From: an uncultured Candidatus Saccharimonas sp.
Lineage (GTDB): Bacteria > Patescibacteriota > Saccharimonadia > Saccharimonadales > AWTP1-31
Assembly: GCA_943354005.1 (NCBI GenBank)
Contig: CALRBE010000009.1
Span: 1-38,985, forward strand
Reading direction: 5' to 3'
Length of the DNA stretch: 38,985 bases
Of this stretch, positions 1 to 38,985 are shown piece after piece. Each line of letters begins with the position of its first letter. Position 1 is the first letter of the stretch. Position numbers and translations under genes: made by a program. A model generated the notes under the pieces. That model worked only from the letters and a program-made list of their open reading frames with translations, was not told the origin of the DNA and did not search any database.

Positions 1-257
1 TGTTTTTTGTTGTTTTTGTATCTTTGATACGCTTACTATTATACATAAGTTTGTAAATATGTCAAGTTAGTTTTTTATTAGCTTTGATATCTCAGCGTTA
101 TATGCTTTACTAAGGGTGCAGGTTCTTATCTGTTCTTGGCATAAAAAGTTCGATGTAGATGTTTCTTGGTTTATAACCACAAAAGCAGATCGCTCGATAG
201 CAAAGTTCAATAAGGTAAAGGTCGTACCTAGCGGTTAAAAACAAGGAAACAAATTAC
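1..257 (+). promoter_or_regulatory. AT-rich upstream region of the RRM gene
   Basis: No convincing gene is visible here. The stretch is AT-rich and ends with a clear Shine-Dalgarno AAGGAA at 243-248, nine bases before the ATG at 258. It is probably the promoter and a fairly long 5' leader of the RNA-binding protein gene. A TTGATA at 84-89 could be a -35 element, but no matching -10 is strong enough to call. Confidence 0.35.
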
Positions 258-587
258 ATGTACAAACTTTTTGTTGGTGGCTTACCATTCAGTACTTCTG
301 ATGATGAGCTCGCACAAATCTTTGGCGCTCACGGTGCAATTGCATCTGCTGTAGTAGTCAAGGATCGCGACACAGGACGCAGCAAGGGCTTCGGCTTTGT
401 TGAGTTCGAAAACGATGAAGAAGGAAAAGCAGCTGAAAAAGCTCTTCACAATTCTGACCTCGGTGGTCGCGCTATTACTGTTAACGAAGCACGTCCTAAA
501 GAAGATCGACCTCGTCGAGACTTCGGTGGAAACGGCGGCGGTAACGGTGGTGGCAATGGCGGTTCATTCCGTCAACGTAGCTGGTAA
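258..587 (+). CDS. RRM-family RNA-binding protein, glycine-rich
   Basis: A single RNA recognition motif fills residues 3-75. RNP2 is LFVGGL at residues 4-9 and RNP1 is KGFGFVEF at 43-50, the aromatic residues that stack on RNA bases. A glycine/asparagine-rich tail with arginines follows (about 80-109). The 109-residue size and layout match the small bacterial and cyanobacterial cold-inducible RRM proteins, which bind single-stranded RNA in the cytoplasm and are thought to act as RNA chaperones. The start is fixed by AAGGAA nine bases upstream. The gene stands alone and ends at a strong hairpin terminator. The RNA target cannot be told from sequence. Confidence 0.95.
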   Translation: MYKLFVGGLPFSTSDDELAQIFGAHGAIASAVVVKDRDTGRSKGFGFVEFENDEEGKAAEKALHNSDLGGRAITVNEARPKEDRPRRDFGGNGGGNGGGNGGSFRQRSW

Positions 588-602
588 TTTTTACTAGTCA
601 CG

Positions 603-636
603 AAGGCACTCTTCTTTATGGGGAGTGCCTTTTGCT
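603..636 (+). terminator. Rho-independent terminator after the RRM gene
   Basis: A perfect 9-bp stem pairs AAGGCACTC (603-611) with GAGTGCCTT (623-631), followed by a T-rich run. It lies 16 bases after the RRM stop codon. Confidence 0.9.
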
Positions 637-639
637 TTA

Positions 640-669
640 TTGACAATACCACCCCTGTTCTGTTATGAT
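640..669 (+). promoter_or_regulatory. Sigma-70-type promoter of the initiator tRNA
   Basis: A consensus -35 TTGACA (640-645) and -10 TATGAT (664-669) are separated by 18 bases. Transcription would start near 676, about 30 bases before the mature tRNA. Confidence 0.85.
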
Positions 670-706
670 AAGTTAAGTTTTTGAGCAAGTCTCAAAAAGA
701 CAATAT

Positions 707-781
707 CGCGGGGTAGAGCAGTGGCAGCTCGTGTGGCTCATAACCACAAGGTCGCAGGTTCGAGTCCTGCCCCCGCTACCA
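707..781 (+). tRNA. tRNA-fMet (CAU), initiator
   Basis: The 75-nt cloverleaf has acceptor CGCGGGG (707-713) opposite CCCCGCT (771-777), anticodon CAT at 739-741, T-arm GCAGG-TTCGAGT-CCTGC and an encoded CCA (779-781). Position 1 (C) faces U72, so the first pair is unpaired, which is the hallmark of bacterial initiators; they usually have C1:A72. The anticodon stem is TGTGG/CCACA. Only two of the three G:C pairs normally found next to the initiator anticodon loop are present, the outermost being U:A. The acceptor sequence closely resembles the E. coli initiator. Initiator identity is favoured over elongator Met or Ile2. Confidence 0.93.
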
Positions 782-791
782 TAAGCACTTT

Positions 792-822
792 AACCTCTGT
801 TAGAAATAGCAGAGGTTTTTTG
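792..822 (+). terminator. Terminator after tRNA-fMet
   Basis: The stem AACCTCTG (792-799) pairs with CAGAGGTT (810-817) and runs into a T tract. The preceding spacer ATAAGCACTTT and this hairpin recur behind several downstream genes. Confidence 0.9.
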
Positions 823-858
823 TAACTTAAAATTCTAAGCTGTTAAGGGGTTCGGGTG

Positions 859-864
859 TACAAT
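859..864 (+). promoter_or_regulatory. -10 box (TACAAT), probable leaderless start
   Basis: TACAAT lies eight bases before the ATG at 873 and there is no Shine-Dalgarno sequence. Transcription would begin at or next to the start codon. Confidence 0.6.
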
Positions 865-872
865 AAGTGTAA

Positions 873-1490
873 ATGAAATTTCATATAAAACGTATGCTTA
901 TGTTATCAACAAAAAACAAACTTCTAGCTGCTGGTATCGGTTTAAGTCTAGTCATGGGCATACCAGTAATAATATACGGGTCTAGTAAATACAACATGCC
1001 CGTGTCTCAAATAAAGACTTCTTCGGAATCAAGTAAAAAAGTTGTTAAGGGTGAAAACGTAAAAAAAGATGAGAGCAATAGTAAGACGCCAGTATCAACA
1101 ATGCAAGAACCTACAAACAATTCTACCCAACCGACTATAAATTCAGACTCGGCTTTGGACAATACCCCCTCTTCAACACCAATATCACAAACTCAACCAC
1201 CCTTACCTCCCACACCGACTCCGCCTCCACCTGGTGAACCTCGAGCCGAAGCATGGGCAGCATGTGTAGATGCAAGAAATGCGCTTCTGCTCCCCATAAA
1301 AATAAGGATGGACGAGAGTTGGGCATATTATGTTGGGTTAGAGGACAGAAAACGTCAAAGGGCCTCTGGGTATATAGTCACAGAAGCACAGATACAAAGA
1401 ATGATTGCCCAAGAAAGTCCTCCACTGTTTAACGCATGGGACGCTAATTTTCAAGAATACCATAGAGTGTTAGCCGCAAATCCTTGTTAA
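873..1490 (+). CDS. Membrane-anchored surface protein, unknown function
   Basis: I do not recognise a family. The 205-residue protein has a basic N-terminus, a transmembrane or signal-anchor helix at about 17-37, and a long extracytoplasmic linker rich in Ser, Thr, Asn and Pro (about 45-125, with a polyproline stretch near 110-122). A small globular C-terminal domain (about 125-205) holds several tryptophans and two cysteines, one at the very C-terminus, which could pair. The layout is that of a protein anchored in the membrane and displayed on the surface. The start is supported by a -10 box eight bases upstream; in-frame ATGs at residues 8 and 10 are alternatives. It is the first gene of the accessory array after the tRNA. 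Confidence 0.75.
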   Translation: MKFHIKRMLMLSTKNKLLAAGIGLSLVMGIPVIIYGSSKYNMPVSQIKTSSESSKKVVKGENVKKDESNSKTPVSTMQEPTNNSTQPTINSDSALDNTPSSTPISQTQPPLPPTPTPPPPGEPRAEAWAACVDARNALLLPIKIRMDESWAYYVGLEDRKRQRASGYIVTEAQIQRMIAQESPPLFNAWDANFQEYHRVLAANPC

Positions 1491-1549
1491 ATCTTAGAAT
1501 CGGTATCACTTCTTCTTAATTCATTGATTTAATTTTACATCGTGCTTCT

Positions 1550-1657
1550 AGTCCCCTGCGGTAGAGTAAGTTACCACTGATACAAACCTGTTGAGCTGCG
1601 CCCACCTGCTCAGCTCCGCAAGGAGTAGGTTCCAATTCGAATGTACATGGGCTACCA
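1550..1657 (+). repeat. tRNA-like repeat unit, copy 1 (108 nt)
   Basis: The unit opens with AGTCCC and closes with GGGCT-ACCA, which can pair like a tRNA acceptor stem (with one G:U) followed by a discriminator base and CCA. Inside it are GGTA/TACC in a D-arm-like position, a hairpin CTCC-GCAA-GGAG (1614-1625) where a class II tRNA has its variable arm, and TTCGAAT resembling a T-loop. The T-stem does not pair properly, so this is not a normal tRNA. The unit has the same length and closely similar ends as the copy at 3383-3490. It is followed by the ATAAGCACTTT spacer and a decayed form of the tRNA-fMet terminator. Confidence 0.6.
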
Positions 1658-1667
1658 TAAGCACTTT

Positions 1668-1698
1668 GGCTTCTGTTAGAAATAGCAGGGGGGTTTTG
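1668..1698 (+). terminator. Decayed terminator, copy of the tRNA-fMet one
   Basis: The sequence repeats the tRNA-fMet terminator including the TTAGAAATAGC loop, but substitutions weaken the stem (TTCTG against CAGGG). It is a derivative of the 792-822 hairpin and may be only partly active. Confidence 0.5.
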
Positions 1699-1747
1699 CT
1701 AAAAAGGCTAAGGTGTTAATTGGTTCGAGTCCTGCTTGGATATTTGG

Positions 1748-1753
1748 TATGAT
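1748..1753 (+). promoter_or_regulatory. -10 box (TATGAT), probable leaderless start
   Basis: TATGAT lies six bases before the ATG at 1760. Just upstream (1723-1736) is GGTTCGAGTCCTGC, an exact copy of the T-arm of tRNA-fMet. Confidence 0.65.
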
Positions 1754-1759
1754 GTATCT

Positions 1760-2305
1760 ATGAAGCAAGCGATTCTTTTACATGGAAGTGGCGGAAGTGA
1801 TAAAGATTACTTTTGGTTCGCTGACACTAAGAAGTACCTTGAATCAAAAGGATACACCGTTTGGTGGCCATTACTACCAAATACCGACCACCCAAAACTA
1901 GTCGAGACAAGAAACTTTGTTGAGCAAAACCTACCTGCGATAGATGAAGATACTATTATTATTTGTCACTCTTCTGCCTGTCCATTAATTCTCTACATGA
2001 TGCAGTTCTTCAAGATAAAAGTCCACCAAGTCATCCTTGTTTCTGGCTACTACGAGCATATCTCAGGCGAAGCTAATAATATGCTACCCGATAACTTTGA
2101 TTGGAATGAAATCAAACAACATGCAGACGAAATCATATTGATTAACTCAGATAATGACCCATGGGGTTGTGACGATAAGCAGGCACGACCTGCTGCCGAG
2201 AAACTTGGCGCCAAGTTTATACTTGCGAAAGGCCAAGGCCACATGGGTTCAGGAACATACAGCCAACCGTACAGAGAATTCCCTTTACTTAAAAGCCTAG
2301 TCTAG
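1760..2305 (+). CDS. RBBP9/YdeN-family serine hydrolase
   Basis: A compact alpha/beta hydrolase of 181 residues, the usual size of the RBBP9/YdeN family. The first strand and oxyanion loop read ILLHGSGGS. The nucleophile elbow is CHSSACP, in which the first Ser follows the His as in GHS motifs. The acid is in SDNDPWG and the catalytic His in GQGHMGSG near the C-terminus. It has no signal peptide, so it is cytoplasmic; members are small serine hydrolases whose substrates are mostly unknown. The start is placed at the ATG six bases after a TATGAT box, not at the in-frame ATG eight codons earlier, which precedes that box. Confidence 0.88.
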   Translation: MKQAILLHGSGGSDKDYFWFADTKKYLESKGYTVWWPLLPNTDHPKLVETRNFVEQNLPAIDEDTIIICHSSACPLILYMMQFFKIKVHQVILVSGYYEHISGEANNMLPDNFDWNEIKQHADEIILINSDNDPWGCDDKQARPAAEKLGAKFILAKGQGHMGSGTYSQPYREFPLLKSLV

Positions 2306-2345
2306 ACAAAGATAGTCTTACACCGACTCAACTCAGCAAACAGTA

Positions 2346-2377
2346 CGTTCCAATTCGAATGGACTTGGGCTACCAAG
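2346..2377 (+). repeat. tRNA-like repeat core, copy 2
   Basis: The 3' part of the repeat (GTTCCAATTCGAATGGACTTGGGCTACCA) is nearly identical to the other copies. The upstream part is only weakly recognisable. It lies about 40 bases behind the hydrolase stop codon. Confidence 0.65.
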
Positions 2378-2391
2378 TGAAAATAACAGAA

Positions 2392-2421
2392 AGAGATTGG
2401 TTCCAAAACCAGTCTCTTTTT
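2392..2421 (+). terminator. Rho-independent terminator after the hydrolase gene
   Basis: The 9-bp stem AGAGATTGG (2392-2400) pairs with CCAGTCTCT (2409-2417) through one G:U and is followed by a T run. Its stem sequence is unrelated to the other array terminators. Confidence 0.85.
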
Positions 2422-2478
2422 CTTTGCGCTCACTACTTAACCCTGTTGTTTAGGTTCGAGTCTTTCTTGGTCTGATGC

Positions 2479-2484
2479 TATAAT
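2479..2484 (+). promoter_or_regulatory. -10 box (TATAAT), probable leaderless start
   Basis: A perfect TATAAT lies six bases before the ATG at 2491, and no Shine-Dalgarno is present. A diverged T-arm-like GGTTCGAGTCTTTC lies 24 bases further upstream. Confidence 0.7.
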
Positions 2485-2490
2485 CGAAAT

Positions 2491-3366
2491 ATGAAGTCAT
2501 TTTTACGCAAAAAACAAAAACTATTATCTAAACCAATCGCTAGCAACAGCAAACTCTCTACCTCTGCTGAACGACTGCACATCCAAGCACACTTGGCACT
2601 TACCGAGCTTCGGCTCTTGCTCACAAAGAGAAGCTGTGCTGAGCGTCAAATAACACTTAGTAACCTTCATGGGTATTGGCGCAATGGAGTATTCCCAAAA
2701 AACACGAGACGTCCTGGCCTCAGAACACAAATATTCATTGATGAAAATGGTACTTATTGTGCAGTAGGTTCACTTATGGCATCTTCTGGAAATGACAGTT
2801 TGGCTCACAAAATTAACAAAACCAACACTTTTGTACTTGTAGAGGAGCTTGAAGGCGCCGAAGTAGCAGCATGGTTAAAACATATGGGCATTACTAAAGA
2901 AGAAGCTGCTCTTATTCAACCCAGCTATGGATTTACTTTGGAGCAGGTGGGTAACGCTGGATATAAAGTCAAAGCAGTTGCAACTATTGTATGTATGGCG
3001 CTCATAATTATTCTCGTGACTGCATTGATACGGATGATAGTGAAACGCCCTCATTATATTTCATTCAAAAAGAATGCTTTCGCAGTTACTGTTGGATTAA
3101 TTACTTTAGGAATATCACTTGTTTTTCTTCCACGTCCATCACTGGCACTAAGCACCCTTACGAGTAAAAATCATGTAGTTATGACTATTGGGTGTCAATC
3201 TATCAAAGGACCAGATGGGAAATGGAATGACGACCCAGAGTACGACAAAATTTGTAAGAGTTTTGACTTTAATGACCCGTCCAAAACACCTGGGTGGAGA
3301 AATCCTTGTATGGATGATGGCTCCGAGGATAAAGAAGTATTTTTAGTTAGTCAATGTAGTTTATAA
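2491..3366 (+). CDS. Two-helix membrane protein with conserved N-terminal domain, unknown function
   Basis: The 291-residue protein starts with a soluble domain (about 25-155). Its features (HGYWRNGVFPKNTRRPG, FIDENGTYCAVGSLM, EVAAWL and ALIQPSYGF) recall an uncharacterised bacterial domain I have seen in other genomes but cannot name. Two transmembrane helices follow (about 164-186 and 197-221). The last 70 residues hold five cysteines and are probably extracytoplasmic, which would allow disulfides. The start is set by the TATAAT six bases upstream. It stands alone between two repeat units. No activity can be assigned. Confidence 0.75.
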   Translation: MKSFLRKKQKLLSKPIASNSKLSTSAERLHIQAHLALTELRLLLTKRSCAERQITLSNLHGYWRNGVFPKNTRRPGLRTQIFIDENGTYCAVGSLMASSGNDSLAHKINKTNTFVLVEELEGAEVAAWLKHMGITKEEAALIQPSYGFTLEQVGNAGYKVKAVATIVCMALIIILVTALIRMIVKRPHYISFKKNAFAVTVGLITLGISLVFLPRPSLALSTLTSKNHVVMTIGCQSIKGPDGKWNDDPEYDKICKSFDFNDPSKTPGWRNPCMDDGSEDKEVFLVSQCSL

Positions 3367-3382
3367 TGACTGCCTAGGTTCT

Positions 3383-3490
3383 AGCCCCCTGTGAATGAGT
3401 AAGTAACTCCATTTACATTCCTGCTTACCTGCAACCAGCGAGACAACTCCGCAAGGATAAGGTTCCAATTCGAATGTACTTGGGCTACCA
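3383..3490 (+). repeat. tRNA-like repeat unit, copy 3 (108 nt)
   Basis: The unit opens with AGCCC and ends GGGCT-ACCA, so the terminal 5-bp pairing is perfect. Copy 1 has T in place of one C and keeps pairing by G:U. The GCAA loop (3451-3454), TTCGAAT and the 3' CCA are kept. Total length matches copy 1 exactly. It is followed by TAAGTATTTT and a terminator. Confidence 0.65.
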
Positions 3491-3500
3491 TAAGTATTTT

Positions 3501-3527
3501 GACCTCTGTTTCAGGGGTCTTTTTTTA
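3501..3527 (+). terminator. Terminator of array copy 3
   Basis: GACCTCTG (3501-3508) pairs with CAGGGGTC (3512-3519) around a TTT loop and is followed by seven Ts. Confidence 0.9.
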
Positions 3528-3578
3528 TTGTAATTACTGTGTAATACTTAGGGTAAAGAATTAACTATAGGATGGGCT

Positions 3579-4217
3579 ATGAAAATAAAGAATGATCAAA
3601 GCGGGATTGCACATGTTGCTATTGTAGTATTGGTAGTTTTTGTTATTGGAGTGATAGGTCTAGTTGGATGGAAGGTTTGGGATAAAAGCCAGAAGAAAAA
3701 GGATCAGAAGTCAGCGACAACAAAAAGTATCCCTCAAAGCTCTACGACAAATGAAAAAAATAATGTAGCTGTCACTCCTGAGGGATGGGTCCAGTACAAT
3801 GATACGGCAAACGGTATCAGTTTTTATTATCCTCCAAGCTGGGATAAGACTAAGTTTCATATTTACAGAAATACAGTATCGGAAGCAGTAAAAGGCACGA
3901 ATTTTGGTCCTTATGCTGTTCAATATATATTTAAAAAGCCTGAGAACAAATGGTATTTCATAGACTTTGAGGGCAACCAAGTTGCACCTCCAAGCGATTA
4001 TACGACATCTACAACGATTCCAGCTACTACCTACCCCGTAGTTTATGGATATAATGGTGAAGGCGGTGGAAGCGCATATTATGTTGCATTCACTAATGGA
4101 ACATATTCTTATCTTATTGAGCTACCAGTTATTAATGAACTCTCTGATTCACTCGGTCTAAACGCGCAAAAGGCAGCCATTGTAGACTTACTTAATTCAA
4201 TAAAAATTATTAATTAA
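3579..4217 (+). CDS. Pilin-like anchored protein, tandem paralogue 1
   Basis: The 212-residue protein begins MKIKNDQSGIAHVAIVVL with a hydrophobic helix at about 9-31, a type IV pilin-like N-terminus in which GIAHVA replaces GFTLIE. A Lys/Ser/Thr-rich linker (about 35-62) leads to an extracytoplasmic domain starting GWVQYNDTANGISFYYPPSW. This YxFxYPxxW-type motif recalls PsbP-like domains, but the homology is not proven. The bases before the ATG (AGGATGGGCT) serve as Shine-Dalgarno and are the same in the next two paralogues. The three tandem copies share the leader and helix but differ in the outer domain. Confidence 0.82.
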   Translation: MKIKNDQSGIAHVAIVVLVVFVIGVIGLVGWKVWDKSQKKKDQKSATTKSIPQSSTTNEKNNVAVTPEGWVQYNDTANGISFYYPPSWDKTKFHIYRNTVSEAVKGTNFGPYAVQYIFKKPENKWYFIDFEGNQVAPPSDYTTSTTIPATTYPVVYGYNGEGGGSAYYVAFTNGTYSYLIELPVINELSDSLGLNAQKAAIVDLLNSIKIIN

Positions 4218-4255
4218 GTAAAAATTTTCTGCTATACAAGTAACGCTAGAAATTC

Positions 4256-4271
4256 GGGTAAACTTTTACCC
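4256..4271. repeat. Perfect inverted repeat (hairpin)
   Basis: GGGTAAA (4256-4262) and TTTACCC (4265-4271) are perfectly complementary around a 2-nt spacer. It lies 39 bases after the stop of the first paralogue. No T tract follows, so it is not an obvious terminator. Confidence 0.6.
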
Positions 4272-4310
4272 TTGAGGTCTGTTGCCATCGAACAATTTCT
4301 TCAATCAGTA

Positions 4311-4344
4311 AGTTCCAATTCGAATGTACTTGGGCTACCATAAG
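4311..4344 (+). repeat. tRNA-like repeat core, copy 4
   Basis: The core AGTTCCAATTCG through GGGCTACCATAAG matches copies 1 and 3 almost exactly. The upstream half has diverged beyond recognition. Confidence 0.65.
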
Positions 4345-4350
4345 CACTTT

Positions 4351-4379
4351 GACCTCTGGAAACAGAGGTCTTTTCTTTT
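4351..4379 (+). terminator. Terminator of array copy 4
   Basis: A perfect 8-bp stem GACCTCTG (4351-4358) / CAGAGGTC (4363-4370) with a GAAA loop is followed by TTTTCTTTT. Confidence 0.92.
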
Positions 4380-4425
4380 GTCCATTATTAGTCCATACTT
4401 ATGGTTAATAAAACAAGGATGGGCT

Positions 4426-5160
4426 ATGAAAATAAAGAATGATCAAAGTGGTATTGCGCATGTTGCTATGTTGGTATTAGTGGTTGTAGTTATTGGAGTT
4501 GTTGGGTTTGTTGGATGGAAGGTTTGGGATAATAGTCAGAAGAAAGATTCTGTCAGTGACAAGCCTAAAACTACTACTGAATCTATAAAAAATAACTCAT
4601 CAGATATTATTTTAAAAGAATATAAAAATACAGAGTACGGTTTTAGCTTTAATTACCCTAGCGACTGGACACTAGAAGCTAAATTATCCGATATCGGGCG
4701 AGGTAGCCAAGAGGGAGAAGTGATCGTAAAATCTCCTACTGGAACTGAAGTTCTTTTTGGACCTAATCTTGGAGGTAAAGGCGGTGACTGTGTTGATGAC
4801 AATGATCAGCGCACACCTCAAATCTGTTCTACACAAAATATATTACTCGTAGAAAAATTACCGAGTAGCACAAGTACTTCGCCAGTATTCTTTTATCACG
4901 CGAGTTTTACTGAGTCCATAAGAAATGGAGGTAATACTTATTATTATATATCCCTCGGTAGCGGTGATAACTCACCAACAAAGATAGGTAAAACATTGGG
5001 TGCATTCTATGGAGCATATGAAGTAATTTCTCTACCTAAAGGTTACGTAACTGTTAAAGTCAAAGGCAAGGATGAGCTAATACATGATAATGTAGACTAT
5101 TTTGAAAAACTTGAAGTGAAAGAAGCTACACCGATACTTAAATCGTTTAAACTGCTTTAA
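4426..5160 (+). CDS. Pilin-like anchored protein, tandem paralogue 2
   Basis: The 244-residue protein has the same MKIKNDQSGIAHVA start and hydrophobic helix (about 9-31) as its neighbours. The start is at this ATG, not at an in-frame ATG 34 codons upstream, because the shared AAGGATGGGCT ribosome site precedes it and the extra residues would be read from the repeat and terminator. The outer domain opens YKNTEYGFSFNYPSDW, the same YPxxW-type feature as paralogue 1, and holds two cysteines near residues 110-125 that could form a disulfide. It ends with a short lysine-rich segment. Function is unknown; an extracytoplasmic, membrane-tethered location is likely. Confidence 0.82.
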   Translation: MKIKNDQSGIAHVAMLVLVVVVIGVVGFVGWKVWDNSQKKDSVSDKPKTTTESIKNNSSDIILKEYKNTEYGFSFNYPSDWTLEAKLSDIGRGSQEGEVIVKSPTGTEVLFGPNLGGKGGDCVDDNDQRTPQICSTQNILLVEKLPSSTSTSPVFFYHASFTESIRNGGNTYYYISLGSGDNSPTKIGKTLGAFYGAYEVISLPKGYVTVKVKGKDELIHDNVDYFEKLEVKEATPILKSFKLL

Positions 5161-5208
5161 CTAATAAGTTACGGCATACTTTCCACCTACTCAGCTCTGA
5201 TAGGATAA

Positions 5209-5242
5209 GGTTCCAATTCGAATGTACCTGGGCTAGTATAAG
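5209..5242 (+). repeat. tRNA-like repeat core, copy 5
   Basis: GGTTCCAATTCG through GGGCTAGTATAAG repeats the core; here the CCA has become GTA. The preceding CCACCTACTCAGCTCTGATAGG aligns with copy 1, so homology extends about 25 bases further upstream. Confidence 0.65.
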
Positions 5243-5248
5243 TATTTT

Positions 5249-5276
5249 GGCCTCTGGAAACAGAGGTCTTTTCTTT
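5249..5276 (+). terminator. Terminator of array copy 5
   Basis: GGCCTCTG (5249-5256) pairs with CAGAGGTC (5261-5268) through one G:U, with the same GAAA loop and TTTTCTTTT tail as copy 4. Confidence 0.9.
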
Positions 5277-5323
5277 TACTTCTGCTTAGTCCATACTTAT
5301 GGTTAATAAAACAAGGATGGGCT

Positions 5324-5938
5324 ATGAAAATAAAAAATGATCAAAGTGGGATAGCACATGTTGCTATGTTGGTATTAGTGGTTGTAGTTATTGGAGTTGT
5401 TGGGTTTGTTGGATGGAAGGTTTGGGATAATAGAAATATAAAGAATAATAGTACTACAGTAGTAACACCCGGTAATAAAGTTAAAACTGTTGTGAAAAAC
5501 TTTGACTGTAAAGGAGAATTTTCGCTTACTCCCCCTGATGATTGGTTTGCGTTCCAACTCGATAATGGATCTGGGGTAAAAACTTGTTATGTTGCGGATG
5601 TTGAATCTTCAAAATTACCGCCAGTAGGAAACCTCGCTGGAGATAATATAAGCTTTGCTTTCAATACTTATCCTGATATTACTAGCAGTCTCGAGGCGTG
5701 GTCTGATGAATATTTCAAAGGTACCCAGTCATCTTATCCTGTTACAGTTGTTAGTAAAGAGACAATTAAACTCAACAATGGGCAATCTGCTTTGCTTGTT
5801 CGAGGCGACGGTGGACACTACAACAAGAAAGACTATTTCTTTATGTACAAAAAGAATAATCTAATAATATTTACTTCTTGGGACTCAACCTCAAAATTGT
5901 CTGATAAAGCAAAAGAAGTCATAAAGACGATTAACTAA
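5324..5938 (+). CDS. Pilin-like anchored protein, tandem paralogue 3
   Basis: The 204-residue protein repeats the MKIKNDQSGIAHVA start and hydrophobic helix of paralogue 2 without a change over about the first 35 residues. The linker is short and the outer domain (about 55-204) has the feature FSLTPPDDWFAF and two cysteines. It differs from the outer domains of paralogues 1 and 2. The pre-start 45 bases, including the CCATACTTATGG promoter-like segment and the AAGGATGGGCT ribosome site, match paralogue 2. This suggests recent duplication of promoter, leader and anchor, with faster change or replacement of the displayed part. Confidence 0.82.
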   Translation: MKIKNDQSGIAHVAMLVLVVVVIGVVGFVGWKVWDNRNIKNNSTTVVTPGNKVKTVVKNFDCKGEFSLTPPDDWFAFQLDNGSGVKTCYVADVESSKLPPVGNLAGDNISFAFNTYPDITSSLEAWSDEYFKGTQSSYPVTVVSKETIKLNNGQSALLVRGDGGHYNKKDYFFMYKKNNLIIFTSWDSTSKLSDKAKEVIKTIN

Positions 5939-6017
5939 ATATTGTTTTGTAAATAATCTTTTAGTAAGTTTCCTCCAATAGATAATGCCTTACCCCTACT
6001 TAACTTTTTTAATAATA

Positions 6018-6050
6018 AGTTGCAATTAGTATATGCTTGGTCTACCAAAC
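6018..6050 (+). repeat. Strongly decayed tRNA-like repeat core, copy 6
   Basis: AGTTGCAATTAGTATATGCTTGG-TCTACCA keeps the spacing and several bases of the core but has many substitutions. It was recognised only by comparison with the other copies. Confidence 0.45.
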
Positions 6051-6096
6051 AGATGAATTAATGCCTCATTGCGGGGTTCATTCATACTAAGTCTGA

Positions 6097-6102
6097 TATT
6101 AT
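6097..6102 (+). promoter_or_regulatory. -10 box (TATTAT), probable leaderless start
   Basis: TATTAT lies six bases before the ATG at 6109; no Shine-Dalgarno is present. Confidence 0.6.
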
Positions 6103-6108
6103 AAATGA

Positions 6109-6486
6109 ATGGGTGCATTCATTGAAATAAACGACACACTACGTATTACAAAAGAGCAAGGCTTTCCTGCTGAGCTTGATCTAGAAAAGCATATCAAAAA
6201 TTCCTACAATCTAGATGATTTTAAAGACAAGGTTTTTAGTTTCAAAAGCAAACCAAAAATTAGAGTATACAAAATTCCACCCGTTCGTAACTTTTTAGTT
6301 GAAGATGTGAATGGCAAGTGGGTATATTGGGGTTTATGCTACATACTTTCAATAAATCATGACTACGAAAAAGAAGAAACTTCTGGAACATTTAAAATAG
6401 TACGCTTAAATACTCCGGAAGAAATGAAGCAAATGTTTAGGCTTACTCATTTGAATCATCCAGAACAAAACTACTTTGACAATTAG
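6109..6486 (+). CDS. Conserved-looking small cytoplasmic protein, unknown function
   Basis: I cannot assign a family. The 125-residue soluble protein has no signal or membrane segment. Notable features are ITKEQGFPAELD near the N-terminus, a basic central part (about 45-62), and an aromatic patch GKWVYWGLCYI (about 84-94). The length and lack of low-complexity sequence suggest a real folded domain. The start is set by TATTAT six bases upstream. It precedes the toxin-like gene but is separated from it by a repeat remnant, so it is not obviously its antitoxin. Confidence 0.7.
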   Translation: MGAFIEINDTLRITKEQGFPAELDLEKHIKNSYNLDDFKDKVFSFKSKPKIRVYKIPPVRNFLVEDVNGKWVYWGLCYILSINHDYEKEETSGTFKIVRLNTPEEMKQMFRLTHLNHPEQNYFDN

Positions 6487-6528
6487 ACACTGAAAGTATT
6501 TATCACCTGCTTGCTTCCGCAACGAGCA

Positions 6529-6562
6529 TATTACAAATCGTATGTACTTAGTTAACCACAAG
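6529..6562 (+). repeat. Decayed tRNA-like repeat core, copy 7
   Basis: The segment aligns with copy 1 (TATGTACTTAGTTAACCACAAG against AATGTACATGGGCTACCATAAG), and the upstream CACCTGCTTGCTTCCGCAACGAG aligns with its GCAA hairpin. The stem of the following terminator has decayed while its GTCTTTTCTTTT tail is unchanged. Confidence 0.55.
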
Positions 6563-6625
6563 GACTTTTACCGCTGAAAAATGTCGTCTTTTCTTTTGCA
6601 ACCTACTAGGCCATACTGATATTTA

Positions 6626-6871
6626 ATGATTAGCAATTCGATCAAACAATACATTAATCTGTCTCCAAATATTCAAAAGAAAACTGACGAACGAATACTA
6701 ATCTGGAACACTAATCCACTAGACCCACTGCTTCGAAATCACTCTCTTAAAGGTAAGTACTCAAAATATAGAAGTATAAACATAACTGGTGACTATCGTG
6801 CTTTATACGTCCAAACAGAAAAAGAAATTATTTTTGATGCAATCGGTACGCACTCTCAACTTTATGAATAG
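6626..6871 (+). CDS. RelE/YafQ-like type II toxin, orphan
   Basis: The 81-residue protein matches the small RelE/ParE superfamily. It has an N-terminal helical pair, LKGKYSKYRSINITGDYRALY in the middle, and a C-terminal IIFDAIGTHSQLY that matches the typical YafQ/HigB ending with a functional His. Members cleave mRNA on the ribosome. A cognate antitoxin normally lies directly next to the toxin; here the upstream gene ends about 140 bases away behind a repeat remnant and the downstream gene is unrelated, so it appears orphan. The promoter segment resembles those of pilin-like paralogues 2 and 3 (CCATACTTATGG against CCATACTGATAT). Confidence 0.82.
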   Translation: MISNSIKQYINLSPNIQKKTDERILIWNTNPLDPLLRNHSLKGKYSKYRSINITGDYRALYVQTEKEIIFDAIGTHSQLYE

Positions 6872-6917
6872 ATAACCTCGCTCTAGGGCTTTTTTCACCA
6901 ACTTAAATCCTCAAGGA

Positions 6918-6939
6918 GTAAGTTCCAATTGGAACTTAC
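6918..6939. repeat. Perfect 22-bp palindrome (decayed repeat copy 8)
   Basis: GTAAGTTCCAA (6918-6928) and its exact reverse complement TTGGAACTTAC (6929-6939) are contiguous. The left half matches the array core (AAGGAGTAAGTTCCAATT), so the palindrome arose within a repeat copy. It could act as a hairpin terminator for the toxin gene or as an operator for the next gene. Confidence 0.6.
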
Positions 6940-6974
6940 TTTTGCCGTGGCGCTAATTTTATTATGTGAACTGT

Positions 6975-6980
6975 TATAGT
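6975..6980 (+). promoter_or_regulatory. -10 box (TATAGT), probable leaderless start
   Basis: TATAGT lies six bases before the ATG at 6987, which decides the start against an upstream in-frame ATG at 6966 that precedes the box. Confidence 0.6.
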
Positions 6981-6986
6981 GTACTT

Positions 6987-7979
6987 ATGCAAGAAATTCC
7001 TATAGAACAAGACGCGGAATTTATCAGAGGGTCAGTGAATATAGACCAAAGCCCAGAGAGAGCGGTTATATTTATGGGAGGCATTGGTTATGACGAGCAA
7101 CGAAACCTGGAAGTCGGTAGCGCTATCATGCGACTAGGCAACTACAGTCATACAGTAACTATTCCAGATGCAGTTCCTTCAGGGCCGAGTGATGGTACGA
7201 TAATACATAGGTATCCTGACGGAAGTGAGCGTGAGAAGTCCGGAAAAGAATCTCTCAAACAACTTGGCAAGGATGAGGCCTCTGTACGTTTCAGTAAGTT
7301 GCATGCAGAACGAGCCAGACAATTGATTGCTGCTATAGAAGCTGACGGAGGTCAACCAGTTGATGCAGTTTTTCAATCAGTTGATGCTTCAACGGGTTTG
7401 CTAGCAATACATGAAAGACCAGAATTATTTGCAAGAGTCGTTTTATTAGACCCAGCAGGTATTATCGACTTACCACCACGTCGAGAGTTTATCAAGCAAG
7501 AGTGGCGAAGCGGAAATCTATTACAAATCTTCCGACGAAAAAAGAAGGTTGCAGAATCTGAACGGTTTGAAGTTCCTTCAAGTCGTTTTCAAAAGTTAAG
7601 GCGGAACAAGCGATCAAGCCAGGGCGGCAATCAAATTGCAACCTACGTTTCTTCACAAGCAGGTATGCTACATGAAATAGCAGAATCAGAACAAGCACCT
7701 AGCCTATCGATTATCGCAAGCCAATTTGACCATGCTTATAGTCCATTGCGAATACTGCAGTCATTGGTCAATCTGGATGATATTAGAGGCTTTTTTGTAA
7801 CAAATATGAGGCATGGTTTAGCCGGTAAACAAAAACGGCTAGAACAGGTTATGCAAGTTCTGGAGCAAACAGATGAAGTCACTGAATCATTCGTAGACCG
7901 TTTGCATTTTTTTGACGGAGTATCAGAAACCTATAGGGAAAAGATGTTGAGAATAGTACATGAAAGATTGCAAAAGTAG
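6987..7979 (+). CDS. Alpha/beta-hydrolase-like protein, catalytic serine uncertain
   Basis: The 330-residue cytoplasmic protein has the order of an alpha/beta hydrolase: a first strand AVIFMGGIGY, a helix before a hydrophobic strand DAVFQSVDAST, the strand ARVVLLDPAG, and a C-terminal MRHGLAG that could hold the catalytic His. At the nucleophile elbow, GHSxG is replaced by QSVDAS, so the Ser is displaced or lost. An insertion rich in basic residues (about 170-225) takes the place of the cap domain. It could be a non-catalytic or altered hydrolase fold. The TATAGT box sets the start. It closes the accessory array. Confidence 0.65.
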   Translation: MQEIPIEQDAEFIRGSVNIDQSPERAVIFMGGIGYDEQRNLEVGSAIMRLGNYSHTVTIPDAVPSGPSDGTIIHRYPDGSEREKSGKESLKQLGKDEASVRFSKLHAERARQLIAAIEADGGQPVDAVFQSVDASTGLLAIHERPELFARVVLLDPAGIIDLPPRREFIKQEWRSGNLLQIFRRKKKVAESERFEVPSSRFQKLRRNKRSSQGGNQIATYVSSQAGMLHEIAESEQAPSLSIIASQFDHAYSPLRILQSLVNLDDIRGFFVTNMRHGLAGKQKRLEQVMQVLEQTDEVTESFVDRLHFFDGVSETYREKMLRIVHERLQK

Positions 7980-8023
7980 TTCAATTAAACTCAAAATGTT
8001 AGCCCGAAAAAATAGCTACTAAA

Positions 8024-8635
8024 CTATAGTGTTGCAGCTTGAGCTATTTGGATCAGTATGCGTTGAGCGGAAGCATCATTATAGGTTAAAGCATCTTGTG
8101 GTTGGCTAATACTAAATTTATAGATTTTAAGATCTTGGCGTACTGTAAGTACAAAGTCACGAGAATTAGAGATAGCAGCATCAGTAGCTGCATAACTTGC
8201 ACTGTCCCCTAGTCCTTCTACGCTAGAACCTTCAGTAATACTGTACTTTTGTGATGCGTCTAGGTTAGCCTGGTTAGCGTATGTGCCCCTATCTATAGTG
8301 AAACTATTAGTGACTGTGGCACCCGCCGCGAATGGATACACGCATGTCTGAGCTTTATCACCTTTGCTAATATCGACTACACCTGTGTCACTTGGACCCT
8401 GAAGGTTCGCAGCTGGAGTACCGAGAAGTGTCTTAATAGTTTCTTTAGACACACCGAAACATGAACCTGAGTCTTTTTTGTTATCTTCTTTAGCTACTTG
8501 TTTAGTATCTGTAGTACTAGTGTTTTTCGTACTCTTACGGCCAATAACTAACCAGCCGACTATACCGATTACTCCAATGACGGCTATTACTATGATTACC
8601 TCTATAGCTGTGAATCCTGATTGTTTTTTACTCAT
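8024..8635 (-). CDS. Type IV pilin-like protein
   Basis: The 203-residue protein begins MSKKQSGFTAIEVIIVIAV, a classic prepilin: a short basic leader, G|F cleavage site, Glu five residues into the mature protein, and a hydrophobic helix (about 8-28). A Ser/Thr/Lys linker (about 32-52) precedes an outer domain with two cysteines (about residues 58 and 97). Type IV pili are common in Saccharibacteria and are used for twitching and host contact, and this may be a minor or pseudopilin. An AAGGGG sequence lies 12-17 bases before the ATG. It converges with the preceding gene; no pilus assembly genes are nearby. Confidence 0.85.
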   Translation of the reverse strand: MSKKQSGFTAIEVIIVIAVIGVIGIVGWLVIGRKSTKNTSTTDTKQVAKEDNKKDSGSCFGVSKETIKTLLGTPAANLQGPSDTGVVDISKGDKAQTCVYPFAAGATVTNSFTIDRGTYANQANLDASQKYSITEGSSVEGLGDSASYAATDAAISNSRDFVLTVRQDLKIYKFSISQPQDALTYNDASAQRILIQIAQAATL

Positions 8636-8745
8636 TTCTTGGTGCCCCTTATTATACTTATGGTTAGTATTTTATGCTTATTTAATAAATACGCAATTAT
8701 TTTTATATGTTTACAACTATTAATACTTAGTACATAATATACTAA

Positions 8746-9495
8746 ATGGAGAGTCAAGAAAGTATGAATCACTTGGTGATTCCAGATTCGCATGGAGAAT
8801 ACGATAAGGTAAGTCGTATTATTGATGCATACGAAAATACAGTAGATCGTTTTGTATTCCTAGGGGATGTAATTGACGGTCGTGAGGTAAAACCACTTAT
8901 AAACCTAATACAAAGCCTTGGAGATAAGGCTATAACAATTGTAGGAAATCACGAGTGGGTACTGCGTAATGCATTGCAGGACGAGCCAAAAGAGCTCGTA
9001 GCCCATTGGAGGCATCGGTTGTGGAGTCGATATGAGCGCGATATGTTAACCAGCTATGGTATTGCACGTACACGTAAGTGGGATATCAATGCAGAAGCAT
9101 TAAGTGATGTAATTCGTCCAAATGGTCACTATGACTGGCTTGCTAGTCTACCGGCATTTTATGAAACCGACTCGTTCGTTGCTATTCATGCAGGACCACG
9201 ACATGATTTGTCATGGGACATCCAGAAAAAAGAACTTGAAGATGCAAATACAGCAGAGCAACGAATGCAGACTGAACCTTTACAAGTATTTGACTTTGGA
9301 CTTTCTCAAGTACAGGACTTACCTGCTAGCGTAGACTCTAGATTATTTATTACGGGACATTCCCATCTTCCAGCTACTGCTGAAAATAGGCGAGCCGTAG
9401 GGCGCGTATGCCTAGGCTCTAGGACTCGAGCAGGAGATCCTTTCTTTACTTGGGAAAGTCAAAAAGACGAGATCAAGGCTCATATTTTTTCTTAA
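8746..9495 (+). CDS. Calcineurin-like metallophosphoesterase
   Basis: All five signatures of the family are present in 249 residues: IPDSHGEYD (D14, H16), FLGDVIDGR (40-46), GNHEW (67-71), AIHAGP, and TGHSHLP near residue 205. These residues bind the two metal ions. The spacing resembles the PP1/ApaH-type serine/threonine phosphatase and diadenosine tetraphosphatase group. It is cytoplasmic. The substrate (phosphoprotein, dinucleotide or RNA) is not determined by these motifs. A TAATAT box lies just before the ATG; residue 7 is an alternative start. The gene stands alone. Confidence 0.92.
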   Translation: MESQESMNHLVIPDSHGEYDKVSRIIDAYENTVDRFVFLGDVIDGREVKPLINLIQSLGDKAITIVGNHEWVLRNALQDEPKELVAHWRHRLWSRYERDMLTSYGIARTRKWDINAEALSDVIRPNGHYDWLASLPAFYETDSFVAIHAGPRHDLSWDIQKKELEDANTAEQRMQTEPLQVFDFGLSQVQDLPASVDSRLFITGHSHLPATAENRRAVGRVCLGSRTRAGDPFFTWESQKDEIKAHIFS

Positions 9496-9534
9496 GCAAT
9501 AATTACTTTTGTATTTTGATACTAAAACAAATCT

Positions 9535-10539
9535 TTAATGAACTATATTTTGAGGTATCTTAGTGAGATACTTCTGGATGTTATCGACGCTTGTAAGGTT
9601 AATACGTTGAATAGCTTCAGATGTATTATATGCATTGTGGCCTGTCAGGATTACTTCAGGCATATGCATAAGAATAGTATCAGCAAGAATACGCTCTAAG
9701 GTTTCTTTTGTAGTATTCTTTTTCTTTAGTAGCAATTCTTCTTCGTCGATATCAATTAGTTTTTCATCTTCAAGGACGTCAAGAGCTGCTCCAGCAACCT
9801 TACCCGACTTAATAGCCATAACGAGTGCTTCAGTGTCTAGTAGCTCGCCACGGGCAGTATTGACGATGTAAACACCATCTTTCATGAGATCTAACTTCTT
9901 AGAATTGATAAGATGGTAGTTATCTTTAGTTAGTGGTGTATGCAGAGTTATAATATCTGCAGTTTTTAGTAGTTCGTTTAATTCTAAAGCTGTTACATCT
10001 ATTTCTTCTTCCATTTCTGGTGTTATGAATGGATCATAGACAATAACCTTCAGTCCAAAGGCTTTTGCAGCCTTAATAACGTTACGTCCAATCTTACCTG
10101 CTCCAATTACCCCTAATGTCTTGCCGTGCAAATCCGTACCATGAAGCTTTTCATGACTAGTGTCATGGCGTGAGTACTGTGATGCAGCTATTAATAACTT
10201 TCGGGTCATGGCTAACATGAGAGACATCGTAAACTCAGCTACCGTATGCTCGCCATATGTTGGCACATTGGCAACACTTATTTTTCTATTTTTGACTGCA
10301 TCTAAATCAACGTTATTAAAACCTGTTGACCTGCATGCAATAAGTTTAAGCTTAGGTAATTCCTTAATTAACTCAGCCGTCACTGTGCTAGATACGAACA
10401 TGGAGATTATTTCAGCGTCTTTATCTATATTATCTATAGAGATTGGGTCTTCATGGTATGTTACTTTTCCGATCTTTTCGAGTTCTTTAAAGTCTTTTTT
10501 CTCTTCTGCGGATATATCGTACATTGAAATATTAATCAT
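9535..10539 (-). CDS. D-2-hydroxyacid dehydrogenase (D-lactate dehydrogenase-like)
   Basis: The 334-residue protein follows the D-LDH/VanH layout. The substrate domain includes CRSTGFNNVD (about 69-78). The NAD-binding Rossmann domain carries GVIGAGKIG (143-151) with an acidic residue after the second strand (VIVYDPF). The catalytic Arg lies in NTARGELLD (about 227-235), the Glu in DVLEDE, and the His in LTGHNAYNT. The family reduces pyruvate or related 2-oxoacids to D-hydroxyacids with NADH, and a fermentative role fits a CPR cell. AAAGGAG about 13 bases upstream supports the start. Exact substrate is inferred. Confidence 0.9.
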   Translation of the reverse strand: MINISMYDISAEEKKDFKELEKIGKVTYHEDPISIDNIDKDAEIISMFVSSTVTAELIKELPKLKLIACRSTGFNNVDLDAVKNRKISVANVPTYGEHTVAEFTMSLMLAMTRKLLIAASQYSRHDTSHEKLHGTDLHGKTLGVIGAGKIGRNVIKAAKAFGLKVIVYDPFITPEMEEEIDVTALELNELLKTADIITLHTPLTKDNYHLINSKKLDLMKDGVYIVNTARGELLDTEALVMAIKSGKVAGAALDVLEDEKLIDIDEEELLLKKKNTTKETLERILADTILMHMPEVILTGHNAYNTSEAIQRINLTSVDNIQKYLTKIPQNIVH

Positions 10540-10653
10540 GCTGTATATTTACTCCTTTTTATATTTCTTATACTTATACTATATATCTAAATAGCCCATA
10601 CCTATATACAATGATACTTGTAAAGTAATACGTAATTAAAGAAAGGTTCTAAT

Positions 10654-10716
10654 ATGCCACGAGATAAAGGCCGAAAAGAAACAAAGAAGCCAAAAGCACC
10701 TAAGCCAGTTCTTTAG
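10654..10716 (+). CDS. Very small basic protein (20 aa), putative
   Basis: An open frame encodes MPRDKGRKETKKPKAPKPVL, very rich in Lys, Arg and Pro. It has a Shine-Dalgarno-like GAAAGG about eight bases before the ATG and sits in an otherwise empty 194-bp gap between two minus-strand genes. Similar tiny lysine-rich proteins occur in other bacteria, but I cannot name a family. It may also be a chance frame. Confidence 0.45.
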   Translation: MPRDKGRKETKKPKAPKPVL

Positions 10717-10734
10717 AAACTATTTTAGTTATCT

Positions 10735-11232
10735 TTAGAAGTCGATCGTTTCAAACATTTCATAGCCGCCACTATCTGGTCGGCCATACACTTCCATTGT
10801 AATTTTACTTGGTTCAATTCTGTATGCCTCAAATTCACCAGCATCTAGTTTGGTTAATGGTGGTACACCTTCTTTGCTGGCATGCAATGAAGCTTGAAGC
10901 ATGCCATCGAATGCTAAATTTTCTTCATCGGTATTAGTAATCAGTATTGCTTTACCGGCTACTTGAACCTCTGTCTGACTCTTTGCGTCAAAACAAACAA
11001 ACATTACGTGGCTATCATGTTGGATATTTTTATGTTTACGTGTTCCCTTTTTTGTTGTGAATCGAAGCTTAAGTTCATCATCGACAGAAAAATAAATTAC
11101 TGCGGCATGCGGCGAACCACTTGGCGTTACAGTAGACAATACTCCAATAGGATACTTTTTCATGAAGTCGTGTATTCGCTCGCGGAGGTCCGCATCTTCA
11201 ATGGGCTGCTTAGATGTTTGAGAATGTTCCAT
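10735..11232 (-). CDS. Pyridoxamine 5'-phosphate oxidase-family flavin-binding protein
   Basis: The 165-residue protein has the split-barrel pattern of PPOX/FMN-binding proteins: a first strand YPIGVLSTVTPSGSPHAAVIYF (about 31-52), then LRFTTKKGTRKHKNIQHDSHVMFVCF with the basic loop that usually holds the flavin phosphate, and a late strand AYRIEPSKITME. Members bind FMN or F420 and reduce small molecules or act in flavin storage. True PdxH is longer and has a C-terminal pyridoxal site that is not seen here. An AGGAG lies about 12 bases before the ATG. It is monocistronic. Confidence 0.85.
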   Translation of the reverse strand: MEHSQTSKQPIEDADLRERIHDFMKKYPIGVLSTVTPSGSPHAAVIYFSVDDELKLRFTTKKGTRKHKNIQHDSHVMFVCFDAKSQTEVQVAGKAILITNTDEENLAFDGMLQASLHASKEGVPPLTKLDAGEFEAYRIEPSKITMEVYGRPDSGGYEMFETIDF

Positions 11233-11313
11233 GATTTCTTGCTCCTAATTATATTTGTACTAAGCATAAACTAGGTTTAAGATGTAGGCAAAGCTAAAAG
11301 AGGGGTAACGAAC

Positions 11314-12105
11314 ATGCTTGCACATAAAGATCTATTAAACCTTACGGGCAAAACTGCGATTGTTACGGGCGGAGCTAAAGGAATCGGATATGGAATAAGT
11401 TACCGCTTAGCAGAAGCTGGTGCAAATGTTCTTATCGCTGATATGGACGAAGCAACCGCCCAAAAATCAGCCGAAGAGTTAGTAGCTAAAGGTTGGTCAG
11501 CAAAATCTCTTAAAGTAGACGTGTCCCTAGAAGCAGACATTAAAAACATGATAAGCACTGCAGTATCTTCTTTTGGATCAATTGATATCTTAGTGAATAA
11601 TGCAGGCATCTATCCAAACCAGCCTATTGCAGTGATGGAAACAGCTGATTTTGAAAAAGTTTTACACGTTAATTTACTATCTGTATTCATGACAACTAAG
11701 CATGCGTCTGAAATCATGAAGAAAAAAGGTGGCGGAAAGATTATTAACGTTACGTCTATTGATGCACTACACCCTTCAATGGTAGGTCTTGCACATTATG
11801 ATTCATCCAAGCATGGACTTTGGGGTTTTACAAAGAATGCTGCCCTTGAGTTATCTAAAGATAATATTACAGTTAACGCAGTTGCCCCCGGAGGCATAGC
11901 AACACCTGGTGCATCTGCTGGATCGGGTAGTCTGTCTGCCGAACAGATGAAGGCAGCGATTGCAGCTTTCTTAGCTAAAATACCAATGCACCGCATGGGT
12001 GAGTCTGATGAAATTGGTAAGGTAGTATTATTCTTAGCTTCTGATATGGCGTCTTACATGACAGGTAGTCAAATTGTTGCAGACGGCGGAGCTCTTCTCT
12101 CCTGA
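11314..12105 (+). CDS. Short-chain dehydrogenase/reductase (SDR)
   Basis: The 263-residue protein is a classical SDR: cofactor motif TGGAKGIG (18-25), NNAG (95-98), catalytic Ser148, Tyr162 and Lys166 (YDSSK), and the APGGIATPG loop after the active site. The acidic IADMDE at the end of strand two favours NAD(H). The C-terminus (GSQIVADGGALLS) is typical. It resembles FabG- and glucose-dehydrogenase-like SDRs; no fatty-acid genes are near, so a broad oxidoreductase role is more likely than FabG. AGGGG lies eight bases before the ATG. It ends in TGA. Confidence 0.92.
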   Translation: MLAHKDLLNLTGKTAIVTGGAKGIGYGISYRLAEAGANVLIADMDEATAQKSAEELVAKGWSAKSLKVDVSLEADIKNMISTAVSSFGSIDILVNNAGIYPNQPIAVMETADFEKVLHVNLLSVFMTTKHASEIMKKKGGGKIINVTSIDALHPSMVGLAHYDSSKHGLWGFTKNAALELSKDNITVNAVAPGGIATPGASAGSGSLSAEQMKAAIAAFLAKIPMHRMGESDEIGKVVLFLASDMASYMTGSQIVADGGALLS

Positions 12106-12148
12106 AATAACCTGCAGCATGACAGTGTTCAGTCTAATGATAAAGTCG

Positions 12149-12154
12149 TATACT
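12149..12154 (+). promoter_or_regulatory. -10 box (TATACT), probable leaderless start
   Basis: TATACT lies eight bases before the ATG at 12163; no Shine-Dalgarno is visible. Confidence 0.55.
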
Positions 12155-12162
12155 AAGTTCAT

Positions 12163-12699
12163 ATGGAAAAGCGTAAGCACACAATTCACTTCGGTGTACT
12201 GCAGTTAATAACTGTCATTCTATTTTTTTCAGGTGGTATTTATTACGGCTTAGACCATTGGCCAAAGAATACTAAGAAAACTGATAATAGTAGTTCCACT
12301 ACGGTAGTACAAACAGATCCGAATGCTAAGTACCTCGTAATTCCTGAATGGAATATTAAAATTAAGCTTTCTGAGCCTATTGAAAATGCTTACTACGATA
12401 CAAAAACTGGCTCGGAGCTAGAATCACGAAGTCTACGTTCAGCCAGCCTAAAGGATGAACCGGTCTGTGCAAAGGATGCTCAATCTATAGCCACAGTTTT
12501 TAAAGTCAAGAAAGATGATTTAGATGAACAGCTTAACAGAAAATATAAAGACACGCAGAATGGCGTAGTTATTGGCCCTAACTTCTACTTCATACAAACC
12601 TCTCAATTCTCATGCACAACCAAACCTGAAAAAGCAGAGCTATTACAGTCTATCCGAGATGCCTTTGCTGATGCGGCAAGAAATATACAGTCAAGGTAA
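12163..12699 (+). CDS. Membrane-anchored extracytoplasmic protein, unknown function
   Basis: The 178-residue protein has a basic N-terminus, one transmembrane helix (about 12-30) and a Ser/Thr linker. Its outer domain (about 55-178) begins YLVIPEWNIKIKLSEPI and contains two cysteines (in EPVCAKD and FSCTTKP) that could form a disulfide. The arrangement matches other anchored outer proteins of this window, but the domain is not one I can name. A TATACT box eight bases upstream sets the start. Confidence 0.75.
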   Translation: MEKRKHTIHFGVLQLITVILFFSGGIYYGLDHWPKNTKKTDNSSSTTVVQTDPNAKYLVIPEWNIKIKLSEPIENAYYDTKTGSELESRSLRSASLKDEPVCAKDAQSIATVFKVKKDDLDEQLNRKYKDTQNGVVIGPNFYFIQTSQFSCTTKPEKAELLQSIRDAFADAARNIQSR

Positions 12700-12767
12700 C
12701 TATACCGCATTAGGTTATCCACAGCTTTTCCCTTATACTAAGGGGTAACCAAGGGAAAGGAACAATA

Positions 12768-13016
12768 ATGGCAACCAATCGTAAACAGACTGATTTTATT
12801 GCTTCAGACGAGGGCCAACGTATTCGCCAAGAACTTAGCGATATGCTAGTAAACCAAGGCTATACAACGGAATCAACTTATAATACCAATTCAGATCTTT
12901 ATCCAGATAATAAAATTCCTTTTGTAGAGAAACATATGCACTACATTGCAACTCATCCTAGTGTTGACCCTAATCACTACCTTGCTAATTTACGACTTAT
13001 TACAAAAGTTCGCTAG
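12768..13016 (+). CDS. Small soluble protein, unknown function
   Basis: The 82-residue protein has no membrane segment or known motif. It is mostly polar, with a helical N-terminal half (TDFIASDEGQRIRQELSDML) and a His-rich stretch (EKHMHYIATHPSVDPNHY) near the C-terminus. A clear AAAGGAA lies before the ATG and a TATACT box some 30 bases further up, so expression is likely. I recall similar short proteins in CPR genomes but cannot assign a role. Confidence 0.7.
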   Translation: MATNRKQTDFIASDEGQRIRQELSDMLVNQGYTTESTYNTNSDLYPDNKIPFVEKHMHYIATHPSVDPNHYLANLRLITKVR

Positions 13017-13049
13017 ACACTCACTGTCAGTGGCTGGTAATCTGTAGTT

Positions 13050-13535
13050 ATGAATAAAAAGCCACAATCCACCGCAATTATAGGTATTATATCTATTGTA
13101 ATAATTTCTCTTATAGTAGGCGGTGTCTACGTTCTAAAGTCTGTATCAGACGATAACACAGCTACCAGCACTATGATGAATGATACTGCTTCGCAGCCAG
13201 CAGATTCAACTACTGGTAACGCCCCAATGATGAGCTCATTTAAAGACGGTACCTACGAAGCAACAGGAAACTACAATACTCCGGGCGGTAACGAGTCTAT
13301 TGACGTAACAATCGTTATTCAAAATGGTAAGATTATTGATTCTTCAGTTACAAGCAGGGCAAATTCACGAGAATCACGAGAATATCAATCAGATTTTGCG
13401 GATGGATATAAGGATCAGGTTAAAGGCAAGAGTATTGCAACACTTCGACTATCTCGAGTTGCAGGCTCTTCCTTAACTCCACGAGGATTCAATGAGGCAA
13501 TAGATGCCATCAAAACTCAAGCAACAAAATCATAG
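13050..13535 (+). CDS. FMN-binding domain protein, membrane-anchored
   Basis: The 161-residue protein has one N-terminal helix (about 9-30) with positive residues on the cytoplasmic side, a Thr/Ser/Met linker, and an FMN_bind domain (about 65-157) of the NqrC/RnfG/PplA type. FKDGTYEATGNY opens the domain and RVAGSSLTPRGF (136-147) is the flavinylation motif. In the family FMN is joined covalently to the last Thr/Ser of [ST]GA[ST]; here Ser141 would be the acceptor. The next gene encodes the transferase that makes this bond, overlapping by 32 bases. TAATCT six bases before the ATG suggests a leaderless operon start. It is likely an outward-facing electron acceptor. Confidence 0.9.
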   Translation: MNKKPQSTAIIGIISIVIISLIVGGVYVLKSVSDDNTATSTMMNDTASQPADSTTGNAPMMSSFKDGTYEATGNYNTPGGNESIDVTIVIQNGKIIDSSVTSRANSRESREYQSDFADGYKDQVKGKSIATLRLSRVAGSSLTPRGFNEAIDAIKTQATKS

Positions 13536-14391
13536 GTACTCTTTTGAGGCCATCGGAACTAAGTGGTCAATTGACCTATTAGCAACAAAAAATAATGCAA
13601 GTTTAGCTATCAATGCTATCCACGCAACCATTGAGCAGTTCGATAAAAATTATTCACGTTTTCGTTCTGATTCACTAATTACTAAAATTAGTCGAGCTGC
13701 AGGAGACTATGTGATGCCTGCAGATTTTTCCGATCTATATTACTTTTATCAGAAAATGTATGACGTCTCAAATGGTCTTGTGACACCTCTTATAGGAGAT
13801 GTGTTATCAGCCGCAGGCTATGACGCGGCCTACAGCTTTAAATCGTCACCCATGACAAAAGCCCCTGCCTGGGAAGATGTTTTGTCTTACAATCCCCCGT
13901 TACTAAGTGTCAAGACGGCAGTGCTTCTCGACTTTGGAGCGGCCGGAAAAGGCTATCTCGTAGACATTGTAGTGAATGTTTGTGAAGAAAAAGGGATCGA
14001 ATCTTTCGTTATAGATGCAGGGGGAGACATATACTGTCATGGAGTTACTGAGCAGATCGGACTAGAGAATCCCGATAATTTATCTGAAGTTGTCGGGATA
14101 GTTGACGTACGCAATCAGGCTATATGCGCATCTGCAGGAAATAAGCGCAAGTGGGCTAATTTTAACCATATTATGAATCCTAAAACACTAAGTTCCCCAA
14201 GTGCTATTAAAGCAGTCTGGACTATTGCCGATAACGCGATGCTTGCTGATGGAATGTCGACTTGCCTTTTCTTTGTAGAACCCGAGGCTCTATCTGAGGC
14301 TTTTAAATTTGATTATCTACTTATAAAAGCAGACAATACTACTAAACAATCGAAGACATTTAAAGGAGATATTTTCTATCAAGAAGCTTGA
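13504..14391 (+). CDS. apbE: FAD:protein FMN transferase
   Basis: The 295-residue ApbE-family enzyme moves FMN from FAD onto a Ser/Thr of a target protein using Mg2+. Visible signatures are IEQFDKNYSRFRSDSLITKI (about 43-62), LLDFGAAGKGYLVD (about 137-150), FVIDAGGDIYCHG (about 165-177) and the metal-binding TIADNAMLADGMSTCL near residue 245. The only start in frame overlaps the end of the FMN-binding gene, so the two are translationally coupled. Most ApbE proteins are exported and lipid-anchored; this one starts MPSKLKQQNHRYSFEAIG with no signal peptide. It ends in TGA. Confidence 0.93.
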   Translation: MPSKLKQQNHRYSFEAIGTKWSIDLLATKNNASLAINAIHATIEQFDKNYSRFRSDSLITKISRAAGDYVMPADFSDLYYFYQKMYDVSNGLVTPLIGDVLSAAGYDAAYSFKSSPMTKAPAWEDVLSYNPPLLSVKTAVLLDFGAAGKGYLVDIVVNVCEEKGIESFVIDAGGDIYCHGVTEQIGLENPDNLSEVVGIVDVRNQAICASAGNKRKWANFNHIMNPKTLSSPSAIKAVWTIADNAMLADGMSTCLFFVEPEALSEAFKFDYLLIKADNTTKQSKTFKGDIFYQEA

Positions 14392-14413
14392 CGCACTCAT
14401 AAATAAACTTTCA

Positions 14414-15895
14414 ATGTATAAGATCATGCTTTGGGGGCTTAGAGGGCTATTTGCAGTTTCTTGGCTTCTGAGTATAACTGGACAGCTACCGTACGGTCCG
14501 TATCGTCCTCTTATCAGTATCTCAATTCTGCTTGGAGCGTGCTTTGGTACTAGTTATATTTTTTCCAAACTATATAAAGTTACACCGAACGCTGAATCTT
14601 CTAACATCACCGCACTAATCTTGTACTTTATATTTCAGCCCCCAAAAACAGTCTTAGAAGGAGTAGCCATAGGTTTAGCGGGTGTAATAGCAATAGCCTC
14701 TAAATACCTGCTCACCATTCACCAACGTCACATACTCAACCCAGCAGCGGTAGGGGCAGTTGTTGTCGGATCTCTAGGACTTGTTCAAAGCAGATGGTGG
14801 GTGGGTAGTGCGGTACTTTTTCCTTTCGTACTAATTCTTGGCGTTTTAATAGTCCGGAAAATACATCGTTTCCCAATGGTTGCAGCGTTTATCGTTGCTG
14901 GTTTCGTGACTGCCGTCGGTATTGGGCTTCGTGATGGCACACAGATCACTACTCTAATTCGCGATACGACACTATCTTTCCCTTTGCTGTTCCTTGGAAC
15001 CGTCATGCTAACTGAACCATTTACTACACCACCAAGAAAATCTCTTCAAGTTATGTATGGAATTATTGTAGGTGTCTTGCTAAGCACCAGAGTAAGCATT
15101 GGCGACGTATCAATGACGCCTGAAATTGCTCTACTACTAGGCAACGTTTTCGGCTATGTTACTTCTCCTAGAAGGCGCCTACCCTTACGCCTAGTTTCTA
15201 TAAAGGAGATTGGTAGTACAATATTTGAATATCGATTCAAGCCTATTGTGCCATTTACGTTTAAAGCAGGCCAATACATCGAACTTACATTACCTCTAAA
15301 TCACGGGGATCTAAGGGGTAATCGACGTTCATTTACAATTGCATCTTCACCGACTGAGGAAGATATAATATTCGGGATTAAAGAAGTCCTACCCCTTCAC
15401 AGCTTTAAAGCAAAAATGTCTAAACTTCGTAAAGGCGATATCGTTACAGCGACTTCCTTAGCTGGAGACTTTACGCTTCCTAAGAATCTTTCACTTCCCC
15501 TTGTCTTCATTGCAGGCGGTATTGGTGTTACGCCATTTCGCAGCATCATAAAGTATCTGATCGATTCCAAGCAACAACGAGACATAACACTCTTTTACGC
15601 AGTATCAGATTCAGCTCAAATGGTCTACCTTGAAATTTTCGATGAGGCTAAAAAATATGGCATCAAAGTTGTTAAAGTTCTCTCAGTGCCTAAAGGTCAA
15701 AAAGCGCCAAAAGATTGGAGCGGGGAAGTCGGCTTTATCGATATGAAGTGTATTAAAAAATATGTTTCGGATGTTTCTGAAGCTATTTTCTATATATCAG
15801 GCCCGTCTGGCATGGTCCAAGGAACTCGTACTATGCTCCGCGATAATGGCATTGCTAGAAATCACGTTAAGACAGATTACTTTACAGGGTATTAG
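14414..15895 (+). CDS. NqrB/RnfD-like membrane domain fused to ferredoxin-NAD(P)H reductase domain
   Basis: The 493-residue fusion has about nine hydrophobic segments in residues 1-255, with the NqrB/RnfD signature RHILNPAAVG (about 104-113) and MLTEPFTTPP near residue 197. A cytoplasmic FAD/NAD(P)H-binding reductase domain follows (about 258-493), with RRSFTIASSP for FAD, FIAGGIGVTPFRSI and ISGPSGMV for the nicotinamide cofactor, and a C-terminal TDYFTGY. The SGAT flavin site of true NqrB/RnfD is not seen, and there is no 2Fe-2S domain. It lies 22 bases after apbE. The likely role is NAD(P)H oxidation with electron passage across the membrane to the FMN protein. Confidence 0.88.
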   Translation: MYKIMLWGLRGLFAVSWLLSITGQLPYGPYRPLISISILLGACFGTSYIFSKLYKVTPNAESSNITALILYFIFQPPKTVLEGVAIGLAGVIAIASKYLLTIHQRHILNPAAVGAVVVGSLGLVQSRWWVGSAVLFPFVLILGVLIVRKIHRFPMVAAFIVAGFVTAVGIGLRDGTQITTLIRDTTLSFPLLFLGTVMLTEPFTTPPRKSLQVMYGIIVGVLLSTRVSIGDVSMTPEIALLLGNVFGYVTSPRRRLPLRLVSIKEIGSTIFEYRFKPIVPFTFKAGQYIELTLPLNHGDLRGNRRSFTIASSPTEEDIIFGIKEVLPLHSFKAKMSKLRKGDIVTATSLAGDFTLPKNLSLPLVFIAGGIGVTPFRSIIKYLIDSKQQRDITLFYAVSDSAQMVYLEIFDEAKKYGIKVVKVLSVPKGQKAPKDWSGEVGFIDMKCIKKYVSDVSEAIFYISGPSGMVQGTRTMLRDNGIARNHVKTDYFTGY

Positions 15896-16347
15896 CCGTT
15901 AGCAGAGTCACGATGAAGGAAGAAATCTACCCAAGCTTGTAGGTTCTTAAGATAAAAAGGCTTAGACTCCTCAGTTGTCGCAACTTTAACAGCTACATTC
16001 TTGGGCTCTACAGTATTCGCAAGAGCAACTTTCTTAGGAACATTAACAACGGTCTCGCCGGGTGCAGCTTTTCCGAACTGGCGCCTAGCAGCGAGCTCAA
16101 GATATTGATCTGTTTTTAAATACTCATTTCGTAACTTAAGGTTTGTATTCTCAAGTTCAGCAACGGTGTTCAGCTGAGATAGTTCAGATATCTGTTTCTG
16201 GAGCTCGTAGTTAGCCTGGATTGAGTTAACGCCACTCCAACTAACTAGTAGCGCTATGACTCCAAATGCAATGAGGCCAAGGTTTTTAGTGTCATTTAAA
16301 AACTGGAGCTTACCGCTATTAAAATGTGTTTTTACTTTATTAAGCAT
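15892..16347 (-). CDS. Septum formation initiator-like protein (FtsB/DivIC family)
   Basis: The 151-residue protein has a single transmembrane helix (about 24-42) followed by a coiled coil (about 46-80, rich in Leu, Glu and Asn) and then LELAARRQFGKAAPGETVV, the conserved short segment of FtsB/DivIC proteins. These link FtsL and FtsQ in the divisome at the membrane. A longer polar tail (about 100-151) is unusual. The stop codon overlaps that of the convergent fusion gene by three bases. A TATACT box lies 11 bases before the ATG on this strand. Confidence 0.82.
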   Translation of the reverse strand: MLNKVKTHFNSGKLQFLNDTKNLGLIAFGVIALLVSWSGVNSIQANYELQKQISELSQLNTVAELENTNLKLRNEYLKTDQYLELAARRQFGKAAPGETVVNVPKKVALANTVEPKNVAVKVATTEESKPFYLKNLQAWVDFFLHRDSANG

Positions 16348-16376
16348 TACTACTACATAGTATATAGCAATCGAGG

Positions 16377-16406
16377 TTGAGAAGATGTACTATTTCCTGC
16401 TATAAT
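16377..16406 (+). promoter_or_regulatory. Promoter of the CAU tRNA
   Basis: TTGAGA (16377-16382) and a perfect TATAAT (16401-16406) are 18 bases apart, with the tRNA starting 28 bases after the -10 box. Confidence 0.8.
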
Positions 16407-16433
16407 CACCTCTGTTAGCTAATTACAATATTT

Positions 16434-16509
16434 GGGGGTGTAGCTCATCGGTTAGAGCAGGCGGCTCATAACCACTTGGTAGTAGGTTCGATTCCTACCA
16501 CCCCCACCA
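16434..16509 (+). tRNA. tRNA with CAU anticodon, probably tRNA-Ile2 (or elongator Met)
   Basis: The 76-nt cloverleaf has a perfect acceptor GGGGGTG/CACCCCC, D-stem GCTC/GAGC, anticodon CAT (16467-16469), T-arm GTAGG-TTCGATT-CCTAC and encoded CCA. The 5' G pairs normally, so it is not an initiator. AGGCGGCTCATAACCACTTGGT closely resembles the anticodon region of bacterial tRNA-Ile2, whose C34 is changed to lysidine by TilS. The anticodon stem GGCGG/CCACT has a C:A mismatch at 29:41. Confidence 0.9.
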
Positions 16510-16522
16510 AATAAGAAGCTAA

Positions 16523-16558
16523 AAATAACGCACAGATATTTTGTGCGTTATTTAATTT
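16523..16558. terminator. Bidirectional terminator between tRNA and dus
   Basis: A perfect 12-bp stem AAATAACGCACA (16523-16534) / TGTGCGTTATTT (16542-16553) has T runs on both strands. It serves the tRNA and overlaps the stop codon of the convergent dihydrouridine synthase gene. Confidence 0.9.
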
Positions 16559-17508
16559 TCAGATGCTTCGTCTAACATTTCCAGTAATTGGTCGGATGTT
16601 TCAGCACCCATAAGTTTCTCACGTAAATCTTTAGCGCCAGGAAAGCCTTCTATATAGACTTTACAGAACTTATTTAGAGTATGCAGTGCCCGTTCACCAT
16701 TATTCCAAGTTTTAGCAAAAAGCTTAACATGTGAAGTATACAGATCTATTTTTTGTTGTTTAGTCATGTCACCCCAAGGACTATGTAGTGAAAATACATA
16801 AGGATCATGAAAAACGCCGCGACCAATCATGATTCCGTCTACTCCATACTGCTTTGACATCTGTTCTCCTTGTTCAAAGGACATAACATCTCCGTTACCA
16901 ACAATGAGTGTTTCAGGACTAATGCGATCGCGCAGGGAAGCGACTTCACCTATAAGATCCCAACGGGCAGGTACTTTTGACATCTCAGCCTTAGTTCTTC
17001 CGTGAATAGTTAACATGTTAAGTTTATATTTAAGTAAGAACTCAATCCAAGTTAGGTCAACCTGGTTATAGCCAAGTCTGGTTTTTACGCTTACCGGAAA
17101 ATCTGGACCAACAGCATCCCGAACGGCTTCAATGATCTGCCCTGCAAGTTCTCTGTTGTTAATAAGTGCAGCGCAACAACCATTTTGGGTAATAGGCTTC
17201 GCAGGACAGCCCATATTTATATCAACTCCGTCAAAGCCCATAGCCACAATATCTTTTGCGGTTTTATAGTAATTCTCAGGAGTCTTACCCCATAACTGGG
17301 CAACTATAGGCGTTTCTTTATCTGAGTATTTAAGTTTCGGAATCACTTTTTCTCGTCCGGGACTTTGCATTCGATCTACATTAACGAATTCCGTAAAATA
17401 TAGATCGGGTTTTGCAGTTCCGGCTATAACCTGCCGAAAAACTGTATCAGTTACATCATCCATTGGGGCCAATACAAAGAAAGGCTTCTTGTCTGTAAGG
17501 CTATACAT
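16552..17508 (-). CDS. dus: tRNA-dihydrouridine synthase
   Basis: The 318-residue FMN enzyme reduces uridines in tRNA D-loops. Family motifs in order: LAPMDDVTDTVFR (13-25, FMN phosphate side), INMGCPAKP (97-105) with catalytic Cys101, SVKTRLGY, LTIHGRTKAEMSK, IVGNGDV and GIMIGRGV. A helical C-terminal tRNA-binding domain covers the last 80 residues. Which D position it makes is not clear. It overlaps the previous tRNA terminator and starts three bases after the stop of the upstream gene, so it is in an operon with the two unknown genes at 17.5-18.8 kb. Confidence 0.93.
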   Translation of the reverse strand: MYSLTDKKPFFVLAPMDDVTDTVFRQVIAGTAKPDLYFTEFVNVDRMQSPGREKVIPKLKYSDKETPIVAQLWGKTPENYYKTAKDIVAMGFDGVDINMGCPAKPITQNGCCAALINNRELAGQIIEAVRDAVGPDFPVSVKTRLGYNQVDLTWIEFLLKYKLNMLTIHGRTKAEMSKVPARWDLIGEVASLRDRISPETLIVGNGDVMSFEQGEQMSKQYGVDGIMIGRGVFHDPYVFSLHSPWGDMTKQQKIDLYTSHVKLFAKTWNNGERALHTLNKFCKVYIEGFPGAKDLREKLMGAETSDQLLEMLDEASEN

Positions 17509-17511
17509 TAT

Positions 17512-18291
17512 CTATTCCTCGTCGATACTTCCCTGGTATTTTTCTATCTCAGTCTGAACTTTACGAATACGGTTTGTAAATAAAGAGATTCTTACAGTCA
17601 TGTACTGATCAGCTAGTCCGCTCATTTCTCCCCAATGTTTGACTCGATCCCTTTGAGATCCCTGAGTAAGGTAGTGTGTGAGCGCGGACCTAGCCTGGTC
17701 GTGCTTCTCGTCATTCCAATCACGTTGTACACGCATCACATCTAAGATATTCATATATTCATTCCATGCAACGCTTGTAAGTTGCTTCATACGTTCTGGA
17801 GTCTTATGCGCAAAGCCCGGCATACTAATCTCTTTACGGAGCTCCCGAAGATCGCTGCGATTATCCTTTATCAGATCAGTATGAGATATCATGGCTTCTT
17901 GTTTTTGAGATAAAACGTGAACTCGAGCTCGGTTACTAGCTTGGATAACCTCGTCAGTTAAGTCTTTATCTCTAAGTACATTAGCAACTGCAAACTTACC
18001 AAGCTGATATGGGGAACGGACTATTATTGAATACTCTGTCTGGTTTAGCAAAACGTTGTCTACTGCAAGATCTGTATTGCTCCCCTTTTCTTCAGGCATG
18101 ATAATACTGCGAAGCTTATCTGGATTCATCCACTCTTTTTCAGCATCTGTCAGTGCGTCAAAGTTATATTCGCCGTAAATATCGTAGTTTTCTGGCTTAA
18201 CGAAACCACCAAAAGCAACCCGCTTCTGGGCAGGTAGGTCAAATGGTAATTGCTGCATCCCACCTGCAGTGTTTATTTCTTTCTCGGGCAT
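17512..18291 (-). CDS. Soluble protein of unknown function
   Basis: The 259-residue protein has no membrane segment. It is rich in charged helices, particularly after residue 120 (DLRELRKEISM, WNEYMNILDVMRVQRDW, NRIRKVQTEIEKYQ). I start it at MPEKEINTAG, seven bases after the upstream stop; a longer frame (from 18366) would overlap the upstream gene by 68 bases. The order with the acidic protein upstream and Dus downstream, with gaps of only a few bases, indicates an operon. I do not recognise the family. Confidence 0.75.
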   Translation of the reverse strand: MPEKEINTAGGMQQLPFDLPAQKRVAFGGFVKPENYDIYGEYNFDALTDAEKEWMNPDKLRSIIMPEEKGSNTDLAVDNVLLNQTEYSIIVRSPYQLGKFAVANVLRDKDLTDEVIQASNRARVHVLSQKQEAMISHTDLIKDNRSDLRELRKEISMPGFAHKTPERMKQLTSVAWNEYMNILDVMRVQRDWNDEKHDQARSALTHYLTQGSQRDRVKHWGEMSGLADQYMTVRISLFTNRIRKVQTEIEKYQGSIDEE

Positions 18292-18298
18292 AGTTATC

Positions 18299-18784
18299 TT
18301 ATGGTCTTTTAGGTTTTCGCGGCTTAAAGGGGATAACATTAGGTGGAAGGCCATTATTGAGAGCATCTTTAGAGGCTTGAATTCCTCTTCGATTTATCTC
18401 CTTCTGTTCATCATTTAGTGGAGCAGGTACCTCATCGAAGTAATCTGGCTTTCCAGTATCAAGCTCGCTGTCTCCGCGAATAGGACCTTTCCATTGCCCA
18501 GGATGCCTTCTCTTTGCAGCTGCTATTTCAGTAGCTTCTCCCTCGATGTTATGGATGCCAACAACATTATCCATATCGTAATCCTCAGGTTCTTCTTCAA
18601 GATCATCACTATTAAAAAGATCGAGATCATCGGTAGGGTCATAGTCACCGTACATGTCGTGAGGCATTTCTTGATCTCGTTCTTCTTTTGGTGGGAAATA
18701 TGCTTGATTTTGGTTGCTGCCAGATGTTATTTCGCCATCTGGGCCATTCATCCATCCGTCATTGGCGTCTATTTCTCTACTCAT
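18299..18784 (-). CDS. Acidic low-complexity protein, unknown function
   Basis: The 161-residue protein is strongly acidic between residues 35 and 75 (many Asp and Glu, with YGDYDPTDDLDLFNSDDLEE) and ends in a short Pro/Lys/Arg tail (PFKPRKPKRP). It has no membrane segment and is probably largely disordered. TATAAT lies exactly six bases before the ATG, so the operon with the next gene and dus probably starts leaderless. The opposite charges of its body and tail suggest a binding role, but this is only a guess. Confidence 0.72.
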   Translation of the reverse strand: MSREIDANDGWMNGPDGEITSGSNQNQAYFPPKEERDQEMPHDMYGDYDPTDDLDLFNSDDLEEEPEDYDMDNVVGIHNIEGEATEIAAAKRRHPGQWKGPIRGDSELDTGKPDYFDEVPAPLNDEQKEINRRGIQASKDALNNGLPPNVIPFKPRKPKRP

Positions 18785-18808
18785 ACTATTATTATACCGT
18801 GATTATGT

Positions 18809-19636
18809 TTATTTTACAACTAGTAGAATCCAGAAAAATAGGGCCATTCCGACACCCATATTGATGTATGGGAACAGACTATAGAGCTTCATAACAGCTT
18901 TTGCATTTTTAGCCTGAAGAGTGATAATCATCATGAAACCATAGAGTACTCCTGCTGCAATTGAAAACTGCCCCAATGTAGATATTGATAAACCTGCTGC
19001 AAGCCCATAGCACACGAGGCAGAAGAGTAGCGTGCCAGCTTTTCCTAGTTGAGTTGCAATAGTATTAATCTTTGCTTTTTTGTCAGCCTGGATATCAGGC
19101 ACTGCTGAGTAGGCATGCATCGCCATACACCAAAATGCTGCTGCCAGGCAGAGATATAATGACGGCATTGTCTTTGAAACTACCGCATAACCAACTATTC
19201 CTGGAAAAATATATAGGACGTTAAAAATAGAATCAATAAGTGGTCGTACTTTGGCTCGAATAGGTGGCATTGAGTAAAATACACTAAAGAATAAGAAGCC
19301 TGCTATTCCCCATCTTACACTATTACCAATAAAAGGAAGTAACAAAAGAAATGGCGCATTAGTAATTGCAATCCAGCGCCACAGTTGTTTCTGTTCTTTT
19401 GGTTTTACCAATGTTTCGTAGGCTTCTTTTTTTGGATTATGTTTGTCAGTTTCATAATCAAAAATGTCATTAACTCCGTAAATTAATAGGTTCGCTGGAA
19501 AAGTAAAGTAAGCACCAAGCAGAATAATAAATGGCCAGCTCTGTACTGGACTAGCTGCAAGAACTCCAATTAAAAATGGTCCGGTTATATAAACCCAGAA
19601 ACGTGGTCGAGATATTTTGATTAGCCAGCGAATCAT
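18809..19636 (-). CDS. UbiA-family prenyltransferase, lycopene elongase type
   Basis: The 275-residue integral membrane protein has about eight helices and the two Asp-rich motifs that bind prenyl diphosphate through Mg2+: NDIFDYETD (56-64) and DIQADKKAK (181-189). The sequence around the motifs and the neighbours fit the lycopene elongase group (CrtEb/LyeJ), which adds two C5 units from DMAPP to lycopene to begin C50 carotenoids. Divergent from the CruF-like gene with only 19 bases between starts. Quinone or heme-O prenyltransferase is less likely because no such pathway is present. The exact substrate is inferred. Confidence 0.82.
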   Translation of the reverse strand: MIRWLIKISRPRFWVYITGPFLIGVLAASPVQSWPFIILLGAYFTFPANLLIYGVNDIFDYETDKHNPKKEAYETLVKPKEQKQLWRWIAITNAPFLLLLPFIGNSVRWGIAGFLFFSVFYSMPPIRAKVRPLIDSIFNVLYIFPGIVGYAVVSKTMPSLYLCLAAAFWCMAMHAYSAVPDIQADKKAKINTIATQLGKAGTLLFCLVCYGLAAGLSISTLGQFSIAAGVLYGFMMIITLQAKNAKAVMKLYSLFPYINMGVGMALFFWILLVVK

Positions 19637-19655
19637 ACTACCATTGATTGTAGCA

Positions 19656-20399
19656 ATGCATTACAAAAAAACCACAAAAAAGAATTTAATAGCTATATTG
19701 GGCTTTGCACTTTTTGTAGCCGCTTTCTTTACGACTAATCAAAAATTAACGCCTGATATGGCTCATGTCTCCAGTATTATGGTGGTTGTTTTCGCACTCC
19801 CTACCTATTATGCGATTATTAAGTTTAAGGGTTTAGCTCAAGGATTAATATTACTTTTGGTTCTTGGAATATATGCTCTATCTATTGAAACGTCGGCGCT
19901 GACAACTGGTTTTCCATATGGTGATTTTAATTATACTGGGGTTCTAGGAGCAAAGATTTTTGATATAACTCCTTGGACAGTAGCTTTTGCATATCCTCCT
20001 ATATTAATACTTGCTAATTGGTACGCCCGCACGAAGACAAAAAAATACCTTGGAGTTATAGTCTATACGGCCGTGTTTGCGACACTTATAGATATGGTGC
20101 TCGATCCAGCTGCAGTTCGCTTAGGATTTTGGTCATGGATTGATCCAGGTTTCTACTACGGCGTTCCTTTAGTTAATTTCCTTGGATGGCTACTGACTGG
20201 AGCTGTCGGAGCGTTACTAATACAAACTATGTGGGGCAATAAAAAGATGCCAAATTCACTTGCCTATAGTGGTATTGGCATTCTATGGTTCTGGACAGCA
20301 ATTAACATTTGGCTGGGCCATATCCTTCCATCTGTTATAGGAGTTTTGCTTTGTGTAGCTATTTTCTATCAATTGTCTCTGAAAAACAGTAGACTATAG
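19656..20399 (+). CDS. CruF-like carotenoid biosynthesis protein (C50 carotenoid hydratase type)
   Basis: The 247-residue membrane protein has seven or eight hydrophobic helices. Conserved features of the CruF/DUF422 family are visible: ETSALTTGFPYGDFNYT (about 81-97), DMVLDPAAVRLGFWSW (about 141-156) and YYGVPLVNFLGWLLTG (about 161-176). In haloarchaea CruF hydrates bisanhydrobacterioruberin to bacterioruberin; in green and cyanobacteria it acts in carotenoid glycoside synthesis. It is placed between a UbiA-type elongase and a CrtI/CrtD desaturase, the same trio as in haloarchaea. The ATG at 19656 is preferred to one 39 bases earlier, inside the divergent gene. Confidence 0.85.
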   Translation: MHYKKTTKKNLIAILGFALFVAAFFTTNQKLTPDMAHVSSIMVVVFALPTYYAIIKFKGLAQGLILLLVLGIYALSIETSALTTGFPYGDFNYTGVLGAKIFDITPWTVAFAYPPILILANWYARTKTKKYLGVIVYTAVFATLIDMVLDPAAVRLGFWSWIDPGFYYGVPLVNFLGWLLTGAVGALLIQTMWGNKKMPNSLAYSGIGILWFWTAINIWLGHILPSVIGVLLCVAIFYQLSLKNSRL

Positions 20400-20402
20400 G
20401 GT

Positions 20403-21905
20403 ATGCAGAAAAAACACGCAATCATTATTGGATCTGGCTTTGGAGCCCTTGGAAGCGCCTGTATCTTAGGTAAGGCTGGATGGAAAGTTACAGTTCTAGA
20501 AAAAAATGAATCTATTGGTGGTCGCGCCACAATCTTCAAGGCTAAAGGTTTTACTTTTGATCGTGGGCCAAGCTGGTATTTAATGCCTGATGTCTTTGAG
20601 CATTTTTTTGAACTTTTTGATGAAGATATTAATAAGCATCTTGATCTAAAGAAGCTTACTCCAAGTTATCGAATTTTCTATAAAGACCTTAATGAAAAAG
20701 TAGATATTTATTCAGATCTCAAAAAAGATATTCCAACCCTTGAGAAGATAGAAAAAGGGTCTGGTGCTCAACTTGAGAAATACCTAGATCAGGCTGGCTA
20801 CCAATATGAAGTCGCTAAAGATCGCTTTATGTATAAGAACTACGACTCCGTTCGTGACTTCCTAACTAAAGAGGTTGCAACCGAAGGACGTAAACTATCA
20901 GTTTTTAAAAATATGGATCGCTACGTACGGGGCTACTTTAAGACTGAGCAACTTCAAAAGATTATGCAGTATCCGCTAGTTTTCCTTGGTTCAAGCCCAT
21001 ATAACACCCCTGCAATTTATAACATTATGAGTCATATTGATTTTAATATGGGAGTATTTTACCCCCAAGGTGGTATCTACGAGATCACGAAAGCTCTCAT
21101 AGCAGTTGCCAAGAAATATGGCGTTACTTTCAAGACAAATAGCGATGTCCAGAAAATAATTGTTGAAGATGGAAAAGCCGTTGGCGTAAAAGTTAATGGT
21201 AAAGAGCTTCGCAGCGATATCGTCATAAGTAATGCGGATATCCACCATACGGAGCAAAAATTGTTAGCTGAACAATACCGTGAATATTCTGAATCCTACT
21301 GGAAGAAACGAACGCTGGCTCCAAGCGCATTAATTATGTACCTAGGAGTAGATAAGCAATATGATTCACTAACTCACCACAACCTACTATTTAGCCGTGA
21401 CTGGAAAGAGAACTTTGCTCAGATATTTGACCAGCCTCAGTGGCCAGATGATCCAAGCTTATACATCTGTGCTCCTAGTAAAACTGACCCCAATGTTGCA
21501 CCTAAGGGCATGGAGAATATGTTTGTACTTGTGCCAATAGCAGCTGGACTTAATTACACAGAAAAACAGCTTGATGCCTATGCAGATAAAATTCTTGCAA
21601 CTATGGAAAAAGAAATGGATCTGCCTGATCTTCGAAAGCATATAATCTACCAAAAAAACTTCTCAGTGAAAGACTTTAAGGATAGGTATAACAGTTACCA
21701 AGGAACTGCACTTGGACTTGCTCATACACTAAGACAAACTGCTATATTTAGACCTAACAATATAAGCAAGAAAGTTGCTGATCTCTACTACGTTGGAGCA
21801 GGTACAAATCCCGGTATTGGCATGCCTATTACACTGATTAGTGCAGAACTACTCTACAAGCGCATTATTGGTGACAAGACTAGCGGACCACTCAAAAAAA
21901 TATAA
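20403..21905 (+). CDS. Carotenoid desaturase (CrtI/CrtD family)
   Basis: The 500-residue FAD enzyme begins with the dinucleotide fold IIIGSGFGALGSACIL (7-22) followed by EKNESIGGRAT. It carries FTFDRGPSWYLMPDVF, typical of CrtI-type desaturases, and ends with the FAD-binding YYVGAGTNPGIGMPITLISAE. CrtI turns phytoene into lycopene and CrtD makes 3,4 double bonds in C40/C50 carotenoids; the two are hard to separate by eye. Because no phytoene synthase is nearby and the neighbours are a C50 elongase and CruF, a CrtD-like role in bacterioruberin formation is quite possible. It starts three bases after the CruF-like stop, in one operon. Confidence 0.92.
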   Translation: MQKKHAIIIGSGFGALGSACILGKAGWKVTVLEKNESIGGRATIFKAKGFTFDRGPSWYLMPDVFEHFFELFDEDINKHLDLKKLTPSYRIFYKDLNEKVDIYSDLKKDIPTLEKIEKGSGAQLEKYLDQAGYQYEVAKDRFMYKNYDSVRDFLTKEVATEGRKLSVFKNMDRYVRGYFKTEQLQKIMQYPLVFLGSSPYNTPAIYNIMSHIDFNMGVFYPQGGIYEITKALIAVAKKYGVTFKTNSDVQKIIVEDGKAVGVKVNGKELRSDIVISNADIHHTEQKLLAEQYREYSESYWKKRTLAPSALIMYLGVDKQYDSLTHHNLLFSRDWKENFAQIFDQPQWPDDPSLYICAPSKTDPNVAPKGMENMFVLVPIAAGLNYTEKQLDAYADKILATMEKEMDLPDLRKHIIYQKNFSVKDFKDRYNSYQGTALGLAHTLRQTAIFRPNNISKKVADLYYVGAGTNPGIGMPITLISAELLYKRIIGDKTSGPLKKI

Positions 21906-21940
21906 GTCTTATTTATTTAAAAGAGGCTAGAAACTTTTGA
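21902..21940. repeat. 39-bp direct repeat, left copy
   Basis: This copy matches 23188-23226 at 38 of 39 positions and the poly-A before it also matches. It contains the stop and last codons of the idi gene as a displaced fragment, next to the desaturase stop codon. Confidence 0.9.
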
Positions 21941-21947
21941 GACCTAC

Positions 21948-23165
21948 TTATCCAGGCAGCTCAACATGATGATGTTTTATTCTATGCGTACAGCCACATG
22001 CAACCATTACAAAATAAGCGATAATTGCACCAACTAAAAGGTACAAAGCCTGAACCTTGAGTGTGCCGCTAATTCCAATTGCTCCAACCAGTACACCTAG
22101 TATAATTCGTGCAATTATTTGGAAAAATTGTTGAATAAAAGCAATTGATGATGTAACCGTAGCTCGAATTGAGCTATCGGTATTTTCGTGTATGTAGTCT
22201 GAGATGATTGGTGATTGGGTATTGAATAAACCTTTAGCTGCTATAAAAGATGCTATGAGCAAGAAGGGCGTAGTAAAGACAGCCATGATACCATAAGCGA
22301 TTGCCAGCATAATACTCAATGACGGAACAATCTTTTCAAGCGGTAGGAAATTCTCAAGCCTGTGTGAGTTGCGTAATGCAAAGAAGTTCACGATTGCACC
22401 CATGGTCAGTACCAATCCAATATATATTGGTTTTACACCAGCACTTTGGAAGTATGGCTGGTAAACACTGTAAAGAAAATACTCGCCGCTAAAGGTAAGT
22501 ATTGGTACAAGGAGCAAAGTAAATACTGTCTTATTTGTCCTGATGAGCTTCAGACTAGAACGAACAAGTGCGGTACTCTTTTGCTTAATAGCCTGTGATA
22601 ATTTGGATGGGTTTTTAAGTGTTAATGCTATACCGAGTGCTATAACCTCTGTAAAACCAGTGATAAGGATAAGTGGCACATAGCTATTGCTACCGTATTG
22701 GGCTAATACCAAACCAGCAATTAAGGTAGAGGCAGCGAAACCAACTATGTCATTTGAGCTATAAATCCCCCATGCTCTTCGAAAGTTATTTTTACCGTCA
22801 TCACTAGCAAGAACGCTCTCGTACATTAGTGACTCATCACTACCGCTCACAAAAGATTTGCTCAACCCTCGTAAACTATATGAAACGATCAAGCCAAAAC
22901 CACCAGGAATTATGACCATCAGTACATAGGCTATCGCAGCAACGAAACCGCTCAAGACGATTGATTGCTTATGACCTATTTTATCTGCCAATACCCCCGC
23001 AGGTATATTGCCTACTAAATAGAAAATAGCGTAAAAAACTTGGCTTATTACGATTAAAGATAAAGCCACGCCTTGCGAGATAAAGAAAAGTGAGACTATC
23101 GGTAGGTAGAAAGCCATACCCTTGAAGACGGACATTGCCTGTAGTTTTGATACATTACTTTTCAC
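21948..23165 (-). CDS. MFS transporter
   Basis: The 405-residue protein has about 12 hydrophobic helices and the major-facilitator loop signature between helices 2 and 3 (GVLADKIGHKQSI, about 57-69). It resembles drug or metabolite efflux permeases; the substrate is unknown. The start is GTG at 23165, set by TATGAT exactly six bases upstream. The gene and almost nothing else lies between 39-bp direct repeats derived from the end of idi, which shows that it was inserted between the desaturase and idi genes. A role in carotenoid or precursor transport is possible but not shown. Confidence 0.9.
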   Translation of the reverse strand: MKSNVSKLQAMSVFKGMAFYLPIVSLFFISQGVALSLIVISQVFYAIFYLVGNIPAGVLADKIGHKQSIVLSGFVAAIAYVLMVIIPGGFGLIVSYSLRGLSKSFVSGSDESLMYESVLASDDGKNNFRRAWGIYSSNDIVGFAASTLIAGLVLAQYGSNSYVPLILITGFTEVIALGIALTLKNPSKLSQAIKQKSTALVRSSLKLIRTNKTVFTLLLVPILTFSGEYFLYSVYQPYFQSAGVKPIYIGLVLTMGAIVNFFALRNSHRLENFLPLEKIVPSLSIMLAIAYGIMAVFTTPFLLIASFIAAKGLFNTQSPIISDYIHENTDSSIRATVTSSIAFIQQFFQIIARIILGVLVGAIGISGTLKVQALYLLVGAIIAYFVMVACGCTHRIKHHHVELPG

Positions 23166-23171
23166 AAGTTC

Positions 23172-23177
23172 ATCATA
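23172..23177 (-). promoter_or_regulatory. -10 box (TATGAT) before a GTG start
   Basis: On the minus strand TATGAT lies six bases before the GTG start of the MFS gene; no Shine-Dalgarno is present. Confidence 0.6.
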
Positions 23178-23187
23178 TCAAAAAAAA

Positions 23188-23226
23188 ATAAGTCTTATTT
23201 ATTTAAAAGAGGCTAGGAACTTTTGA
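23188..23226. repeat. 39-bp direct repeat, right copy
   Basis: The copy is in its original place: it covers the last nine codons and stop of idi and the bases that follow. The single difference from the left copy is one A/G change. Confidence 0.9.
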
Positions 23227-23771
23227 AAATCACTATTGTTTTTTAGATGCTTTAGTTGATCCTTGCACCACCATGACCAAACGTCAGTAGTATCTTTTTG
23301 AATTACAGTCTCGTAATCATTCCAGGACATCCATTTGTAATCCTCTACTTCTTCTGGGTTGGGACTGAGTTCATCGTCAGTTATAGCTACGTATACGGGA
23401 CAAAATTCATGTTCAATTATTCCGTTATATGGCGGTGTCTTGTACATATATTCAGGAAGTATTACCTGGTAATCGCGTGCTTTTAGACCTACCTCGTATT
23501 CTAGACGTCGCTTCATAGCGTCAACAATTGATTCCCCAGGACCGGGGTGACCACAGACACTGTTTGTCCAAACATCTGGCCAGACTTTTTTGCTATGTGC
23601 CCGTTGAGTAACTAAAAATTCACCTTTTGTATTGAATACGTAGCATGAAAAAGCGAGGTGAAGTCTAGTTGTTGATGTGTGAGCATCTAGCTTTTGTGCA
23701 GTCTCCCCTGTTGGCTCTCCTTTTTCATTTACATATACTATGAGGTCGTTGTTTGGGTTATTGTTGTTCAT
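23199..23771 (-). CDS. idi: Isopentenyl-diphosphate delta-isomerase, type 1
   Basis: The 190-residue Nudix-fold enzyme interconverts IPP and DMAPP. Catalytic Cys73 is in NSVCGHPGPGES and the acid pair in IIEHEFCPVY (Glu120, Glu122), corresponding to Cys67 and Glu114/116 of the E. coli enzyme. Metal-binding His residues lie in HTSTTRLHLAFS. The size is normal for bacterial and archaeal type 1 enzymes. DMAPP is the donor for the lycopene elongase nearby. TAAAAT six bases before the ATG suggests leaderless transcription; it diverges from the Nudix/IPK operon. Confidence 0.95.
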   Translation of the reverse strand: MNNNNPNNDLIVYVNEKGEPTGETAQKLDAHTSTTRLHLAFSCYVFNTKGEFLVTQRAHSKKVWPDVWTNSVCGHPGPGESIVDAMKRRLEYEVGLKARDYQVILPEYMYKTPPYNGIIEHEFCPVYVAITDDELSPNPEEVEDYKWMSWNDYETVIQKDTTDVWSWWCKDQLKHLKNNSDFQKFLASFK

Positions 23772-23777
23772 AAACTA

Positions 23778-23808
23778 ATTTTACAATGTTTTACGAGTTT
23801 CGTATAAT
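23778..23808. promoter_or_regulatory. Divergent leaderless promoters of idi and nudix-ipk
   Basis: The 44-bp gap holds TAAAAT on the minus strand (23778-23783), six bases from the idi ATG, and a perfect TATAAT on the plus strand (23803-23808), seven bases from the Nudix ATG. Both operons could be controlled together from this gap. Confidence 0.65.
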
Positions 23809-23815
23809 GCAACCC

Positions 23816-24472
23816 ATGTCATTGATTAACAGCAGTCTTGGTGTAGAGACCGGTTATTTACCACACCATCAAGAATCAGATCTTAGAGATATGCACGCCA
23901 AAGGTTTTATGCGCTACGGAGTGGTGGCAATGGTACTTGATTATCAAAACCGTTTATTGCTTCTTGAGCATGCCGCGAGCGATAAAACAGAAGAAGGCAT
24001 GTGGGGTGCTCTCGGAGAGACAAGCCATGCATTTAAAAATAATGGTACATGGGAGGTTGAACCGGTAGGGACAACGGTTATTCGTGGGTTACGCGAAGAG
24101 ACAAATGCCGATCTTCAATCTGAAGATTTTGATACACCTGTATTTGGTAATTGCATTGATACTTCATGGCCAATTGGATCTCGCTTCTTGGATCAGTATG
24201 CATACGCCTCAGTACCACTACTATTTGCAGGTCCTGAAACAGTCGAAAAGATAATGGATACACCCGTTAATAATGAAGAGATACGGTCAAAGCGCATGGT
24301 TCCTCTTGAATGCGTATTAAATTATGAACTTCGAAAAGGAACAATAGCCTGGCTGGCCATTGGGGCTGCTGCACTAAGTACTGCTAGTAATGAGACTGTT
24401 CCTTTGCAATCACAGACCTGGACTCCAAATGGCTCAGTACAAGATGCTGTCCTAAGTGAGCTCTTCCGCTAA
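23816..24472 (+). CDS. Nudix hydrolase
   Basis: The 218-residue protein has a Nudix fold: strand MRYGVVAMVLDYQNRLLLLEH (about 32-52) and a Nudix box that reads GALGETSHAF...GLREETNADL, with the REET half clear and an insertion of about 12 residues between the two halves. The Glu residues of REET would bind Mg2+. The start is the ATG seven bases after TATAAT; two upstream ATGs precede the box. The stop and the IPK start are one base apart, so the two are translationally coupled. A prenyl-diphosphate substrate is an inference from this link; a nucleotide substrate is also possible. Confidence 0.85.
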   Translation: MSLINSSLGVETGYLPHHQESDLRDMHAKGFMRYGVVAMVLDYQNRLLLLEHAASDKTEEGMWGALGETSHAFKNNGTWEVEPVGTTVIRGLREETNADLQSEDFDTPVFGNCIDTSWPIGSRFLDQYAYASVPLLFAGPETVEKIMDTPVNNEEIRSKRMVPLECVLNYELRKGTIAWLAIGAAALSTASNETVPLQSQTWTPNGSVQDAVLSELFR

Positions 24473-24473
24473 T

Positions 24474-25247
24474 ATGAATGCTGTTTTTATTAAGCTCGGC
24501 GGCAGCCTTATAACAGATAAGGCTCGACCGAAGCATGCCCATACTCAGCGCATAAAAGCATTGGCTGCTGAAATATCAGATCTTTATAATAACATCCCTG
24601 AAATGGTGTTTTTTATCGGCAATGGCGCTGGATCATATGGTCACTATGCAGTGCATCAGACTAAGTGGCGTGATAAAAAAGATGATCCCTTGCGTATCGC
24701 TAAAATACGCCAAGTTACAACTGAACTACATTATATGATTCGAGATGCGCTGATTGAAGCTGATGTGCCTGCGCTATCTTTCGCAGCAGCATCATTTAGT
24801 AAGCGTTCTAAGGGACTTGCTGAAGGGTGGCTAGATAGTATGTTCTCATATGCAAAGAACGGCTCCGTGCCCCTTGTTTTTGGTGATATGGTCTACGATG
24901 ATAAAGATGGCGCCTATGTGCTTTCAACTGAAGAGATAATAGAGCTAGTTGCTAAGTCCTGGGTTAAGGACGGTAATAAAGTAAGCTCAATTATCTATTG
25001 CACTTCAGTAGACGGGGTTCTTGATTCTAACAATACTGCTATTCCATTACTAGATACTAAGACAGATCTTGCTAGCATAGGAAGTACTCATGGATTTGAT
25101 GTAACGGGAGGCATGGCACAAAAGATTGCTGCTGGTAAGCGAGCTCTGGCTTTCACAGACCACGTCTATATTATAAATGGGACTCGTCCCGGTTCACTGG
25201 TCAGTGCTGTCGCGCATAAGCAAGTTGGGACCCGAATTGTAGCATAA
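24474..25247 (+). CDS. Isopentenyl phosphate kinase, archaeal type
   Basis: The 257-residue amino-acid-kinase-family protein phosphorylates isopentenyl phosphate to IPP with ATP. FIKLGGSLITDK (5-16) holds the phosphate-binding Lys7, and IGNGAGSYGH (48-57) holds the diagnostic catalytic His57, which separates IPKs from carbamate and fosfomycin kinases. CTSVDGVLD and FDVTGGMAQKI are the ATP-side motifs. IPK is best known from archaea, where it belongs to the alternative mevalonate pathway, and is rare in bacteria. It follows the Nudix gene by one base and supplies Idi and the elongase. The start at MNAVFIKLGG is preferred over an ATG inside the Nudix gene. Confidence 0.92.
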   Translation: MNAVFIKLGGSLITDKARPKHAHTQRIKALAAEISDLYNNIPEMVFFIGNGAGSYGHYAVHQTKWRDKKDDPLRIAKIRQVTTELHYMIRDALIEADVPALSFAAASFSKRSKGLAEGWLDSMFSYAKNGSVPLVFGDMVYDDKDGAYVLSTEEIIELVAKSWVKDGNKVSSIIYCTSVDGVLDSNNTAIPLLDTKTDLASIGSTHGFDVTGGMAQKIAAGKRALAFTDHVYIINGTRPGSLVSAVAHKQVGTRIVA

Positions 25248-25250
25248 AAA

Positions 25251-25276
25251 AATACCCCGGTTACCCGGGGTATTTT
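25251..25276. terminator. Bidirectional terminator
   Basis: ATACCCCGG (25251-25259) pairs perfectly with CCGGGGTAT (25264-25272) around TTAC, with an A run before and a T run after. It serves both the IPK gene and the convergent small gene. Confidence 0.95.
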
Positions 25277-25292
25277 TATTGATACGCTACAA

Positions 25293-25490
25293 TTATTTGT
25301 CGCGCTTGATAGTCAAGAAACCATTACGTGGGTTTTCGTTAACTGAGAAACCGTCAGGAAGGTCGGTTGCTTCTGGGCGTACGTCCTTGCTGAAGTAATA
25401 AATACGCTGCTCTTTGCCGCCTCGTAGTACAACAAGCTTTGAGTTTAGGTGATATGTTACACCTTTTGAGTTTGTATGATTGTATGCCAT
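25293..25490 (-). CDS. Small CPR-type protein with NSKGVTYHL motif, unknown function
   Basis: The 65-residue protein reads MAYNHTNSKGVTYHLNSK at its start and has LRGGKEQRIYYFSKDVRPE in the middle and NPRNGFLTIKR at the end. Very similar short proteins are, to my memory, frequent in Patescibacteria genomes, so it supports the lineage. It is basic and soluble. Its function is unknown. The start is the ATG with GAGGG about nine bases upstream, not an in-frame ATG ten codons earlier. Confidence 0.85.
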   Translation of the reverse strand: MAYNHTNSKGVTYHLNSKLVVLRGGKEQRIYYFSKDVRPEATDLPDGFSVNENPRNGFLTIKRDK

Positions 25491-25593
25491 TTCTTTTCCC
25501 TCTCTTATTTGGTAGTGCACCCCTAAGATACCCCGTTAGCTTTTGTACTGTCAACAGTTTTTAACATATTTAGTTGTATTGACCCCTGTAAAA

Positions 25594-26205
25594 TTAGAGG
25601 TCACGAATTTCGGCTTTAGCCCAACGGTCAAGGAGTAGACGCAAAACAAGGAAAGCTCCAGAGACAATAGCAGCTAGCATACTCCAACCAGCTAGGTCAG
25701 GTGACCAAGTTGGTGATACGAAATCAAATTTATATAAACTATCTGGAATATTCTTCTGCTCGACTCCCCTACTTGCTACATAGTCAGTTATGCAAGGAAT
25801 GCGGCCACTGCCTGATAATCCCTTCGGAAAGCGCTTCTCGCATTCTGCTTGTGCTTCAATGTATACTTTACTGTTTTCAACGGTTAAGCGCTGCTGCTCG
25901 GCCTCTACGAGCCTCTCATAGCTATATTTCAACTGTATCGGCGGCTTGATTGCATTCGGACCACTCGACAAACTTGTATTCATATGTGAGTACATGAAGG
26001 TTCTTAGTTCTGTGAGTGCACCCTCTACATCCTTATTATCTTTGTCCGCAGCGATAACCACATCACGGAGCTTTAATGCTTGTAGATTGTTTTGGCGAAG
26101 CGCAAAGACGCAAACAGTGATTGATACAACTAAGATAACAACTAGTACATAAACGTTGATGCGCTGCAGGAACGAATGTAGTTTTATAAAGTATTGCTTA
26201 TCCAT
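25594..26205 (-). CDS. Two-helix membrane protein, unknown function
   Basis: The 203-residue protein has a transmembrane helix near the N-terminus (about 16-36) and another near the C-terminus (about 173-193), with a polar, partly helical extracytoplasmic or cytoplasmic domain between them. Two cysteines lie in QAECEKRFP and RIPCITDY. The short basic tail RWAKAEIRDL follows the second helix. AGGG lies six bases before the ATG. No family is recognised. Confidence 0.75.
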   Translation of the reverse strand: MDKQYFIKLHSFLQRINVYVLVVILVVSITVCVFALRQNNLQALKLRDVVIAADKDNKDVEGALTELRTFMYSHMNTSLSSGPNAIKPPIQLKYSYERLVEAEQQRLTVENSKVYIEAQAECEKRFPKGLSGSGRIPCITDYVASRGVEQKNIPDSLYKFDFVSPTWSPDLAGWSMLAAIVSGAFLVLRLLLDRWAKAEIRDL

Positions 26206-26307
26206 GGTGCCCTATTTTTTAATAGTATGACTTATTCCACAGTTTGCTTCAAATTGGTTATGCATTGAAGTCTGTACGAATGTCGTAGAAATTAGTACTC
26301 TATCTGT

Positions 26308-27603
26308 ATGCATATCTTCTTTTCAGCTATTGGCGGAACTGGCATAGGGCCACTTGCACTTATCGCTAAACAAGCGGGTTATACGGTTAGTGGGAGCGAT
26401 AAGCAAGATTCACTCTATATCCAGTATTTAAGGTCTCAAGGGCTTAACGATATTCACATCGGTCAGACAAAGTCCCAGATACAAAAGATTCATGAAAAAA
26501 ATCCTATAGATTGGTACGTCTACTCTTCCGCAGTAACAATGGAACAAGCTAAACCGGAAGAACTTTCATTCGTGCAGTCGCAGAAGATTCAATACAGTAA
26601 ACGTGATGGGTTATTAAACCAAATCTTACTTGATAAGAAATTAAAGCTTATAGCAATTGCCGGTACGCACGGTAAATCAACAACCACAGCTATGGTTATT
26701 TGGCTATTTAAAGAACTCAGTATTCCTCTCAGCTATTCAGTCGGGGCTAAATTGAGTTTCGGCGATATGGGAACATTTGATCCTAAAAGCCAATATTTTG
26801 CATACGAGTGTGATGAATTTGATCGTAACTTTCTGGCCTTTGAGCCGTACATCTCAGCGATAACCGGAGTCTCTTGGGACCATCATGAAATATTTCCGAC
26901 ACGTGAAGATTACCAGGAAGCATTTCGTGAGTTTATAAGTCAGTCGGATCATACAATCTGCTGGCAGGAAGATTTTGATTATCTTGGACTGCAATCTGCA
27001 AAGCAAATGACAGTTCTTGAATCGGACCATCCACACATTCAAACTATTAAACTTGCCGGACTTTATAATCGGCTAGACGCTTGGATAGCAGTTAATGCAG
27101 TTCATGAGGCGACCAGAGTTCCAGTCAAAGAACTACTTAGTCTGGCGAGTACATTCCCTGGGCTGCAGAGGCGCATGGAAAAGATAGCTAAAAACTTATA
27201 CACAGATTATGCACATACCCCTGAAAAGATTATCGGCTGTATGAGCGTTGCACTCGAAATGGCTGAGGTTAGTAACCAAAATGTGATTGTCATCTATGAA
27301 CCCCTAACCAATAGACGCCAGCACTTTATGCGAAAAGATTATAAGGATTGTTTTAATGGCGCATCGCATGTTTATTGGGTTCCGAGTTATCTTGCTCGGG
27401 AAGATCCGTTACAGGAGATTCTTAGCCCAACTGAACTCATTAAAGATCTAGCCGATCCAACAATAGCTACTCCTATGAACCGTGATGATGAACTGAAAAA
27501 AACAATTGAAAAGCATCTTGCGGCTGGCGATCTTGTCGTTTCTATGTCGGGCGGTGGTGGCGGCGGCCTTGATGACTGGCTACGTCACACTTTTAACTCT
27601 TAG
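26308..27603 (+). CDS. Mur ligase, MurC/Mpl type
   Basis: The 431-residue protein has the three Mur domains: an N-terminal UDP-sugar-binding fold beginning HIFFSAIGGTGIGPLA (2-17), a central ATP-binding domain with GTHGKSTTT (119-127), YECDEFDRNF and SWDHHEIFPT, and a C-terminal domain with YEPLTNRRQHFM. The start resembles MurC and Mpl. MurC adds L-Ala to UDP-MurNAc; Mpl recycles a tripeptide. No other cell-wall ligases are near, so the choice is open. TACTCT six bases before the ATG suggests leaderless expression. The gene overlaps the stop of the convergent MazG gene by four bases. Confidence 0.88.
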   Translation: MHIFFSAIGGTGIGPLALIAKQAGYTVSGSDKQDSLYIQYLRSQGLNDIHIGQTKSQIQKIHEKNPIDWYVYSSAVTMEQAKPEELSFVQSQKIQYSKRDGLLNQILLDKKLKLIAIAGTHGKSTTTAMVIWLFKELSIPLSYSVGAKLSFGDMGTFDPKSQYFAYECDEFDRNFLAFEPYISAITGVSWDHHEIFPTREDYQEAFREFISQSDHTICWQEDFDYLGLQSAKQMTVLESDHPHIQTIKLAGLYNRLDAWIAVNAVHEATRVPVKELLSLASTFPGLQRRMEKIAKNLYTDYAHTPEKIIGCMSVALEMAEVSNQNVIVIYEPLTNRRQHFMRKDYKDCFNGASHVYWVPSYLAREDPLQEILSPTELIKDLADPTIATPMNRDDELKKTIEKHLAAGDLVVSMSGGGGGGLDDWLRHTFNS

Positions 27604-27932
27604 CGGTTATCGCCCTTGCCCTTTTGGACGCCACGCTTTTTACGATCAGCAAGTTTAGCTAAATTCTGCTGCATTATTTCGTCAAGAGAAAGATCAAGGC
27701 TGTGTGCAAATTGTGCAATATACCAGACCACGTCTCCCAGTTCTTTGCCGAGCTCTTTTCGATCTTCTTCAGATATTATTCCTTCGTGGTAGGCGACAAT
27801 TTTTTTCCATTTTTCAATAACTTCACCGGCTTCACCTGCTACGCCCATGGCCCAAATAGTTTTGTCCATTAGGGGGTCGGGGTTAGAAATAGCTGTCTCT
27901 TGGGCTCGCTTTTGGTATTCATCAAATGTCAT
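27600..27932 (-). CDS. MazG-like nucleotide pyrophosphohydrolase
   Basis: The 110-residue all-helical protein carries the MazG-type metal site: GEAGEVIEKWKK (about 32-43, EExxE-like) and ELGKELGDVVWYI (about 61-73, ExxD). A single domain of this size removes pyrophosphate from (d)NTPs and probably cleans the nucleotide pool. AGGAG lies before the ATG, so it uses a ribosome binding site, unlike many neighbours. The tail is basic. Confidence 0.9.
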   Translation of the reverse strand: MTFDEYQKRAQETAISNPDPLMDKTIWAMGVAGEAGEVIEKWKKIVAYHEGIISEEDRKELGKELGDVVWYIAQFAHSLDLSLDEIMQQNLAKLADRKKRGVQKGKGDNR

Positions 27933-28014
27933 AACTTCTCCTATTATCTATAATCAACATGCATTGTAGCACTATGCTGTGCAGACAAATGAATACTAGA
28001 GTATTATAGAAAGT

Positions 28015-28896
28015 ATGGAATTACTTTCGACAACAACCGGTGCGATTACAATTTTCAGTGACCCCAGAGAGTGGTTTTCGACTCATCTTTTAAACATTAT
28101 TGTCATTATTATTGGAGCTTGGGCTATTCGACGTATTAGCGTAGCAATCATTATGGGAATCTTAAAACGCGTAGTTCGCAGTCACCGTTTTGCTGCTGAA
28201 TCAGATCGTAAAAAGCGTATCGCAACATTGGATAGCTTACTAAGTACGGCCAGTAAAATAGCTGTATGGTCAATTGCGACCATTATGATCGTAGACGAAC
28301 TAGGAATAAACACCGCACCACTTCTAGCAAGTATTGGAATTGTGGGAGTTGCTGTCGGTATCGGAAGTCAGTCACTAATAAAAGATTTTACTAATGGTTT
28401 ATTTATAATACTTGAGAACCAATATCGAGTTGGTGATTTAGTATCATTTGGGACTGCATCGGGTTCAGTACAGGCTAGTGGTACGGTTCAGTCAATATCT
28501 GTCCGCACAACTGTACTTCGCGATATAAATGGGAATATACACCACGTACCTAATGGAACGATTATTGTCACAACGAATAAAACTTTTGATCTTTCTGGGA
28601 TTAACGAAGATATTACTGTTAGATTTAATACTGACATACCTAAGCTCGAAAAGATTATCAATAAGATAGGTTCTGACCTTGGCGAAGATGAAGTCTTTGG
28701 TAAGAAAATAAAGAAGGCTCCTTACATGGCCCAAATAGCAAGCTTTAGCGACCAAGGGATTGTCATTAAGATCTTAGGAGATACAACTCCAGGAACGAAC
28801 GTGAAAGTACGAACAGAGCTCTTTAAAAGACTACAGGAAGCATTTATTAAAGAGAAGATTACCCCATTCCTTCAAGCTAGTGAAGATATTCGTTAA
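28015..28896 (+). CDS. MscS-family mechanosensitive channel
   Basis: The 293-residue membrane protein has three helices at about 25-42, 76-97 and 103-130. The third is the pore helix, rich in Gly and Ala (IGIVGVAVGIGSQSLIKDF). The beta domain follows with YRVGDLVSF and HHVPNGTIIVTTNK, the standard MscS signature, then an alpha/beta C-terminal vestibule. The channel would release solutes during osmotic downshock. TATTAT lies seven bases before the ATG. An 11-bp hairpin follows the stop. Confidence 0.93.
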   Translation: MELLSTTTGAITIFSDPREWFSTHLLNIIVIIIGAWAIRRISVAIIMGILKRVVRSHRFAAESDRKKRIATLDSLLSTASKIAVWSIATIMIVDELGINTAPLLASIGIVGVAVGIGSQSLIKDFTNGLFIILENQYRVGDLVSFGTASGSVQASGTVQSISVRTTVLRDINGNIHHVPNGTIIVTTNKTFDLSGINEDITVRFNTDIPKLEKIINKIGSDLGEDEVFGKKIKKAPYMAQIASFSDQGIVIKILGDTTPGTNVKVRTELFKRLQEAFIKEKITPFLQASEDIR

Positions 28897-28900
28897 TAGA

Positions 28901-28928
28901 AAGAACGGGTACAGGTCTACCCGTTCTT
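28901..28928. terminator. Hairpin between convergent genes
   Basis: A perfect 11-bp stem AAGAACGGGTA (28901-28911) / TACCCGTTCTT (28918-28928) encloses a 6-nt loop. There is no T tract on either side, so it is a likely but non-standard terminator for mscS and the convergent gene. Confidence 0.65.
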
Positions 28929-28950
28929 AGCAATAACTACTTCTATGTAT

Positions 28951-29598
28951 TTATAGACCTAGTGTTGCGTCTGAAAGATCTGTTGATTGAAATTCTTTTG
29001 TGTTATCAACCTTATTAAGTTCAGTATCGATGCCATCGCTGGCAGTCGTAATAGTTTCAGTTATATTAATTGTAGTCTCAGTAGTATCTTTAGTTGTAGT
29101 CTTTTTATCTTTGTTATTTTTCCAGAAAGCGTAACTTGCACCGCCAATTAGAGCTAGTGCAATTATGACTGCTATAACTATAGCGAGGCCCCTACCCTTT
29201 TTCTTTGGTGAAGCTGAAGGGTACTTCGTGCTTCCTAGCTTAGTCTTTTCTGGGTTTAAAGGCTCAGATTCTTTGCTGTCTTCTTCATTCATAGCTGCTT
29301 GCGCTGCCTTTGCGTCAAAAGTCGTTCCAGGTTTTGGAATAGTGAACGTATCATCGGCTTCATCATCCATTGGAGCTGAGGGTTTATCCATAGAAGTAGA
29401 GCTAGCTGGTGGTGGTGTCCCTATATCATTTGTAGATGGAGAGGGACTCACATCTAGACTATCACCATCTAACTTATTGATGTCAATTGCAGTTGGTACG
29501 GCTGCATCGTTTATGGGCATAGCCGTCTTAGCTAAAGGAGTCATGCCATCAATTGATTTTGGTGCTGGTGTCGGTGTTGGTGTGGCTGAATCATCCAT
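28951..29598 (-). CDS. Membrane protein with long proline/serine-rich cytoplasmic part, unknown function
   Basis: The 215-residue protein starts with a disordered region (about 1-130) rich in Pro, Ser, Asp and Thr, then has a basic stretch, one transmembrane helix (about 137-158) and a Thr/Lys-rich C-terminal part outside. There is no signal peptide, so the N-terminus is probably inside. The ATG overlaps the stop of the upstream secreted-protein gene by one base, so the two are translationally coupled and probably act together. No family is recognised. Confidence 0.78.
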   Translation of the reverse strand: MDDSATPTPTPAPKSIDGMTPLAKTAMPINDAAVPTAIDINKLDGDSLDVSPSPSTNDIGTPPPASSTSMDKPSAPMDDEADDTFTIPKPGTTFDAKAAQAAMNEEDSKESEPLNPEKTKLGSTKYPSASPKKKGRGLAIVIAVIIALALIGGASYAFWKNNKDKKTTTKDTTETTINITETITTASDGIDTELNKVDNTKEFQSTDLSDATLGL

Positions 29599-30224
29599 TA
29601 TTGCGTGCCCTCGTTTGTCTTCTTACTATTTTTTATATCTTCTAGGGTTGGCTTAATTGTATCGATTACTTGGGCTGTTATTGCCTTTATATCTTTTAAG
29701 CATACCGCTTGTGATATTCGGGCAGCTTCAAGTGCAGCTTTGAATCCAACTGGATCGGCAACGCAGTCTATTGCATTCATGTCGGTAATACTATCTTGGT
29801 AGACTTTAAGGTCTGTACCATAAGCAGTAATTAGTTTCTGTAGTGCATCTCGTTCAGTCTGTAAATTAGCAGTGTCGACTTTGGCTGCCTTTAAGTCAGT
29901 GATGAGCCCGTCTATCTTACCTGTAGTAGCTACGTAGGCAGCGGAGCGTAAAGCTATTTTTTGAGTAATCTGTGCAGAGAGGATCCGACCTTTTACTTGA
30001 GCTGCTTTGCAATTCGCTTTGATTTTGATTTGTTCGGCAGCTGTCGGTACTGTCTTGAGCGCAAGTTTGTATTTAGCAATACGTTTTTCGGTTGTATCAG
30101 TCGTAGTTGTAGTTTCAGTTACAGTTTCAGTGGTGGTAGTGGTGGTTTCAGCATGTGCAACAGCCGGAAACAAGAGTAATGGCGTTACAATTAACGAACT
30201 TAGTATTAGTTTTAATCTTTTCAT
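29598..30224 (-). CDS. Secreted helical protein with threonine-rich linker, unknown function
   Basis: The 208-residue protein has a clear signal peptide (residues 1-25, cleaved after AVAHA), then a low-complexity Thr/Glu segment (about 26-46), then a helical domain (about 48-190) rich in Ala, Lys and Leu, with cysteines in KANCKAAQ, AIDCVADP and QAVCLKD. It looks like a coiled-coil surface or envelope protein. It is followed without a gap by the gene of a one-helix membrane protein. Its function is unknown. Confidence 0.8.
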   Translation of the reverse strand: MKRLKLILSSLIVTPLLLFPAVAHAETTTTTTETVTETTTTTDTTEKRIAKYKLALKTVPTAAEQIKIKANCKAAQVKGRILSAQITQKIALRSAAYVATTGKIDGLITDLKAAKVDTANLQTERDALQKLITAYGTDLKVYQDSITDMNAIDCVADPVGFKAALEAARISQAVCLKDIKAITAQVIDTIKPTLEDIKNSKKTNEGTQ

Positions 30225-30308
30225 AATTTTATTTGCTCATAATTTTACTTTAATATCACTTATGTTTAGTTTAACATAAGCGCATAAAATTACACCAATC
30301 TATAACTA

Positions 30309-31106
30309 CTATTTTGCGCTGCTTCTATACCTATGAATTGCGAGAGGTATAAATACTGCCAATATTCCAACAGTCCAAACAATTGACTTCCAAATGGCAC
30401 CATCAGATGGGATCCCTATCGCTAGCTCTCTTGCGGCAAGAACAACGAATGTCACTGGTTGATTTCGAGCAAAAACTTGCAGCCATGCAGGCATAGTAGC
30501 TATTGGTACAAAAGCTGCGCTTGCAAAAGTTAATGGAAAGATCATTAAGAACCCGGCAATCTGTGCTGTCTCTGCGTCTCCGACTGATAGACCCATAAAT
30601 GCTGCGACCCATGATATTGAAAAAGCAAAGAAGAGAAGTATTAGCACCATACCAACTGCATTTACGAATCCATTTTGGAAACGAAAGCCCAATATTGTTC
30701 CAACTGTCAGCATAATTCCAGCAACAGTAACGTTACGAATTAAATCAGAGAATGTTCTTCCGGCCATCACTGCCCCCCTGGACATAGGCAGGCTACGGAA
30801 ACGATCAATAATTCCCTTTCCCATATCTTCGGCTAGGCCAATTCCAGTCTGAAGTCCACCGAACATCATTGTCTGGGCAAGGATTCCTGGTAGTAAAAAG
30901 TTTATATACTTACCTCCTGGAACTCCGCTACTAGCTCCAATAGCACCACCAAAAACATAATTAAAGAGAACTAAGAACATGATTGGCTGAATTGAGCTAA
31001 AAACGACAAGTTGCGGTAACCTAATGTATCTAAAAAGATTACGCTTTGTAATGACTGCCGTATCGTTTACCTGAAAGTAGGCTCGTTTAATTAACGATGT
31101 AGCCAT
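30309..31106 (-). CDS. ABC-2 type transporter permease (DrrB-like)
   Basis: The 265-residue integral membrane protein has six hydrophobic helices and the ABC-2 permease layout, with LVVFSSIQPIMFLVLFNYVF (about 34-53) and ILAQTMMFGGLQTGIGLAEDMGKGIIDRFRSLPMSR in the typical amphipathic segment. It would export a lipid-like or drug-like substrate with the ATPase encoded directly upstream; the two genes overlap by one base. Substrate is not predictable. Confidence 0.92.
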   Translation of the reverse strand: MATSLIKRAYFQVNDTAVITKRNLFRYIRLPQLVVFSSIQPIMFLVLFNYVFGGAIGASSGVPGGKYINFLLPGILAQTMMFGGLQTGIGLAEDMGKGIIDRFRSLPMSRGAVMAGRTFSDLIRNVTVAGIMLTVGTILGFRFQNGFVNAVGMVLILLFFAFSISWVAAFMGLSVGDAETAQIAGFLMIFPLTFASAAFVPIATMPAWLQVFARNQPVTFVVLAARELAIGIPSDGAIWKSIVWTVGILAVFIPLAIHRYRSSAK

Positions 31107-32098
31107 TAATATTTCCTTCCCTTTTTCTTTGCTTCGGGCTTTATAGCTGAAACGGCTTTTTTGCCAGTTAGTGCTAGGAATACATCGTCAAGGGATGGAC
31201 GATGGAGGGATAAGCTTGCAGGTGCAATTTTAACTTTATTTAATTCTTCCACGACACTTAGTAGCCCCTTAGATCCATTTTTAACTGGAACAGTGATCGT
31301 CAAGCCATCTTCGTCAACTTTTGGTTTTTGGCTGCTTAACTTTGTGACTGCTTTAATAGCGGCTTCAACATCGCTCTCCTTATCAAGGGTAAATTCAACG
31401 ACGTCACCACCTAGATGGGTTTTAAGTTCATCGCTAGTACCCTCTGCAATAAGCTTACCTTGATCGATAACTGCAATATGATCAGCTAACTCATCTGCTT
31501 CATCCATATACTGAGTAGTTAGCAGAACTGTTGTTCCCTCATCTACAAGGCCTTGAATAATATGCCACAGCTCCTGCCTGGTACGAGGATCAAGTCCAGT
31601 TGTTGGCTCATCTAGAAAAAGAATCTTGGGATTACCAACGAGACTAGCACCAAGGTCTAAACGGCGTCTCATACCGCCCGAATATGTTTTTACTTGTCTA
31701 TCTGCAGCCTCAGTAAGTTTAAGACGGGCAAGAATATCATCAGTTCGTTTTTTTACTTCAGCCTTGGGTATGTGATAAAGTCGCCCTGACATCTGTATGT
31801 TTTCTCGCCCAGTGAGAAACTCATCTACTGCCGCATATTGACCAGCTAGTCCAATAATCTCACGTACGTCATGGGCCTCATCTATAACATCCATGCCCAT
31901 TACTTTCACGGTCCCTGATGTTGGCGCTAATAAGGTGCTCAGCATTCGCACTATAGTCGTCTTACCTGCTCCATTAGGTCCCAACAAGGCGAGGACCTTA
32001 CCGTATTCAGCTTTTAGAGTAACTCCGTCAAGTGCTTTTACTTTACCGCCGTTATAATATTTTTTTACATTATTAGTCTCAAATGCGTATTTGCTCAT
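31106..32098 (-). CDS. ABC transporter ATP-binding protein (DrrA-like)
   Basis: The 330-residue ATPase carries Walker A GPNGAGKTT (40-48), the signature YSGGMRRRLD (about 143-152), Walker B ILFLDEPTTGLDP (about 163-175) and a switch His replaced by Gln in LLTTQYMDEAD, as in DrrA-type exporters. A C-terminal extension (about 225-330) is typical of the DrrA group. TATAGT lies seven bases before the ATG. It forms a two-gene operon with the ABC-2 permease. Confidence 0.94.
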   Translation of the reverse strand: MSKYAFETNNVKKYYNGGKVKALDGVTLKAEYGKVLALLGPNGAGKTTIVRMLSTLLAPTSGTVKVMGMDVIDEAHDVREIIGLAGQYAAVDEFLTGRENIQMSGRLYHIPKAEVKKRTDDILARLKLTEAADRQVKTYSGGMRRRLDLGASLVGNPKILFLDEPTTGLDPRTRQELWHIIQGLVDEGTTVLLTTQYMDEADELADHIAVIDQGKLIAEGTSDELKTHLGGDVVEFTLDKESDVEAAIKAVTKLSSQKPKVDEDGLTITVPVKNGSKGLLSVVEELNKVKIAPASLSLHRPSLDDVFLALTGKKAVSAIKPEAKKKGRKY

Positions 32099-32178
32099 TA
32101 GTATTACTATACGTTATACCTGTAGTGCTACCAAAATATAACTTGCTCATTATGTCTATAGGTTGCTAAGGTATACGA

Positions 32179-32853
32179 ATGCATAATAGAGAGACAGTAG
32201 AACTAAAAAATCAGGTAGCCCATTACCAGTACACAGCTGACGCCTTATGTGATCTTCGCACGGATGTTGCTCCTTTGCTTGCGCAGCACGTAATTTCCAA
32301 TGAAGAATATCAATCTTGGGGAATGGTTGGATTACTAGGAACTCTTTACGCTACCGATAAGCTGGACGGATACTTTGCGTCAAAGCGCGCAAGCCTAATA
32401 GACCGAGCAAGTGATCGTGAAAAAAGTGCAATCGAATCAGACGAAAAATTAATGCAGGCTATTGTGCAAGGCGGACGCAAGGACGATAAGGCAGATAAAA
32501 CACTTACCCATGCAATTTTTCTAAGTATTGCTGTTCGTGAATCGTGCAATACGAACGTTGCATACGGTCTTGTGGTCGCCGGATCAGATGCCATTATGTA
32601 CGGACGAGATAAACTTGTTGGATATGCTCGTGACAAAGCCGAAGCTAAAGGAAAAAAAGGTGACGCCCGTAAGCTTGGTAAATATAAGCAAGGATTATTG
32701 GTTGCAACTGCCCTTGTTGCTGTAGCACCAATTACTGCATCAAGAGAAAAAAAACCGGCTGGACGTAAAATAGTAGCAGCTGGCATGATTGGCGGAGTTA
32801 TTTTATCGATAGCTAGCGGTATTGATCAGATCAGAAGCCTCAAAAGTTCATAA
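32179..32853 (+). CDS. Atypical CDP-alcohol phosphatidyltransferase-like membrane protein
   Basis: The 224-residue protein carries a stretched form of the CDP-alcohol phosphotransferase motif: DKLDG (60-64) and GGRKDDKAD (98-106, that is GxxxDxxxD). The Arg of the usual DGxxAR is absent (DGYFASKR) and the two halves are 34 residues apart instead of about 12. Weak hydrophobic helices lie around 46-58, 110-136 and 170-215. Real members join a CDP-activated lipid to an alcohol such as glycerol phosphate. The function here is uncertain; it may be a divergent enzyme. TAAGGT lies six bases before the ATG. Confidence 0.65.
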   Translation: MHNRETVELKNQVAHYQYTADALCDLRTDVAPLLAQHVISNEEYQSWGMVGLLGTLYATDKLDGYFASKRASLIDRASDREKSAIESDEKLMQAIVQGGRKDDKADKTLTHAIFLSIAVRESCNTNVAYGLVVAGSDAIMYGRDKLVGYARDKAEAKGKKGDARKLGKYKQGLLVATALVAVAPITASREKKPAGRKIVAAGMIGGVILSIASGIDQIRSLKSS

Positions 32854-32856
32854 AGA

Positions 32857-34062
32857 TTAAGACAAAATTTGATATAAAATTAATCCGCTTGAACATATAA
32901 CACCAAGAATTGGGATGGCGATAGGTACAGTAATATAGCCCTTATGAATCTTTTGCTTTCTTTTAACTGAAATCAGTGAAGCATTGACGAGAATAAAAAT
33001 ACCAAGCAGCAGAAGGCTTGTTACTTTAGCAAGAGACACTATTGGTAGTGTCAGTGTCGCAAAAATCATTGCACCAACAATGCAAACCGTTGCAAATATT
33101 GGAGTTTGGTTAGTCTTATGCAACTTCAAAAATTTATTGTGTATCCAGCCTTGTTTTGCAAGACCATACAGAACCCTTGAACCCATAATTATCTGTACAA
33201 CTATGCCGTTTACAGTTGCTAGCAAGCCGATTAATGTTAGGGCAATGACACCTTGTGCCCCGGTTCGTTCATAGACAAGTGCCAGTGGAGCTGAACTACT
33301 ACTTAATTCTTGAGGGGATACAATTGTTACTGCAACAACAACCACAATAATGTAGAGGACCGTAGAAATTAGTAATGAAAAAAGAATCGCCAGTGGCATT
33401 GTTTTGCGTGGATTCTTAACTTCTTCGGATACATTAACCATGTCTTCAAATCCAATAAAGGCATAGAAAGCCAAGAATGCGCCGGCAATAACTCCACCAG
33501 CGCCTAGGGTTGGGTCAATCCTAAGAACATCTGAAACGGCAATCTGATCAAAAGCATTACGACCTACCCAGATAATAAGCAGTAGTCCAATTATTTCAAT
33601 AAGAGTAAAAACTGCTGCTAAGACAGCTGATTCTTTAATTCCCTTTATTGCGATAAGTCCTATGACAAGAATAATTCCAACGCTTGCAACAGGAGCTGGT
33701 ACGTTCACGTAGAGTCTTAGATACCCAGCAAATCCCTGGGAAAGTGCAGCGGCAGAGGCGATTCCGCCTAGAATCATTGCAAAACCAATAAGTACAGATA
33801 GCCACCGGCGACCAAAGGCCTTATGGAGATACACTGAAACACTCGCACTTACCGGAAAGCGGCCGGCTAGTTCCATATATGAAAAAGCGGTAAGCCCAGC
33901 AACTAGCATTGCAATAAGAAAAGCTAATGGCGTACCAAGACCTGCAATCCCAGCGACTTTTCCAACAAGTACGTATATGCCAGCGCCAAGAATATTGCCG
34001 AGACCATATAGTGTCAGCAGCGGCAATGAAAGATTACGTTTTAGGTGCCCACTTTTAGCCAT
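32857..34062 (-). CDS. APC-family amino acid permease
   Basis: The 401-residue protein has about 12 transmembrane helices. The first is broken by GLGNILGAGIYVLVG (16-30), the amino-acid contact of the APC superfamily; helix 6 has AFLAFYAFIGFEDMVNVSEE (about 196-215), again typical. It would take up amino acids, which fits an organism without biosynthesis. TAACAT lies seven bases before the ATG. The specific substrate cannot be given. Confidence 0.93.
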   Translation of the reverse strand: MAKSGHLKRNLSLPLLTLYGLGNILGAGIYVLVGKVAGIAGLGTPLAFLIAMLVAGLTAFSYMELAGRFPVSASVSVYLHKAFGRRWLSVLIGFAMILGGIASAAALSQGFAGYLRLYVNVPAPVASVGIILVIGLIAIKGIKESAVLAAVFTLIEIIGLLLIIWVGRNAFDQIAVSDVLRIDPTLGAGGVIAGAFLAFYAFIGFEDMVNVSEEVKNPRKTMPLAILFSLLISTVLYIIVVVVAVTIVSPQELSSSSAPLALVYERTGAQGVIALTLIGLLATVNGIVVQIIMGSRVLYGLAKQGWIHNKFLKLHKTNQTPIFATVCIVGAMIFATLTLPIVSLAKVTSLLLLGIFILVNASLISVKRKQKIHKGYITVPIAIPILGVICSSGLILYQILS

Positions 34063-34109
34063 TACATATATGTTACACCGTATCGGGCAATGCTCAAAAA
34101 TGCTATGAG

Positions 34110-35432
34110 TTACGGAGCAAGACGGTTGATGTCTCTTGGGAAGAGTGATGCTTCTTTGACGTTATTTAGCTTAAATAATTTCTCTACTAGTCGTTCCAGC
34201 CCAAGACCAAATCCACCGTGTGGGGGCATGCCGTATTTAAATGCACTCAAGTATGCGGCATAGCCAGCTGCATCAGGATTACCGCCCATTGCTGAAAGCT
34301 GGGAAACTAGCTTCTTATATTCATGCTGTCGCATAGATAGAGTTACGATTTCAACACCACGGAACAATAGGTCGGCGCGTTCAGCAAAGTCTGGATTTGC
34401 AGTATCAGCTTTGTGATAGAACTTGAAAGTCTTATTTTTAGCTGACCAGCCAGTAACAAATACGGCATCACTTCCCTTATTTTTCTTTGTCCATTCACAT
34501 ATCCAACGTTCTTCTTCTGGATGAGTATCGTCTTCGCCACGGTAGTCTGTTTTAGTTGCCTTGAAATACATCTCATGAATCTCATCAATAGTAATTCGTG
34601 GAATATCCTCTGCACTGTCTGGAAGCTGAGCTTTAGTAACGTTCCACGATTTAAAATGTGGTTCGCATTGCTCCCATGACTCATTAACGATAGTGATTAT
34701 TAAGTCTCCTAGGCGGTTTTGTAATTCATCGAAATTAATAAAGCCCATTTCACAATCTATAGTTATGAATTCACTCATGTGTCGAGTAGTAGCGCTTGGC
34801 TCAGCTCGGTAAGTAGATCCAATTTCAAAAACTCTTTCAAAAACACCAACCATCATTTGCTTGTAGAACTGTGCGCTCTGGGCAAGAGTTGCTTGTTTAC
34901 CGAAATAATCTAGTGTAAATGTCTCAGCTCCACCTTCAGTAGCTTCAGCAAGTAGCTTAGGTGTGTGTATTTCCGTAAAGTTATGCTCTTTAAAGTAGTT
35001 ACGTGTAATCTGGCAGACTATGTCTTTAGTTTTAAATATAGCTTGCTCGTGAATGTTCCTAAGACTAATTGGACGATTGTCGAAAAGAGTATCAAGATGT
35101 TCACTTTTATGACTAATAGGCTTATCGATTTCAATTGGAGGTTCGTCTGTAACTTCAACCATGACAGTAATAGTCGGGTCATGAAGTTCAGCTCCACCAG
35201 GAGCACGATCGTCTTCAATTACATTTCCTTGTACTGAAAGAATAGTACCTATCTGTAGGCCACGAAGTTTTTCTACTTCCTCACCCTTTTCTACGAGTAT
35301 TTGTACAAGGCCGCTACGATCTCGTAATGATATAAAGTTTAATCCACCAAGTAATCTTTTTTTGTGCAGCCACCCTTTGATGGTAATCTCACCCCCAATG
35401 TTTTTGGCGATGTCTTGTGCGAGTGTTCTCAT
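34110..35432 (-). CDS. aspS: Aspartyl-tRNA synthetase, archaeal/non-discriminating type
   Basis: The 440-residue class II synthetase has the short archaeal AspRS layout without the bacterial GAD insertion. An OB-fold anticodon domain (about 15-110) contains GWLHKKRLLGG and SLRDRSG. The catalytic core has motif 1 near HTPKLLAEATEGGAE, motif 2 as YRAEPSATTRHMSEF and motif 3 as GFGLGLERLVEKL. Such AspRS often also charge tRNA-Asn, which is then amidated by GatCAB; that would need the genes elsewhere. A leader of about 140 bases precedes it, unlike the leaderless neighbours, and AAGGA lies nine bases before the ATG. Confidence 0.94.
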   Translation of the reverse strand: MRTLAQDIAKNIGGEITIKGWLHKKRLLGGLNFISLRDRSGLVQILVEKGEEVEKLRGLQIGTILSVQGNVIEDDRAPGGAELHDPTITVMVEVTDEPPIEIDKPISHKSEHLDTLFDNRPISLRNIHEQAIFKTKDIVCQITRNYFKEHNFTEIHTPKLLAEATEGGAETFTLDYFGKQATLAQSAQFYKQMMVGVFERVFEIGSTYRAEPSATTRHMSEFITIDCEMGFINFDELQNRLGDLIITIVNESWEQCEPHFKSWNVTKAQLPDSAEDIPRITIDEIHEMYFKATKTDYRGEDDTHPEEERWICEWTKKNKGSDAVFVTGWSAKNKTFKFYHKADTANPDFAERADLLFRGVEIVTLSMRQHEYKKLVSQLSAMGGNPDAAGYAAYLSAFKYGMPPHGGFGLGLERLVEKLFKLNNVKEASLFPRDINRLAP

Positions 35433-35480
35433 GCTCTTCCTTATTGTGTTGATTATTAATTGTATAGACTGTAGGGTTCG

Positions 35481-35528
35481 GGTCGGTTACGCAGTACAAG
35501 CCGCCAGGTCAAGGCTACTGCCGACCTG
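35481..35528 (-). promoter_or_regulatory. Structured leader of aspS with competing hairpins
   Basis: On the minus strand CAGGTCGG (35528-35521) can pair through CAGGTC with GACCTG (35510-35505), or through GGTCGG's complement CCGACC partner at 35486-35481. The two pairings exclude each other, as in attenuators. No T-box consensus (AGGGUGGNACCGCG) is present. A TATACT box near 35570-35575 could start this leader. Confidence 0.4.
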
Positions 35529-35586
35529 CCGATTAATATTTTGTTGCATTACCGAAGTTAACATAGGTGCAGTATACCATACTAGG

Positions 35587-36657
35587 CTATGATTTTGGTG
35601 TACTGTCTTCTTCTTTTGAGGGTGTCTCGCTACTCGTCGGGGCATGTGTCCGTTGCTTAGTATCCTTTTTTGCTTGTAGCGCAGCGACCGCTCTAAGATC
35701 TTCGTATTGATCAAATTCGTCGACAATCTCTTTACCAAGCACCTCTTCAAGTACATCTTCAATAGTTAGAATACCTACTATTTCTTCGAAGCCGTTTACT
35801 ACGATAAATAGATGGTGTTTTGTTTTAAGAAATGCCTGCAGTGCGTGGTCGAGCTGTTTTTCTTCATTAACGTAGTACACCGCTTTTTTCATATGAGTCG
35901 CAACTCTACCGCCATGTTTAGCTTCAACCAGATCATGGAGATATAGTGTACCAACTATGTCATTGGGTGCTTCACCAGTTACTGGGAACCGGGAGAAACC
36001 ACTGGCGTGTAGCTCATCTAGAAGTATCGGACCTATTGAGTCATCCATCCTGACTGTCTTAACAACACGAGAAGGAGTCATGATATCTCGAATTATCTTC
36101 TCGCTAAATGATAACGCACTTTTTACAATTCCTATTTCGTAAGCTGTCATCCGGTTATCTGGCTGTCCGCTTTGCTTATCTAAAAGCTCAACTAGGTCTT
36201 CTTTCTGATAAAGACCACTGTGAACAGTGAATTTGCTATGTTTCTTAACCCATCCTCCAACAGCGTTAAATAGAGGGTATATGAAAGAAAGTACCCAGGC
36301 AATTGCAGGTGCAGCCTTTGTAGCTAGTAGTTGACTGCCTTTAGTTACGCGTGCATTTGGTAACCAGGCAAAGCCTACCCAGAGGATTGCTGCGCAGCCA
36401 AAAACAGCCACCCATGAAGGTAACGCACTGGTTAGTACAAGAAAGAAAAGTGCTGTGGTGATACCAATAATAATCCAGAGGAGTATTGGCAAACTAATAC
36501 CGTATTCAACCGCTGAATAAAGTGCCTTGGCAAGTTCATCGTTTCGTAGTGCTCGACGCTTAAGTTCTTTGACTGGAATATGCTGATATGTCTTCAGTAA
36601 AGAGACGCTAGTTAGCATTAATAATGCAAAAAGTAACGCAAGGATAATCGTAATCAT
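35587..36657 (-). CDS. CNNM/HlyC-type membrane protein with CBS pair
   Basis: The 356-residue protein has four hydrophobic helices (about 1-20, 50-75, 78-100, 112-130), DUF21-like in position but short. A linker leads to two CBS domains (about 180-300), with RDIMTPSRVVKTV, GFSRFPVTGEAPNDIVGTLYLHDLV and HHLFIVVNGFEEIVGILTIEDVLEEVLG. Proteins of this type are linked to Mg2+/Co2+ efflux or to membrane sensing of adenine nucleotides. The last 40 residues are disordered. TAATCT lies six bases before the ATG. The DUF21 match is weaker than the CBS match. Confidence 0.88.
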   Translation of the reverse strand: MITIILALLFALLMLTSVSLLKTYQHIPVKELKRRALRNDELAKALYSAVEYGISLPILLWIIIGITTALFFLVLTSALPSWVAVFGCAAILWVGFAWLPNARVTKGSQLLATKAAPAIAWVLSFIYPLFNAVGGWVKKHSKFTVHSGLYQKEDLVELLDKQSGQPDNRMTAYEIGIVKSALSFSEKIIRDIMTPSRVVKTVRMDDSIGPILLDELHASGFSRFPVTGEAPNDIVGTLYLHDLVEAKHGGRVATHMKKAVYYVNEEKQLDHALQAFLKTKHHLFIVVNGFEEIVGILTIEDVLEEVLGKEIVDEFDQYEDLRAVAALQAKKDTKQRTHAPTSSETPSKEEDSTPKS

Positions 36658-36737
36658 ATAAATAGATTACTTGAGTTGCATGCATATTGTCGAGTCACAA
36701 CCACATTTAGCATGTCGACAATATCGATTCTCATCTG

Positions 36738-36743
36738 TAGAAT
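36738..36743 (+). promoter_or_regulatory. -10 box (TAGAAT), probable leaderless start
   Basis: TAGAAT lies seven bases before the ATG at 36751 and favours this start over an in-frame ATG 25 codons upstream. Confidence 0.55.
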
Positions 36744-36750
36744 ATATATT

Positions 36751-37395
36751 ATGAATAAAAACTTTATTATCACACTGGCAGTCGTCGTATTAGGTCTTTT
36801 TGGAATATTTGCTTTTACATCAAAAAAGGATGAAAAGAAAAATACCACAGCAAGCCCTTCAGCAAGTCTCAGTAATAATGTTATTGGAGAGAATAAAAAG
36901 AACGTTACTTTAGTTGAGTATGGCGATTACCAATGTCCAGCATGTGCTGGTTACCACCCATTATTAAAGCAGTTGGTTGAAACCTATAAGTCAGATATAC
37001 AGTTCCAGTTTAGAAACTTCCCATTGCAGCAAATCCACCAGAACGCCCGAGCGGCCTCTAGAGCAGCAGAAGCTGCAGCCAAGCAAGGTAAATTCTGGGA
37101 AATGCATGATCTACTCTACGAACAGCAGAGCTCTTGGCAGGATTCTACTGCGGCTAATACAATATTTGAGCAATATGCAAAACAATTAGGACTTAACGTC
37201 GACCAGTATAAGAAGGACTTTGCTAGCAGTGAAGTAAACGAAACAATTAATGCTGACTTCAACGAGGGTACTCGACTTGGAGTAGAATCAACTCCAACCT
37301 TCTTCCTTCAAGGAAAAAAGCTCGATAACCCACCTCGTGATCTTGCTGGCTGGAAAAAACTAATCGACGAACAAATAGCAGCACAGAAAAACTAA
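36751..37395 (+). CDS. DsbA-family thioredoxin-fold protein, membrane-anchored
   Basis: The 214-residue protein has one N-terminal helix (about 5-22), a Ser/Thr/Lys linker and a DsbA-like domain (about 50-210). The active site is EYGDYQCPACAGYH with Cys62 and Cys65 (CPAC), followed by a helical insertion (QNARAASRAAEAAAKQGKFWEMHDLL) and the cis-Pro loop GVESTPTFFLQG. This matches the DsbA/BdbD group that forms disulfides outside the membrane. It is consistent with the several cysteine-paired outer proteins of the window. Whether a partner such as DsbB/VKOR exists is not visible here. Confidence 0.93.
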   Translation: MNKNFIITLAVVVLGLFGIFAFTSKKDEKKNTTASPSASLSNNVIGENKKNVTLVEYGDYQCPACAGYHPLLKQLVETYKSDIQFQFRNFPLQQIHQNARAASRAAEAAAKQGKFWEMHDLLYEQQSSWQDSTAANTIFEQYAKQLGLNVDQYKKDFASSEVNETINADFNEGTRLGVESTPTFFLQGKKLDNPPRDLAGWKKLIDEQIAAQKN

Positions 37396-37413
37396 GCTAT
37401 AAACAATGTAATC

Positions 37414-38190
37414 TTAGTTAACTGAATTCATTGTTCCAAGTACAAGGATCCAGGCAAGTGCGGACTTAGAGACAAGACTGAGGACAATATAAGCTTTTTC
37501 TCCGTAAACATAGTCTTTCCATTTTCCAACCTTTTTGTACTGTAGCCACATATTAACTGCGAAGGTGTTAAAGAATATAAAGGTTAGTAGAAATCCTGCT
37601 TTTGCGTAGCCCGGAATAGAGTCAGCGATATTATTCGTACTTTCCCAGAAGTATAGGCCACCAATTATCCAAGGCACGATACCTGCTAGTACACCGATAT
37701 TAAATGGGAACCAGGATGTCTTGGTCGTGAACTGATTATAGCGTTCCATCTCGAGACCCATCATGTTCATAATGAAGTTAAGTGTAAAGACGAAGACAAC
37801 AGCCGGTAACTCAATTAAACCTCCGAGCATTAGAAGTGCAGTTAACATAATAGAAGAGCTTAATGAATACTCCCACCAGCGCATTGGATTCATGCCTTTT
37901 GCAATGTTGGCTTCGTACTTTCTTATATAGAAAGGTGACGATATAAAGAAATGGAACATAGCTGAGATAAGTAAGAAAACTGGTCCAACGACTGCAATTG
38001 GCACATTAACTAATATTTCAGAAACTGGTTGTATGCCATCAGCAGTTTTATCGAAGTAACGAGTAATAATCGGTATTTTTAAACCGTAGTTAACAATAAT
38101 AAAGAGAATTACTGCCTGAACAAAGTGGACTAATCCCATTCGTCGATTAAATTTTTGAAGCATTATGCCCTGTTTTGTTTTTGGATGCAT
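37414..38190 (-). CDS. Heliorhodopsin
   Basis: The 258-residue protein has seven hydrophobic helices and the heliorhodopsin signatures. NPMRWWEYSLSSSIML (101-116) has the counterion Glu107 and Arg104 at the same numbers as in heliorhodopsin 48C12, and the last helix AYIVLSLVSKSALAWILVLG carries the retinal-binding Lys242. FVFTLNFIMNMMGLEMERYN is typical of helix 5. Type 1 rhodopsin motifs (DTE or similar in helix C) are absent. Heliorhodopsins sit with the N-terminus inside and are not known to pump ions; proposed roles include signalling and enzyme regulation. An ATG at codon 10 is another possible start. No retinal-forming gene is in the window. Confidence 0.93.
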   Translation of the reverse strand: MHPKTKQGIMLQKFNRRMGLVHFVQAVILFIIVNYGLKIPIITRYFDKTADGIQPVSEILVNVPIAVVGPVFLLISAMFHFFISSPFYIRKYEANIAKGMNPMRWWEYSLSSSIMLTALLMLGGLIELPAVVFVFTLNFIMNMMGLEMERYNQFTTKTSWFPFNIGVLAGIVPWIIGGLYFWESTNNIADSIPGYAKAGFLLTFIFFNTFAVNMWLQYKKVGKWKDYVYGEKAYIVLSLVSKSALAWILVLGTMNSVN

Positions 38191-38221
38191 GATTATTTTT
38201 ACCCTGCTTATGTTTATAAGT

Positions 38222-38238
38222 ACACTATACCATAGTGT
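38222..38238. promoter_or_regulatory. Inverted repeat between SOUL and heliorhodopsin genes
   Basis: ACACTA and TAGTGT form a perfect 6-5-6 inverted repeat 32 bases before the heliorhodopsin start. It may be an operator for the heliorhodopsin gene. On the minus strand it contains TATAGT, which could be part of a promoter. A role as a weak terminator for the SOUL gene is less likely, as no T run follows. Confidence 0.45.
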
Positions 38239-38246
38239 TGTTTAAT

Positions 38247-38849
38247 CTACTTACTGCTGTATTCACAAGTAACATGAATTTCATTGCGAGCAACTAGTGG
38301 AAAAGTCCACGGTGGGTTATATCGAGCACTCCTTGGCTTTCCAATTACTTTAATTCCGTCTTTTTTAAGTAGTTCAAGAAGCTTATCTTCCTGCATTTCT
38401 ATTCTTTGTGAATTAATTGGACCCCTGAATCGAAGTACCGCCACAGTATGTGCGGGGGTTGATATTAGCTGCACTCTGTCATCTACCGGACTTGGCATAT
38501 CACTTAGCTTAGAGCCCTCTGGCATAACAAATGAAATGCGTCTCTTTGTTGAAGATATTGTTGAGCTAAGAACAGGCGCTGTCATGGCAATTGATTGCTT
38601 TTTAATATTATTACCAAAAATGTAACCACCAACTCTTCTAAAACCTTCGCTTATACCCGACTTATAAGAACCGTCGACAACAGTTATGGCCTCCAGGAAA
38701 GGATCGTATTTTCGAATTTCGTAACCTTTTTTAATAGCAATGCGTTCATAGTTTGGCTCACTAACCCTAGATGAGAAAATACTGCTTACAATCCAGATAG
38801 CAAGGGCTAACATTGTGGCCATGAGAATGAAAAGTAAAAATTGGGTCAT
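38247..38849 (-). CDS. SOUL-family heme-binding protein, membrane-anchored
   Basis: The 200-residue protein has an N-terminal helix (about 4-24) and a SOUL domain (about 32-198). Signatures are KGYEIRKYDPFLEA, KQSIAMTAPV, RRISFVMPEGSKLSDMPSP and SARYNPPWTFPLVARNEI, matching the HBP/SOUL family that binds heme or other tetrapyrroles. The anchor suggests an outside or membrane-bound position. It is upstream of the heliorhodopsin gene on the same strand with 56 bases between. TACTAT lies seven bases before the ATG. Whether it binds heme or a related molecule cannot be told. Confidence 0.93.
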   Translation of the reverse strand: MTQFLLFILMATMLALAIWIVSSIFSSRVSEPNYERIAIKKGYEIRKYDPFLEAITVVDGSYKSGISEGFRRVGGYIFGNNIKKQSIAMTAPVLSSTISSTKRRISFVMPEGSKLSDMPSPVDDRVQLISTPAHTVAVLRFRGPINSQRIEMQEDKLLELLKKDGIKVIGKPRSARYNPPWTFPLVARNEIHVTCEYSSK

Positions 38850-38910
38850 ACCATATATAGTACGCTACTTGAATAATCGAACAATTAGTATTTTTGCCAT
38901 AAACAAAAAC

Positions 38911-38942
38911 GCGATCCCTTATCAGGATCGCATACACTTTTT
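38911..38942. terminator. Hairpin terminator at the window end
   Basis: GCGATCC (38911-38917) pairs with GGATCGC (38925-38931) around a 7-nt loop, with an A-rich flank on one side and TTTTT on the other. It probably terminates a gene to the right or a bidirectional unit. Confidence 0.75.
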
Positions 38943-38985
38943 CGTAACAACTTACGTATAATTTTCGTACTACTTTTTTAGTACT

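Follow-up and report, generated by a model that had tools for sequence, protein, structure and literature searches.

A Saccharimonas locus predicted to carry the tailoring half of a bacterioruberin-type C50 carotenoid pathway beside a C5 supply module

In haloarchaea, the genes lyeJ, cruF and crtD form a cluster, as in Haloarcula japonica and on a Halocatena plasmid (loci L164 and L104, respectively), and the same three enzyme families lie together in the locus analysed here. Among Patescibacteria, lyeJ, crtD and cruF have been described with a C50 reading from Lake Baikal, including Ca. Saccharibacteria-Baikal1600m-PB-G46 (PMC9948471, 2023), so that the trio itself is already known from Patescibacteria, including one Saccharibacterium. 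In the sections of that paper dealing with the trio, cruF lies at a distance from the other two genes, or the three are on separate reads, whereas the trio described below is clustered; crtE, crtB, IPK, Idi and missing C5 pathways are not discussed in those sections. New are the clustering of the trio, a gene set that is complete from IPP onwards, the missing genes for C5 synthesis, the group of Idi, Nudix-like and IPK genes, and a CruF-Idi fusion. No paper on these added points was found in the literature searched.

The window, i.e. the whole stretch of 38,985 bases that was analysed, is contig C9 of a source genome of 752,352 bases in 10 contigs (98.5% complete). A sequence-only reading had taken the genome to be CPR-like, which was borne out by the 16S gene region: it contains an exact match to probe TM7905, as fits Saccharibacteria. 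The five genes named in that reading were all recovered as long intact ORFs with strong family matches. Two genes were found in addition, one for an MFS transporter and one for a Nudix-like protein directly upstream of IPK. The features of the locus, and two candidate genes on another contig, are as follows.

18809 to 19636, minus strand: LyeJ-type lycopene elongase of the UbiA superfamily, 275 aa (PRK12875; Pfam UbiA)
19637 to 19655: gap of 19 bases between the divergent lyeJ and cruF starts (start codons at 19636 on the minus and 19656 on the plus strand)
19656 to 20399, plus strand: CruF-type carotenoid hydratase, 247 aa (Pfam Caroten_synth, 8e-39)
20403 to 21905, plus strand: CrtI/CrtD-type desaturase, 500 aa (NF058655, 660 bits)
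21948 to 23165, minus strand: MFS transporter between crtI and idi (Pfam MFS_1, 3e-17)
23199 to 23771, minus strand: type I isopentenyl-diphosphate isomerase, Idi, 190 aa (PRK03759, 217 bits)
23786 to 24472, plus strand: diverged Nudix-like protein of 228 aa, forming a tandem with IPK (Pfam NUDIX, E 0.076)
24474 to 25247, plus strand: isopentenyl phosphate kinase, IPK (NF040647, 137 bits)
Contig C2, 19719 to 20564: crtB candidate (PF00494, 3e-50)
Contig C2, 20599 to 21705: crtE candidate (PF00348, 4e-47)

The locus is kept at 70-99% identity in two congeners and can therefore not be attributed to chance. Between IPP and a C50 carotenoid of the bacterioruberin type, no step lacks a candidate gene. 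We consider it likely that the locus holds the tailoring half of such a pathway, complete at the level of the genome, beside a C5 supply module, and that the C5 units come from outside. What the enzymes do, what they make and where the C5 units come from is predicted here from the family membership of the gene set observed. IPK would convert isopentenyl phosphate to IPP, Idi would equilibrate IPP and DMAPP, CrtE would form GGPP and CrtB phytoene, and the single CrtI would desaturate phytoene to lycopene. LyeJ could then add one C5 unit onto each lycopene end, the same CrtI would perform the 3,4-desaturations, and CruF would hydrate the ends to give bacterioruberin, which has 13 conjugated double bonds and four hydroxyls, or its anhydro form for the membrane. 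The host cell would be the simplest source of the imported C5 compound, be it IPP, isopentenyl phosphate or the phosphate of a related alcohol. The MFS gene is probably not part of the system, as it is missing at the equivalent place in congener G002, where the crtI match ends at 8982, the idi match starts at 8996 and no gene lies between; a role as C5 importer was dropped on this ground. A search for a link to rhodopsin found neither a retinal-forming BCD nor a type-1 rhodopsin, a negative of little weight, as neither family was picked up in the control genomes.

The proximity of Idi and IPK to the trio was confirmed at the positions given above. Idi passed the PRK03759 cut-off of 127 bits, matched Idi relatives in the PDB at 1e-43 and keeps the NSVCGH and EHEFCP motifs. 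For IPK the NF040647 cut-off is 120 bits, the best PDB matches were IPKs (1e-21 and weaker), and the GSYGH histidine H57 and the lysines K7 and K16 are invariant. Its ATG start follows directly after the stop of the Nudix-like gene, with a GTG at 24456 as the other candidate. In the Nudix-like protein, the Pfam match of which is weak, the pattern E-x7-R-G-L-x-E-E is invariant in four sequences; compared with the Nudix box GX5EX7REUXEEXGU, it has G for E in REU. An AlphaFold model of this protein alone had a pLDDT of 31, a PDB search with it gave no match, and the family is rare outside these genomes.

A search of the genome for mevalonate and MEP pathway genes was negative. A family search for GHMP kinases gave no match in it, with 14 of 14 controls positive, and a match in only 4 of 149 relatives. 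IspH was found neither in the genome nor in either congener and reached the cut-off in 2 of the 149 relatives. By tblastn, E. coli queries for Dxr, IspE, IspF, IspG and IspH and a Patescibacterial query for HMG-CoA reductase gave no match in the genome, in which UppS, PyrH, HisS and PrfA were found as positive controls; the Dxs query matched over its C-terminal half only, as expected for transketolase-type proteins. A motif scan had missed UppS, which tblastn found, and absences based on motifs only were therefore rechecked by tblastn. Positions 24001 to 96000 of contig C2 (72 kb) read as N, and the absence claims, those for GHMP kinase and HMG-CoA reductase included, partly rest on genome searches, which may not cover this stretch, and on relatives. 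The proposal of an archaeal-style IPP supply thus stands in part: the IPK is of the archaeal family, but a mevalonate pathway to feed it was not detected. Most freshwater CPR classes are likewise reported to be capable of C10-C20 isoprenoid synthesis only (PMC9166423). Since neither a mevalonate nor an MEP pathway was found, the C5 units would enter from outside the cell, with host-derived IPP or isopentenyl phosphate as the likely source, used via the group of Idi, Nudix-like and IPK genes.

IPK above the cut-off was detected in 4 of the 149 relatives, comprising three genomes of this genus and one genome of another family (G098). For the wider phylum, IPK was found in 17 of 380 sampled genomes; one of these, Patescibacterium G166, has it close to HMGR and to a GHMP gene of decarboxylase-like type, the usual mevalonate setting. 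In G098, Idi is divergent from a tandem of IPK and the Nudix-like gene, a gene order identical to that of the window, although IPK and the Nudix-like protein are each only about 30% identical to those of the window. Phytoene synthase and CruF were looked for in G098 and not found; the group is therefore probably a C5 salvage module, which this genus has placed beside its carotenoid genes. The same observation favours the best surviving alternative, according to which Idi, the Nudix-like protein and IPK serve general C5 salvage for UppS and MiaA, further C5 users in the genome, and are not carotenoid-specific. We regard this as a real possibility, though not the one to be expected: the module lies directly beside crtI in the genus (14 bases in G002), three of the four relatives with IPK belong to this carotenogenic genus, and Idi is fused to CruF in other organisms. 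General salvage would be compatible with the main explanation.

This fusion was found as a single protein of 432-458 aa in seven Acidobacteriota loci; Pfam recognised both halves in two of these loci, and NCBIfam did so in one. An Arthrobacter plasmid carries idi within a C50 gene cluster. Based on the fusion, which is direct evidence for Idi working in C50 synthesis, and on this cluster, Idi can be assigned to the C50 pathway, for which additional DMAPP is required. It is conceivable, if rather doubtful, that a cell without C5 synthesis of its own uses a dedicated module to recover isopentenyl phosphate, along with IPP, from the host for the C50 carotenoid, and that the Nudix-like protein and IPK form an opposed pair setting the balance of isopentenyl phosphate and IPP.

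The start of CruF was placed at the ATG at 19656, the listed TTG at 19617 being less likely. The protein reached 122 bits against TIGR03460, under the cut-off of 154.7, and 96 bits against NF041333 (cut-off 300). Despite these scores the CruF model is the best-matching family, and the context agrees; Acidobacterial CruF scores similarly against TIGR03460 (124 bits). Because of the score under the curated cut-off, hydration is the least sure step. This leaves some, if little, likelihood that a diverged CruF is at work and that the cell makes, in place of bacterioruberin, a C50 (or C45) carotenoid that lacks hydration or is finished in another way. No CruF was detected in other Patescibacteria with ubiA-crtI-crtB-crtE, and an unhydrated C50 may therefore be usual in the radiation. 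Hydration is favoured by the acidic residues E78, D146 and D150, which are invariant and common to haloarchaeal CruF, and by the coupling of cruF with lyeJ, the two genes diverging across a short gap, which is seen in this genus, in the relative G015, in Acidobacteriota and in Abditibacteriaceae.

The desaturase exceeded the cut-off of 640 bits for NF058655, a model named 'bifunctional phytoene desaturase/3,4-desaturase', and is about 46% identical to the desaturase of the Ha. japonica trio. For the latter (C0507), both activities were shown by disruption and complementation (PMC11946383). No second CrtI copy was found in the genome by tblastn, and the window gene, as the sole CrtI found, is predicted to perform both phytoene desaturation and 3,4-desaturation.

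Phytoene synthase and prenyl chain synthase are not in the window, as had been read from the sequence, but both are encoded elsewhere in the genome, where the search for crtB and crtE found them as an adjacent pair (C2:19719-21705). In the relatives, crtB was also found in both congeners and in G015, and crtE in G002 and G015. The CrtB candidate scored 115 bits against HpnD and 103 bits against the CrtB models, all below the cut-offs, and these HMM scores alone do not decide its role. However, its orthologues in G073 and G086 (54% and 48% identity) belong to crtE-crtI-crtB clusters of the same order, and a phytoene synthase is therefore favoured over a squalene-type role. Both genes are treated as candidates, with GGPP as the putative product of CrtE by chain length. 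The suggestion that the cell tailors lycopene from its host was not upheld, since the presence of crtE and crtB in the genome makes it unnecessary. Uptake and mere tailoring of host lycopene, or of another C40 carotenoid, might be expected from the host dependence of CPR bacteria, from the view that Saccharibacteria take retinal from their hosts (PMC9296517) and from four relatives (G017, G019, G038 and G048) that have a CruF homologue without phytoene synthase. Against crtE and crtB in the genome, the crtB of the two congeners and of G015, and a single CrtI of a family that includes phytoene desaturases, we consider it very improbable.

The elongase matched Pfam UbiA at 2e-25 and PRK12875 of NCBIfam at 259 bits (cut-off 205), a model that haloarchaeal LyeJ matches as well (426 bits). 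It is 36% identical to the LyeJ of the Ha. japonica trio (E 3e-52), and the NDxxDxxxD and DxxxD motifs are conserved. A PDB search gave no match. The UbiA superfamily is broad and Pfam alone cannot separate its members, yet a quinone, heme or chlorophyll prenyltransferase placed here by chance is hardly credible and was rejected, given at most 39 bits against the quinone and homogentisate models, 25% identity to E. coli UbiA (E 6e-4) and the trio context. The protein thus groups with the lycopene elongases and not with the quinone or chlorophyll prenyltransferases, the grouping that had been named as refuting the sequence-only reading, and LyeJ would by its family add C5 units to lycopene.

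That the trio is the one found in bacterioruberin makers agrees with the family membership of LyeJ, CruF and CrtI. It is present in the congeners and, up to the limit of its contig, in G015 of another family; with crtB it also occurs in Acidobacteriota, Abditibacteriaceae and haloarchaea, while several other Patescibacteria carry ubiA-crtI-crtB-crtE and gave no CruF match. Among named relatives, the proteins closest to LyeJ of the window come from Abditibacteriaceae (54%), from a Parcubacterium (52%) and from Acidobacteriota (46-51%); haloarchaeal LyeJ is 34-44% identical. Phylogenetic trees of LyeJ, CrtI and CruF each showed the haloarchaea as a supported clade of their own with the window proteins outside. 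In the CrtI tree, the nearest proteins outside the genus were those of loci L113 and L109 (support 80/92). A recent transfer of the trio from haloarchaea is thus not supported; for LyeJ, the AU test did not reject a tree with window, G015 and haloarchaea on one side (p 0.70), so that more than one sister group is compatible with the data. CruF was found in the genus and in G015, though it had no match in the family's other four genomes. This patchy spread suggests transfer or repeated loss.

If the proposed pathway is correct, a near-minimal, host-dependent cell invests in a costly C50 pigment with C5 units from another organism, and isoprenoid transfer from host to symbiont becomes testable with labelled precursors. 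Apart from haloarchaea and actinobacteria, a bacterioruberin-type gene set is now seen in Acidobacteriota and several Patescibacteria as well, and the fusion of Idi to CruF links DMAPP supply directly to C50 synthesis.

Compared with the known systems, the locus shares some traits with each. One desaturase model fits both the haloarchaeal system and the window, and the trio proteins are 24-47% identical between them. The haloarchaeal genes are co-directional in the order crtI-lyeJ-cruF, whereas lyeJ and cruF are divergent in the window; a phytoene synthase lies nearby in many haloarchaeal clusters, whereas this genome has crtE-crtB on a contig other than that of the trio. A mevalonate pathway, in addition, was not found here. 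The Acidobacteriota and Abditibacteriaceae loci (L108-L121, L146) have divergent cruF and lyeJ, crtI and Idi as here, with LyeJ 46-54% identical. They differ in that crtI is on the other side of lyeJ and is followed by crtB, and the Idi of Acidobacteriota forms one protein with CruF, whereas it is separate in the window. IPK was not found within the loci of these two groups that were analysed. The actinobacterial C50 cluster of the Arthrobacter plasmid (L106; idi, crtE, crtB, crtI and a crtEb-type gene) combines an elongase with Idi as here, but its elongase belongs to PRK13105, that of the window to PRK12875, and L106 gave no CruF match. With the archaeal-type mevalonate route the window shares the IPK family, in a genome without a detected mevalonate pathway. 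In plants, IPK and Nudix hydrolases act on the same C5 pool; in the window, the Nudix-like gene stands in tandem with IPK.

A small flavin redox chain is encoded in the window:

13050-15895, + strand: weakly matched FMN-binding-like protein; ApbE flavin transferase; FAD/NAD reductase fused to an NqrB/RnfD-like membrane protein

This chain could act as an electron outlet for the desaturase CrtI. Its genes are also kept in congener G002, and two further Patescibacteria have an RnfD-like relative at most 10 kb from their C50 genes (L127, 41%; L124, 34%).

The source genome encodes two heliorhodopsins with approximately 41% identity to each other, the window copy lying 12 kb from the isopentenyl phosphate kinase gene and adjoining a SOUL gene. 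Heliorhodopsins are common in Saccharimonadia (PMC9166423).

37414-38190, - strand: heliorhodopsin 1 (Pfam, 3e-82)
38247-38849: SOUL heme-binding gene
Contig C1, 80105-80878, - strand: heliorhodopsin 2 (Pfam, 4e-91)

A second CruF-family gene of this genome stands alone, with no carotenoid neighbours:

Contig C8, 6914-7735, + strand: Caroten_synth gene, 22% identity to the window CruF

Statements that a gene is absent from this genome are limited by contig C2, of which exactly 72,000 bases (24001-96000) read N in the fetched stretches.

CruF homologues were also found in the relatives G019 (L057), G017 (L058), G038 (L059) and G048 (L060). No phytoene synthase was found in these four genomes and no CrtI or LyeJ match near the homologues, which could act on imported carotenoids. 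In G048, Idi adjoins IspH approximately 11 kb from a CruF homologue, and IspH and GHMP kinases are almost absent from the rest of its order:

G048 contig C3, 119250-120728: Idi adjoining IspH

In seven Acidobacteriota C50 clusters (L108, L110, L112, L114, L115, L116 and L121), CruF and Idi occur as fusion proteins.
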